Source: Lumbricus terrestris (taxonomy: Eukaryota > Annelida > Clitellata > Crassiclitellata > Lumbricidae). From it: a stretch of DNA of 64,000 nucleotides. The notes beneath the pieces were generated by a model. It did no database searches. It saw nothing but the letters and a program-made list of their open reading frames with translations, and was not told the DNA's origin. Of this stretch, positions 1 to 64,000 are shown piece by piece. The position numbers and the translations under genes were made by a program. Position 1 is the stretch's first letter; every line of letters begins with the position of its first letter. Location of the stretch: the NCBI GenBank assembly GCA_949752735.1, contig OX457047.1:3314782-3378781 (forward strand), given 5' to 3'.

Positions 1-563
1 TGGCAGGAAGCGGCAAGAACGGTATACGCCCTGCGTCGCCCTATACTAAAGCGCCGTACATGTACGTTTCTGCAGAACATAGCTATAGAGCAGCCGACCG
101 CTGACGCCGAATTCCTATTTCATGCAAGAAGTAGCTTTGAGTTTCACTCGTGGCAAAATTAGGATGAAGGCGAGAACAATCACACATTAGTTTCCATCAA
201 GCAATAAACATTCATTGGTTAATTAATTAGGCCTACATGTCGTGGCTGCCAATTTGCTAAAAGCCGTTGACGTCGACACCAATTAAAAGGCTCCAGACTT
301 ACATGTAAATCACAAAATTGACCAACGCTATATAATAATTATAGCGTTCAAGATTCGCAATAAAAAGGTGTCTTTCGAAAATTTTCATTCCAAGTTATAT
401 AACGTTCAAGATTCAAAATAATAAGGTGTCTTTCGAATGATTTCATTCCAAGTTAGTTAGTTAATATTTAACTAGAGCATTGTGACAACGAAGATAATCA
501 ATTAGCGCATACATTGCCTTTCCCCCCAGAATTGTTGCTGGCATTACAAAAGTACCCTGCAGT
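1..563. other. No gene seen; short 2x direct repeat
   Basis: AT-rich. Two tandem copies of about 62 bp at 338-455 (GTTCAAGATTC ... GGTGTCTTTCGAA ... TTCATTCCAAGTTA). Nothing else is recognised. Confidence 0.5.
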
Positions 564-610
564 AGTTATCTATAGTATACGTCAATGCTGCCTCGCGGGG
601 TTCTTATCCA

Positions 611-1040
611 CACGCCATCCCACAACCGACAATTCCTCCATCTTCTTCTCCATCTCAGCCCATCCCATTCCACTCCTCCCTTTTCCTGCTCCTCCTTCTC
701 TTCCTCCTCCTTCTCCTCCTCCTCCTCTTTCGTCCACTTGTTCTCTGCCTCTTCATCTCTTCTACCATTCCAACTTCTCGTGCTCCTTCTCCTTCTCCTC
801 TGCCCATTCTTTAATCCTCTTTCCTCTCCGTGTCTTTCTCCGCCTCCTCTTCCCACCTCCCACCCTTACTTCTCCACCATCTCCTCTTCCTCCTACTTCT
901 CCTTTTTCTCTCCTCTTCTCCTTCTCCTTCTTCTCATCCTCTTCCTTCTCCTCTTTTTTTCTTCTCCTTCTTCTCCTTCTTGTCCTCCTTCTCCTTCTCC
1001 TTCACCTCCTTCTCCTCCTCTTCCTCCCCGCTCCATCAAA
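611..1040 (+). repeat. Pyrimidine-rich (TCC/TTC)n tract
   Basis: Nearly pure C/T on the plus strand for about 430 bp. Overlapping Ser/Leu/Pro-rich frames in all three phases are artefacts. Confidence 0.85.
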
Positions 1041-1573
1041 AGCCAATCTACGCCATAAGTCCATTAGTCCAACAAGTCTTTCATCTATGATGAGCTTTTC
1101 GTTCCATTTCACGACTGTGCGTATTCCACGAAGCACAACACACGGCACTCACAACGCAACATGAAAATCGACGTTTTTCTAATACTGTTTTCACTCAAAC
1201 TATTTCGGTTCGATAACCCAAGTCGTCCGCAAGACGTGTTTAGAAATTAGCTTGAAACTGGTGATTGCTACTTTTGTTCAGCATGAAACCCGATTTATCT
1301 GAATCTGTCGCGAATAATTAACAGCCTTGTTTTGGCTTTTTTAACGTGCAGTTGCACACAAAATGTGCAGTTCTAAATGTATTTGTGCAGCTGTAGAAGC
1401 ACTTCTGTACAGTTAAAACTGATAAAAGGTTATTGTCCCTCCTATTCAAAGTAATTTGCCATGGATGATGGGAACGGCAAGAAGGATTTTTGCAGTTCAA
1501 AAAATTCCTTAAAAACAGCCCTGAAATTTACTATGATTCTACCAGATACAATTTTCTATTACTTGCCTACTTG

Positions 1574-1745
1574 CAGTGACGTAGGCAAGGGGGGGGGGGC
1601 TCGGGGGTTAAAACCCCCATTGGCTCCGAGAAAAGGTTTTTTAAGGTTATTTTTCCATTTAAGTAATGAAAAATAGCAAAAAAAGGGGTTTCCGGCCATA
1701 ACCCCCCCCCCCCCATCAAACCAAACATTCCTGGCTATGAGACTG
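1574..1745. mobile_element. hAT-type MITE in unit A, 8-bp TSD CCTACTTG
   Basis: 172 bp from CAGTGACGTAGG to CTATGAGACTG, flanked by perfect CCTACTTG copies (1566-1573 and 1746-1753). Unit B shows the unoccupied site GCCTACTTGCCATT near 6793-6805. The interior contains long G and C homopolymers. Confidence 0.85.
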
Positions 1746-1750
1746 CCTAC

Positions 1751-2035
1751 TTGCCATTATATCATAACAGAGAGTGCAGCTGTAACGACCTCAGAATCAG
1801 TGCAGACCATTATCGCACGCACCTCCATCATGCAAAGTCATGCTTTCTCTATGAATTGACCAGTGGTACATGGAACGGCATCACTCTTGAGCTGCGACTG
1901 TTTGCTACGTCGCTCTCTGACTCGTTCTATAAGCACCTGAGAACTCTTCTTCTGGCCGTGCTTGAGTTGGGAGCACCTCTGAGTAGTTTTATTGAAAAGG
2001 TGCTATATAAATACGTGAATGAGTTAATGAATGAA
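1751..2035 (+). mobile_element. L2-like retroposon 3' end (unit A)
   Basis: Ends in the typical AAAAGGTGCTATATAAATAC tail followed by a (GAAT)n microsatellite. The unit B copy is 6797-7075. L2-type 3' tails with short tandem repeats are known from many animals. Confidence 0.5.
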
Positions 2036-2195
2036 TGAATGAATGAATGAATGAATGAATGAATGAATTAATGGATGAATGAATGAATGAATGAATGAAT
2101 GAGTGAATGAATGAATGAATGAATGAATGAATGAATAAATGAATGAATGAATAAATGAATAAATGAATGAATGAATGAATGAATGAATGAACGAA
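2029..2195 (+). repeat. (GAAT)n microsatellite
   Basis: About 40 units with a few GTGA/AATA variants, following a retroposon tail. Confidence 0.95.
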
Positions 2196-2251
2196 CGAAT
2201 TAAAGGAAGAATGAATTAATTGAAGTATCTTGTTGATTTCTATTGAACCAG

Positions 2252-2441
2252 AAGGCAGTCGACAACGATGGATCGGAAGGTGGAACGACGCACAGGAACC
2301 AGTCCTTCGTTCCGTACGTCTCTTACCAGAGCCACGATCCGGAATTCGATTACCTGAAGAGCGTTGAAATCGACGAGAAGATCAACCAACTGCGATGGCT
2401 GAAACGACGAAACCAAGCTCACTTTCTTCTCGCCACAAACG
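2252..2441 (+). pseudogene. PPP2R2-like: PP2A B55 regulatory-subunit exon, copy in unit A (open frame)
   Basis: 190 nt flanked by a plausible acceptor (TTGAACCAG) and donor (AACG|GTAGAC), reading phase 0 to 1. The encoded segment [20 protein letters not shown], then INQLRWL and HFLLATN, is unmistakably like the WD-propeller region of PPP2R2 (B55) subunits. The differences are largely conservative (D/E, V/L, L/I). No other B55 exon is visible on either side, so this looks like a stranded or captured exon inside a repeat unit. It could still be a real exon of a gene whose other exons lie upstream of the window. Confidence 0.7.
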
Positions 2442-2559
2442 GTAGACGTCTAGGCAAGACTATAGTATCGAGGTCCGAATGACGACACTAACCCCAACCC
2501 TGCGGCGAAACTGCAGTATCGGGGACCGAAGCACACACAATATCTTAGTATAGTATAGT

Positions 2560-2690
2560 AAATAGTATCTAATGACGACGCTAACCCTAACTCTAATCCT
2601 AACCGACCCTCACGACGCTTAACCTGATCTTAACCGACCAACATGACGCCTGATCTGACCATAACCGACACACAGGTCCCCGAAACTGCA
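2560..2690. repeat. Degenerate telomere-like (CCCTAAC) motifs, unit A
   Basis: CTAACCCTAACTCTAATCCT followed by AACCGACCCTCACGACGC repeats. Unit B copy 7772-7875; reverse-complement relative at about 14390-14460. Confidence 0.55.
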
Positions 2691-2984
2691 GTTTCGCCAT
2701 GCCGGCATTTTCTAATCTCCAACCAACCTATAATCCACTCTGTTATAATACATGTAGGCCTAAGTTCCATCCAATCTCTCTGTAACCTAATTCACTAGAA
2801 GTGAAGAGCTAAGAATAGGTAACCTATAGGGTGGATAATGTCCAGGGCAGTCTGGCTGGAATGTTGTCAAGACTGCATTGTTTGTTACGTCACTTATTAT
2901 AGATGATCCTGTATTGTCTAATTGTTATGTCACTTATAATAATTGATTTGCGCCTCTCTAACATCAATTCATAATGACGTCACC

Positions 2985-3212
2985 TGTGTATGTGCACTTG
3001 TTATAGCGCCCCTCTAGGAATACTACTCAGAAGCGCTCCCGACTAGAGCGCGGACACTGAATCGGGGTTTCGCACCGAAGCGCCTGAGCCATTGCGAGTG
3101 AAGGACCCTTCCTCAAGGTCCCTACTCGGCGGTTTGGGGGTGGATTCGAAGCTGCAACCCTCCGGCTGCAAGGCAACGAACATACCAACTACACCACCGC
3201 ACCCCACGAAAA
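2985..3212 (-). mobile_element. tRNA-derived SINE, unit A
   Basis: On the minus strand a tRNA-like head (GTGGTGTAGTTGGTATGTTC, then a B box TTCGAATCC) is followed by a body with TCGCAATGGCTCAGGCGCTT and the tail GGGCGCTATAACAAGTGCAC. Sister copies: 8170-8430, 10920-11150, 22072-22285 (all minus) and 50590-50785 (plus). Confidence 0.7.
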
Positions 3213-3369
3213 ATGACTATGGTCTTAAATAATTATTCTCGAATGTGATTACGTGCAATAGCAGACACTAGTGCTGCAATAACCCAATTATAGGCCTAAT
3301 TATAATTTGTCTAACGTCGTGACAGTCACTGGCAATTGTTGACCGATTTAATTTTCTGGTTGCAACTGG

Positions 3370-5600
3370 CAGTGGCGCAACCAGGGGGGTGCTGGGGGGT
3401 GCTTGAGCACCCCCCCAGGGCTAAAAAGGTGACCCACGCAATTTTTCCAAATCCGATGAGTTTTTTGTGGACGGAGGGTGGGGGGTAGGGGGTCTTTCGC
3501 TCTTTCAGATTACACAATCAAACTTGCTTGATTGTGTAATCTGAAAGAGCGTATTGCAATCTTAGGCAAATTCATGATTCATAAAGCACTAGATTTCAGT
3601 GTTTAGCTTGTCTGTATACCTGAGTTTGTCAGGTTCTCGAGAATTTGCCTATAGGCCTAGTGATGAATTAAAAGCGTTAGTGATATGAATGAATTTACAT
3701 TACAGCTAGTGTCTCGCCAATTTATTGATAATATGTTTCGACATAATTGATAGTACCGTGTGTGCTATTTTATTAAGGTCTAATTAAGAATTATTTCCTT
3801 CAAATTAGTATTATAATAATATACAATATAATATATAGTTATTCAGCGTTGTTTGTTCTAGACATTTCCAGCGGAGAAAGCGCCCAGAAATGAAAATTTT
3901 TCCCCAAAACATTTGACAAAATGATAGTTTTTAGTTGCTGTTTATTACAATTATTGTATTACATAAACTGCCATATTATACCATGATCTTATTTCCTACT
4001 ATATAATTATAATTTTATTATTTATTATTATGATATAATTATGATACTATCGTATGATATTATAATGTGCATAACTTACTGTCATGGGCGTATATTTAGG
4101 GCGATAGGGAGACGTAGCCAAAGAAATTGTGAGTCAACACTCTGAAGTTTTAAACCCCCCAAAGTTTGTGGTGGGGTTGGAGATGTTTATATCCCCCAAT
4201 ATGTTATAAATATTTCAAAAATATTATAAATTTATGCAGTGTTATTCACTGTTTATCATGATGAGCAATTTTGTTAAGACATCAGCCTAAAATGCTGTCA
4301 TTACAGTATGTAGGCTATAGGTTAAATTTTAAAAATTCTTACACGATGGGAGGGGACATTTATTGAAAACTTATATCATGTCTCTGAGCACTAAAATTAT
4401 GAGCTATTCTGTAAAAATGACAGCTTTAAAAATCACGGCGCACTGTGCAAATCCAACATTTTTAAGTACTTGTGAGGCTACATTCTGAAATTTTAAACTA
4501 AAATCTATGACTATCAGCATTGAAAATGAGCAATTGTATATAGATGACAGCTTAAAAACCTACCATTACAGTATTGAAACTAGAAAAATTAAACAATGGG
4601 AGGGGACATTGAAGTCTTACACCATGTCTTTTAGCAATGAACTCATGATAAATTTCGCTAAAATGACAGCCTAAAATGATGCCCCTGCAGTGTGGAAATA
4701 AAAAATTCTATGTTGGGGAGGAGGCACATCCCCTGCCTTACCTTCCCATGCTAGGCCAATGTTGAATCTGAAATCGCTTTTTTATCAGCACTGAAGTAAT
4801 AGAGTTATTTTGCTAAGTTGACATCTTAAAATGGTACAATAATAAACGTGGAAACTCACAAAAATACTTTTTTTTATAATTGTGAGTATATTCATTGAAG
4901 TTTAGACCACTCTTATCAGCACTGAAATAGCATAGCAATTTTGCTTTAGATTGCAGCTTAAAATGCTGCCATTGCTGTGTGGAAATGAGAAAATTTCTGA
5001 TGTGTAGGGACACATCCCCTCCCAAAGTCCCTGCCCTTTTCCATCGGATGTAATGTAATGTAATTCAGACAATTTATATAGCATCGTCAGTAGCAAGCTA
5101 CTTCGAGGATGCTTTACACGCATAATGCCAACTGTCAGAGTAAATGTCATGAGCTCGAGAGCAAGTGCAGCTTCGGATGCTCGCTTTCTCCCCAGAAACC
5201 TTGATTTCCAGAGAATGAACTAGATAAAACACTGGTCATTGGGGAGGGATAGATTAAACACATGGTTATTAATTCTGCCACTCGCGAGCTATAGGCCTAA
5301 CACCCACTGTCTTATCTAAAACACATGGGAAAGGACATTTTTGAAGTCTTAAACCATATTTTTCAGAAGTTTTCATAACTTTATCGCTCATAAATACAGC
5401 TGGCAAACAAGAGCCTGAAACGTGCTCTAGCTGATGTCAAAAGTAAAAAATGCGTTGGTTTCTGGGGCTTCGCCCCAGACCCCGCTGGGGGAGCTTACGA
5501 CGCTCCCCCAAACCCCCCAGTCGGCATTGACTTCGTGCCTTCGGCGCTTACAATAATAATTTTGAGCACCCCCCAGGAAAATGTTTTGGTTGCGCCCCTG
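3370..5600. mobile_element. hAT-type element, 2.23 kb, TSD GCAACTGG
   Basis: Ends CAGTGGCGCAACCAGG and TGGTTGCGCCCCTG, with perfect 8-bp TSDs at 3362-3369 and 5601-5608. Units B (near 8574-8592) and C (near 11291-11309) keep the empty site. The interior is non-coding and contains degenerate direct repeats of about 180 bp (GGGAGGGGACAT ... AAAATGACAGC) and a perfect hairpin at 3498-3551. The 209-bp element at 42685-42893 is an internally deleted relative. Confidence 0.88.
3498..3551. repeat. Perfect 24-bp inverted repeat with 6-nt loop
   Basis: Arm CGCTCTTTCAGATTACACAA followed by TCAA, loop ACTTGC, then the exact complement. It lies inside the 3370-5600 element. Confidence 0.95.
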
Positions 5601-5759
5601 GCAACTGGAGGAAGTCATTTCACGTTGGTGCACTTGACCGTATACAGTTTGCGACCTTCCATGGTAACCAGAAGGGTGCTAAAGTTAGAAACAAGCCCAA
5701 TCTAACTCTGGATACACTTTTAAAATTATCAAAATGATACCGTGCAAATGGCTTGCATG

Positions 5760-6300
5760 TCTTAGTCTTCAGCCAATGAGCGAGGAGGAAACCTCGTAAG
5801 TCCCGTTAAGTAGAAGACAGTTAGCTCTGTTCCACGTAATTTATTTGTTAAACAGTTTTACAAGTGGGCCTAGCTTCTATCAATCAGCCCACTTGTTCTT
5901 TCTTGTCTTACAACATTCAGTTACAGCAGTAAAAAATATGGTTGTTCTCCGCGGCGGCGGTTGCTGCTGCTCTAAGGTTAGACATTCGGATGTCTAGTAT
6001 TTATGGCAGTTAATTACAGGGTACTAGATGATCCCTGTGGGCGGTGGGTTGAGACCACTTGTCTTCAAGATTTTCTGTTGACTTGCAGTGACTTAGGCGC
6101 ATCCGAAGTAGTCAATCCGACCAGCAAGAGACTTATTGCTGAGACGTCCTATCTAGCAAGAGCGGGTCGACTGAAGTCGCTGTGTTAAGAAAGTCCGCTT
6201 GAGATATCGGCGGCTACCAAAGAATAGAAAATAGAGAATAGAGAATAGAAATAGCGACCGGTCGACGCTCAAATGTTGAAGTCACCACTCACCAAACTGT
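5760..6300 (+). repeat. Conserved block of the array, unit A copy (candidate non-coding RNA or regulatory block)
   Basis: About 540 bp, nearly unchanged in B (8735-9265) and C (11440-11975). It holds a stem-loop (ACAAGTGGGC 5860-5869 with GCCCACTTGT 5887-5896), a hairpin AGACATTCGGATGTCT, and a 61-codon open frame kept in A and C. No known RNA or protein is recognised. Confidence 0.5.
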
Positions 6301-6569
6301 CTTCCTGTCTGCCAATGATATTGAGAGAATGGAAAATTAATACGAAATCTTCGGGAGACCTAGAAATGTTTCCATAGAACACTTGAAATACTTGAAACAC
6401 TTCGTAGTGTCGCTATATATATGAGACGTATAAGCAAACGATAAATTAATAGTTGTTGTGGGTGAATGGCAGCCAGCCATGCTTACCAGACACTACCAAA
6501 ATCATCGTCTCATCACACTGCACAAAGTGCACATGCCATTTACTCTTAGTGCATTCGAACAGCACCAAC

Positions 6570-6579
6570 ATGTGTAACG

Positions 6580-6633
<54 letters not shown>

Positions 6634-6640
6634 TACACAG
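6570..6640 (+). repeat. (GA)n(GACA)n microsatellite, unit A
   Basis: Short version of the tract that closes units B and C. Confidence 0.9.
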
Positions 6641-6796
6641 ACAGAGTGTGTTCCTTCTTCTCTTCCCTACTATTCAAAGTAAATTGCCATGGATGATGGG
6701 AACGGCAAGAAGGAGTTGTGCAGTTCTAAAAATTCCTCAAAAACAGCCCTGAATTTTACCATGATTCTACCAGATACAATTTTTTATTGCTTGCCT

Positions 6797-7075
6797 ACTT
6801 GCCATTATATCATAACAGAGAGTGCAGCTGTAACGACCTCAGAATCAGTGCAGACCATTATCGCACGCACCTCCATCATGCAAAGTCATGCTTTCTCTAT
6901 GAATTGACCAGTGGTACATGGAACGGCATCACTCTTGAGCTGCGACTGTTTGCTACGTCGCTCTCTGACTCGTTCTATAAGCACCTGAGAACTCTTCTTC
7001 TGGCCGTGCTTGAGTTGGGAGCACCTCTGAGTAGTTTTATTGAAAAGGTGCTATATAAATACGTGAATGAGTTAA
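6797..7075 (+). mobile_element. L2-like retroposon 3' end (unit B)
   Basis: Near-identical to 1751-2035, but the downstream (GAAT)n tail is much shorter. Confidence 0.5.
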
Positions 7076-7226
7076 TGAATGAACGAATGAACGACTAATG
7101 AACTAAAGGAAGAATGAATTAATGAATAATTATTGATGAATTAATGATCTAATGAATTAATGAATTAATGAAGAATTGATATAGTCGTCATCAATTCAAA
7201 CATCTTTTGGATTTCTGATGAACCAG

Positions 7227-7415
7227 AAGGCAGCCGACAACGATGGATCGGAAGGTGGAACGACGCACAGGAGCCAGTCCTTCGTTCCGTACGTCTCTTA
7301 CCAGAGCCACGATCCGGAATTCGATTACCTGAAAAGCGTTAAAATCGACGAGAAGATCAACAACTGCGATAGCTGAAACGACGAAGCCAAGCTCGCTTTC
7401 TTCTCGCAACAAACG
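7227..7415 (+). pseudogene. PPP2R2-like: PP2A B55 exon, copy in unit B (frameshifted)
   Basis: Same exon and splice borders as the unit A copy, but 189 nt. One base is missing near 7360 (AACAACTGCG instead of AACCAACTGCG), so the frame runs into TGA directly after DEKINNCDS. Other changes are few. It arose by duplication of the whole unit. Confidence 0.7.
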
Positions 7416-7533
7416 GTAGACGTTTAGGCAAAACTATTAGTACCGGGGTCCGAATGATGACACTAGCGGCTAGTGACTAGCCCCAACCATGATGCGAAAC
7501 TGCAGTATCGGGGACCGAAGCACACAATATCTT

Positions 7534-7764
7534 TCTAGTATAGTATAGTATAGTATAGTATAGTATAGTATAGTATAGTATAGTATAGTATAGTATAGTA
7601 TAGTATAGTATAGTATAGTATAGTATAGTATAGTATAGTATAGTATAGTATAGTATAGTATAGTATAGTATAGTATAGTATAGTATAGCATAGCATAGCA
7701 TAGCATAGCATAGCATAGCATAGCATAGCATAGCATAGCATAGCATAGCATAGTATAGTAAATA
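7534..7764 (+). repeat. (TATAG)n then (CATAG)n pentanucleotide array
   Basis: About 30 TATAG units change abruptly to about 13 CATAG units near 7687. Unit A has only two or three units at this place. Long open frames here are artefacts of the repeat. Confidence 0.95.
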
Positions 7765-8169
7765 GTATCTAATGACGACGCTAACCCTAACTCTAATCCT
7801 AACCGACCCTCACGACGCATAACCTGATTCTAACCGACCCTCACGACGCCTGATCTGACCATAACCGACACACAGGTCCCCGATACTGCAGTTTCGCCAT
7901 GCCGTCATTTTCTAATCTCCAACCAACCTAACCAAACTCCGTTATACATGTAAGTTCAATCCAATCTCTCTGCAACCTAATTAACTAGAAGTGAAGAGCT
8001 AAGAATAGGCATCTGAAGGTGAATAATGTCCAGGGCAGTCTGGCTGGAATGTTGTCAAGACCGCATTGTTTGCTACGTCACTCATTGAGTCATTATAGAT
8101 GATCCTGTAATAATTGATTTGCGTCACTCTAATATCAATTCATAATCTTACAATGACGTCACCTGTGTA

Positions 8170-8430
8170 TGTGCACTTGTCAGAGCGCCCGTCCAAGAAT
8201 ACTACTCAGAAGCGCTCCCGACTACAGCGAGCCAGTCCTTCACGTGTTCTATGGAAACATTATGGACTACAGCGCGGACACTGAATCGGGGTTTCACGCC
8301 GAAGCGCCTGAGCAATTGCGAGTGAAGGACTTCCTCAAGGTCCCTACTCGACGGTTTGGGCGTGGATTCAAACCTGCAACCCTCCGGCTGCAAGGCAACG
8401 AACATACCCACTACACCCCCGCACCCCACG
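8170..8430 (-). mobile_element. tRNA-derived SINE, unit B
   Basis: Same family; carries an internal partial duplication (CCCGACTACAGCG ... GGACTACAGCG) of about 45 bp. Confidence 0.65.
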
Positions 8431-8734
8431 AAAAATGACTATGGTCTTTAATAATCATTGGCGAATGTGATTGCGTGCATAGGCAGACACTAGTGCTGCA
8501 ATAACCCAATACTTATAATTTGTCTAACGTCGTGACAGTCGCTGGAAATAATTGTTGACCGATTTAATTTTCTGGTTGCAAGTAGAGGAAGTCACTTCAC
8601 GTTGGTGCATTTGACCGTATAGTTGGCGACCTTCCATGGTAACCAGAAGTGTGCCCACAGTTAGAAACAAGCCCAATCTAACTCTGGACACACAATAAAC
8701 ATTTAAATTAAAATGATACCATGCAACTGGCTTG

Positions 8735-9265
8735 CTTGTTTTAGTCGTCAGCCAATGAGCGAGGAGGAAACCTGGTAAGTCCCGTTAAGTAGAAGACAGT
8801 TAGCTCTGTTCCACGTAATTTTTTTGTTAAACAGTTTTACAAGTGGGCCTAGCTTCTATCAATCAGCCCACTTGTTCTTTCTTGTCTTACAACATTCAAT
8901 TACAGCAGTAAAAAATATGGTTGTTCTCCGCGGCGGCGGTTTAAGCAAAATCCGCTGCTGCTATAAGATTAGACATTCGGATGTCTAGTATTTATGGCAG
9001 TTAATTACAGGGTTTTAGGTGATCCTGTGGGCAGTGGGTTGAGACCACTTGTCTTCAAGATTTTCTGTTGACTTGCAGTGACTTAGGCGCATCCGAAGTA
9101 GTCAATCCGACCAGCAAGAGACTTATTGCTGAGACGTCCTATCTAGCAAGAGCGGGTCGACTGAAGTCGCTGTGTTAAGAAAGTCAGCTTGAGTTATCGG
9201 CGACTACCAAAGAATAGAAAATAGAGAATAGAGAATAGAATTAGCGACCGGTCGACGCTCAAATG
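8735..9265 (+). repeat. Conserved block of the array, unit B copy
   Basis: Counterpart of 5760-6300. The 61-codon frame is disrupted here because the early region differs (GGGTTTTAGGTGATCC). Confidence 0.5.
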
Positions 9266-9437
9266 TTGAAGTCACCCCTCACCAAACTGTCTTCCTGTCT
9301 GCCAATGATAATAATGAGAGAAAAGAAAATTGATACGAAATACCGGGAGACCCAAAAATGTTTCCATAGAACACGTGAAATACCGTACTTGAAATACAAT
9401 ATGAGACGATATATAAGCAAACGATCATAATTAACCT

Positions 9438-9815
9438 GTGTAAAATAAAGAAAATCGAAGCGTTTGAAATGTGGACATGGAGAAGAATGGAGAAGATCAG
9501 CTGGACGGAACACAAAACAAACGAGGAAGTTCTGGAAAGTATTGGAAAGGAAAGAACAATGATAAAAACAATCAGAGAAAGACAAAAGAAATGGATAGGG
9601 CATACGCTAAGAGGAGAAACCTGGTAAAAATGGTGATAGAAGGAAAAATGGAGGCGAAAAGAACAAGAGGAAGACCACGACAGATGATGTTGGACACGAT
9701 GATGACGAGGATTGGTTACCAAAGACTAAAAGAGAAGGCCCAGCGGAGGGAAGAGTGGCGACATTGGACAGTCGAACCTGCCTAGCGGCAGAGAACCAGA
9801 AGAAGAAGAAGAGAA
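9438..9815 (+). mobile_element. LINE ORF2 C-terminal fragment and 3' tail, unit B
   Basis: Frames with [20 protein letters not shown] and WIGHTLRG, then (after a frameshift) [19 protein letters not shown] and WRHW, are the usual end of a non-LTR retrotransposon reverse-transcriptase protein. The tail GAACCTGCCTAGCGGCAGAG is followed by (GAA)n. Unit A lacks the insertion. Confidence 0.75.
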
Positions 9816-9964
9816 TAATAATTATTGTGGGTGTATGGCACCCATACATGTTTACCATACACTTCCAAAATCATCGTCTCATCACACTGCACATTGCACA
9901 TGCCATTTACTCTTAATGAGTAGCTGCATTCAAACAGCTGTCTAATGCACCAACCTGTGTAACG

Positions 9965-10119
<155 letters not shown>

Positions 10120-10232
10120 CGTTCCTCTCTTCCAGACAGTTGTACAGTGACCATGAGCATGCGGTCCTTTTTCTCAACACCATCGTCTGACATTAAATTT
10201 TGATCGTAGCCTAAGATAGTGAGACTTGAAAC

Positions 10233-10421
10233 AGGGTTTATTTAACGTGCAGTTGTAAACAAAATGTGCAGTTCTAAATGGATTTGTGCTGTTGTATAAA
10301 CCATTGCGTACGTTTAAAACTAGCAAAAATGGTCCGATTTGAAGTAATTCACCATGGAAGATGGGAAAGGAAAGAAAAAGTTGTGCAGTTCTAAAAATTC
10401 CTTTAAAACAGCCCTGAGTCA
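10233..10421. mobile_element. hAT-like repeat that heads unit C
   Basis: Begins CAGGGTTTATTTAACGTGCAG and ends AAAACAGCCCTG. Relatives: 1322-1530 (unit A), 6668-6756 (right half, unit B), 13098-13262 (unit D), 42625-43039, 46425-46730 (diverged) and 49667-49857 (reverse orientation). Members carry CCATGGAAGATGGGAA. Confidence 0.6.
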
Positions 10422-10740
10422 AAGGCTGTGGCGTAGGCCTATCAACGTTGTTCTTAGATCGTTTCGGCTTCAGCTTAAATTGCAGTTAAAACGTCTTATC
10501 AGCAGAGCTTCTTTTGAGCATAATACTTATTCATTACTTCATTTCAGAAATTTGCATCGCGCCCTTTAAAAGGTCAACTCAGAGGCGCTCCCAGTCCAAC
10601 CACGGTGGTACGGATAAGTCTTCAGGAGCTTGTGAACAAAACCTATCCTGATCTCACCTCTTACCACTACCTCACCCACTGTTTCGACTATAAACACCAT
10701 CCAAGTTGTCTGTACGTCTGTCTGCCTGCCTGTGCGGATA
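10421..10740 (-). mobile_element. Retroposon-like block (unit C; sister at 13259-13555)
   Basis: On the minus strand it contains TGGGAGCGCCTCTGAGTTGA followed by an AAGGGCGCGATGCAAAT-type tail and GAATAA repeats, resembling the L2-tailed retroposons elsewhere in the window. Confidence 0.35.
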
Positions 10741-10919
10741 ATGTACAATATTATAGTTTCATCCAATCTCTCTGTAACCTAATTAACTAGGGTGAATAAA
10801 GTCCAGGGCAATCTGGCTGGAATGTTGTCAAGACTGTATTGTTTGTTACGTCACTTATTATAAACGATCCAGTAATTGATTTGCGCCACTCGAACATCAA
10901 TTCATAATCTTACTATGAC

Positions 10920-11150
10920 GTCACCTGTGTATGTGCACTTGTTATAGCGCAACTCCAAGAATACTACTCAGAAGCGCTCCCGACTACTGTAACGCGCGGA
11001 CACTCAATTGGGGTTTCACGCCGAAGCGCCTGAGCAATTGCGAGTGAAGGACTTCCTCAACGTACCTACTCGGCGGTTTGGGCGTGGATTCGAACCTGCA
11101 ACCCTCCGGCTGCAAGGCAACGAACATACCCACTACACCCCCGCACCCCA
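10920..11150 (-). mobile_element. tRNA-derived SINE, unit C
   Basis: Same family with an intact B box GGTTCGAATCC on the minus strand (near 11088-11098). Confidence 0.7.
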
Positions 11151-11439
11151 CGAAAAATGACTATGGTCTTTAATAATTATTCGCGAATGTGATTACGTGC
11201 ATAGGCAGACACTAGTGCTGCAATAACCCAATAATTATAATTGTCTAACGTCGTGACAGTCGCTGGAAATTGTTGACCGATTTAATTTTCTGGTTGCAAG
11301 TAGAGGAAGTCAATTCACGTTGGTGCATTTGACCGTATAGTTGGCGACCTTCCATGGTAACCAGAAGGGTGCCCACAGTTAGAAACAAGCCCAATCTAAC
11401 TCTGGACACACAATAAACATTTAAATTAAAATGATACCA

Positions 11440-11975
11440 TGCAACTGGCTTGCTTGTTTTAGTCGTCAGCCAATGAGAGAGGAGGAAACCTGGTAAGTCC
11501 CGTTAAGTAGAAGACAGTTAGCTCTGTTCCACGTAATTTTTTTGTTAAACAGTTTTACAAGTGGGCCTATCTTCTACCAATCAGCCTACTTGTTCTTTCT
11601 TGTCTTACAACATTCAATTACAGCAGTAAAAAATATGGTTGTTCTCTGCGGCGGCGGTTTAAGCAAAATCCGCTGCTGTTATAAGGTTAGACATTCGGAT
11701 GTCTAGTAGGTATGGCAGTTAATTACAGGGTACTAGATGATCCCTGTGGGCAGTGGGTTAAGACCACTTGTCTTCAAGATTTTCTGTTGACTTGCAGTGA
11801 CTTAGGCGCATCCGAAGTAGTCAATCCGACCAGCAAGAGACTTATTGCTGAGACGTCCTATCTAGCAAGAGCGGGTCGACTGAAGTCGCTGTGTTAAGAA
11901 AGTCCGCTTGAGATATCGGCGGCTACCAAAGAATAGAAAATAGAGAATAGAGAATAGAAATAGCGACCGGTCGAC
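11440..11975 (+). repeat. Conserved block of the array, unit C copy
   Basis: Counterpart of 5760-6300. In the stem-loop the right arm reads GCCTACTTGT, replacing a G-C pair with a G-U pair. Confidence 0.5.
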
Positions 11976-12148
11976 GCTCAAATGTTGAAGTCACCACTCA
12001 CCAAACTGTCTTCCTGTCTGCCAATGATATTGAGAGAATAGAAAATTGATACGAAATACCGGGAGACCTAAAAATGTTTCCATAGAACACTTGAAATACT
12101 TGAAATACAATATGAGACGATATATAAGCAAACGATCATAATTAACCT

Positions 12149-12526
12149 GTGTAAAATAAAGAAAATCGAAGCGTCTGAAATGTGGACATGGAGAAGAATG
12201 GAGAAGATCAGCTGGACGGAACACAGAACAAACGAGGAAGTTCTGGAAAGTATTGGAAAGGAAAGAACAATGATAAAAACAATCAGAGAAAGACAAAAGA
12301 AATGGATAGGGCATACGCTAAGAGGAGAAACCTGGTAAAAATGGTGATAGAAGGAAAAATGGAGGCGAAAAGAACAAGAGGAAGACCACGACAGATGATG
12401 TTGGACACGATGATGACGAGGATTGGTTACCAAAGACTAAAAGAGAAGGCCCAGCGGAGGGAAGAGTGGCGACATTGGACAGTCGAACCTGCCTAGCGGC
12501 AGAGAACCAGAAGAAGAAGAAGAGAA
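12149..12526 (+). mobile_element. LINE ORF2 C-terminal fragment and 3' tail, unit C
   Basis: Essentially the same sequence as 9438-9815, including the frameshift, so it was duplicated with the unit rather than inserted twice. Confidence 0.75.
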
Positions 12527-12677
12527 TAATAATTATTGTGGGTGTATGGCACCCAGACATGTTTACCATACACTACCAAAATCATCGTCTCATCACACTG
12601 CACATTGCACATGCCATTTACTCTTAATGAGTATAGCTGCATTGGAACAGCTGTCTCATCCACCAACCTGTGTAACG

Positions 12678-12934
<257 letters not shown>

Positions 12935-13553
12935 GATTCAGCTGAATACTTACAGTAGACACAGAGAGGGAGGACACAGACAGAGTGTGTTCTTTCTTGG
13001 CTGTTGTGCAGTGACCATGAGCAGCAAAAGTCCTTTTCCTCACAATATCTCAACGCCATTGTCTGACATTTGACCGTAAGATAGTGAGACTTGAAGCAGG
13101 GCTTTTTTACCGTGCAGTTGTAAACAAAATGTGCAGTTCTAAAATGGATTTGTGTACATTTGAAACTAGCAAAAAAGGTCCGATCTGAAGTTACTCACAT
13201 GGAAGATGGGAAAGGAAAGAAGGAGTTGTGCAGTTCTAAAAATTCCTTAAAGCAAACCTGAGTCAAAGGCTGTGGCGTAGGCCTATCAACGTTGTTCTTG
13301 GATCGTTTCGGCTTCAGCTTAAATTGCAGTTAAAACGTCTTACCAGTCTCTCCTTCTTTTGAGCATAATATTTATTCATTAATTCATTTCAAGAATTTGC
13401 ATCGCGCCCTTTCAAAGGTCAACTCAGAGGCGCTCCCAGTCCAACCACGGTGGTTCAGATTGGTCTTCAGAAGCCTGTGGACAAAACCTATCCTGATTTC
13501 ACCTCTTGCTACTACCTCACCCACTCTTTCGACTCTAAACACCATCCAAGTTG

Positions 13554-13850
13554 TGTGTCTGTCCGTCTGTCTGTCTGTCTGTGCGGCTGTGTGTCTGTGT
13601 GTCTGGCTGTCTGTCTGTCTGTCTGTCTGTCTGCCTGTGCGGCTATGTGTCTGTCTGTCTGTCTGTCTCTTTTGTCTCCTCCTCGTCGTCGTCTTCGTCC
13701 TCCTCCTCCACTTCCTCCCGCTCCATCAAAAACCGCCTGCATGCTTGCTTGCTGTCTGTCTGTCTGTCTCTCTGCTTGCCTGTCCGTCTGTCCATTTGTC
13801 TGTCTGTCCGCCTGTCTGCCTGTATGTCTGTATCTCAGTCTGTCTGCGTA
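13554..13850 (+). repeat. (TGTC)n-rich imperfect array, unit D
   Basis: Cys/Leu/Ser- or Val-rich open frames across it are repeat artefacts. A CTCCTCGTCGTC island interrupts it at about 13677-13720. Confidence 0.9.
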
Positions 13851-13864
13851 TAGGCTACCTGACT

Positions 13865-14264
13865 CCCTCACATCTTGACCTCGAACCGATCCCCCGCCCC
13901 CTACCGATCATCTTCTGACTATGCGCCAGTGAAAGACTGGTTCCCTTGACTTCGCTTTTTGAACCCTATAGAAAATTAATGCTGAGCTAAAGATTACGAT
14001 TACGAGCCATCGTTTCGACGACGACAATCAAAGTTAATGGGAGAAAAGAAATGTCTGTTGTTCAACATCTTCGCAAGGTGGCTAGCGTGTTTGCTGAATG
14101 CATTCGCTAGAGGGAAGCGCAGGCTGCTGGCCATAAACTTGGGATCCACTTCCGAACAGCTGTTTCCACAGTTTGTTTAATTTGTAAACTACCACCACGT
14201 GTGTGAAAGCTTACACAACTACTTGAGGTGACACTCACGCCAAGACTGGAGCTTGTTGCATTTT
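13865..14264. other. No gene seen
   Basis: Mixed-composition DNA following the array, with no repeat or coding signal recognised. Confidence 0.4.
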
Positions 14265-14653
14265 GGTACTATAATTTTAATTCACCTTTTTTTTTATTTT
14301 CCGCGTGTCGATGTAGGTTTCGTGTACGACCCACAGAAATAGAAATTCGATGAAAAATATTTCCTCACGAAGTAGAAGCGGGATTTAGCGCGTGAGGGTC
14401 GGTTAGGGTTCAGGTTAGGCGTCGTGAGGGTCGGTTAGGGTTAGTTTTAGGGTTAGTGCAGTCATTCTGCTGGATTGATGAAGAATAATTTTCAATGTAA
14501 AATTGATGAAAAAGATATACTGACAAAATAGAAACGGGATTTATCGAACAAATTCTTGTCTAAGCAGAAGCTGGATCGATTAAAATGGTTCTGGACAAAC
14601 TAGAAGTTGGCGAAATTAAATCGAAAAAAAAGGTGAATTAAAATTATAGTACC
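14265..14653. mobile_element. TIR element (389 bp), TSD TGCATTTT
   Basis: About 28-bp inverted termini (GGTACTATAATTTTAATTCA, then CCTTTTTTTT) with perfect 8-bp TSDs at 14257-14264 and 14654-14661. The interior has direct repeats around AGAAGC(G/T)GGAT and telomere-like GGTTAGGGTT motifs. Confidence 0.85.
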
Positions 14654-15900
14654 TGCATTTTTAACGACACTGCCATTTCAAATATGATTACTGATTAATA
14701 ATATTCGTTTTATTGAAAGAATAACCGGTCGACATAACGCGACAGTTAGGCCTAACAAGCACAAAGGAGCAGCGAATAAAGCCTAGTAAACGCTTTTATA
14801 CAGCATCCGTGTTATGAAGTTTTTATTGTTTTTATTGGTTAGTTCAAATGGATGCGGCCTATAGGGCGCAGATTGTATTTACCAGGACGTCTATAAGAGA
14901 AAAATTTATGAAGAACATGATCTTTGTCTTTAACCGTAGCTTTGAAGAGGGCAGCCTTCCTCCTTTATCCAGGCGTGGGACTGGCACTGGCAGAGAACGA
15001 GTGGCGAAGTTTCAAAACTGGGGCCCAATTGACTTATTCAAGTAGTCCACGTAGAACGGTAGAAGATGCGTGTCTCATGCAACAAACTCTTCATAATAAT
15101 TTCTCGTTCTGATTGGTTGTGCCAGAAGTGTTCTATAATAATAATTTTAAACAACGTTCAATCATGATCAAGAGGGTCAATTCCATTACACAGCCTAAAA
15201 TAATTCACTTATATATAGAGCCTACACAAAATCAATGCAACACTCCTATGAAGACATCAGTAAGAAAAACACATACATGTATCTATGAACAATTATGACA
15301 GTTCTTCTTCTATAGGGAGGTTTTCTGAAGAGATAATCAAACTGAAAATTCTTGCAATCAATGATGGTTCATAACCCAAGAGAATACCATAAACGTTGAG
15401 CACATTATTTCACCTCTAGGAATAAAATCATCGTGTGCTTCAAATCCAGTGCGAGAATCTTATGAAATAACTGTAGTCAGGCAGGCTATTGTCCACGTGA
15501 AATGTGCAAAGAAAACCTTGGAAGACTATGGGGCTGAACGCCACACACGACCACCCGGCAATTCTCACTCGTCTCCGGTCCATACCCATTATAAGCCTGC
15601 AGGGTATTGGCCGCACAATCTTACTTACTTAGACTTAGTTCCTGCTGTTCCGATCGGAGCATTGGTCAAGAAGTCTTCGCCACTCCACACGGTCGCCAGC
15701 CACCTCCTCTGCCTCGTCCCAACCCAGCCCCATTCTCTCCAGGCGGCCGCACAATCGCTAACACCCAAAGAAACGTATGCATTCTACAACAACTGCATAT
15801 AGTATTTTTGTCCATGCGTTTCAACTAGGCCTATCCTAACCCTCTCACCCCTATAGCCCCACAGCAAGCGGAACGCCCACCCGATGGCCCTGAGCAAAAA
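14654..15900. other. Intergenic; repeat fragments
   Basis: A segment with GGGACTGGCACTGGCAGAG (about 14968-14998) recurs at 37566-37590, suggesting a dispersed repeat. A minus-strand LINE end lies at 15608-15760. Nothing else is recognised. Confidence 0.4.
15608..15760 (-). mobile_element. LINE ORF2 C-terminal remnant
   Basis: The minus strand encodes AEEVAGDRVEWRRLLDQCSD, the common Ala-x-Asp-Arg-x-x-Trp ending of non-LTR retrotransposon proteins, followed by a (TAAG)n tail. Confidence 0.5.
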
Positions 15901-15901
15901 G

Positions 15902-16388
15902 TATATAATATATATATATATAATATATATATAAAATATAATATATATATATAATATATAATATATAATATATATAATAATATATAATATATAATATATA
16001 TATAATATATATATATATAATAATATATAATATATAATATAATATATAATAATATAATATAATAATATATAATAATAATAATAATATATAATAATATATA
16101 TAATAATAATAATAATATATAATAATATATAATAATATATAATAATAATATATAATAATAATAATATATAATAGTAATAATAATATAATAGTAATAATAA
16201 TATAATAATAATATAATATAATAATATATATAATATATATATAATAATATATATATAATAATATATAATATATAATTTATATATATATATAATATAATAA
16301 TATTATAATATATAATAATAATAATATATAATAATAATATATAATAATATATAATAATAATATATAATAATAATAATATATAATAGTA
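15902..16388. repeat. Almost pure A/T block, (TA)n/(TAA)n
   Basis: About 490 bp with only a few G and virtually no C, made of ATATAT and TAATAA words. A 191-residue Ile/Tyr-rich frame here is an artefact. Confidence 0.95.
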
Positions 16389-17215
16389 AGTAAACCAATA
16401 AGCCACGGTTTATATGTTGAAACCTCTATAGCGGCCTTACGGGTATTTGTCAAAGACCACCAAGCCGCTATAGCGGCCATACGGGGCAAGAGGGCTAAGT
16501 CTTTAACCACTGACAGGTGAGACCATTCTTCTTTCTTCTCCCGCCATAATTCTATTGCGTCAAATCTCTATCATTCAAAGATGTGTAGCACCATGCGACA
16601 GCGTGATACTTATCCACACGTTACAGCGACATCACAACACATTCACCAGATGGAAACACTTCAACTGAACATTCAGGTACTTGTATAATTATGTATGCAA
16701 ATTGTTCTTGGAAATCGTATTTCTCAATGCATTCGCCATTTGGGAGCACTCTGGCTGCGACTCTTTCCTTATAGCAGATTATATTTATAATCGCTTGCAG
16801 AATTAATGGATTTATTGTCTGAGGTTGCAAAAAAGAATAAAGTCATTCGAAACAACATCTTATACACTAAATAACAAATTATTGAATGTGATTCGATTCA
16901 TAGATTAGGCCTAGCCTACTCTCGATCAGGTTTTTCATTAGCATGGAATCTTTGTATTAGTCCGAGGCTATAGTTACCAGCCTGCAACATTCTGTGCGTC
17001 GACAAAGATGACTGTATCATTCATGGTGCTTAATGTGCTTATGATGGATCGCTCGTTCAATGTCGTGTTCCAAACCAATAAAACACCGAGAATCCAAAGA
17101 AACTCAGTTACATCGAGTGAATTCAAATGCAATCTTAAGCATCCAATTAAATCCAGAGAAGTCCCCAAAAAGAAATTCAGTCAAGTGGCATCAAATAAAA
17201 TGTTATGGCGTACAA
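16389..17215. other. No gene recognised
   Basis: Short unrelated frames only. A palindromic CCGCTATAGCGG word lies near 16462 and a related GCGGCC/TATAG context near 16427. Confidence 0.35.
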
Positions 17216-17870
17216 ATAGATCCAATGAAATCCAATGAAATACAAAGAAAGCCAATAAAATTCAAAGAAATCCAATGAAATCCAAAGAAATTCAAAGAAA
17301 TCCAAAGAAATCCAAGGAAATCCAAGGAAATCCAAAGATCTCCAAGGACATCAAAAGAAACCCAATGAAATCCAAAGAAATCCAATGAAATCAAATGAAA
17401 TTCAAAGAAATCCAAAGAAATCCAATAAAATTCAAAGAAATCCAATGAAATTCAAATAAATCTAAGTAAATCCAAAGAAATCTAATGAAACCCAAAGAAA
17501 TCAAAAGAAATCCAATGAAATCCAAAGAAATCCAAAGAAATCCAATAAAATTCAAAGAAATCCAAAGAAATCCAATAAAATTTCAAAGAAATCCAATGAA
17601 ATTCAAATAAATCTAAGTAAATCCAAAGAAATCCAAGGCAATCCAAAGAAATCTAAGTAAATCCAATAAAATCCAATGAAATCCAAAGAAAGCCAAAGAA
17701 ATTCAAAGAAATCTAAGTAAATCCAATAAAATCCAATGAAATCCAAAGAAAGCCAAAGAAATTCAAAGAAATCTAAGTAAATCCAATAAAATCCAATGAA
17801 ATCCAATGAAATCCACAGAAATCCAAGGAAATCCAAGGAAAATTCAAATAAATCAGATGAAATCAAGTGA
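17216..17870 (+). repeat. Tandem 10-bp repeat (ATCCAAAGAA / ATCCAATGAA)
   Basis: About 65 units; higher-order repeats of about 60 bp are visible at 17650-17800 (three copies of TCTAAGTAAATCCAATAAAA plus flanks). Leu/Phe/Trp-rich minus-strand frames (IS-LDFFGF) are artefacts. Confidence 0.93.
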
Positions 17871-18420
17871 AATCGAATGCAATCCCATGAAAAAAGTCCG
17901 TACAATTCTGCTACACTACCCTGGGAATTGCTCCTCAGTCTTTATCGCATAATATACATCGCCACATCAATCGGTCTTTGCATCTCAGCAAACTCGCAAT
18001 TCTTATCCACAGTTGCTTGGAATGGAACGGGTCAAGATCCATGAGACCCAGGAGACGATAGGAGACCAGTTGCAATTCTTTGGACTTGAAATGGTCTGTG
18101 GACATTTCTATGCGTATCTTCCGACATTAAACCGTCAATTGACGAATTCCAACGTCCCAGGCGCGAGACAAAGACTTTCCATTATTTTACAGCCAAATAT
18201 AATAATATAATACCGGATTTATTTATTTGTTGTTTCTGCAGAGGCAATTGTACAATGCCAGCTTGCCGGAAAGTTGTCAAACGGAATCCACATCGTACTT
18301 TTGTCATTGTTATTATGATCTATTTACTAAAAAGCCACTTTTACAGTATCTGATGACCAATTATTGTGTCAATCCACCATGAAGACTATATCAATGCTCG
18401 TGAGCAATGAATCAACGTCG
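17871..18420. other. Spacer between two related repeat arrays
   Basis: No gene seen. Confidence 0.4.
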
Positions 18421-19020
18421 CTTTCCAACCCAATGAAATCAAATAATTATTAGACTCAATAAAATCTAATGAAATCCAAAGAAATTCATTGAAATCCTAT
18501 GATGATCAAAATCAGAATTACATCCAATGAAATCTATATTCAGTAATCATCAAATCCATTTAAATGCAATGACGCCCAATGAAATCCAATTAGATCTGAT
18601 CAAATCCCAAAGAAACCCAATTAAATCCGATTAAATCCAATGAAATCAAATTAAATGTAATAAAATACAATGATATCCAATTAAATCCGAACTCAAAAAG
18701 CATCAAATCCAATTAGACTCAATAAAGTATAGGGAAATTCAGAAGAAATTAATTGAAATTCTATGATGATCAAACTCATAATAACGTCCAATGAAGTCTA
18801 TATTCAGTAATCATCAAAACCAATTAAATGCAATGATGTCCAATGAACTCCAATTAGATCCGATTAAATCCAACGAAATCCAATTAAATGCAATGAAATC
18901 CAATTAAATCCGAACTCAAAAAGCATTAAATCCAATTAGATACAGTGAAAGTCGAATAAAATCTAATTAAATTAATTGAACTCCAAAGAAATCCAGAAAA
19001 ACATCAAATTCAATTAAACC
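18421..19020 (+). repeat. Decayed 10-bp repeat array (AATCCAATTA)
   Basis: Same core word as 17216-17870 with far more substitutions. A higher-order unit of about 350 bp is repeated (TATTCAGTAATCATCAAA at 18537 and 18801). Confidence 0.75.
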
Positions 19021-19369
19021 CAATTAAGTATAGGTCAGACAAGTAAGTAGACTAAGTTCCTGAGCAGCACACTTCAAAATGTCAAATTACAATTAAAACA
19101 GCAGTTACAATTGCAATAGCCAAATCTATGCCCACTACAGTGCTGCGACACAACATCCTATCCAGCCATCTTACAACCCTCTTAGAAGCAGCAATCAAAA
19201 GCCGTTACAAAGCGCTGACAAGCGCGTAAATTCGCTCTAATCAGACGCAACATCTTCCGCAAGCAATTGCTCTCCCGCGGGACCATTAGATATGGAGTGG
19301 TCAGCAAAAAGATAGCAAGCGGTCAGCAGCTAATTACCGTGCAGGCGTGCTGAATGGCCAGCGCCGACC

Positions 19370-19560
19370 AGTGGGCAGTCCACGCCGGCCGTCGAACGCC
19401 GTCACTCGCCGTGTACGCTGCCGTAGTACGCGCGATGCGACGCCGTGATACGCGCCTGGCAGGAAGCGCTGCGAGCTCGCCTCTTAAGTAGCTGGGTGGA
19501 TCCAGCGCGAGTCCAGTAGGCGGATGTTGGGGTCCGGCAGATGCAACCGAAGGCTGGACG
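19370..19560 (+). promoter_or_regulatory. CpG-rich candidate promoter / 5' leader of the Ataxin-1-like gene
   Basis: A short CpG-dense, GC-rich stretch (many CGCCG and GCGCG words) stands out from AT-rich surroundings about 1 kb upstream of the start codon. TTAAGTA followed by GTCCAGT near 19485-19515 could be TATA-like and initiator-like elements. This is inference only; no transcript evidence is available. Confidence 0.3.
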
Positions 19561-20557
19561 ATTATACGGGATGCGACGATGACGACGATGATGATGATGA
19601 TGATGGCGATAAAGTGGAGACAGATGAAAAGACGATTCTAGGATTGCTCGTGCCGTAAGAACGGGAAGTATGTTTGTCGTTAGGACACGAGCTCTAGATG
19701 CATCCTAAGTTCATTCATTAATTGTTGTAATATAGAAATTGTAGTTACTTAAATTGAACTCGAAGTGACTTGGAAGTCATTTATTTTATTCAACGATCGA
19801 GTTTCGGAAGTTTAGTCGGGCAGGATAGACATGAGAGTTACGGTTGGAGCATGGAGCGAATCGGGATACTCTGAACGATATTCAAACTGTTATCGTTCAA
19901 CCGTTGATAATAATATCAATTGAGAAATGGAATTGAATCTATGGATTTCAAAGTATTGAACAATGAATCAGGCAGTTCACTGATGATGACGTGTATTCAC
20001 AGAATTTGAGTTCTTTAACTATTCCTAAAAGCTATTCGTTGTGGCGCCGCAGAAAATTCATCTACACTCCAGCAACTTAACTATAATTATAACCAAGTTG
20101 GTTCAGAATAGAAGTCAGGAGAACCTGAATTTAAATTGCCTTTCTAAATAAAGAGCATCTTATAAAACAGTTCGATCATCAGTCAAATCATCAGTGATAT
20201 TTCAACGGAGCTACATAGAACATGGATTACGTCATTGATATATATATATATAATTAATTCACTGTTCATTCTGCAAATTATGAGGCGCATTTTCTAGAAT
20301 TATTGGACTCTGCAGAAGTACTCTTCAGCCTCAGCGAAGGAGTTTCGAAATCGAGCAACAGTTTAATGGACGTTAAGCAGCACAGCCATGCAGCAGAGTT
20401 GGAAGGAGTGGCTGTCAACTAAACATTTACGACAAGACAGAAGATCTAGTATTGATTCAGATTAGATCAAATTAGATTAGATTAGATTAGATTAGCGTGA
20501 TTTGCTCTAAAACTTCGTCATGTTCCTATAAAGAAACTTGCGAACATAACTATAGAG
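19561..20557 (+). other. Probable 5' UTR / upstream region of the Ataxin-1-like gene
   Basis: No coding exon is recognised. It contains a (GAT)n run near 19577-19605, a short (TA)n near 20240 and (ATTAG)n at about 20470-20495. An in-frame TGA at 20498 excludes a longer N-terminus within the same exon. Confidence 0.4.
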
Positions 20558-22015
20558 ATGTTTTCGCACCACAACGGGAGTGGATCGTGCGGACTCCTGA
20601 CCGCGTCGGACTCTTTCAAAGGATGCTTCCGACCGGGGCTGGTCAGTCCCGATGTCATCTCTCCATCCACCAACTATTCCGCTTCCGCCAAGGACCGGAA
20701 CTGCATGGAAATGAAGGGTAAGGTGCTGCCGAACGTCTGGGACCCAACATCCGGTCCTTCATCTTCCGCAGCGTCCAGGTTCTCCCTTCCTGCGCCGCCT
20801 CCACAGTTCTACTTCGACACCAAGTACTCCGCCACCCGCTCCATCCGCGCCTCGTCGTTCCAGCTCTACCACTCGAAGGGCTTCAAGGTCACGGTCCCGG
20901 AAGACGATGCGTCCGCCACCGCCGCGTCACCATCCACGGACCTCCACCCTCATCACGCGAAGTACCAGAGAATGGGGCACCAGCAACCAGACTCTCCCTT
21001 CCGTTCCCTGCGACAGGGCGCGCGCCTCCACAAGACCAGCTTCCTCGCGGACGGTCGCTACTATCCGTCAGGAGGGATGTCTGCAGACGACCCGACGCGT
21101 CGATCGGGGGCCCACAACCCAGGTATCTACCCGTACATGCGCCTCGGGAGTGGCCGCCCCTCCGCCAACCGGAGCTTCTTCCGCGCGTTGAACCCCCGAC
21201 CTCTCCTCCCCACTGACCGCTGGCCGCTACATCCACCCCCGCCGGGGCCACCGCCTCACCCCCAGCAGCACTTCGAGGGACTGTGGATGCACCCTCCGAC
21301 TCAGAAACTGTTCTACAGCAGCTGCAGCTCTTCGGTCAATGCCGACCAGTTTCATCTGATGACCTCCTCCTCTTCAGCAGCCTCAGCCAATGATAAGTCA
21401 GTCTCTCCATCATCACATCACGCGTCGTTGGACACGCTGCTGACTCGGAGGACGCTCCTGCAGCAGCGCGGTCAACCGAACAGCAAGGACCCCGGTGGTG
21501 GCACCGGGAAAACCTCATCATCGTTGTTCCGGTCCAGTGACCTCCTCCTCCCGTTGCGTCCCATTCCCAAAGACGTCCAATCGGATTCTCTTCAGACACC
21601 GTCCGCCATAGCATCCCTGTCCTACCTCTGCTCCGGACTGAGCTCCGACAAGCACAGCCCAACGGCCGAACCCACCAAAGGTCTCCTCCTCCGCTCTGGG
21701 TCTCACTCACCCTCCAACGGACCCACCGGGTTCGACGTCCGATCTCCCCTTCCAGTCACTTTCCCAGCCGCTACCTCTTCCACCTCCGAGACCCACTCCT
21801 CCTCCTCCTTCTTTTTCTTCACCAGAGGTTCGTTGATCCAGCTGGCGGATGGAACTCTGAAGCGGGTGGAGGACCTGGACACGAACGACTTCTTCCGGAA
21901 CACTGGACTCGATGGATCGATGAAGATGGACCTCAGCAAGGTCGAGGACATTCGAAGGATGGAAGGAACCGGGGAGGCAGTGCTCTGCTTTCGAGTCGGA
22001 CCAAAGCAGACGCGG
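20558..22015 (+). CDS. ATXN1L-like: Ataxin-1-like exon 1 (N-terminus and first half of AXH)
   Basis: Single 486-codon exon. Reading on past 22015 gives one residue and then TGA, which is intronic. The donor GTATGA lies exactly where AXH homology stops, after GPKQTR. GC content and CpG density are much higher than in the flanking DNA. Confidence 0.88.
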
Positions 22016-25000
22016 GTATGAGGCAGTTGTCCTATATATTGAACAATAGATTTTCGTCTATTGTTTGTTTGTTTGTATACGCGCACTTGCTATAGCGCCT
22101 CTCCAGCCCTCAACCGCCACTCAGAGGCACTCCCGACTACAGCGCGGACACTGCATCGGAGTTTCACGCCGAAGCGCTGAGCAATTGCGAGTGAAGGGCT
22201 TGTCCAAGGTCCCTACGCGGCGACTCGAGGTGGATTCGAACCTCGAACCTTCCGGCTTTAAGGCAACGACGCCACCACTGTGTAGTTTGCAATTAAATAG
22301 TTTAATTCTTTTCCCTCGTTCTGTATGCTTTGTTTTAGTCTCATGCGCCTTAATTCTTTTTCAGTTTTCGTAATAATTGTTTTTCTCTGTTTCTTCTTTA
22401 TTCTTTGTCTGCTTCTTCTTTCTCTTCTATCCTTTATTTTCCTATTGCCACTTCTCATTTCTTTTTCACCTTTTCCAATTAATATAATATATAATAGGCC
22501 TACGTCATGTTCGACATTTTTCATGTTTCCTTTCCTTGCTACAATTTGGTTCATTTTTATTTTCCATTCTCTATTTTTCAATTTTTCTTTCGTTCAGCTG
22601 CTTACTTCTGGTTTTCCTTTTCTTTTTTTCAGTTTGTTCAATTCCTTCTCATCGTTTAGGCCAATATATACTGACCGCGTGTATATATAGCCTACACAGG
22701 TAAACGCATGCAAGACTGGGTTGCCTCTTGGAATTGCATGGACGATCAAATTGGATTCATCATCAAATCAAATTCTGTTTAAGAAAGACACTGCTGCATG
22801 CAGGCTACAAATTTGATATAATATCGCATAAATATCCCGTTACACCCCGCTCTCCCTTATATATACTTCCAGAGTAAATGCACACAAGTGTATGCCATAG
22901 TATGCGACATAACATAGAATCTAATGGCGCTGAGTATAGCTATACGAGAGAACTTGCCCATTGCAATGTCCTTTAAGCTTATAATAATATATATATACAC
23001 AAACCGCATACATTCTAGCAACAGGCTGCAGAGCACGCCATAAATAATTCTAAATAGCAATCCACTACAACATGCCTCCACGATTATATTGCAGGCAGGA
23101 TTGGTCATCGATCACAACACGAAATGAATAATGCAATCTATATAATGTAAAAATTATGTATGGACTTATAGGTTGAAAATCCTTTTGTTGCATTGTCTGT
23201 CCATTCTCTCGTTTAACCGCATGCTCGGACTGTTGCTTCTAGTTTTTGAGGTTTGCCTTGTCGAATCGATATCGATCTGGTGCTAACGGTCATCCTCATA
23301 GGTCAATATATTATACTATACTATTTGTTAGTGGGAGCACTAGCTTGGGTCGGGAGCGCCACTGTTCAATTACAATTACAATATAGCATGAAAGTGCCTC
23401 GAAATCCAATAGCATTATAATAGACTTACTGTTTTAATCTTTAATTATTTTTAACTAGCTGGGGTACCCGGCGTTGCCCGGGAAATTTAGGATTCGACCC
23501 GCTCCCGGCCTCAACCCCACCACACCACGCCCCCACCCCTTCAGCCCCCACCCCAACACCCCATAGCACTCCGACCTCCACCGGTACGCCACCCGTGAAA
23601 TTAGGGTTTTCGGGAAAAATTCCCCTCTGATCCCCACCCCTCTTGCCCACACCCAACCCTCCCCTCCCCCCACCGCCCACCCTCTCCCCACCTCACCACA
23701 CCCACACCGACCCACCCCTACCTTCGCCTCCCCACCCCACCCCACCATCCCCCACCCCACAACGCCCCGCCGCACTCCGACCTCCACAGGTTCGCCACCC
23801 GTGAAATTTGGGTTTTGGTACCAATTCCTCCCTACCTAACCCCTCCCCACCCCTCCCCCCACCCTCTCCCCACCCTCTCCCCCACCTCATCCCACCACAC
23901 CGACCTGCACCCGTACGCCACCCGTGAAATTATGATTTTCATGAAAAATACATCATTTGTGCTCGCAATTTATATAATGACCATGCAAGCGTTTAAAAAG
24001 GTGTTTAAGAAACTGCCGTCTCAGTGTTTTCGGCCCCCACCCTGGCCCTCTTGGTGGTAGAGATTCGCCAACCACTGATCCGGGTGGTTCTGATGGCCCT
24101 CTATCTAGGTAAAAAAAATTGTATCAATGGCTGCGTTTTTTTGAAAAACATTTGGGGGGTTTCGCCCCCACCCTGACCCCCATGGTGGTAGAGAATCGCC
24201 AACCCCTCGACTTTGTGTCTCCTGTCGAGACCTACACAGTATTGAAGGTTTGGAGTGAAAAGCTCAAAAACTGTGGAAATGCATCCCGAACAAACAGACA
24301 GACAGACACACAGAATCTTCTCTTTATTTATATAGATATTTTGAAACAATAGTAATGATAGATAATAAAAAAATAAAGAAATTAATGTCATCTATAGGCT
24401 GTAGCTTCTATAGTCTTAGAGTACGTTTCCATTCAATTGCTTTTACAAATAACGAAAATTAATCAGCATCGATTCTTTCATTGACTCAACATACAACAGC
24501 GTTTGACTCTTGACCTTGAAATTTGAGCCAGTTCTACAGTGCCCTTGACCTTTGTCTGCTTCAGGTGACCTTTCGCGTTCCGATGAGTCATCCATTCTTC
24601 GTGTGCAATCGTGGTTGGTCGTCCTGCGACCCGGTTCGAACCCGGGCAACGTACGGACTGGACTGTCATCCACTGAGCCCCGGCGACCCCTGCGTCTCCC
24701 TAACCCAGATGATACCCCAACGGAGCCCTTCCTCTTCCCCTGCCACCCATCCTCCTCCACCTCATCCTCAGGCCACGCCTCGAACCACATCCTCCGCAAC
24801 CACCACCCTGCAGCCTTCCGAATACTCGTCGCAGCATCACACGTCGCTTTGGCAACCACATCTCGCAGCAGCAGCAGCAACCACAACGGAAGATGAGGAT
24901 GAAGAAGAAGACGAGGATGACGAGAATGAGGAAGAGGAGAGGTTATCGTCATCTACTGCAGCGTGTGTGGATGTTGAATCGACACCAGCTGCAGGATCAT

Positions 25001-25161
25001 CAGCAACGGAGTTGAAGACGACGGTTGCAGTTGAGGCTGAAGCGGAGGAGGAGGAAGAAGAGGAGATAAACGTGGATAAAGAAGATGATGATGATGAAAA
25101 TGCGCGAACGATTCCTGTTGCAGCAACCGGTCGTGGAGATGGAGTCACTCCAGGGGACTGA
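20558..25161 (+). CDS. ATXN1L-like: Ataxin-1 / ATXN1L-like AXH-domain protein, two coding exons
   Basis: Predicted nuclear, RNA- and cofactor-binding repressor partner of the Ataxin-1/BOAT family, which works with Capicua and other repressors. Exons 20558-22015 and 24565-25161 join in phase 0 (donor CGG|GTATGA, acceptor CTTCAG|GTG), giving about 684 aa, close to the usual ATXN1L length. The AXH domain spans roughly residues 418-535. Its first half, starting at RGSLIQLADGTLKRVEDL, closes exon 1; its second half (SHPFFVCNRGWSSC, then GDPCVSL) opens exon 2. The N-terminal 415 residues are Ser/Pro/His-rich and probably disordered. The C-terminus is low complexity with two acidic runs (about 595-620 and 650-670). 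No polyglutamine tract and no basic C-terminal nuclear signal is visible. The start is the first ATG after an in-frame stop at 20498. Whether it equals ATXN1 or ATXN1L is not decidable, because invertebrates usually have one pre-duplication gene. Confidence 0.9.
22072..22285 (-). mobile_element. tRNA-derived SINE in the Ataxin-1-like intron
   Basis: GGTGGCGTCGTTGCC head with GGTTCGAATCC B box on the minus strand, and tail GGCGCTATAGCAAGTGCGC. Antisense to the host gene. Confidence 0.7.
23455..24336 (-). mobile_element. Non-autonomous Helitron, complete ends
   Basis: Minus strand: host A then TCTATATAAATAAAGAGAAG at the 5' end, GC hairpin CCCGGGCAACGCCGGG near the 3' end, terminal CTAG followed by host T. 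This is the textbook A|TC...CTAG|T arrangement with no target duplication. The interior has C-rich direct repeats (GTGAAATTAGGGTTTTCGGG type). Confidence 0.85.
24565..25161 (+). CDS. ATXN1L-like: Ataxin-1-like exon 2 (second half of AXH and acidic tail)
   Basis: Acceptor CTGCTTCAG precedes VTFRVPMSHPFF, the expected continuation of the AXH fold. After about 49 AXH residues the protein becomes Ser/Pro/His-rich and then strongly Glu/Asp-rich, ending in TGA at 25159-25161. No further exon is needed. Confidence 0.87.
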   Translation: MTFRVPMSHPFFVCNRGWSSCDPVRTRATYGLDCHPLSPGDPCVSLTQMIPQRSPSSSPATHPPPPHPQATPRTTSSATTTLQPSEYSSQHHTSLWQPHLAAAAATTTEDEDEEEDEDDENEEEERLSSSTAACVDVESTPAAGSSATELKTTVAVEAEAEEEEEEEINVDKEDDDDENARTIPVAATGRGDGVTPGD

Positions 25162-27436
25162 CGCGGTGGACTTTAGTTCCATCACGCTCTTCAAGCTGTT
25201 CCTGAACAACGAAAACCAAATATGAACAACTTTAGGGATGTTTATTTTAAACAGATCATTATAATGTAAACGCAATCTGAACGGTTTTACGAATTTTCCT
25301 TCACAACTTTTTGCATGTGAATCAAAAAAATAATCAAGTTGTGATAGGTCTATACTCATATTAAAAGTAGCTTATGAATGAAGCAAGGTATGACATTTTC
25401 GGAAATGTTGATTTTATACCGTGATGGCTTTCCAGAGTTTACAAGAAACCTAATAATAATGTAAACCAAATAATTATGAACAACTTTAGAAATGCTTATT
25501 TTAAACAGTTCATACACATGTTAAGTAAGTCTGAACAAGTTCTATTGAAAGCTCCCTCTCAACAAATCTTCATGTGAGCCGCCCACATAATAAGCAAGCC
25601 TATAGCAATGCTCATGACGGTTTATAAAATTATTGTAAGCAAGGTATAAAATATTTAGAGACGATTATTTTCCGGTGTTTATTTATCAATGTTTATTTTC
25701 TCATGTTATAATTTCCAATGTTTATTTTAAAGCGTTTTTTCTCCGGTGTTTATTTCCCACTGCTGATTCGTGAAAGGAACTAGTGTATAAGAAAGAGTTC
25801 CGAAATGTAAACCAAAGATGAGCGACAACTTATAACTGACTGTTAATCCGTTGATGTTTTTATTCATTGTATACATACGCGCAATCACAGAACATATTCG
25901 TCAAAACCAAAGAATTGTACAGTTTATTTGAACAGAACTGTTGTGTTTATAGCAGAGAACCAGCGTCGCTCATGCATGAGAGAGCACGCAGACTGCTTTA
26001 TCGTAATCGTATTCTAATTGTAATTAACGATGCAGTTGTCTTTATAACCGGAAATTCGTTAGAGGCCACCACACATAATTATAAATTATAACACTGGAGC
26101 TAACGTTAGGGGACACGACAGTCGAATGGATGTAATCGAGTACTCGGCCTGAAAAACGGTTAATGTGTAAGGATCTTGAGCAAGTCCTTCAGGCCTTCAC
26201 GTTATGGTCTTGCTTGTACTTCTGAACTTCATCAAAACAACTTAGGCATACATGTATATCGTATTCGGAGCCTCCGAGAGGGGAGCCGAGGGCAAATGTC
26301 CCAGGGCTCGGTTACTTTCAGGGCCCCGGGCTATGTAGTTACATAATTTTATTATGTGCGACTTGTTAACAATTATTAATATTAATTTACTATGTGAATT
26401 TGTAAAAATTAATGTTCATTTATCATGTGCAATATTAAGATTTATAATATGCATTGTGAACATTAAATGAGATTTTCTGTACATATGTAATTTTGTCTTG
26501 TCGCGATTAAATTAAGAATAATAATTATATTCGTATGCATGCATGCATGGTTTTGCAATATCTTCGGACCGAAATCTCTAAGGAGATATTAAAGAAGTCT
26601 TTGGTTGATTCGCAAATATACAAACTTATGAACTTATGAATCTTGTGCTTAAATATTTGTGTTGGATTCGTGTTCAGCCAACAATAATTAGGCTATGTTT
26701 TAACATGGAGCTCAAAATTAGTATAGTTTATGACAGTGCTGTCCAACCTTTTGGTACCAAGGGTCGCAAAAGCAAAATTCTTGAAGCCAAGGGCCGCAGC
26801 AGAAAATTCAAAAGCACTGGCTACAATTTATTGATAATTATAGGCCTATAATATATTAACATTGAAACGAGTATTGAAATTTAATATGGAATGATTATAA
26901 CCCATCAATCTAGCTATTTAGGCCTACATATGAAATTTATTTAGGCCTATCGACGGTTCAAGATAACTAATCAGAGATGCTTTCGATTCAGGAGTGGCCA
27001 AAGAGGAAAGTCTTGATGTTTATGGAAGAGTTCGACAAGTCCCACAGGAATAGCACAAATGAATAATAGCATGTGGACTAAACAAATCACGATTGTCATG
27101 CTTCACTTCTGGCAGTGCGTTTGCAGGCGGTTCAATAAAGTACATACTTACTTACTTGCTTACTTACTTATTTACTTACTTACTTACTTAAAATAGTATA
27201 GTTGAGCACCAAAATGTGAAAAGGTGGCGTTTATCCCTGACTTGAACTCGGTTTCGTTGCCCAGACACATGCAAGTTTGTCTGGCTCAACTCTTCATTAC
27301 GTCGAGCAGACAATATATGTTCTTTGCTAAGATCCACTCTGTATGACTGGGGCGAGTTTCCATCCTTCTGCTCTAGCTTTCATGAAAATTCGTCGAAGCC
27401 CGAATCTCGGTCTGAAGATATAGCAGTCATATAAAA
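25162..27436. other. Downstream of the Ataxin-1-like gene; no gene seen
   Basis: AT-rich. Repeated GTTTATTTTC/GTTTATTTCC phrases at 25670-25765. A probable hAT end CAGTGCTGTCCAACCTTTTGG at about 26734 and a related end near 26260-26335. A (CTTA)n tract at 27140-27190. Confidence 0.4.
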
Positions 27437-27437
27437 T

Positions 27438-27740
27438 ATTATGGTCGTCGGACCAGAATGAGCAAAGACATCGCCATTTCGTCGTCAACTCTTATTACCG
27501 TACTAAACTAAACGGACCTCGCAAACCCTCCCAAACCGTTCACTTCAAGTCAGTCCCTGAGAGGTGTACCGTATAGGCTACAGAGTTACAGCACGTCTGC
27601 AAGTGACTGCGACCATTCTTTGGAGAGATAATATTATAAATTATCCGAGTTCTAGTTCTAAGGATTTAAAAAACCGATAAGAGACCCTATCGATAGGGTC
27701 GACGAATGGCGATGTCTTTGCTCATTCTGGTCAGACGACT
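27438..27740. mobile_element. MITE with about 40-bp inverted ends
   Basis: GACCAGAATGAGCAAAGACA followed by TCGCCATT near 27450-27480 is repeated inverted near 27704-27735. The exact termini and target duplication are unclear. Confidence 0.6.
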
Positions 27741-27927
27741 ATGACTATGTTGTGGTAAGTTTATTCGAAATCCAAATGTTCTGTGATTCAAGAAGCTCGA
27801 CTGCATATATCAGGCAATAATATTGCAGTTGCAATAATAATTATAAATATATCTTCCGCTATGGCACGATGTTGTTTAATATGCAGGGTACATGTATATC
27901 AAACGCTAGCGCATCAAAAACCAAACC

Positions 27928-27929
<2 letters not shown>

Positions 27930-27994
<65 letters not shown>
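27930..27994 (+). repeat. (ATT)n microsatellite
   Basis: About 21 units. Confidence 0.95.
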
Positions 27995-27995
<1 letters not shown>

Positions 27996-28394
27996 GGTCA
28001 ATATCAAGGCAGTGAAGGTACATGGAACCATGGACAGTAGACTATATATGTTCCAAATTACATAGAGTCAAGCAATGTTCCGCAGCGAAAAGTACAACAA
28101 AAGCCAAAGTATATTTAATTCCTTTCTATCGGGCGCAATATTTATTTATTTATTATAGGCATTTGCATAGCACCCATAAAGACTATGTTCTGATGAGAGG
28201 CTAGCAATCAACACGACAAAGAGAGTGCGAATGATTTAAACGCAATAATATGTCGCGAACTTTATGGGACAGGTTTTAAACCGCTCCATGTCAATTAGGG
28301 AACGAAGTAATGAACTCATAGATCTACATGTTGCCTGTGGAAAGTTCGTTATATATCTTCAATTGCCATGTGTATTGCATTTCTGTATTGCCTT

Positions 28395-29045
28395 GCCTTT
28401 CGTCGCTAATATGTCCTCCATTTCCTCGCCTCGCCTTGCTTGATTCTCCTCACCTTGCCTCGCATCACCTTGCCCCTCTGTCTTCCCTGTGTATGGTAAG
28501 CTTATACATGTAGCTGTATTCACTTGCATTCGTCGTTGTGTCCTCCCTTGCCTCGTCTCGCCTGGTCTTGATTCCTCTCGCCTTGCCGCACCTTGCCTTG
28601 CTCTGTCTCGACCCGCCTCGCCTTGATTCGCCTTGCCTTACTCGCCTTTCTTTACCTTGCCTCACCTCGCCCTGCTTCGCCTTGCCCTGTCTCGTTTCGC
28701 CCTGCCTTGATTCGCCTCGCCTTGCCTTGCCTCACCTTGTCTCGTCTCGTCTCTCCTCGCCTAGCCACGCCTCGTCTTGCCTTGCCTAGTCTCGCCCCGC
28801 CTAGCCTCGTCTTGCCTTGCCTTGTTTCACCTCGCCATGCTTCGCCTTGCCTTGCCTTGCCTCTCCTCGCCCTGTCTAGCCTTGCTTTGTCTCGCCTCGC
28901 CTTGATTCGTCTTGCCTTGTCTCACCTCGCCTTGATTCACCTTGCCCTGTTTCGCCTCGCCTTGATTTGCCTTGCCTTGATTCGCCTTGCCCTGCCTTGT
29001 CTCGCCTTGTTTCGCCTTGTCTCGCCTTTTCTCGCCTTCATTGCC
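28395..29045 (+). repeat. (CTTGC/CTCGC)n pentanucleotide-derived array
   Basis: About 650 bp of CGCCTTGCCTTGCCTCGCC-like sequence. Leu/Ala/Pro-rich plus and Arg/Ala/Lys-rich minus frames are artefacts. Confidence 0.9.
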
Positions 29046-29600
29046 ATCGTCGTCGTCGTCTCGTCTACTGTAGTCGTAAGTTGACCGAGTCGTGCGGAGC
29101 GTGAACCGAACAAAAAGCTATTGTTCGAAGCGTCGTCATGCCGCCATATCTGCCCCAACGGGGTCCCCCCTTCCCCAACGGCGGGGAGCGGTGCGGAGTC
29201 GTTCGGGTGGGTCATGGGACACCCGGGGTGGGGGTGGGGAGGGGTGGGGCACCCGGAGTTCATCCGTGTCTGCAGCAGCAGTAGCAGCCGTCATAAAACT
29301 TGATGCGATTGAGGAAGACTGGTCGACGGACGTTCGAGTAATAAATCAGAGGAAATTGTACAGCGGCTCAAAAAGATTGGTTTGTACGAGGTCCTCTGGG
29401 GGTCACCGGGTTTCACCCTGCGTCGGCAGGCTGTCCCGTCTAGGCAGACGACGCCGACGACGACCCATCGAAGCCCCACCTGCCCCTCCCACCATCCCTC
29501 CGAGGGGTCCGCCGCCGCAACCGTCAACCTCACCCCTCTCCCTGTCTGGCTTGATCGCTCCGTCTCCTACTCCTAAAGCTGTCTGTCCTGTATGCATGCA
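29046..29600. other. CpG-rich unassigned stretch
   Basis: CpG-dense and less repetitive than its neighbours; a 211-codon frame covers it but ends in a (CTG)n run and shows no known domain. It could be a regulatory CpG cluster or an exon I cannot recognise. Confidence 0.3.
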
Positions 29601-29631
29601 TGGCTTAATTGCTCCATTGGCGACGAGGCTG

Positions 29632-29635
29632 TTAC

Positions 29636-29669
<34 letters not shown>

Positions 29670-29682
29670 GCTGCTGCTGCTG
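29632..29682 (+). repeat. (CTG)n trinucleotide tract
   Basis: About 17 units with one CTA. Confidence 0.95.
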
Positions 29683-29744
29683 GTGAAGCGATGGACAGAC
29701 GAACGTCATATAAGGATGATACGATAGTAGCTGAGAAACGATTG

Positions 29745-30090
29745 GAGAATGGATGGATGGGTAAATGGATGGGTGGATGGATGGGTGGGTTGGTTGGAAG
29801 GATGGGTGGATTGGATGGGTGAATGGATGGGTAGATGGATTGTTGGGTGGATTGGTAAATGGATGGATAGATAAATGAGTACATGGATGGGTAGATGGGT
29901 AAATGGTTGGTTCGATGGATGGGTAAGTGAATGGGTGGTAGATGAGTACATGAATTGGTAGATGGATGGGTAGATGAATTGGTAAATGGATGTTCAGATG
30001 GATGAGTGCATAGATGGGTAGATGGATCGGTGGGTGACTGGGTAGATGGCTGGTTCGATGGATGGGTAGAGATGAATGGGTGGATGGATG
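29745..30090 (+). repeat. (GGAT/GGGT)n array
   Basis: About 350 bp of GATGGATGGGTAGATGG-like units. Confidence 0.93.
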
Positions 30091-30179
30091 GTCTGCATGG
30101 ATGTTTTGTGTGCTTAATCCATTCATAATGATATCAACGTAATATTATTGTGCAGTTATCAGCAGCCCAACTGTCTTTG

Positions 30180-30275
30180 CTTTTTTTTATCTGACTTCCT
30201 TTCTCCCCCCTCTCTCCTCTCGTCTATCATCCGTCTCTACCTTTGTCTCTGTCACTCTCTCTGTCACTCTCTCTG

Positions 30276-30366
<91 letters not shown>

Positions 30367-30446
30367 CTCTCTCTCTCTCTCTCTGTAACTCTCTCTCCCT
30401 CTATCTCTCTTTCTTTCTCTCTCTTTCCTCCCTCCCTCCCTCTCTT

Positions 30447-30528
<82 letters not shown>

Positions 30529-30800
30529 TCTCTGTAACTCTCTCTCCCTCTATCTCTCTTTCTTTCTCTCTCTCTTTCCTCCCTCCCTCCCTCTCTTTCT
30601 CTGTCTCCCTCCCTCTCTCTCTCTCTCTTTCTCTCTTCCTCCCTCTCTCTCCCCTCCTTTCTCCCTCCCTCCCTACCTCCCTCCCTCCTTCCCTCCCTCT
30701 CTCTTTCTCTCTCCCTCCCTCCCTCCCTCCTTCCCTTCTTTCCTCCCTGCCTATACCTCTCTACTTTCTCTCCCTCGCTCCCCCCATCTCTCTCTCTCTT
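30180..30800 (+). repeat. (CT)n/(CTCC)n pyrimidine tract
   Basis: Contains two near-copies of a TCTCTGTAACTCTCTC ... CCTCCCTCCCTC block (30380-30440 and 30530-30600). Confidence 0.95.
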
Positions 30801-31239
30801 GCTTTGTGTCCATCCATCTGTTCTTATACTTCTGTCTCTTTCCTGTGTCCCTTTACTCTTATGTTCCTCTGCCTTCCTGCATGCCAGCTAATCCTAAACC
30901 TCTCAATGTCATCACGTCTCAATTCGCCTGCTCCTCTAGCCGTATGTCCCTCTCTCCGTCTCTTTGTCCTTCTGCCTCCGTCCTTTCTGTCCTAATAGTC
31001 CGTTTTATCTCTGCACCATCTCCGTCTCTCTTCAAACAAGGGATCATTCAGTCAATCTGATACTATCAAAGTATCTGATACTATCAAAATAGCCGTCGAA
31101 ACCCATTCTCAGCCTGTCATTTCCCGTTCTTACATTCGCAAATCTTCGGCCCTCGCCCGTGTCATTGACCTCTCCGGCTCCGTTTCCGTATTCCCCTATC
31201 GCTTTTTCTCTCTAGCTGTTACTCTAAGACTCACTCCTT

Positions 31240-31799
<560 letters not shown>

Positions 31800-31800
<1 letters not shown>

Positions 31801-32400
31801 ATGCCTCCGTCCGCCGGACCGTCGTCCTCTCAGCGGAGGTGACAAGAGCGGCGGACGTACCGCCATGCCACCGACACCGATCGACGTTCCGTTCGGAATT
31901 AGATTCCCATTTGGACCGTCTCCGGAGAGAGATTAATGGTGACCCGACGTGGCCGCCGCGCTAGGGACGACCAGGTCCGAAGGCCAACAATATCCGGCGC
32001 CCCCGGCTGAACCCGGCCGTCTCGCGTCGGTGAAGACGCCAATTGCTTGGGCGTGTCTAACGGGGCACCGCGTCCGGGATAGCGACGGGTGGACGAGGCG
32101 GACTGCGCGGCCCTCCAGCCCCGCCGATGGGACGGACGGACGGGCGGGCGGACGGACGGACTCAGGCGAGGAGTTTATCGACGCGTTTTCGACCGCAAAG
32201 CTGTACGGTCAGTGGCGGTGGAAATTGTAACTAAATCCACTATTAAGTTGGAATTGGTGAGGCGGGGAGGGTGTGAAGAGATATGGGATGTGATGGGATG
32301 GGGAGCGAGAGTGGGAGGGAGGGTTGGAGGGAGTGAAGGGTGGAGGAGTCCACTATTAAGCTAAGGCGTGTGGATGAATAGAAGGGGACGTCCAGAATAT
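31800..32400. other. CpG-rich unassigned stretch
   Basis: GC- and CpG-dense (CGGACGGACGGGCGGGCGG region near 32130-32160). No protein family recognised in any frame. Confidence 0.3.
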
Positions 32401-32727
32401 TCATCGTGATCTTCCGCTACAGACAGTGTCTCGTTGATGACTGACAGGAATGTGGTATAATAATTGTCGACGGCATGCATGTTGCATGTTGCAGGGTGGT
32501 ATGACTGTTAATATTGCGATGCGATAGTTTAATAATAATGAAATTGATTTAAAAGACCATTGCTGAAATTATGTATACCGAATGCATAATTATTTATTTT
32601 TCCATTTATACCCAATAGTGTCCACAAATTCATATTCATTGGATCTGTGAACAAAAGACTAGAGAGATTGAATTTATAATAATAATGCTAAAGGTAGTAG
32701 CCTATTGTGGTAGTAGTGTTAGTGGTG

Positions 32728-32756
32728 TTAGTAGTAGTAGTAGTAGTAGTAGTAGT

Positions 32757-32797
<41 letters not shown>

Positions 32798-32890
32798 CAG
32801 TAGTTGTTGTAGTAGTAGTAGTAGTTGTAGTAGTAGTTGTAGTAGTAGCTGTGGTAGCTGTAGTAGCTGTAGTAGCACTGTAGCAGCAGC
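32728..32890 (+). repeat. (TAG)n/(CAG)n trinucleotide array
   Basis: About 160 bp. The CAG run is not inside a supported coding exon. Confidence 0.95.
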
Positions 32891-33414
32891 AGAAGCATTA
32901 GCAGCGGCAGCAGTATTTGAATGTCTGGTGAAGCCTACATGTAGGCTATATAGCACATTTGCCGCTAAGCAGTGAATGCTGTTATCTTGCAATTGACAAT
33001 AGCAGTGTGCACTGTGCAACACTAAAAGTCCCTGTTGCATGTATATCAGTGGTATAACCACAGCAGTATCTGGCATTCAATAGACATTGTTTTCAAGGAG
33101 TGGACGGGTACAATTATTTGATCAGTTATAGGGATGATAATTTACGGAAGTCCTGTGTTCAGACGAGTTGGTTGTAGAAAGCTATTAATGGCTCATATAA
33201 TACACAGACGAGGCAACGATGAAATTGCTTCCGATATGAGGATCAGCATTGCCTGATAAAAAAACCCTGGACACTCTGTCAGTAGAACTAATCACCTCGT
33301 GGTCCTTACAAGAATCAAAATATTATACATATATATATATATATGTATAATTTTATAATATATATATATATGAGTTCGTTCTGCATGCCATGGATATAAT
33401 TATATACATGTATA

Positions 33415-33734
33415 CACGGTGATTCGTAAAAAACGTTACCCTACATATTTTACTGTAACTCCGCCAAATATCGGGTTATGTCAACGAAATTCTAAGAGAG
33501 GGCGCAACTGTTTTTATGTTTAAACTTTAAACATTAAGGAAATTAAAATTTGTGTTCGAATTTACCTCCTTGCATGGGAGTTATACGCATGCGCGAAGGC
33601 GCATGCGGCAGTGCTTGATTTATTCAGCGGTGATGCGTTGATCCATTTCGTCCGATGCCTCCACAATTTGACGACACAACTCGTTGACATCACATATTCA
33701 AGATTTTTAAAGCATTTTCTTGCATGACTAGGTC
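33415..33734 (-). mobile_element. Tc1/mariner-type transposon remnant
   Basis: Starts after TA with CACGGTGATTCGTAAAAAAC. The minus strand encodes a decayed C-terminal IS630/Tc1-type transposase piece (ELCRQIVEASDEMDQRI, then HCRMRLRACV after a stop). Confidence 0.55.
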
Positions 33735-33736
33735 TA

Positions 33737-33914
33737 CAGGGTGCGCCAAAAAAGTAATCCCCTACAGTTTTCAGCCCATGCATATCTTGGCCAAAGATAC
33801 GAATTTTTAAATGAAACTTTACAGTCTTAAAGGCAATTCATATTTACGTACAATTCCTATGCTTGGCCAAGATATGGGTTAAAACCGTAGGGGATTTTTT
33901 TTTGGCGCACTTTG
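33737..33914. mobile_element. Palindromic mariner-type MITE, TA target
   Basis: Ends CAGGGTGCGCCAAAAAAGTA and GGGATTTTTTTTTGGCGCAC then TTTG, flanked by TA on both sides (33735-33736, 33915-33916). A half copy ends at 48554. Confidence 0.8.
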
Positions 33915-34465
33915 TACATGTCTTACAGACTTACAGTATACTGGATTTGAATGAGGGCTGTTGCGTGATCAAAAAGTTGGCGGAATGATATCAGGAGTTT
34001 CAGTTTCCAGTAACCCAACACTCCAACAGTCCCTCGAACTCTGTGCGCAGAAGCGCTATTCTCCCGGAAGATGACATACTCCACAAGATCACGAATGTCT
34101 AGAAAAATACCTTAATTGTATTAGTAAAACATCTTTGTCATAATTATTGTCCATTGATCTGAACATCTGATTCGATTAAATATATATGTTCGTACGAGCA
34201 CGAGCAGAGACCCGACAACAGGGCCGGCCTTAGCTAAAATGGCGCCCTAGGCAAAGCATGCATTTGGCGCCCCAGCATGCATTTGGCGCCATGGGCAAAG
34301 CATGCTTTGGGCACCTAGGGAAAAGCATACATTGGGCGCCCTCAGATCCCCACTCAAACTTAATTGTTCAGCCCACGTCAGAATCAAAAGATGAACCAGC
34401 CAGAGCCTTTAGCCTACACTCAACTGAGTAATTACATTTTTTTATTAGTACACTGAAGATACTAG

Positions 34466-34771
34466 CATGGACGGAGACCTAGGGGGACATGGGAGACGGT
34501 CCCTCCCCCCAATGGAAGTGTTGGGGGAGACGGCCCATGCATTTGTCCCCCCAATCGTTGAGCGTCAAGACTAAAAATAAAGGTCTTCAACTTTTTTGGC
34601 GGCGAAAATAGAAAATTTCGTCGAGATTTGGTCGGATGACTAAAAAAAGGTCATCAACTTTTTTGACGGCGAAAATAATTTTTTTGAGATTTCACCGGTC
34701 GTCAGAAAATTTTCGGAAAATCTCTCGTCTTTCCGTCCCCCCCCAAGTCTCGGCTTAGGTCTCCGCCTATG
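34466..34771. mobile_element. Nested palindromic hAT-type MITE
   Basis: CATGGACGGAGACCTAGG ... CTTAGGTCTCCGCCTATG; flanks GATACTAG and GAAAGTAG match at 6 of 8. Confidence 0.55.
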
Positions 34772-35004
34772 GAAAGTAGTGCACTAGTTGATAAAATTCA
34801 GTTTCGTGCACAATTGCTACCAGTGAAAAGGCCAGTAACATACATTTTTGTTCACTAGAATTTGGCGCCCCATGCAACTGCCTGCTTTGCCTGTGCCTGA
34901 GGCCAGCCCTGATCTTCGCTATCGATATTTTAGCGTCACGTAGTCTGAATATTATTACTAGCTGACGACTGGGCGCAAACAATGACAGATAAAGATGTTT
35001 CAGT

Positions 35005-35193
35005 CAGTGGCGGCGCCAGGATTTCAGTTTCGGGGGGGGGCTGAAGCCCGCGGGAAAATTGGACATTTCCACCCGCCAAAATAATTTCTGACGACCTTTT
35101 TTTCTAGTCAACACCCGAAATGTCCATTTTAAATGGGGGGCTGAGCCTCTTGTAGGGAGGGCTTAGCCCCCCAGCCCCCTAGCGCCGCCACTG
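35005..35193. mobile_element. Nested hAT-type MITE (CAGTGGCGGCGC family)
   Basis: TSD GTTTCAGT / GTCTCAGT (7 of 8). Same family as 44528-44671 and 45997-46315. Confidence 0.82.
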
Positions 35194-36239
35194 GTCTCAG
35201 TTTTGTTTAAATAATTGGAAACCGACTCGTTTTTCTTTTATTCTAACTTACGTCTCCTGTTTTTACGGCTTCGGTCACCCGATAACTTTTGACGCTTCAT
35301 GGAATCATAACTTTTCATAAGGTTTGATATCATTTAATTTTTAAAATCAAAAGATTCACACCAGACACAACGACTATAAATAACACAACAATTGATAGGG
35401 CCTACAATTCTTCAGTTGTTGGCGTATTCGGTCGAAAGATGTCACTATGTCAGTATTAGCCCATAGACATCGGGTCTATCATAGTCATAGACTACAGAGC
35501 ACAGAGCAAAGAATGCCGTTAAAATCGAATTTTATGAGTCGGTATAAAATTCATGTAGTCGTTGAAATTGAATTAAGCCTGCCTGAATTGGTGCAATGAA
35601 ATCAATAATTATTTTAAATTATTTCCAAAGTTTTCAGTTTAAAAGAATATAGTGTAAAAAATAAAAATCACCGGTGCCGCGGCGCCCCCCAAAGACTGCG
35701 GCGCCCTAGGCAACTGCCTACTTTGCCTATGCCTAAGGCCGGGCCTGCCCGACAAATACAATCTAAACCTATAAAATCAAGTTGTTACATTTTAATGAAC
35801 CAATTTTCTTCTTATCCACCTGACCGATTTTTCTCAATATTTACAAAAAATACTTTTTAGCATCACCGGGGAACACTATCGGGCTTCGCGATCCAAAAAT
35901 CTTACCGTTTCCCGAGATTGAAACATTTCATTTTCCATCCAATCCTAACGCTGTGTTTAAGACGCCATTTTATTTGCTTTCAACCATATTTTCAACAGAC
36001 ATTGAAACCATCGATGATATAATTATTGATGATTGAAACCAGTACATTAATGACGTCACCGCCGATTTTAAAATTATAGCGCTTTGTGCCGTTAATTAAT
36101 ATCTATACCGTATATGTATCACTAGCCTATTTAAAACGCAATAGTTTTCGCCGATCGGTTTTTAACGAACCAATAGATTTTTAACCTCATTTTTTTCGAC
36201 GAGGGCAGGTCTTTTGACACGCGGTTTCGCAAAAATGCT

Positions 36240-36496
36240 GACTATAATAGCGCAAACATGGATGGGTGTGAGCTGGGTTGGACCGAAAACCTAAATGTCA
36301 CGGGCAACGCTGGGCACTCAAAGTGGTTGGACCGGGTGGGGCCGATGGAAGAAGGCGAGGTGGGAATGGCGACCAGAGTGGGATCGGGTTGGGGCCGATG
36401 TAAGACGAGGTGAGAAGGGCGGCGTGGGAGCGGGGTCAGGGGTGGCTGAGAACTAAAAATCGAAATTTCCCGGGCAACGCCGGGTAGATCAGCTAG
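36240..36496 (+). mobile_element. Helitron 3' end
   Basis: Same family: hairpin CCCGGGCAACGCCGGG and CTAG at 36493-36496 followed by T. The body may extend upstream to about 35800. The 833-bp hAT element abuts it. Confidence 0.7.
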
Positions 36497-36498
36497 TA

Positions 36499-37331
36499 CA
36501 GTGGTTCTCAAACTTCTGCAGGCCACGGACCGGCAATAATTTTTTTCTGAAGCTCGCGGACCGCTATGCGTCGGGAACCGCTAACAAATGTCGAGCGCAA
36601 AAAGCGACCTATAATAATTATTAGGCCTACACCGTGACTATTATAAAGCTGTTTATAATAGGGGCTTTGTTTCAACAATTAATTCATATCCTACCAGCAC
36701 TTTATATATTTCTCAATTTGATTATAATTTAATTGCAAATTCAGAACTTAAACTAAAAGTTTAACTGATTCAGAATTTTCAGAATTTTCTTCGTTCCGAG
36801 TGTTTGAGCGGTAGGCTACGTGCTCTTCTGTAAAAAAAATCTGCCAGATAGGCTTGTTTGTGTTTGCCAATCTTTAAAATGCTTCAAACACATTGTTTAT
36901 ATTTCAAATTTTATATTACGTTTGAAATTAATCTACATCTAAAATGCTTGATCAGCGTTTACTTGATTATCACTCACCATATGGATTAACAGAAATAAGC
37001 AAGAAACCATATAGCGCTGTGACGAATAGAAGCTGACTGCAGTAATAGACATAGTAAAGGCTGACTGCAGTTATAGACGTAGTAAATTCAGAATGAATTT
37101 GGATTTTTGAATTCGCTAACTGGAATAATGTAAAGTGTGCACAAAAAATATATAAAAAAAATTAAAAACTGGGACAGATATTTCGATACATTTCGGACAA
37201 CTATTTGAATAATTTCACAATTTCACATAAAATAGCCTAATTACAATTTATTTTAACTCGGCTCCACGGACCGGCGTTCAGTACTCCGCGGACCGGTGCC
37301 GGTCCGCGGACCACCACTTTGAGAACCACTG
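36499..37331. mobile_element. hAT (Charlie-like) 833-bp element, copy 1, TSD AGCTAGTA
   Basis: CAGTGGTTCTCAAACTTC ... TTTGAGAACCACTG with perfect TSD. The interior is non-coding and AT-rich. Reading along both copies I find no difference from 39378-40210. Confidence 0.93.
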
Positions 37332-38263
37332 AGCTAGTAGACCTATAGATAACAGATATACCATATTATGAGGAATTTGCTGAAAGTTGGTAGATTCCGC
37401 AAAATCCAATTTTCCGAACATGTCCGTATATGCATTATATGGTGGTGGTATTTGAAGTTTAACCAAAGACCTTATAGTCTACGACTATAATATCTTTGGT
37501 TTAACGTCACTGTGTGATAACAAAGACCACTATATAGCGACGCCCTCCTCCCTTATTCCGGCATGGGACTGGCACTGGCAGAGTACAACCAGTGGCGGAG
37601 TTGTGTGCACATACCTATAGGCCTAATTAAGACCGGTCGAGTTTTTCCGGGGAGGGAATTTGTCACACATTCACATTTTTTCTGGGAAATGATGCATCTA
37701 TAATAATTATGCACTTATTCGTTATATAATTATTATTTCAACGTAAAGAATTAAAGACTGTGCCTTGCCAATGTGATTTACGCCATATAATAATTATGTC
37801 ATAATGTATACGAACGGTGAGAAATTTTCAACATGATTAGACACCTTCTTTACGGTAGATATGCGTCCGATAACTACACGCAGACTACACGCATGGCATC
37901 TGTTACCGAATGTCGTGTCGTGATGCTAAAAATTGGAACGCTTAGTTTTGTTATTAATATAATATAGAATATAAATTTCTGTGGTCGTCGCGCTTATTGT
38001 ATTGAACCTGTAAGCGCCTATATTATCTGTATGAGCATTATGTGGGCATAACCAGCGGACTCTGCAGTCCCTTCTGAGTTCTCTTTTGGTGCCAAGAGTT
38101 TTCGTGTTTACTTTGATGTGATGCTATATCTTGCTTGCTTATTATTGGCTCAATTAAAAAAATTGATTGACTGATTGATTGATTTAAATGAAAGTTTGTA
38201 CGTATTATAATAGCGTATACGACTGTGATGGGGCCATGCTATTTTATTTATGCGATGTATATT

Positions 38264-38326
<63 letters not shown>

Positions 38327-38552
38327 GTCACAGTCGGTTGGAAAACAAGACGGTGAGGGAGAGGATTGGCCATCCGCCCTCAAATGTCGAGAGCATATAG
38401 AAAAATAAAGTCGTTGGCACTTCGTATACCCATGCATGGCTACATTATAACCTCGCGGCTATATAGCTTAGGCCTTAAGACTCAAAGAATTCCTCTTAAT
38501 TATTCTTTCATTTTGTTATGCTACCGGCCTAGGCCTTCTATATGTATATGCT
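37332..38552. other. Repeat fragments, no gene seen
   Basis: Hairpin at 37461-37501, GGGACTGGCACTGGCAGAG (about 37566-37590) shared with about 14968-14998, (GATT)n at about 38160, (AT)n at 38267-38323. Confidence 0.45.
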
Positions 38553-38735
38553 CAAGGCTTAAAGTGTGGTTGGACGGTCATGGACGGCGTCCATGCACTT
38601 AATTTAAAGTATGAACGCCGTCCTGCCACTTATTGGCCAGCACAGTCTGAAAAGGCGAGTGGCGTCCATGCATGGGCACTTCTTTTACAAAGGTAAGGGC
38701 ATCCAGGCACTTATTTTTCCACACTTTAAGCACTG
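38553..38735. mobile_element. hAT-type MITE (GGCTTAAAGTGTG family)
   Basis: CAAGGCTTAAAGTGTGG ... CACACTTTAAGCACTG. A TATATGCT-like duplication flanks it, offset by two bases. Relative at 48743-48888. Confidence 0.7.
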
Positions 38736-39329
38736 TATATATGCTGCGTTACTTTGAGCTATAAATTAATATCGTACCTTGGTCAAATCAGCCTGTCAAG
38801 ACCGATGAGAGAACTTCCGGCCCCCTATATTATAGACCTATAAAGGCAGAGAGCAGCCACGGGTCCTGAACTATCTTAAGGCTTGAGGCTAAGAGAAAAA
38901 CACTTGTTGGGAAACAAATTTAAGTAATAATAAATGTGCAGGTAAAACCTACGATTTCATATTTATAGGTTATATACAACCTTATTCAGTTGTTTATTTG
39001 AAGCTTAAACCGATTTGTCATTACAGTTTTTTCGATATAATAACACTATGTAACACGATTTTTGTTCCTGGGCAATGAGTGTCATTTCCTGGTTATTTGT
39101 GCCTCAAAAGTAAAGGAAATGGTTGTTATTCTGTTTAAACTTTGCTTTTGTGGACTGGAGAATGGTATTTAAAAGAAAAAACCTATTTCCACAACAAACG
39201 AGCGAATTTGTTTGTTTTTGTTCACGTAAAGGCAGAATAAAACTATATAGGTCACAAGAAAACACAAAATGACTCTAAAGCAACATGCATCAATACTAGA
39301 ATGATAAAAATTGGCCACCCGAAATTTAG

Positions 39330-41620
39330 AACTGCGTAGTTTTTCGAGATTTACAGTCATAATTATATACTGTAAATCAGTGGTTCTCAAACTTCTGCAG
39401 GCCACGGACCGGCAATAATTTTTTTCTGAAGCTCGCGGACCGCTATGCGTCGGGAACCGCTAACAAATGTCGAGCGCAAAAAGCGACCTATAATAATTAT
39501 TAGGCCTACACCGTGACTATTATAAAGCTGTTTATAATAGGGGCTTTGTTTCAACAATTAATTCATATCCTACCAGCACTTTATATATTTCTCAATTTGA
39601 TTATAATTTAATTGCAAATTCAGAACTTAAACTAAAAGTTTAACTGATTCAGAATTTTCAGAATTTTCTTCGTTCCGAGTGTTTGAGCGGTAGGCTACGT
39701 GCTCTTCTGTAAAAAAAATCTGCCAGATAGGCTTGTTTGTGTTTGCCAATCTTTAAAATGCTTCAAACACATTGTTTATATTTCAAATTTTATATTACGT
39801 TTGAAATTAATCTACATCTAAAATGCTTGATCAGCGTTTACTTGATTATCACTCACCATATGGATTAACAGAAATAAGCAAGAAACCATATAGCGCTGTG
39901 ACGAATAGAAGCTGACTGCAGTAATAGACATAGTAAAGGCTGACTGCAGTTATAGACGTAGTAAATTCAGAATGAATTTGGATTTTTGAATTCGCTAACT
40001 GGAATAATGTAAAGTGTGCACAAAAAATATATAAAAAAAATTAAAAACTGGGACAGATATTTCGATACATTTCGGACAACTATTTGAATAATTTCACAAT
40101 TTCACATAAAATAGCCTAATTACAATTTATTTTAACTCGGCTCCACGGACCGGCGTTCAGTACTCCGCGGACCGGTGCCGGTCCGCGGACCACCACTTTG
40201 AGAACCACTGCTGTAAATCACTTTCACGAATCAGCCCCGAGATGTAGTCTCCCATCATGTTCTCATTGTACTGTCCTTGGTAGCAACGTTCAAAGTCTAG
40301 TATATCCTGGTGGAAACGCTCACCTTGCTCCTCCGAGTATGCTCCTATGTTCTCCTTGAAGTTATCGAGGTGAGCATCAAGGATATGAACTTTCAGGGAC
40401 ATCCTGCATTCTTCATTATAATCTCAACCAGCTCTACATAGTTTTCGGCATTGTTATTGCCAGGAAGCCTCCAACCAACGCTACAAAGCTATTCCAAGCC
40501 GCTTTCTCAGTCCTAGAAAGCATCTTGGAGAAATCCTTACACTCCATGATTCTCTTTATCTGTGGACCGACGAATACACCAGCTTTGACCTTTGCCTCAG
40601 ACAGTTTAGGAAAGAAACCTTGAAGGTATTTGAAAGCTTCCGATTCCTTATCCAGAGCCGTGACATACGGTGACAAATTGTTTCATAGAGCCCAATTTAA
40701 TAAGCAGTGGTGGCATCAGCACTTTCCGAGGATCCATCAGTGGCTCCCACTTGACATTTTTGCTACCCACATTGAACTCGGTCCGCTGGGGCCAGTCCCG
40801 CTTGTGGTAGTGCGCCTTTTGTCTCAGCTGTCCCAAAGGCAAAGGTAGCAAGGAAACTTTGTCCGAACCCTTGCAGACCCATCAGGAATGATACCATTTT
40901 GAAGTCCCCTATGACATCCCAGCCGTACTCATCGAACTTCAAGGTGGCTAACAAGGTTTTCACGCTGTTGTAAGCTTAATCCTCTTTGTAGTGTACCGAG
41001 TGAGCCAGAGGAAGAGACAGATACTTGTTCCCATTTGGAGTAGCACGCTTTGAGGGTCCCAGATGAACTGTCAATGAAGAGACGCCACCCGTTCGAGTTG
41101 CAGTCGATTCCAATTTCTTGAAAAAGATCGGTCACGTTGTGACAGAAGCAGAGTCCATCTTGACTGGTAAAAAAGCTTGAAAATGCTTGATGACGCTTCC
41201 TCTGATCTGCGATTTGAACACTGTCATCCAACAGGTCCCACTGCTTTAGTCTAGACGTCAAAAGTTCTGCTTTGGACTTGGTGAGTGATCTCTGATCAAG
41301 TCGTTGAGGTTTTTTTGGTTTGGATAATACGGATTTTTGTCATGAGCCAGAAAATTATAGTCTGGATCTAAAACGTCTTCATCGCTGTCTGACTCTGATA
41401 TACTTTGTTCTTCCGAACGCGACTGATTTCTATCCGGAACAGTGGGTACCGGAAGCTCAGAACTGTGTGGCACAGGGGCCATGGATGATGAAAGGTCGGG
41501 ATATATGATAGGAGTTGCATTCTTTTCAGTCTGACGTTTGGAAGGATCCACCATGCAGAAGTAGCAATTGCTTGGTTGTTCAGTGGGTTCTCGCCAGATT
41601 CTTGGTGTTGCAAACTTCAT
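39330..41620 (-). pseudogene. Uncharacterised transposon protein, multiply frameshifted
   Basis: Minus-strand pieces in different frames read in order: MKFATPRIWREP ... CYFCMVDPSK (41620-41258); LKQWDLLDDS ... WRLFIDSSSGTLKACY (to 40929); a GDFKMVSFLMGLQG and HYHKRDWPQRTEF region; KLSEAKVKAGVFVGPQIKRI; HILDAHLDNFKENIGAYSEE, GERFHQDILDFERCYQGQYN, ending GLIRESDLQ. At least four frameshifts. I believe relatives are annotated as intronless hypothetical proteins in several invertebrates, but cannot confirm this. A Cys pair and conserved Asp in WRLFID and GDF could belong to a transposase-type fold; this is conjecture. The last codons resume beyond the inserted hAT at about 39330-39377. Confidence 0.7.
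39378..40210. mobile_element. hAT (Charlie-like) 833-bp element, copy 2, TSD CTGTAAAT
   Basis: Same length, orientation and sequence as copy 1; perfect TSD at 39370-39377 and 40211-40218. It splits the C-terminal coding part of the pseudogene inside the CACTA-ended element. Confidence 0.93.
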
Positions 41621-41768
41621 GGCTCTCTTTTTCCCTCCATTTTGTGTTGTAGCCTACCATCCTCCGCAAGAAGGTACAGACATAGGCCTAGCACAATGCG
41701 TCAGCTGGATACTTGCAGCCTCTTGATGCCATAGTATGTATCCTGTAGACACAGCATAGGCTGTAGAG

Positions 41769-41803
41769 TGTAGACACAACTCATATTATGAGTTGTGTCT
41801 ACA
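41769..41803. repeat. Perfect 16-bp palindrome with 3-nt loop
   Basis: TGTAGACACAACTCAT, ATT, then the exact complement. It lies between the pseudogene start and the right end of the CACTA-ended element. Confidence 0.93.
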
Positions 41804-42150
41804 GGCCATGCATGCGCCTAGTCAGACGTACAGCTAAACTGAAGTGCATGGAGGGCTCAAGGCATCTTTATTTATATTACTATCTGCAGCTATTTATAGG
41901 TGTGGAAGGGTCTAGCACATTCTAGAATATTCTCGAAAGTTCAAAAGCTGTACAGCTACTCAGAGTTAACACATGAATTTCAATGTACCGAAGAAGCAGT
42001 TGCATTTCAGAATAATCAATATCCTGGCCTGAAAAGCAAAGTCTGTGGGGTATAATGGCCATTTTCTATACTTTTGAGGCAGAAGCAATTAGGAAATAAC
42101 TTTCAATACCCAGGAACAAACAAAAAGTAACATTTTGTTACGTAGTGTAA

Positions 42151-42624
42151 TTTTAAACAATTCTCTGCAATAGGCCTATTATTTGCAAGAAGGCACAACG
42201 TATCAGCTCTGTATACATAATTGACCAACCCGGGCTCCTAAAAGTCTCCGGGCTCACGGGCATTTGCCTCTGACCCATCTCGGTGGCCCTGCATTCTCTC
42301 AAAGTAGCCTAGCGTCACACGAACTGCAAGATGGCTATTTATAAAAGATCAACGATCTTTTTAATCGAAAGATGCTGCTCTCTGTTTCACGTCTCGATTC
42401 CCTTTCTTCTGAAGCGGGGTAGGCCTACTGCAGCAGGAATAACAAACGAGTGTCGGCATCGTATTGGCTGATCTAGAACAGATGCACTAATGCGGAAAGT
42501 TGCATTTCACGCACCAATGACCAATTCCATTTCTTCAGCTGCACGCGGCGCATTGTGCGGATTTAAAACCGAAAAGTATGCGCAGAAAAATGACACAATT
42601 TTGAATTTGGGCGCTGGCAGATAG
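42151..42624. other. No gene seen; degenerate hAT end
   Basis: A CCCGGGCTCC ... GGTGGCCCTG stretch (about 42230-42292) resembles, inverted, the sequence at 26260-26335. Confidence 0.3.
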
Positions 42625-43039
42625 CAGGGCTTTTTTAAACGTGCAGCTGTACACAAAATGTGCAGTTCTAACTAGATTTGTGCTCAGGGGCGCAACCAGA
42701 AAATTTTCCTGGGGGGTGCTCATAATTATTATTGTAAGTGCCGAAGGTGCGAAGCAGCGAGTGCCAAAGACTGAAAGATCCCTACCCCCCCTACCCACAA
42801 AAAACTCATTGGATTTGGAAAAATTGTGTGGGTCACCTTTTTAGCCCTGGGGGTGCTCAAGCACCCCCCAGCACCCCCCTGGTTGCGCCACTGTTTGTGC
42901 TGTTGTATAAGCACTTCTATCACAAGTTCTGTGCAGTTAAAACTAGCAAAAAAGGTTCGAATGGAAGTAATTTACCATGGAAGATGGGAAAGGAAAGAAG
43001 GAGTTGCGCAGTTCTAAAAATTCCTTAAAAACAGCCCTG
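42625..43039. mobile_element. hAT-like repeat (unit-head family) with a nested MITE
   Basis: CAGGGCTTTTTTAAACGTGC ... TTAAAAACAGCCCTG; flanks GCAGATAG and ACAGAGAG match at 6 of 8. Interrupted by 42685-42893. Confidence 0.65.
42685..42893. mobile_element. hAT-type MITE, TSD TTTGTGCT
   Basis: 209 bp, CAGGGGCGCAACCAG ... CTGGTTGCGCCACTG, perfect TSDs 42677-42684 and 42894-42901. It consists of only the two end regions of the 2.23-kb element at 3370-5600, in reverse orientation. Confidence 0.9.
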
Positions 43040-43182
43040 ACAGAGAGGGGAGCAGAGGCCACAAGTAGACCTAGACCTATGCACGGTACAGTATACACAC
43101 CCCCATGTGGATGTAAAAACAAATATTGATAATCTGCTGTTGTCATTTTGCTCATTACTTTGCCATAATTATTATCATTATT

Positions 43183-43565
<383 letters not shown>

Positions 43566-43588
43566 GCCTACTACTACTAGGCCCTACT

Positions 43589-43590
43589 AC

Positions 43591-43633
<43 letters not shown>

Positions 43634-43741
43634 GTTATTATTATTATCAATATTATTATTATTATTATTATTATTATTATGAACATTTATTCAAGAAAAA
43701 GTTTTTTGTCCATTACATTCGAACCACCCTAATGTCTAGGC

Positions 43742-43807
<66 letters not shown>

Positions 43808-43808
43808 C
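43589..43808 (+). repeat. (TTA)n arrays
   Basis: Two blocks, 43589-43680 and 43743-43808. Confidence 0.95.
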
Positions 43809-44204
43809 CATGGAGTATAATAGAGTAAATATACACTAACATCGTTAAACACGAGCTATAATACTAGGCCTATATCTGTCGCGACGTCGACCGTCTATGT
43901 TGCCGTTTAATTCTGTTTGATAATTATATAATTAGACACCTTTAAAGCGGTATGCAACTGCCGATATATTCATTTTCCTTTGATTGATGGATGAATTCCA
44001 AAGACTCTTAGCCTAAGTCAAACGGATTTTGAAAACTAATAATTTTTACTATTTTTATAGTAGGCCCTAACTAGTAATTACAAAAACAATAAAATTGTTG
44101 GAGATTACACCGAAAACAATAGGAAAGATCCTATTAAAAATACGGATGAGATTACATTCAAAACATAGGCCGCAATTGGATAAAAAAATTGGTGAGATCG
44201 CATT

Positions 44205-44400
44205 CAAAATATTGCCATGGTCAAGATTACATTCAAAATATTAGCCTACCATGGTCAAGATTACATTAAAAATATTGCCATGGTCAAGATTACATTAAAA
44301 ATATTGCCATGGTCAAGATTACATTCAAAATATTGCCATGGTCAAGATTACATTCAAAATATTGCCATGGTCAAGATTACATTCAAAATATTGGTGGAGA
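44205..44400 (+). repeat. 29-bp minisatellite
   Basis: Six or more units of CCATGGTCAAGATTACATTC plus AAAATATTG; decayed units extend from about 44095 to 44450. Confidence 0.9.
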
Positions 44401-44527
44401 TGGCATTCAAATATTGGGGAAGATTATATTCAAAATATCGAGAATATCATATAGGAGAGGCGCTAATGCCAAAATAGTTCATGTCGTATGCTACTATGCC
44501 ATGTAGGAACATAAAAAAATATTGGGG

Positions 44528-44671
44528 CAGTGGCGGCGCTAGGGGGGGCTGGAGGGGGCTAAGCCCCCCCTAAAAAAGGCCATCCATTTTTTCTCCCATG
44601 TAAAAATTAAAAAAATTGACGATTTACCCCCTTTAGCCCCCCCCAAAACTGAAATCCTGGCGCCGCCACTG
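44528..44671. mobile_element. hAT-type MITE (CAGTGGCGGCGC family), TSD TATTGGGG
   Basis: 144 bp with perfect 8-bp TSDs at 44520-44527 and 44672-44679. Ends CAGTGGCGGCGCTAGG and CCTGGCGCCGCCACTG. Confidence 0.93.
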
Positions 44672-44844
44672 TATTGGGGAGGCACCATTACAAACGTCGA
44701 GGAAACTTAGTAAAGAATTTAGAATATTAATATTATGGATAATCAAAATCTAATCTCCAAACTACTAAAGCGCCACTCGAAAGCCAGGCGCGGGGCACCA
44801 GCTTATTCACGAGCGCTAAATTGAGTCAAAAGGAGTGTCCTGAT

Positions 44845-45165
44845 CAGGGGCGGATACAGGAATTTTCGAAGTGGGCCAAAATTTTGAGATTTTTTTTAGT
44901 CATTTGGCCGAAATGTATTGAAAATATACAATTTTCACTGCCAGAAATAAATGATGGCCTTTTAAAAAGTCGTTTAGTCGAAATATGAAAAAATACAATT
45001 TTTAAGCCAATGCTAAAATAGTTGATGTCGTCGTAGGCTACTTTCTCTCTCACCTTTTCACGCTGTGTTGATTGAAAGTCTGTTGAAATCTAATGATGGG
45101 GGCACATCCTGTGCACATTTCTTATTGGGGGCCATGACCGGATTGGCCCCCTGAATCCGCCACTG
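44845..45165. mobile_element. hAT-type MITE (CAGGGGCGGATAC family)
   Basis: 321 bp, CAGGGGCGGATACAGG ... CCTGAATCCGCCACTG; TSD GTCCTGAT / GTCCTGGT. Related to 47302-48036. Confidence 0.88.
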
Positions 45166-45996
45166 GTCCTGGTTGCCATAGGATCAGAGGGGCGGAACAG
45201 ATATATTATACATGTATGCTAAGGCGGGTGTCGTCTGGGTAGGGAATTAGGAAGTGGAGGATCAGATGAGATAGGGTATACGAGTTCTCGAAGAAGTGTG
45301 ACTTCAATTTCGAATGAAAACCCCGATGTGTGATCGATATAGCGAAGTCGAGAAATTGGGGGAAAATGGGAAAATTATATCAACAAATATTGACTGAATC
45401 CCAATAAAAATTATGTGCCATTGGGTTGGTCGCTCATGGAATTATTCATAACCGCCGTATCTATTATTTTCAATGCAAACGTCCATCCATCAGGTGCTGC
45501 AAACGGATCGCTAAACGGTGTAATTGCTAGGTGTTAAACCCGTTGAAATCATTCGCAGACGGTGATATGACCGCACAGACAGAGGGTCAATTGCCTTTTT
45601 CCGTCGATGGGGAAAAATGGATGGGGTGGGGGGAGGATGGGGGTGGGGGAGGCGGGTCTGCCGCTGCTGTTCCCGGTTGCTAAGTGGGCATTTGTCGCCG
45701 TTGCATTGACCATCTGTCACGCCCAGCGATTTCCGCCGTCCGTTTCGCTTCGGTGATCGTCGACCGTCGGCGTGTCTCGCTTCGGTGAACACAAATCGGG
45801 CGTGGCGTTTGCAGGATTCCATCTTTGAGATGTATCGGGGTGTCAGTGTAGCGCCTCGAGTCGATCTTTCAAAGGCCAGGCTGTCTAGATGCTCTTATCT
45901 GCTTCAATCTTGAGAAGGATGCATCATTTTTTCGGATGCAAACAGGCCTAGTAAGAGTCATGAAGTGGGACGTTTCGGAGGGAGTGAACTTCTATT
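45166..45996. other. No gene recognised
   Basis: A GC-rich patch at 45590-45800 has a 103-codon minus-strand frame without recognisable domains. Confidence 0.35.
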
Positions 45997-46315
45997 CAGT
46001 GGCGGCGCTAGGGGGGGCTGAGGGGGCTAAGCCCCCCCTAGAAGAGGCTCAGCCCCCCCCCTAAAAAAGGGGCATCCGAATTTTTTTACAGCGAAATATT
46101 CACGATTTTTGGGCTGACGACTAAATAAAAAAAAATTAAAAAGTCGTGAGAAATTTTGGCGGCGAAAATGGAAAATTTTCATGAGATTCCGGTCGATGAT
46201 TAAAAAAAAAGGTCGTCAGAAATTTTAGCGGCGAAAATGGAAAATTTTCATGAGATTTCGGTCGAGGCTTCAGCCCCCCCCCCCCCCCGAAACTGAAATC
46301 CTGGCGCCGCCACTG
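45997..46315. mobile_element. hAT-type MITE (CAGTGGCGGCGC family), TSD CTTCTATT
   Basis: 319 bp with perfect TSDs 45989-45996 and 46316-46323. The interior contains duplicated GGCGGCGAAAATGGAAAATT blocks. Confidence 0.93.
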
Positions 46316-46424
46316 CTTCTATTATAGAAATTATAATATTTTAGAATAGCGGTCAATTTTTATCCATTATTTTATGAGGCGTCAGTCGTTTGCGCTGAAC
46401 ATATGGTCATGACTTTTTTAGTGC

Positions 46425-47290
46425 GCAGTTCCTGAAAAAATGTGGGTCTAAAGCGCTTCTGTACAGCTATGAATAAGCTTATCAAAAAGGCCATCGTCAT
46501 CCCAAAAGGCCATTGTCATCCGTAAAATTATTATTAATATCGCATACGAGATTTTCGCAGGAGGAATAGGCCTATATAGGCGAGTAGGCGTCATCACATA
46601 ATCATAATATTATTTATAGGCCTACTAAAAAGGTCATCAGAAAAATCTTCACAAATCACCATGGAGGACGAGAATGGAAAGAAGACGCCCTTCAGTTCAA
46701 AACATTCCTTTAAAAAAGCGATGCTCAAGCATCCAGGCACAGTGTCCGTTTCAGGAGAGTGGTTCTAACCAGCGTCGATACATTATAATACTCTTCAAGT
46801 CGAAAGGCGATGGATCGATGGCATAGGCTAGGCGCAACCACCCTATGGGACCCACGGGACGCGTCCCCCCAACTTTTGAGTGGTCCACTGGTCCCTAACT
46901 TTATTATTATGGTCCCCAACTTTTAGGACGTGATTGCACCTATGATCGATAGATGGATCCAGATTTGACGAGGGTTTATGACAACAGCTTCGAGCAAATT
47001 TCTTTGACGTAATACAGCTTTTTTCAAGGGCGAGCGCTCTTACCAGCGATGAGTAAGTAATTAGGTCCAGGTTACTGAGCAGTTTTTAACCCTCGGGCTA
47101 CCAAGGGGGTGGTATCTACACCCTAGGTTTTTATGACAACAGAGGCAGTTGCCCTCGAAATAGTTTTTTTAAAATATAATACAGCTTTTTTAAAGGCGAG
47201 CCCTCTTACTTCTACCAGCGATGAGTAAGTAAATAGGTCTAGGCTACTGAGCAGCTTTCAATCTAGTCCACCTGCTTTGTGGAGGAATCA
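46425..47290. other. Diverged unit-head-type repeat and a local duplication
   Basis: 46425-46730 is a decayed relative of 42625-43039 (ACCATGGAGGACGAGAATGG). 46970-47100 and 47130-47265 are diverged tandem copies (TTTATGACAACAG ... CCAGCGATGAGTAAGTAA ... TACTGAGCAG). Confidence 0.6.
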
Positions 47291-47301
47291 GATTCTGGGG
47301 T

Positions 47302-48036
47302 CAGGAGCGGATACAGAAATTTTCAAAGGGGGTCCCATGGCGGAGTTTGGTTTCCGTTTGGGGGGGCCTAAAAAACTTGGTCCAGAATGAGTGGCGTCGA
47401 CAATATTTCTCGTGTCGCCCCCAAAAAAGTGGATGACCTTTTTTTATAAAGTTGATGACGTTTTTTAATCGTCAAGTTCAAATTTCATGAAAATCACTAT
47501 ATATTTCCCGGCCGAAAAAGTTGATGACCTTTTTCTTAGTCATTTGGTTTAAAGTTCTTGGGGGCTAAGCCCGATAAGATACCATTTACACGGTTAAAAA
47601 ATAAATCTGGGACTTTTTGAGGGCTTAGCCCCCCTATCCCCTGATAAACTCCGCCCATGGAGGTCCAAAATTTTGTAACCTTGGGTCGGGGAAAATTTCG
47701 CTGATCTTTGTCAGAAAAATCTTTTTAGTCATCAGGTCAAAATGTTCCGAAAATATCACCAATTTCCCTGTCAAAGTAGCTGACGACCGTTTTCAGAAAA
47801 GTCATTTCACCCACGAAATCTCTTCAATATGAACCATTTTTTCAAGCCGATGGTGAATAATTAGTTTTTAGTCGTATTCTACTTTTCACGCAGCATTCTT
47901 CTTTAGCGAATGCAGTTCGCACCAAGCCCGCAGCATTGATCGAAAGCTTGTTGAAACTTGATGGGGGAGGAGGCCACGCCCTATGCACATTTCTGATGAG
48001 GGGTGTGGCTGGATTGGCCATCTGGATCCGTCCCTG
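47302..48036. mobile_element. hAT-type element 735 bp, TSD TCTGGGGT
   Basis: CAGGAGCGGATACAG ... CTGGATCCGTCCCTG, perfect TSDs 47294-47301 and 48037-48044. Longer relative of 44845-45165. Confidence 0.9.
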
Positions 48037-48399
48037 TCTGGGGTGGGTAAACAGCCGATCAGGACGGACGGCAACCGCTCAAAAATTTCTGACGACTTTA
48101 AAAATAATAATTTCATAAAAATGTCCGAGAAAGATAGAATAAATCCTATCTGATGACTTACTTTCAGTACTTTAATGCAGCTAATGCTGCGCACTTGCAA
48201 GAATTCTTCTGACGTGGAAACTTTACACATAATTTTTATATACACGTAAGCAGTAGCTGTCAAATATTTTGTGCGGAAAAATGTTGCTTATATCATTTTC
48301 CTGGAGGGGAATTGGTAGGTACAATAGTTTTTTTCACTTGTTGTTGCGTTACGTTTTTCAATCGTCAAAAAACGGTGGGTGGCCTCACTAAAAGTGATA

Positions 48400-48554
48400 T
48401 AACTTTTGTTCTGTCCGAAATATTTTGATGAAATCTTGCCATCATATGTAAATATGAATTGTCTTTAAGCCCGTAAAATTTCATTTCGAAATTCTTACTC
48501 TTGGTCAAGATATTGGCAAAAACCCTAGGGGGGTCTTTTTCTTTGGCGCACCCT
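48400..48554. mobile_element. Partial mariner-type MITE
   Basis: Right half ending CTTTGGCGCACCCTG|TA; relative of 33737-33914. The left end is not clear. Confidence 0.5.
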
Positions 48555-48742
48555 GTAGATTTTCATCCTTATGGGCTTTATTTAAAGCGTGCTTCCATCT
48601 TGCGAATGCAAATGAAACATTGCCAATATGGAAACAGCATTATTAACTATCCTTGGAACTTTTTCTCGACCGTTAGGCCTATATCACAATTTCGGGTGAA
48701 AGTGAGAAGCGCAGGGACATCGTCGACTTTGTACGAACACTG

Positions 48743-48888
48743 CAGGGCTTAAAGTGTGCCTGGACGGTCATGGACGACGTCCATGCACTTGTTTTACAAT
48801 CTGAACGCTGCCCAACCACTTATTTCCGAGCACAGACTGGAAAGGTAAGGGGCGTCCAGGCACTTATTTTCCCACACTTTAGGCACTG
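48743..48888. mobile_element. hAT-type MITE (GGCTTAAAGTGTG family)
   Basis: CAGGGCTTAAAGTGTGCC ... CACACTTTAGGCACTG. ACGAACAC / ACGAACAG flanks fit a TSD if the left end includes two extra bases. Confidence 0.75.
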
Positions 48889-49379
48889 ACGAACAGTACC
48901 TAAAATTTAGAGTGGTGTATATTACTGCATAGCCTACGTATTTTCACCTGTATATTAGAGTATTTAGAAAAGCACGCATGATTAACAAACTTGCATTGCA
49001 GCCACGTCCCTCACATGATGACTAATCCAAACGGCTTTATTTGCATTATATCAATCTCGGGCCAGCACCAAAAACCATAAATAGCATAGCACCTATTCAA
49101 AAATGTGTACCAATTGGGGAAGGTATACGCACTCCATCATTCCGTTGAAAACTGTGCATAGTCAAGATCATGCGAGTTATTCAAAATGTGAGAAGACAGA
49201 AAAGGACCAGAGTCCATTTTTTACAAACTCTCATGACTAGCATCCTTTCAATGCCAGACCCAAGACAGGATGAAGGAGGAGGGCGACACGATCTTCGTAA
49301 ATTTTTAATCACAGATTCGCTAAACCGAAACTACCAAAGCCGTTTTTTTGTGCAAGTCTTTTACGAATACTGACAACAA
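48889..49379. other. No gene seen
   Basis: AT-rich, only short unsupported frames. Confidence 0.35.
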
Positions 49380-49658
49380 CATGGCCGGATTAAGAAATGT
49401 GTTCGGAAATTTTGGGGGGATCTTCGGCCGCAAAATCTGATGACCTTTTCTGGGTCGTTTGGTCAAAATTTCTTCAGAATACACAGATTTTTCCCTGCCG
49501 AAAATAGCGGACGACCTTTTTTAGTTGCTTGGTCGAAATTTCCTCGCAAATGCCAATTTTTTTATCTCAAAATTCATTTTACACGGATGTGTGGGGCCCC
49601 TTAAAGTGTGAGGCCCATGTTCGGCCGAATATGTTGAACATGTCTTAATCCGGCAGTG
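49380..49658. mobile_element. hAT-type MITE (CCGGATTAAG family)
   Basis: CATGGCCGGATTAAG ... CTTAATCCGGCAGTG; TSD GACAACAA / GACATCAA (7 of 8). Confidence 0.82.
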
Positions 49659-49666
49659 GACATCAA

Positions 49667-49857
49667 GACTTCTTTTAAGGGTTCCTAGGACTGCACAATA
49701 CCCTTCTTGCACCTCCCATCCTCAATTGCAAATTACTTTCAATCGGAAGACAATAATCTCTTTTACTATTTTCATATGCACAGAAATACTTCTATAACTG
49801 CACAAATCCATTCAGAATTGCAAATTTTGTGTAGACCTGCGCACTAAAACAGCACTG
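49667..49857 (-). mobile_element. Unit-head-type repeat, reverse orientation
   Basis: Reverse complement carries GTGCGCAGGTCTACAC, CTGCACAAAT and TTCTTTTAAGGGTTCCTAGG counterparts of the 10233-10421 repeat. It lies just beyond the MIC19 stop codon. Confidence 0.5.
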
Positions 49858-50137
49858 AAACTCAAGACTGAAGCCAAACACATTCAGTTTTAAATTCAGT
49901 TTTCTTCTACGACGTTTTTAGTAAAGCTTCCAAGCTCTAAGATGCTAACAACTTCGAAAAGTGCATAGAAAATCTCTATCAATTACAGCTTTCACTTGGT
50001 TCCTCAAAACGGCGGAATCGACATTTGACGTGAAGCAACGTTTAGAGCAACTTCAATCCTAAGTACTTGATTTTAGTGTGTGTGTTAGTTCCAAGATGTC
50101 ACTGGCAGTTAACAAAATCCTCAACATAATTCGTCGT

Positions 50138-50164
50138 TTAACCTCCTTTTCTTTCAAGAACGGC
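50138..50164 (-). CDS. CHCHD3: MIC19 terminal exon 7
   Basis: 27 nt after TTGTTGCAG, encoding AVLERKGG and TAA (50140-50138). The Leu-Glu-(Arg)-Lys-Gly-Gly ending resembles the C-terminus of vertebrate CHCHD3, supporting this as the true last coding exon. Confidence 0.8.
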   Translation of the reverse strand, partial: AVLERKGG

Positions 50165-53100
50165 CTGCAACAAAAGCACAAAATCAACATGTTTTTATGA
50201 CTAAATTTTTAAAAAATCAACATGTTTTTATATGACTACAATTGTTTTATTACATTGGCACAGAAAACAGAAGATGTTAAGAAGATGCCAGCATTCAATA
50301 AAGACCGAAGAATCAATGATTGGAGTAAATTCTACTTCTGTGTTATGCACACTGGATTGAAGTAGGGTAGGCACAGACAGTGCCACAGAGGAGATGTGAC
50401 CCAATGATGGTAAAGGATCAAGTTCGAGCAATAGTGATCTAACTTCATTGGACAAACAGAGAACAGAGAAGTCGATGAGAAGATTCACAGAAAGAGGAGA
50501 ATGATGGATGCTGTTATTCCAAGGGTTTGCACAGATGTGTTTTCTCGCATCCTTAAAACCATCTTTTTCAGTCGAGGTTGGGTCAGGTGCACTTCTGCTT
50601 AGTAACTTGAAGTTTGAGGTTCGAATCCACCTCAAGTCGCCGCATAAGGGCTTTGGGCAAGTCCTTCATTCGCAATTGCTCAGCGCTTCGGCGTGAAACT
50701 CCGATGCAGTGTCCGCTCTGTAGTTGGGAGCGCCTCTGAGTAGCGTGTTTCAAGGGGCGCTATAACAAGTGCACATACAAAATATCCAAAATGAAGAAGT
50801 GAATGAATAAAGAGATTTATTAACAGCAAAAAGTCGATCCTTACCTGGCGCTGTCTCTGTACGCAATCCTTAAACGCTTTCACTTGCGGCGCGCAGTTGA
50901 TGGTGGCGTCTTTATTTTTGCGGTAACATTCGGTCACAGCTTCCTGGAAGTCCGTGCAGACGGAGCAGGAGGGAAGCGGCTTTCTGAAACAAAGCAACGA
51001 AACCGAATGATTTCTTAAAAGTATCGAACACCTTTGTTTGGTTTTTCGACAAGAGGTATGTCGCAAATGCAAGTCTTGAAGTCACGTAAGTAATGTAGTG
51101 TATTTTTTTGTATGACCACTTACAGCAGTTTCTAAAAGTAAAGATAGTTCTGTCAGCCAGTAATGTAAAGCAACTTGAAATTTTATATGCAGCAGTGTCG
51201 ACCAAGAGATTAAAACTCACTGATTTCTGCTCAAACTGCGTTGTTAGACAGTCAGAGCTTAATAATAGAAATAATAGAAATATGAATAATAATAATAATA
51301 ACACAGACAAACATACAATACTAATAATAATAAAATTCAATATGAAAAATTGTTAATATCGAAATAAATAATTTTAAAAAAAATAACAATAATAAAAATC
51401 AATAACAATAATATAATAATGGTGATAATAATAATCGTTAATATCATAATATATAATTTTTAAAAATAACAATAATAAAAATTATAGAATTCGATAACAA
51501 TAATATAATAATGGTAATAATAATAATAATAATAATCGTTAATATAGTAATAAATAATTAAAAAAATAACAATAATAAAAATACTAATAATACTAATAAT
51601 AAGTGCCTTTTCAACCTACAAGAATTTCTCTTCGACTTCTTTGACGGCCGACTGAAATGACTCTTCACTTGTCCGCCGCAGGATTTCATTCTGCAAACAA
51701 GACAAGACGGCGGCACTACATCGTTAGAGTGCTTCAAGAAAAATTCAAAAAAATCAACAGAAAAAACTGTTTAATAACACGTGCCATATGCATAGAACAG
51801 TAGTGCTTCAAATCCAGTAAGTCGTGCCAATACCAAAAACGCAAGTTCGCTGAAACTGTCACAACCTACGTGATGAAAATGTCTAACAGCCTGAAGGGGT
51901 TGCTTCTGATTACCTGTAGCTAAGTAATTGAAACCTTTCACAAATGAAAAATTCTGCATCTAAATTGTGATTATGATATTGTAATTTGACACTTATAAAG
52001 TGCGACCTGCATGTATTTATGTAAGTGGACATTTAAACAGCACCATACAAAGGTACTTAGCGCAGCAACCCGACCATTGCAAACAAGTGCGACTTGATTG
52101 ACTTTGAGAATGTTTCATGAGATACGTGCAGTTAAGAACATGAAGGAGAAATACATGATAAGGCACTTCAAGAATGCACATCATTAGTGGCAGTCCTGAC
52201 TCAAATCAGTTGAATAAATGGGCTTATGGACAAACCGAGGAGCTTCTGGACTGAGCAATTATAGCCGTAAAAAGCATACTAGGGACAGTCAAGGAGTGCC
52301 ATGACCCGGATATTGGTAAATATGAGTTGGAGGGGCAAAACATGATGGTCACTGTTCAATTTTTTAGCAAGAGCCTCAAAAAATGCTAAGCAGAAAAATA
52401 AGAACACTTTTTAAGTGCAAAATCTTACAGTTTCACTAAGTTGTGTACCAAAAAGCATCATTGATTGCTGCTTTAACGCTAAGAAATTTGTTAGAAACCA
52501 AAGAAGTAGAAGTCAAAGAAGCAGTTGTAACTTTTCCTGGGAAAATGTGCCCCCCCCTCATCCCTCTATGTGCCGACGATCATGGACCAAGGACTAAAAC
52601 ACAAAAGGATCAAAGTAAGAAAGTTCTTCTCTTTGACAGATAAACAGAAGCTGATCAATGTCAGGAAAAGCGAGCTCGGCTTCAAATGCTTCACCTGTGC
52701 TTCAATTGCTTTCAGTCTTTGGCCGTAGTAACTCTCGATTGTCTTAAAGTCCTCTCGACTCAACGCAGAACTCGAAGAAGCTTCTGGTTTTCCCTACAAG
52801 CAAAATTACCCTGCATGCTAATTAACCTGTCAGTTAATTTCAATTTGAGATCACATGGTTCATATATTATTTATTAATTACTAATTTCTATCAGTGAATA
52901 TCATATCAACCTGAGGTAACAAACAGATCACTAATTTGTCATTTCTATGGATCAATAAATCTTAATTTGTAGCAACAACTAAATATACACGTATTAATTA
53001 AATATCATCAGATGATATAAAGTACATATTTTGTATTTCTTTTGCAACATTGTCCAATACAAAAGGCATAAACTAACATAAACCAGATGAACTTGCAAAC

Positions 53101-54311
53101 ATCATCAATTTTCATACCTTACAGATTTAACATTGAATGGCAGCAAAAGATTTAAAACAGGAAAAAAATGTTGCTAAAAATCTGCTGCTTGCATGTAAAA
53201 ACAAGATCATTTCGAATTGTAAACAAATCAATTCACTTTTCTGTTGCATGTTATTTCATCTGTCTCAAATTGATAGCCGCAACGAGATTAAATCATTTCT
53301 CACTGCATTAAAAATTTCCTACAGCTCTCTGCCTTTCAAGAAGACGTAATTTATTTATCCAATATTAACCTACCACATCAGAAGGTGTTGCTTGAAAACC
53401 TGCAACATAAAAGAAAACGCATGTATTAAAACAAAAGATATATGAACATTACAAATTATATCTGGTACATAACATAACTGCTACAAGTTATATCAGTTAC
53501 AAATTGTAACTGCTACAAATAATATCTGTTATGAATCACAACTGCTACAAATTATACTTATTGCAAATCATAACTGCTACAAATTATATAATTATGCTAC
53601 AAACTAGAACCATTTAAAAATGACATCGTTGAGCACAACGTGCATCAGAACTGTAGCCACATCAAAGTCAGTCAGTCTCACATCATTGCTTCCTTTCTTC
53701 TTTCACTGGGGAGGAGTCTGGAATCATCACCATCATCACCAACTTCGCAGCATCCAGCAACAGCTCATAGCATAATTTTTAGACTACATCGTAGGACTCA
53801 CCAGGATCCTTCTTTACTAAACTTAAAACTGTTCTTTCTGGGCATGCCGGAGTCGAGTAGTTTTTTTTTCTTGAAGGGGCGCTATACAAATTTCCGAATG
53901 AATGAATGAATATATACCACCGACAAAGGGGAGTACCTGCTTGTTTTCCGAGCAGACGTCTTGCCACAGCCTCGGATATCTGGAAAATATTTACGTAAAG
54001 AATAAGCAACTAGTCTGGAACAAAACTGAATATTAAAACACGCACAGACATGGATGTTTAAATGTCACCACAATAAAACTTCTCACAAATGGGTTCAAGG
54101 CATGGGAAGGTTCTCGTGTCGATATTCACGGTGAAGGCGGCGTTTAGTTTGACCATCAACGTGCGTAGCTAGAGAAGCGACATTGGTTACAAATTCAACC
54201 ACGGGTCGCATTAACTCGTCAGATTTTAGTAATAACGCGTACCGTAACAACCGTACTTCCATCTTCTCCCTCTAAGGTCACGACTCGCGTAGTACTCTCC
54301 GAAGATCCCAT
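50138..54311 (-). CDS. CHCHD3: MICOS subunit MIC19/CHCHD3-like, seven exons, complete
   Basis: Inner-membrane-associated MICOS component that helps form crista junctions with mitofilin/MIC60. Seven exons: 54311-54243, 53979-53937, 53399-53374, 52793-52695, 51690-51620, 50983-50845, 50164-50138. All introns are GT-AG and all phases match, giving 157 aa. Family marks: Met-Gly start (N-myristoylation type, MGSSES) followed by RVVTLEGEDGSTVVT; a short helical segment SEAVARRLL; a coiled-coil segment ending EVEEKF; a twin CX9C CHCH domain with C112/C122 and C133/C143; and the family-type ending AVLERKGG. Vertebrate CHCHD3 is about 227 aa. The missing length is in the central coiled coil between exons 3 and 4, and the 580-bp intron there shows no extra exon. 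CHCHD6/MIC25 descends from the same ancestor, so one-to-one orthology is not implied. Confidence 0.9.
50590..50785 (+). mobile_element. tRNA-derived SINE in the last MIC19 intron
   Basis: GAGGTTCGAATCCACCTC B box, body with CGCAATTGCTCAGCGCTTCG, tail GGGGCGCTATAACAAGTGCA. Antisense to MIC19. Confidence 0.7.
50845..50983 (-). CDS. CHCHD3: MIC19 exon 6 (CHCH domain)
   Basis: 139-nt exon encoding the complete twin CX9C CHCH domain (CTDFQEAVTEC and CAPQVKAFKDC), the substrate of Mia40-type oxidation in the intermembrane space. An additional Cys (C109) precedes the first motif. Acceptor GTTTCAG, donor CGCCAG|GTAAGG. Confidence 0.92.
51280..51600 (+). repeat. (AAT)n-rich stretch in a MIC19 intron
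   Basis: AATAATAATAACAATAATAAAAAT-like sequence with three near-copies of a block of about 85 bp (TTAAAAATAACAATAATAAA). Confidence 0.8.
51620..51690 (-). CDS. CHCHD3: MIC19 exon 5
   Basis: 71 nt after TTTGCAG, encoding NEILRRTSEESFQSAVKEVE and then EKF. The donor TT|GTAGGT leaves two bases. Read without splicing, the TAG inside the donor would be a stop codon. Confidence 0.85.
52695..52793 (-). CDS. CHCHD3: MIC19 exon 4 (coiled-coil start)
   Basis: 99 nt, phase 0 at both ends (acceptor CTTGTAG, donor CACAG|GTGAAG). It encodes a Ser-rich linker and then a charged helix ending RLKAIEAQ, matching the second half of the family coiled coil. Confidence 0.85.
53374..53399 (-). CDS. CHCHD3: MIC19 exon 3 (26-nt micro-exon)
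   Basis: 26-nt exon between GTTGCAG and GTG|GTAGGT, encoding (G)FQATPSDV. It restores phase 0 exactly between exons 2 and 4, which is the main support for such a short exon. Confidence 0.7.
53448..53600 (+). repeat. About 24-bp tandem repeat in a MIC19 intron
   Basis: Units resembling TAACTGCTACAAATTATATC; about six imperfect copies between exons 2 and 3. Confidence 0.75.
53780..53925 (+). mobile_element. L2-like retroposon tail in a MIC19 intron
   Basis: GAAGGGGCGCTATACAAATT followed by (GAAT)n, abutting exon 2 of MIC19 on the opposite strand. Confidence 0.45.
53937..53979 (-). CDS. CHCHD3: MIC19 exon 2
   Basis: 43-nt exon (TTTTCCAG acceptor, GCAG|GTACTC donor) encoding ISEAVARRLLGKQA. 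It aligns with the conserved helical segment that follows the N-terminal strand in MIC19 proteins. Confidence 0.85.
54243..54311 (-). CDS. CHCHD3: MIC19 exon 1
   Basis: Starts at ATG 54311 with Met-Gly, a myristoylation-type N-terminus, and encodes 23 residues. Donor ACG|GTACGC is in phase 0. The context GAATGAAATGGG has A at -3. Confidence 0.87.
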
Positions 54312-54385
54312 TTCATTCCAGGTTTTTAGCAAACACCTCCAACAGAAATCGCGACCTTGTTTAGGTCGATGTCTCGGAGACTCGG

Positions 54386-54394
54386 ACTTCCGGT
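54386..54394 (-). promoter_or_regulatory. ETS/GABP-type motif upstream of MIC19
   Basis: ACCGGAAGT on the minus strand, 75 bp upstream of the MIC19 start codon. ETS/NRF-2 sites close to the start are common in nuclear genes for mitochondrial proteins; function here is inferred. Confidence 0.4.
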
Positions 54395-55203
54395 TAGGGT
54401 CAAACGTGCCCCGAGTTAAAAAAGTTTATATAGCGCTTTGATACTTTTCTTTGAGCCTTGATAAATGGATTGCTGTGTCGTAAATTATTATTTCTAACTA
54501 AAAGATTGCAATTTCAAAGCAATTATAATCTAAATCGAATTAACTTCAGTTTTAAAGTTAAGTGTAAAAGGTCACCCTATGCCAAAATAATAAATTCCAC
54601 CGGCAATTTATGTTTGCTCAACGTGTTTCAATTATTGGTCGCACACGGCCTCCATGGTTAATGTCTGTTTGACGTTGTCAGGGCTACTACCATTGCAAGA
54701 TTATTGTATGCCTCCTCTGTTTGTTGGAGATTTGTCAACGCCATGGTGCGTAAACGTCTTAGCGGTCTTTAAAGAAAATTGGCCCGTTCAAGCTTCCTCC
54801 CTACTTTCCACTCTCTCCTCTTAAATCATTGTCACGTTCTACACGACCTCCTCCTCCACATAAGGTCACTCCATACAATAGTCGACCCAGGCCCATAATT
54901 ATAATCTAACCCTTCGTACAGTGAATTCTTTTGCCAAAAGAACTTTTATTATTCATTCATTTATTTCGAGAATTTATATAATGCTCCTTCAAGAAGTCCA
55001 CAGTTCAACTACGGTAAAAAAAAGTTTTAAGGAGCTGTAAACGACTGTGCGTTGGATTGTGGTCTAATTAGGAATGATTCTTATCCACATAGGGCCTACT
55101 ATCTTATAATAGATGCACATTAAAACTTAAGTAATTTGTTGAGCCATCCCAATGTCATTACAACCTTTCAACGAGGTTTAACCAACAAGCGCTGCTCCCG
55201 TTC
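54395..55203. other. MIC19 upstream region; no gene seen
   Basis: A minus-strand L2-like tail fragment (about 54955-55040). No coding signal recognised. Confidence 0.4.
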
Positions 55204-55572
55204 GCATATACCCGAATCCCAAGCCTTATAGCACTTCAGCGATATTTTATTTCCGTAAACTGGAAGTTGGATGAACGATGAAAACATGATATTACTGCTA
55301 ACGTACTGCAGTATCATTAGAAGCTGGATGAGCATATTAATTACCAGAAGTAGAAGTTGGATGAGCGACGAAATAATTGTTTTGTGCTATATTGTAACAG
55401 TAAAACTAGAGGCTGGATGAACGATCAAAATATTTTTAGTTGAAGTAAAAGTTGGATGAATAACGGAACTGTGATATAGTAGAATTAGAAGTTGGATGAG
55501 CGATGAAAAGATGACTAAAACATGTTTTAAAAAATTTCACGATGCTATAAGGCTTGGGATTCGGGTATATGC
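55204..55572. mobile_element. TIR element with 9-bp TSD CTCCCGTTC
   Basis: About 29-bp inverted ends (GCATATACCCGAATCCCAAG, then CCTTATAGC), perfect 9-bp TSDs 55195-55203 and 55573-55581. The interior holds about seven direct repeats around GAAGTTGGATGA(A/G)CGA. A 9-bp duplication would fit a Mutator-like element. Confidence 0.85.
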
Positions 55573-55581
55573 CTCCCGTTC

Positions 55582-56759
55582 AAGCAATAAGTTGCATGCT
55601 TGTTTCGTTGTACACAATGCATACTTATACCAAAGAGCTTAAAGTCTTAGACTTTAACATCTTTGCTTGTACTATTACCTTTTAATCAAATATGCATCCC
55701 CGACATACTGTAATAATAATTATTTCTTGGAGATAAATGAATAATATCAATATTTAATTGTAGGCCTAATCATAAGCTGAAGATAATTAGGAATATTATA
55801 TACTTGAATTGTTAACGTTCAAGTTTACAATTGAGTAGGCCTAGGTCTACAAAGACAAAAAGCCTACAAAGGTATCTGTAGCAATACAGGTAAGGTAGCA
55901 TTTGATGTATTGTAAGGTAAGCAAGTTATATAGTAGGATATAGTAAAATGAGATAAAGTTGATAATGAAAAGTACTAAGTTAAAGACAAGTGAGTCATGA
56001 TAAACAACGTTTGATATTGATAACCTTTAGGCATTAGTTAACCAGTCGAGACAACGGAGACATATTTTCTCTTGTATATTATTTTCTCTTACACATATTT
56101 CGGCTCAACCACAAACAAAACAACCAATCACAGCTCGTCAATTTCAAACTGATATTATTACATGCAAACTTATGAAACAAAAGTCAATCTCACAAGTCTG
56201 TTACGGTCAGGTGTGTGAAATTGGTTACAATAAAAAATTACTTGACTAACATTGCAAATGTGCTATGCACTGGGACTTCTGACAGGATTTTCACTGCTCT
56301 CAATAATTAATTTGTCACAATTTGAAGACAAGATATTCCCCATGCAATTCAATTTTCCCCCAAGACAATGCTATTCTGTTGCCAAATCTGGCATGACAGT
56401 TAAAGGCACTCTCTCTCAAGGTTAAAAGTCGAGTTTTGAGGAAAAAATGGCATGTGCATAATCCCCTCTGGCCACTCACCTTCATACGCCGAGGCCAAGC
56501 AAAAGAAGTCACTAACACTTCACACCCATGGCTGCTTCTTCGCCAGCCAAAGGGACTGCTCCCCTTGTCTTTTAATCATATAGCATTGTAAGGAGTCAAA
56601 GTAACAAAGGGACAAAACAAAAAGAAACAGACATCCTATGGCAATAGTGACACACATTATTATTTTCAATTCAACAGGCAACATCGGTATTAAAATTTTT
56701 TCCACAATGACAGAATTTCCTCGAAGCGTGAAACTCAGCTTAACAACAGTTTATCGTTC
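55582..56759. other. Region 3' of the GTF3C1-like gene
   Basis: AT-rich. A hairpin at 55629-55668; otherwise nothing recognised. Probably contains the GTF3C1 3' UTR near its right side. Confidence 0.4.
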
Positions 56760-56890
56760 CTATTCCTTCTCGAATGCGCTGCAAGGATTTCGCAAACCGG
56801 ACGTAAGCTGTGTCACAAATTGCCCGAGTTTCACGAAACAGTCGGGAGTCGGTTGGAACACTTCCGTCTCTTTTCCCAAGTCTTCCACGA
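56760..56890 (-). CDS. GTF3C1: GTF3C1-like terminal exon
   Basis: 131 nt after GATTTTAG. It encodes VVEDLGKETEVFQPTPDCFV, a family-typical Phe-x-Pro-Thr-x-Asp-Cys block, then a diverged tail ending in TAG at 56762-56760. Confidence 0.82.
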
Positions 56891-59591
56891 CTAAAATCAA
56901 CGAAAGAAACTTGTGTTAGACAGATCGTATTGATATTTTTGAAACTGAATTGATTCTCATTTTAAATCTAATCAAATATAATTGAAACTCCACGAACGCA
57001 ATCTCCCTTACGTTGTCTGGCTAAGCATAATTCTTAGAAAAATCGATTTTATATTTGAGTTTTAAGCAAATATAAATCGTTGTTATTAAGACATCTTTAA
57101 AAAGCTATTTAATATTTAAGATCTATTTCTTTGAGTTCATCTCGGTCTTTCTAAATATTTTCAAATTCCGTGACTTTCAGGGACTTTTTGGAAATCACCG
57201 GTTTGCCTTAGATTTTTAAAGTCTAATTCCATGACTTTCCAAGTTTTCCAAACCTTGTACTAATTACCTTAGCCTACCTTAACATACCATATCGTACCTT
57301 TCCCTCACCTTTCTTCGCCATAAACCTCATCTCTACCCTTCACCACAAAATCATTCGACATAGAATTTTAAACCAACCAATTCGATACTGCGACCTCGAA
57401 GTGAACAGTGCTGGTCTGTGGCTTCTCCGGAGAATTGTTCGCTGAAGGCAACCGATCTCTTCAAGCATCTGCAAAAACAATACGTTGAACAGGTGAAGAT
57501 TTCTCATTAAAATCTACGGTTCTATGATTCTGAGCAATGAGCAGAGTTTTAGGTCTTAGTGATATGGCAGAGAAAAACTAACACAGATTTTGAAGAGAAA
57601 CTATGGCACATTTTTCATTAAAAGTAAGGCAGATTTTGATTAAAAACCATGACAGATTCTAACTAAAAACTATGGCAGATTTTGAATAAAAACTATGGCA
57701 GATTTTGAATAAAAACATGGCAAATTTTTGTTTAAAACCAAACTAAGACAGATTTGTTGGAGATTTTTGATTAAAAACCAAACTATAACAGATCTTGATT
57801 AAAACCTATGACAGATATGATTAAAAACTATGGCAGATCTTGATTAAAATCATGACAGATTTTGATTAAAAACAATGGCAGATTTTCATAAAAAAAACTA
57901 TGGCAGATTTTAATTACTGGTAAAAGTCTGGCAGATTTTTATATAAAGCAAACTGGGACATTGATACAAATCAGTTACTTTATTAAAAAATGCAACAAGA
58001 CAATAACTACTTTACCAATCAACAAAATCAAAACTCTACCAATCAACACGTCAATCAATACCTCTAAGAGTTCAAATATCGCAACTGGCTGCAGGACCGG
58101 ATTGTACTTTTCGACGAGGGCACTTCGCACCACCCCCGGGGTTTCAACGACGAACAGCATCACAGCTTCCAACATCGTCTGCAACGTCGGTCGGTTGACC
58201 GTGCCCTCTGGAGTCCGCCAAGGACGCGGAATCAGCCGAACCTTCTTGTATGTACTAAACACAGCAATCCAGAACTCAATCAACCAATCAATCAATCAAA
58301 CAAACAATTAATCAAACAATCAATCAATCAATCAAACAATTTTTTATGTCTCCGGATAATTTTTTGAAATCCCGAGGGATCTGAGATACCTCGGGTAAAC
58401 AAAATCAAACCAACAATCAATCAATCAATCAGTTGATCAGGATTTATATAGCGCCCATTTCAAGATCCACTCTGTGCTCCCGGCCCAGGTCAGGGGCAAA
58501 AATTACAGTCTTCAACAGTTGGTGAAGCTAAGAACAGGTGTTGCGCAGTGAAGGGAACATGGGGTCTGGGAGGGAGGGGTTCAGCGAATCCATCCCCAGA
58601 AAACTGCAAAACCAAGTCTTAAACGATGAATTTGTAGCAAACAAACAAGTGCTCAGTCAAATTAATTACGATCTTCATTATCAGTCATGAGTACCACATC
58701 AATCTCACTAACTAGTTTTAAAAACGATAAGTAGAGGGGCCAAATAATAAAAGTAATAATAGTAATGACGGTAATGTTAGTAATTACAATGATTTAACAC
58801 AACTAACGATAACATTCTGCTGTCATCGTTATTCATAACAGCGCAAAATTGTTGCTGAGTGACGATGTTTGCGGAAAAACTGAGAAACTGAAGAATTACC
58901 ATTAATATTAAATTATTTAATATTATCATAAATTCTCCTATTTTGGCACAACACCCAATTCAAAGCTCCAGCACAGAGTAAATGGCTAAAAATCCATGTG
59001 GCAGTTGAGATGAGACGTACCCTTTCGGAGGAGGAGGAGGCGTCGGAAGAGCATTTCCATTCTTCGGCAGTGGACTTTCACCGACATCCTCGGCATTTTC
59101 CGAAGGCTGAAAAGGAAATATTACTAATTAACTGGCCTAGTTAGCTACAGCGGTAAGTGAGAGCGGCATACGTTTGTTGGTTGCAACGGACTGCGGTTCA
59201 AGCCCAGGGCTGGGAGTTGACATTCAGAGATTTAGATATATCGGGCTAGCACGTGTGGGACGCAGGGGCGCAAGCTCCTGGGGAGCGACCTTAGGCAAGT
59301 TGCTTACCCATCATTGTCTGTGGGGAAGGCAACGGGAAACCACCTCACTCATCTCATCCCCAGGGGCGTAAAGCCAATGAACCTGCCTTCGGGCAGAGAA
59401 CCATCATCATCAATAATTAACAGATCAGTATTTTAAGAATTGAGCAAACACATCAATCCTCTAAACAGGCTGAGTTCCATCAAGTCTTGCGCCATCATGA
59501 GGTTAATTTAAAGTGCTATAATTATAACTGTTCATATACTAATTAGACATGCATACAGACACACACACACACACACACATACAAACATATA

Positions 59592-59623
<32 letters not shown>

Positions 59624-62600
59624 CATTAGGGTGGTTCAAAAAAATAAAATTCAAGCTAGGTACCAAGACACCCTCTCAATTTGTTAGACCTGTCAATAGT
59701 ATTATTGACACCAAATTTCAACTTCCTAGTCCAACTGGAAGATTGTGCTCAACGACGTAGAAATATTACCATATAGTTGTATTGGATAGAAATCTTAATT
59801 CATTGTAGCTTGATCAAAAACCTCAACCATTGTCGTGCAGATGACCTTGAAATAGTTTCTGTTGTGCTATTATACTTACCGCAGTCAAGACTAGACTGCT
59901 GTTTAGCCATCAATTGACAAATGTACTTGATAGCAATGACATATTATACGCTGATCTGATCATGAAGCATTAAGATTGTTGGTGTCAAACACTGCGCAGC
60001 AGCGCTTGTGTGCGACCTTTTGTCCTGTCACTTTCACGGAATACCATTCACATGGAGTGCTTACGATGACCAGGATGGAGCATGCTGAAACTGTAAGATC
60101 TGAATTTGTACCCACTTGCAGCACACTGGATATGTTGACCGCCTGTCAGTGCTAGTTTCAGGTGATGGTGTGGATAAACTCTTTATTGTGCCCAACTTTC
60201 CCTCTATGCCGGATATAATTTAAATCCAAGGTCTTTCATTATCTTCTGAACTTAATATGAAGACTCACTAATAATGTTCAAGCCTTGATCTTTGATACAA
60301 CACATGACAACACCGGGTGTTTTAGAGGAGTAGCCTAAACGTTTTTCAAGAAGACATAATAGGAAACAAGTTTATATGGCTGGCCTGCTGTCATCATAGG
60401 GATGGAGTTGATTTTAGGGAAAATCTCCATTTGTGCTGTGGTCCATCTAATTCAAAATATAATCCAATATTTAAGAGATTTAAGAATGTGTGGGATGGTG
60501 TAACACGTGACAACATCCGAGTTCTATAAGTTGTATCCATTACTGAAGCCTCCCGTGAGAGATCATTCGGTTTTCTCAAGTAGTCTGCTGAAAATAAAGT
60601 CAGTTTAAGAGATGACTACCAAGAAATCATTGAGGTGTCAATGGTTGTCCTTGGAAGTCAGCCCTCAATAAGAAACTGGATAGCCCAATTTACCACACAC
60701 GTTGATTGGCCAGATTACTGTATGCCATCAAAACATACCGATTTAGCAGTCAACGTGACGTATTCAATCTAAGAAAGTAGGAAGAAACTCAGATTCATCC
60801 ATTTGTGTGATTTGGTTCCCTTCTTCTCTCAAAGGCATGGGCAAAAACCTCCTCTTGCTGCTGAAACTCCAGGACAAGATCGGTAAATTTTGATTCATCT
60901 AGGAAATAATATTATGATTCAGGTGACTACTATCTATAGGAGATCAGCGTTGCTGCCATGAATGTCCTAGAAAATCACTAGTACATTGTACCTTTCAGAT
61001 GAGGCTTAAGGTCTGACACTGTTATGTTGCCAACTGCCTGCTACAGATAAGGTGAAGATACTTTACGTAATGACTGCAAATCCTCCGTGAAAGGATGTTG
61101 AGGGGTAATGATGTGGTGCTGAAGGAGAGGGATTGCCTGGGCGACTTTGTAACCCAGTCAACACTGACACTACTGCCACACCTGAAGTTTGGTGATTCTC
61201 TGTTTGCACTTACACCTGAGCAATAGATTGAGAATGAGGATTATCAGCAGGGCAGAGACTGAAGTCAGCAATTAAGAGTGGTCAACAACACGGCTGAGAG
61301 AAGTGTGAAGTTGTTCGAGGAATCTGACTGACTCATCGCTGATGAAGAAAAAAGCTGTGTTTTCTCCGAGTGGTCAAGGCAAATAGGAAAGTTGTCCTCA
61401 CTCAATCAATCAAGAAATCTGCTGTTGACACCGTGCTTGCAAACTGCAAGGCCTTCTTGAGTATAAGACTGCATCGGGTGTTGGTGTCATAAAATATGAA
61501 CAATTATAGACATTTGTGGATTTAATTATGTTTTTTGACTTTTTTGACACTTTCCAAATTTAAAACCTACTGAAATTTTCGATTTCAAGCTGACCAACTC
61601 TTTAAGTATCACACATATTGTCATGTTACAGAAATGTTTGATTTATTTCGAAAAAAACTCGATCGTATGGGAATATAATGCTCGACACATGTATTTCTAC
61701 ATTAACGTCTATACATTGGCCCATGCAAAGTAACACAGTCGTTGAGCACCGCTTTCCAGTTGGAATAGGAAGCTGAAATTTTGTCTCAATAATACTAAAT
61801 ATTGATAGGTCTAACAAACGGGGAGGGTGTCTTGGTTTTTAGCTTGAACTTTATTTTTTACCATGTATCTGTGAACCACACTAATATACATACATACATA
61901 CATACATATACAATTATACATACAAACAAACAAACATACAAACAAGTCAACCAGCATACATGTACAGGGCACAAAGCACTTGCACAAGATCGTTTAAAAA
62001 TTCTGCATATAATACTGAAATACCAAAACAACATAAGTGCCATTATTTTCATAAATAATATCCTCCTCACATAGTTCAGAAGTCAAGAGCCATAACTAGA
62101 CACTGTAGACAGGAAGAGGTATGATTTCAGTTTGGAGTCAGAGATCGTCTCACTTAAGAGTGCCTATATATACAATACAATACATACTGGAACAGCTGAC
62201 CTAAAGATATTCGTACCATTCAGTTCTAGTTAAGATTTTGATTTCTCATGTATATAGTGAACTCTGGCAGCGGAATCCATTACTTGTGAGCAGAGGCATG
62301 ATTGCACACAATCACATAACTATTCTGCCTTCAAAAACTGGCTCAAAACTCAACATTTTTGCTTCGATTTCAAGCCCTTCGACATTTCTAACTCCATTTT
62401 CCTCTGGTCACTGACTATCCTCACCTCAGATTCAGATTTGGTGTGACCTCACGCGCATCGCAAATTGCAATTAATTATAATTATATTGCTTATATTAATT
62501 AATTAATGATAATATTTACTGATCTTGAATCCATCATCATACCTGCATTGAGCAAGGCTCATCCAGCAGCTCGCACTCACTCACGCTCGCCACAGCAGCA

Positions 62601-64000
62601 AGATGCAACGGCCTGTCCTCGGTTGTACAACCCGTTTCCACGCCGTCACCCGAGTTGTCCGCATTGTCGTTCGTTGCATTCGCATCGGGAGAACAACCGT
62701 CTGATGCGTCCAATGAATTCTCATCGCTGGCGCCATCTACCTGCGGCAACCGCAAACGACTCTCGTCTTCCGCGGACTGTCTCCCTGCTTGCATGTCGCT
62801 GGTATCCTGCACGGCACCAGTCCGGTCTCTCTGGATTTGATCTGTAACTGTTGCCGACAACTGACCCGAACTAACTGAACTCGGTCGACTAGAACTGACC
62901 AAAGGCTGACCAGGCGGGGCAGGATTTGGCACAACTGACGAGCCAGGATTCTGGGAAGTAGTGCCGACCCAGCCGAGGTTCTGCAGGGTCACCCCGGGTG
63001 GGAGTCTTAGCCGCACCTGCTGACCCGGTTGGAGTGATCCCTGCTTCACCAGCATCTCCTGAATCTGTCTCGCAAGGTCGCTTGTGCCCGAAGCGCTCCC
63101 TAGAGTGCGTGCGGGAACGCGGATTCTGATCCCGTGGGGAGTCGATGGACCGCTTGATATGGTGGTCGGAACGGAACCCGGGGAGCCGAACCGTGGTGAG
63201 CCCATAATGGGACCGGGTGAGAACCGGTTTGATGATGGGACTGCGACGTGCTGGGCAGGCATGGGGGAAGTTCCCTCAGATGAATATGACCCTCCAGTAA
63301 TGGTTGATCGTTGGGGCAAGCTATCCGACGAAGTCGCAACATCGGATCTGTACATGGTGTCAGAAGTAAGTCTCTGCCTTTCCGAACTCCCGGTCACGGC
63401 GGTGGATCGACCGACTGGAGAAGCGAACGAGGGACTTGTGGAAACGTCGTTGCATTGGCGGCGACCTGCTGTCTCAGCTTCCGTTGCCGCGTCTGTTTTG
63501 AGTTTACCGGATTTCCTCTCCGGAGAGAAGACCGTTATGGTCGTGCAAGTTCCCGAAGTTGCCATTCGAACGACCTGCGACGCCTTTCTGCCGGGGGTCG
63601 CAGCTTCCAACTCCGCACTCGATTGCGGAGTTGTTGCTGGTAAATCCAATCGTGGTGCGGGAGCGCTTGGAGACAGAACTGGCGACGACAAAACGGTCGA
63701 ATCATCATTGGAACGTGGCGATGACATTGACGACGACTTCTTGCGTGGCCTCACGTTCGCTGAATACGTCTGGGATGCATTTAAGTCCGATGCAACTTTC
63801 GTCTTTGAAACTTGCCAATCGGTTTCTGTCTCCGGTGTTGTTCCCGAAATCAGCCTCGATCGACGTTTTCTTGTTGCGCTAGAGGGCGGCGATTTCTGCA
63901 CGCTTGTAAGTTCGGTTTCGTTCGCGGGAGACATCCAGGATGGGAGTCGGATAGGGCGTGGACTCTTCGGGGATTTAGGAGTCGTTTGTCCACGGCGCTC
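56760..64000 (-). CDS. GTF3C1: General transcription factor 3C subunit 1-like (TFIIIC largest subunit), C-terminal part; 5' end outside window
   Basis: TFIIIC220 is the largest subunit of the factor that binds the B box of tRNA genes and recruits TFIIIB/Pol III. Five exons: 64000-62543 (open at the edge), 59106-59021, 58254-58062, 57468-57378, 56890-56760. Phases 0, 2, 0 and 1 all match, giving 652 residues in the window. Recognition rests on the C-terminal block: RLIPRPWRTPEGTVNRPTL, then YNPVLQPVAIFELLE, EEIGCLQRTILRR and PTPDCFVKLGQFV, which match the end of vertebrate GTF3C1 in order and spacing. The 486-residue upstream exon is Ser/Thr/Pro-rich and unrecognisable alone; it is assigned by strand, a good donor (CAG|GTATGA) and matching phase. 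Human GTF3C1 is about 2,100 aa, so most of the protein lies beyond the right edge. Confidence 0.85.
57378..57468 (-). CDS. GTF3C1: GTF3C1-like penultimate exon
   Basis: 91 nt after TTTTGCAG encoding MLEEIGCLQRTILRRSHRPA and on. The donor is taken as ATTG|GTTGGT because it alone gives the phase required by the last exon; a nearer AG|GTCGCA would shift frame. Confidence 0.75.
57570..57960 (-). repeat. About 23-25-bp tandem repeat in a GTF3C1 intron
   Basis: Roughly thirteen imperfect units of ACTATGGCAGATTTTGATTA plus AAA; fills most of the 0.6-kb intron. Confidence 0.88.
58062..58254 (-). CDS. GTF3C1: GTF3C1-like conserved C-terminal winged-helix-like exon
   Basis: 193 nt. The acceptor GTTTAG was chosen over a closer CAAG because only it restores phase. 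It encodes RPWRTPEGTVNRPTLQTMLE and the following VVRSALVEKYNPVLQPVAIF block, the most diagnostic GTF3C1 segment in the window. Donor TTAGAG|GTATTG, phase 0. Confidence 0.87.
58256..58620. repeat. (AATC)n and minus-strand L2-like tail in a GTF3C1 intron
   Basis: CAATCAATCAATCAATC tracts at 58276-58340 and 58405-58435 next to (minus) GGGCGCTATATAAATCCTG, a retroposon tail with its tandem repeat. Confidence 0.65.
59021..59106 (-). CDS. GTF3C1: GTF3C1-like exon with proline run
   Basis: 86-nt exon after CTTTTCAG encoding a short acidic linker and a run of five prolines, with donor AAAGG|GTACGT in phase 2. It joins in frame to both neighbours. Confidence 0.72.
59140..59415 (+). mobile_element. 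tRNA-derived SINE with LINE-like tail in a GTF3C1 intron
   Basis: tRNA-like head with B box GGTTCAAGCCC (59195-59205), and tail GAACCTGCCTTCGGGCAGAG (59379-59398) then AACC(ATC)n. The tail matches the LINE fragments at 9774-9797 and 12485-12508. Confidence 0.75.
59555..59626 (+). repeat. (AC)n/(CATA)n microsatellite
   Basis: Continues as (CATA)n after the transposon at 61884-61940, so the element inserted into this microsatellite. Confidence 0.9.
59627..61883 (+). mobile_element. hAT-like autonomous-type element, decayed, TSD ATATACAT
   Basis: Imperfect TIRs of about 150 bp: TAGGGTGGTTC ... CAAGCTA..ACCAAGACACCCT, mirrored at the right. Flanking ATATACAT at 59619-59626 and 61884-61891 (inside a microsatellite, so less decisive). 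Decayed plus-strand coding pieces include VDRLSVLVSGDGVDKLFIVP, NKFIWLACCHH and NPIFKRFKNVWDGV, with many stops. This is a transposase-like family I recall only as uncharacterised. Confidence 0.72.
61884..62542. other. GTF3C1 intron, remaining part
   Basis: (CATA)n, then AT-rich DNA with TTAATTAATTAA near 62490. No coding signal. Confidence 0.5.
62543..64000 (-). CDS. GTF3C1: GTF3C1-like Ser/Pro-rich exon (5' incomplete)
   Basis: Open through the right window edge (codon boundary at 64000) and ending at CSMQ before GTATGA. It is rich in SP/TP motifs and basic patches (RKRRSR, RPRKKSSS); the end is acidic. It is probably disordered. The first internal ATG (63934) is not taken as a start because the frame continues past it. 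Confidence 0.72.

Follow-up and report, generated by a model that had tools for sequence, protein, structure and literature searches.

Within the 64,000-nt stretch of Lumbricus terrestris DNA analyzed here (the window), a degraded minus-strand gene is enclosed between CACTA at 39044-39048 and TAGTG at 42143-42147, the two termini of an element whose features are collected in Table 1. An earlier note on this DNA had read these ends, with a TAA duplication beyond them, as spanning 39041-42150, and its coordinates, which include the duplication, are exact. The inverted homology of about 130 bp that it had described is likewise present: positions 39041-39164 and 42017-42140 are 71% complementary across 124 nt without gaps. 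Aligned with gaps, the two repeats score 75; among 2,000 random arm pairs spaced about equally far apart (excluding any draw that starts at 38,500-39,300), the highest score is 59. A random inverted pair scoring 59, near 29635 and 32745, proved on inspection to be a CTG/CAG triplet repeat. We find that an inner terminal inverted repeat (TIR) motif, written from both ends, matches the window at the two element ends alone (mean of 0.00 matches in 100 shuffles), and neither BLAST nor this motif reveals a second copy of the element in the 64,000 nt. The element also contains, in its 5' part and immediately ahead of the gene start, a perfect inverted repeat (41769-41803) with arms of 17 bp separated by 1 bp.

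Table 1. Positions of the transposon, its gene and the nested element in the window
Feature	Position	Strand	Remarks
Decayed transposon, very probably Chapaev3 (Merrow-like)	39044-42147	minus	3,104 bp
Target-site duplication, left copy TAA	39041-39043		preceding base A at 39040
Target-site duplication, right copy TAA	42148-42150		next base T (42151)
Terminal inverted repeat, 3' side of gene	39044-39164		starts CACTA
Terminal inverted repeat, 5' side of gene	42017-42147		finishes TAGTG
Transposase pseudogene	39326-41732	minus	~9 frameshifts, 3 in-frame stops
Remnant of N-terminal Chapa/ZAD-like zinc domain	41636-41732	minus	alignment to family
Remnant of RAG1/Transib-like catalytic core	40211-41285	minus	motif residues in family alignment
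Non-autonomous element, presumably hAT-like	39378-40210		833 bp; ends CAGTGGTTCTCAAA; longest stop-free stretch 63 codons

The transposase gene is broken near its 3' end by the insertion of an 833-bp element, which we take to be hAT-like from its ends and from the length of its 8-bp duplication, CTGTAAAT (39370-39377 and 40211-40218). A twin copy at 36499-37331 is identical in 833/833 bases and has a separate 8-bp duplication, AGCTAGTA; two identical copies with different duplications fit recent hAT activity, and the nested copy appears to have entered the coding region long after the surrounding transposon had decayed. Subtracting the insertion together with one of its two 8-bp duplicates leaves 2,263 bp for the surrounding transposon.

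The gene itself runs from an ATG at 41730-41732 to a TAA stop at 39326-39328. The earlier note had called it a minus-strand pseudogene, and all four peptides quoted there do lie in minus-strand frames; in a frameshift-aware alignment to the family protein P0003, 393/505 aligned residues are identical. Relative to P0003 we count 9 frameshifts, one of them at the junction with the nested element, and 3 stops, numbers that depend on the scoring used. At the N terminus the first ~17 family residues are matched and are followed by gaps summing to 42 family residues; most of the N-terminal domain is deleted in this copy. Within the core, both D positions, the C(2)C and H(4)H motifs and the E region are readable, and the LH histidine reads L. 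A broken frame, the N-terminal deletion, the H-to-L change in the LH motif and the nested insertion make the window copy inactive. The nested element, the gene start (41732), the stop (39326-39328) and the large N-terminal deletion were all absent from the earlier note. Six broken pieces of the pseudogene have no match in Pfam, and an Rfam scan of the window returned none.

A protein search retrieved 1,486 proteins at E <= 1e-3 among 4,133 candidates; our family sample consists of 120 listed relatives, with 72 sequences of near full length aligned. Named sources among the matches listed include sturgeon, sucker fish, characins, lamprey, frog, mantis shrimp, shrimp, wasp, moth, tunicate, and sponge, and most of these matches are named “uncharacterized” or “hypothetical protein” (one is named as a RING ligase). 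Eight residues are invariant in 72/72 aligned relatives (D263, D317, C339, H385, H493, H498, E512, and E515), and C336 is kept in 71/72. P0003 has 562 residues, 484 of them counted from M79 (i.e., 78 + 484), and 8/120 listed relatives are exactly 484 residues long, starting MKF. Two relatives, P0013 and P0027, carry an insertion that resembles an unspliced intron and lies ~8 residues ahead of the 78/484 border, in a region that is missing from the window copy. None of the 72 aligned members has a passing Pfam match, and four of the 120 listed relatives searched against NCBIfam have no match. When 20 relatives are placed in a tree, the closest neighbors of the window protein are P0001 and the sucker-fish and sturgeon proteins, joined at a fork of 84/98, short of the support mark of 95/80, and the wasp and moth copies stand apart with support of 100/99; identity to the window protein is 58-59% for the wasp relative P0042, versus 77-78% for sturgeon and P0001. 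The sturgeon and sucker-fish proteins (P0002 and P0003) are 95% identical in the family alignment, in line with the horizontal transfer described for Merrow transposons in PMC4079192.

The predicted fold of the family is that of the RAG1/Transib core, an RNase-H-like DDE fold, over ~350-370 residues, with Foldseek matches at E <= 0.001 comprising three RAG1/Transib entries and no others. This is the fold for which a structure search had been proposed in the earlier note, and together with the DNA-transposon ends and duplication it supports the suggestion made there that the gene belongs to a transposon and may encode its transposase. Family members share the motif order D, D, C(2)C, H, H(4)H, E with RAG1, the recombinase behind vertebrate antibodies. 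They differ from Transib and RAG1 in having little sequence identity (9-15% in the fold alignments), no RAG2 partner seen, and, at the window element, a 3-bp duplication, Transib duplications being 5-bp and GC-rich. A sequence search of the PDB with a single family protein gave no match, and a profile search to E 10 returned chance-level matches from which RAG1 and Transib chains are absent.

Ends, target, motifs, and sizes all point to a described group of transposons. In PMC4079192 (2014), Chapaev3 elements start with CAC, end with GTG and duplicate TWA located between A and T, and Chapaev transposases are marked by C(2)C, LH, and H(4)H plus DDE; in PMC4411706, Chapaev3 is grouped with Transib and RAG1. 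The element described here has inverted repeats with 5'-CAC and GTG-3' and flanks of A-TAA and TAA-T, that is, TWA between A and T, and DDE, C(2)C, LH, and H(4)H occur in the 72 aligned relatives. Table 1 of PMC4079192 lists Merrow from two lampreys, of 2,451 and 2,455 bp and with exons of 78 + 484 aa, a division that may also apply to the 562-aa transposase of the relatives, and sturgeon and lamprey are among the hosts of close relatives. The window copy differs from Merrow (Chapaev3-1_PM and kin) in its length of 2,263 bp, its broken frame, and its deleted N-terminal domain, the 188-bp shortfall being about what the lost N-terminal part plus an intron would account for. Garfield, a silkworm Chapaev3 element in the same table (2,289 bp), shares layout and motifs with the family and differs in its exons of 78 + 478 aa and its insect hosts.

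We conclude that the element is very probably an inactivated Chapaev3 DNA transposon, nearest to the Merrow family, from a comparison of motifs, sizes, hosts, ends, and target with published descriptions rather than with deposited sequences. Membership in Chapaev3 is the firmer part; membership in Merrow is likely, not proven, because the tree fork lies below the support mark and the intron-like stretches lie off the 78/484 border. As such the element is ordinary, another decayed copy of a known kind of transposon. The family had been called uncharacterized and orphan; it fits Chapaev3 (Merrow) as described in PMC4079192, and the further description as intronless is probably wrong, relatives described there having two exons.

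The earlier note had placed the family in an animal CACTA lineage. A true animal EnSpm/CACTA element, encoding an uncharacterized transposase or accessory protein, would share with the window element its CACTA ends and 3-bp duplication; that much of the assignment stands, and nothing else ties the family to EnSpm/CACTA. We consider this reading very unlikely, as the family has the motifs of Chapaev transposases and protein lengths that may fit the Merrow exons, the element contains one gene rather than two, and, with no Pfam family above chance in the 72 members, the CACTA transposase model (Transposase_21) is absent at E <= 0.1. The assignment was one branch off, since Chapaev, Mirage, and CACTA form one “CMC” megafamily in PMC4079192. 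It is highly improbable that the gene is instead a cellular host gene or processed pseudogene with coincidental CACTA ends: relatives do carry ordinary gene annotation (“uncharacterized protein LOC...”), but here the ends, the long inverted repeats, and the duplication all occur together, the family has a predicted DDE/RAG1 fold, and near-identical proteins occur in hosts as distant as sucker fish and sturgeon (95%). A Transib or RAG-like element in place of Chapaev3 is extremely improbable in view of the 3-bp TAA rather than 5-bp duplication, the low identity and absence of RAG1/Transib chains from the profile search given above, and an N-terminal zinc domain in the family where Transib transposases, according to PMC4411706, have the core only, without other domains.

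The N-terminal domain of these Chapaev3 transposases raises a possible link that is the one part of this analysis deserving specialist attention. Residues 14-73 of P0003 correspond to a zinc domain resembling, in predicted fold and cysteine pattern, a ZAD, the dimerization domain of insect zinc-finger transcription factors, which are the most abundant transcription-factor class in insects. The eight best Foldseek matches of the domain are ZADs, with weak E values (best 0.016), and the ninth is the P-element THAP domain; two C-x2-C pairs are arranged as in ZADs, with C14 present in 35/37 sequences and C17, C61, and C64 in 37/37. The Pfam model zf-AD (PF07776) gives the first member 21.9 bits, under its gathering score of 28, and matches 13/18 N-termini at E <= 1 (best 3.2e-5) and 15/72 full-length proteins at E <= 0.1. 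Against a ZAD assignment weigh the THAP match, the E of 0.1 of the profile match to the M1BP ZAD, and LIM, which matches 4/18 N-termini, one of them near the cut-off (19.9 versus 22.9 bits). The family differs from ZAD proteins in having no C2H2 fingers behind the domain, in staying below the Pfam cut-off, and in carrying Tyr after the first Cys where ZADs such as M1BP have Arg. The N-terminal zinc domain of Chapaev3, named “Chapa,” is described in PMC4411706 as partly common to RAG1. Homology between Chapa and the ZAD is a tentative proposal, and on balance we hold it to be somewhat doubtful. In the literature searched, with subscription journals outside it, the papers listed contain no statement of a Chapaev3-ZAD link, the one joint mention among them being an author surname. 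If the link were true, the largest insect transcription-factor class would have a dimerization domain common to, and perhaps captured from, RAG-clade transposons; it would unite the literatures on the N terminus of RAG-clade transposases and on insect transcription factors, and would suggest that this N terminus serves in pairing two transposase molecules.

By analogy with RAG1 and Transib, and from the duplication, we infer that the live element moved by cut-and-paste transposition; it was presumably once active in Lumbricus terrestris. Its single gene would have supplied the transposase, whose RNase-H core, resembling that of RAG1/Transib and equipped with three acidic residues and a C(2)C/H(4)H zinc site, would bind the inverted repeats starting with CAC, excise the element and join its ends into an A-TWA-T target, leaving a 3-bp TWA duplication. 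The ZAD-like zinc domain at the N terminus probably assists pairing of the transposase. A young hAT-like element would then have jumped into the coding region after the Chapaev3 insertion.

A family named “uncharacterized,” with no passing Pfam or NCBIfam match in the members tested, is consistent with the transposase of a transposon already on record, so that gene models of this kind in fish, frogs, crustaceans, insects, tunicates, and sponges ought to be treated as repeats and masked. In viral_contigs, a protein alignment pattern returned 59 stretches with 0 relatives and the inner TIR pattern 0 matches, and a pattern search of genome_contigs (prokaryotes) returned 24 stretches with 0 relatives; both collections contain few animals, and absence from them says little. 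Microsatellites and short tandem arrays are very numerous throughout the window (1-64000); (CAC)n occupies 43188-43370, for example, and a 10-bp array lies at 17220-17854.
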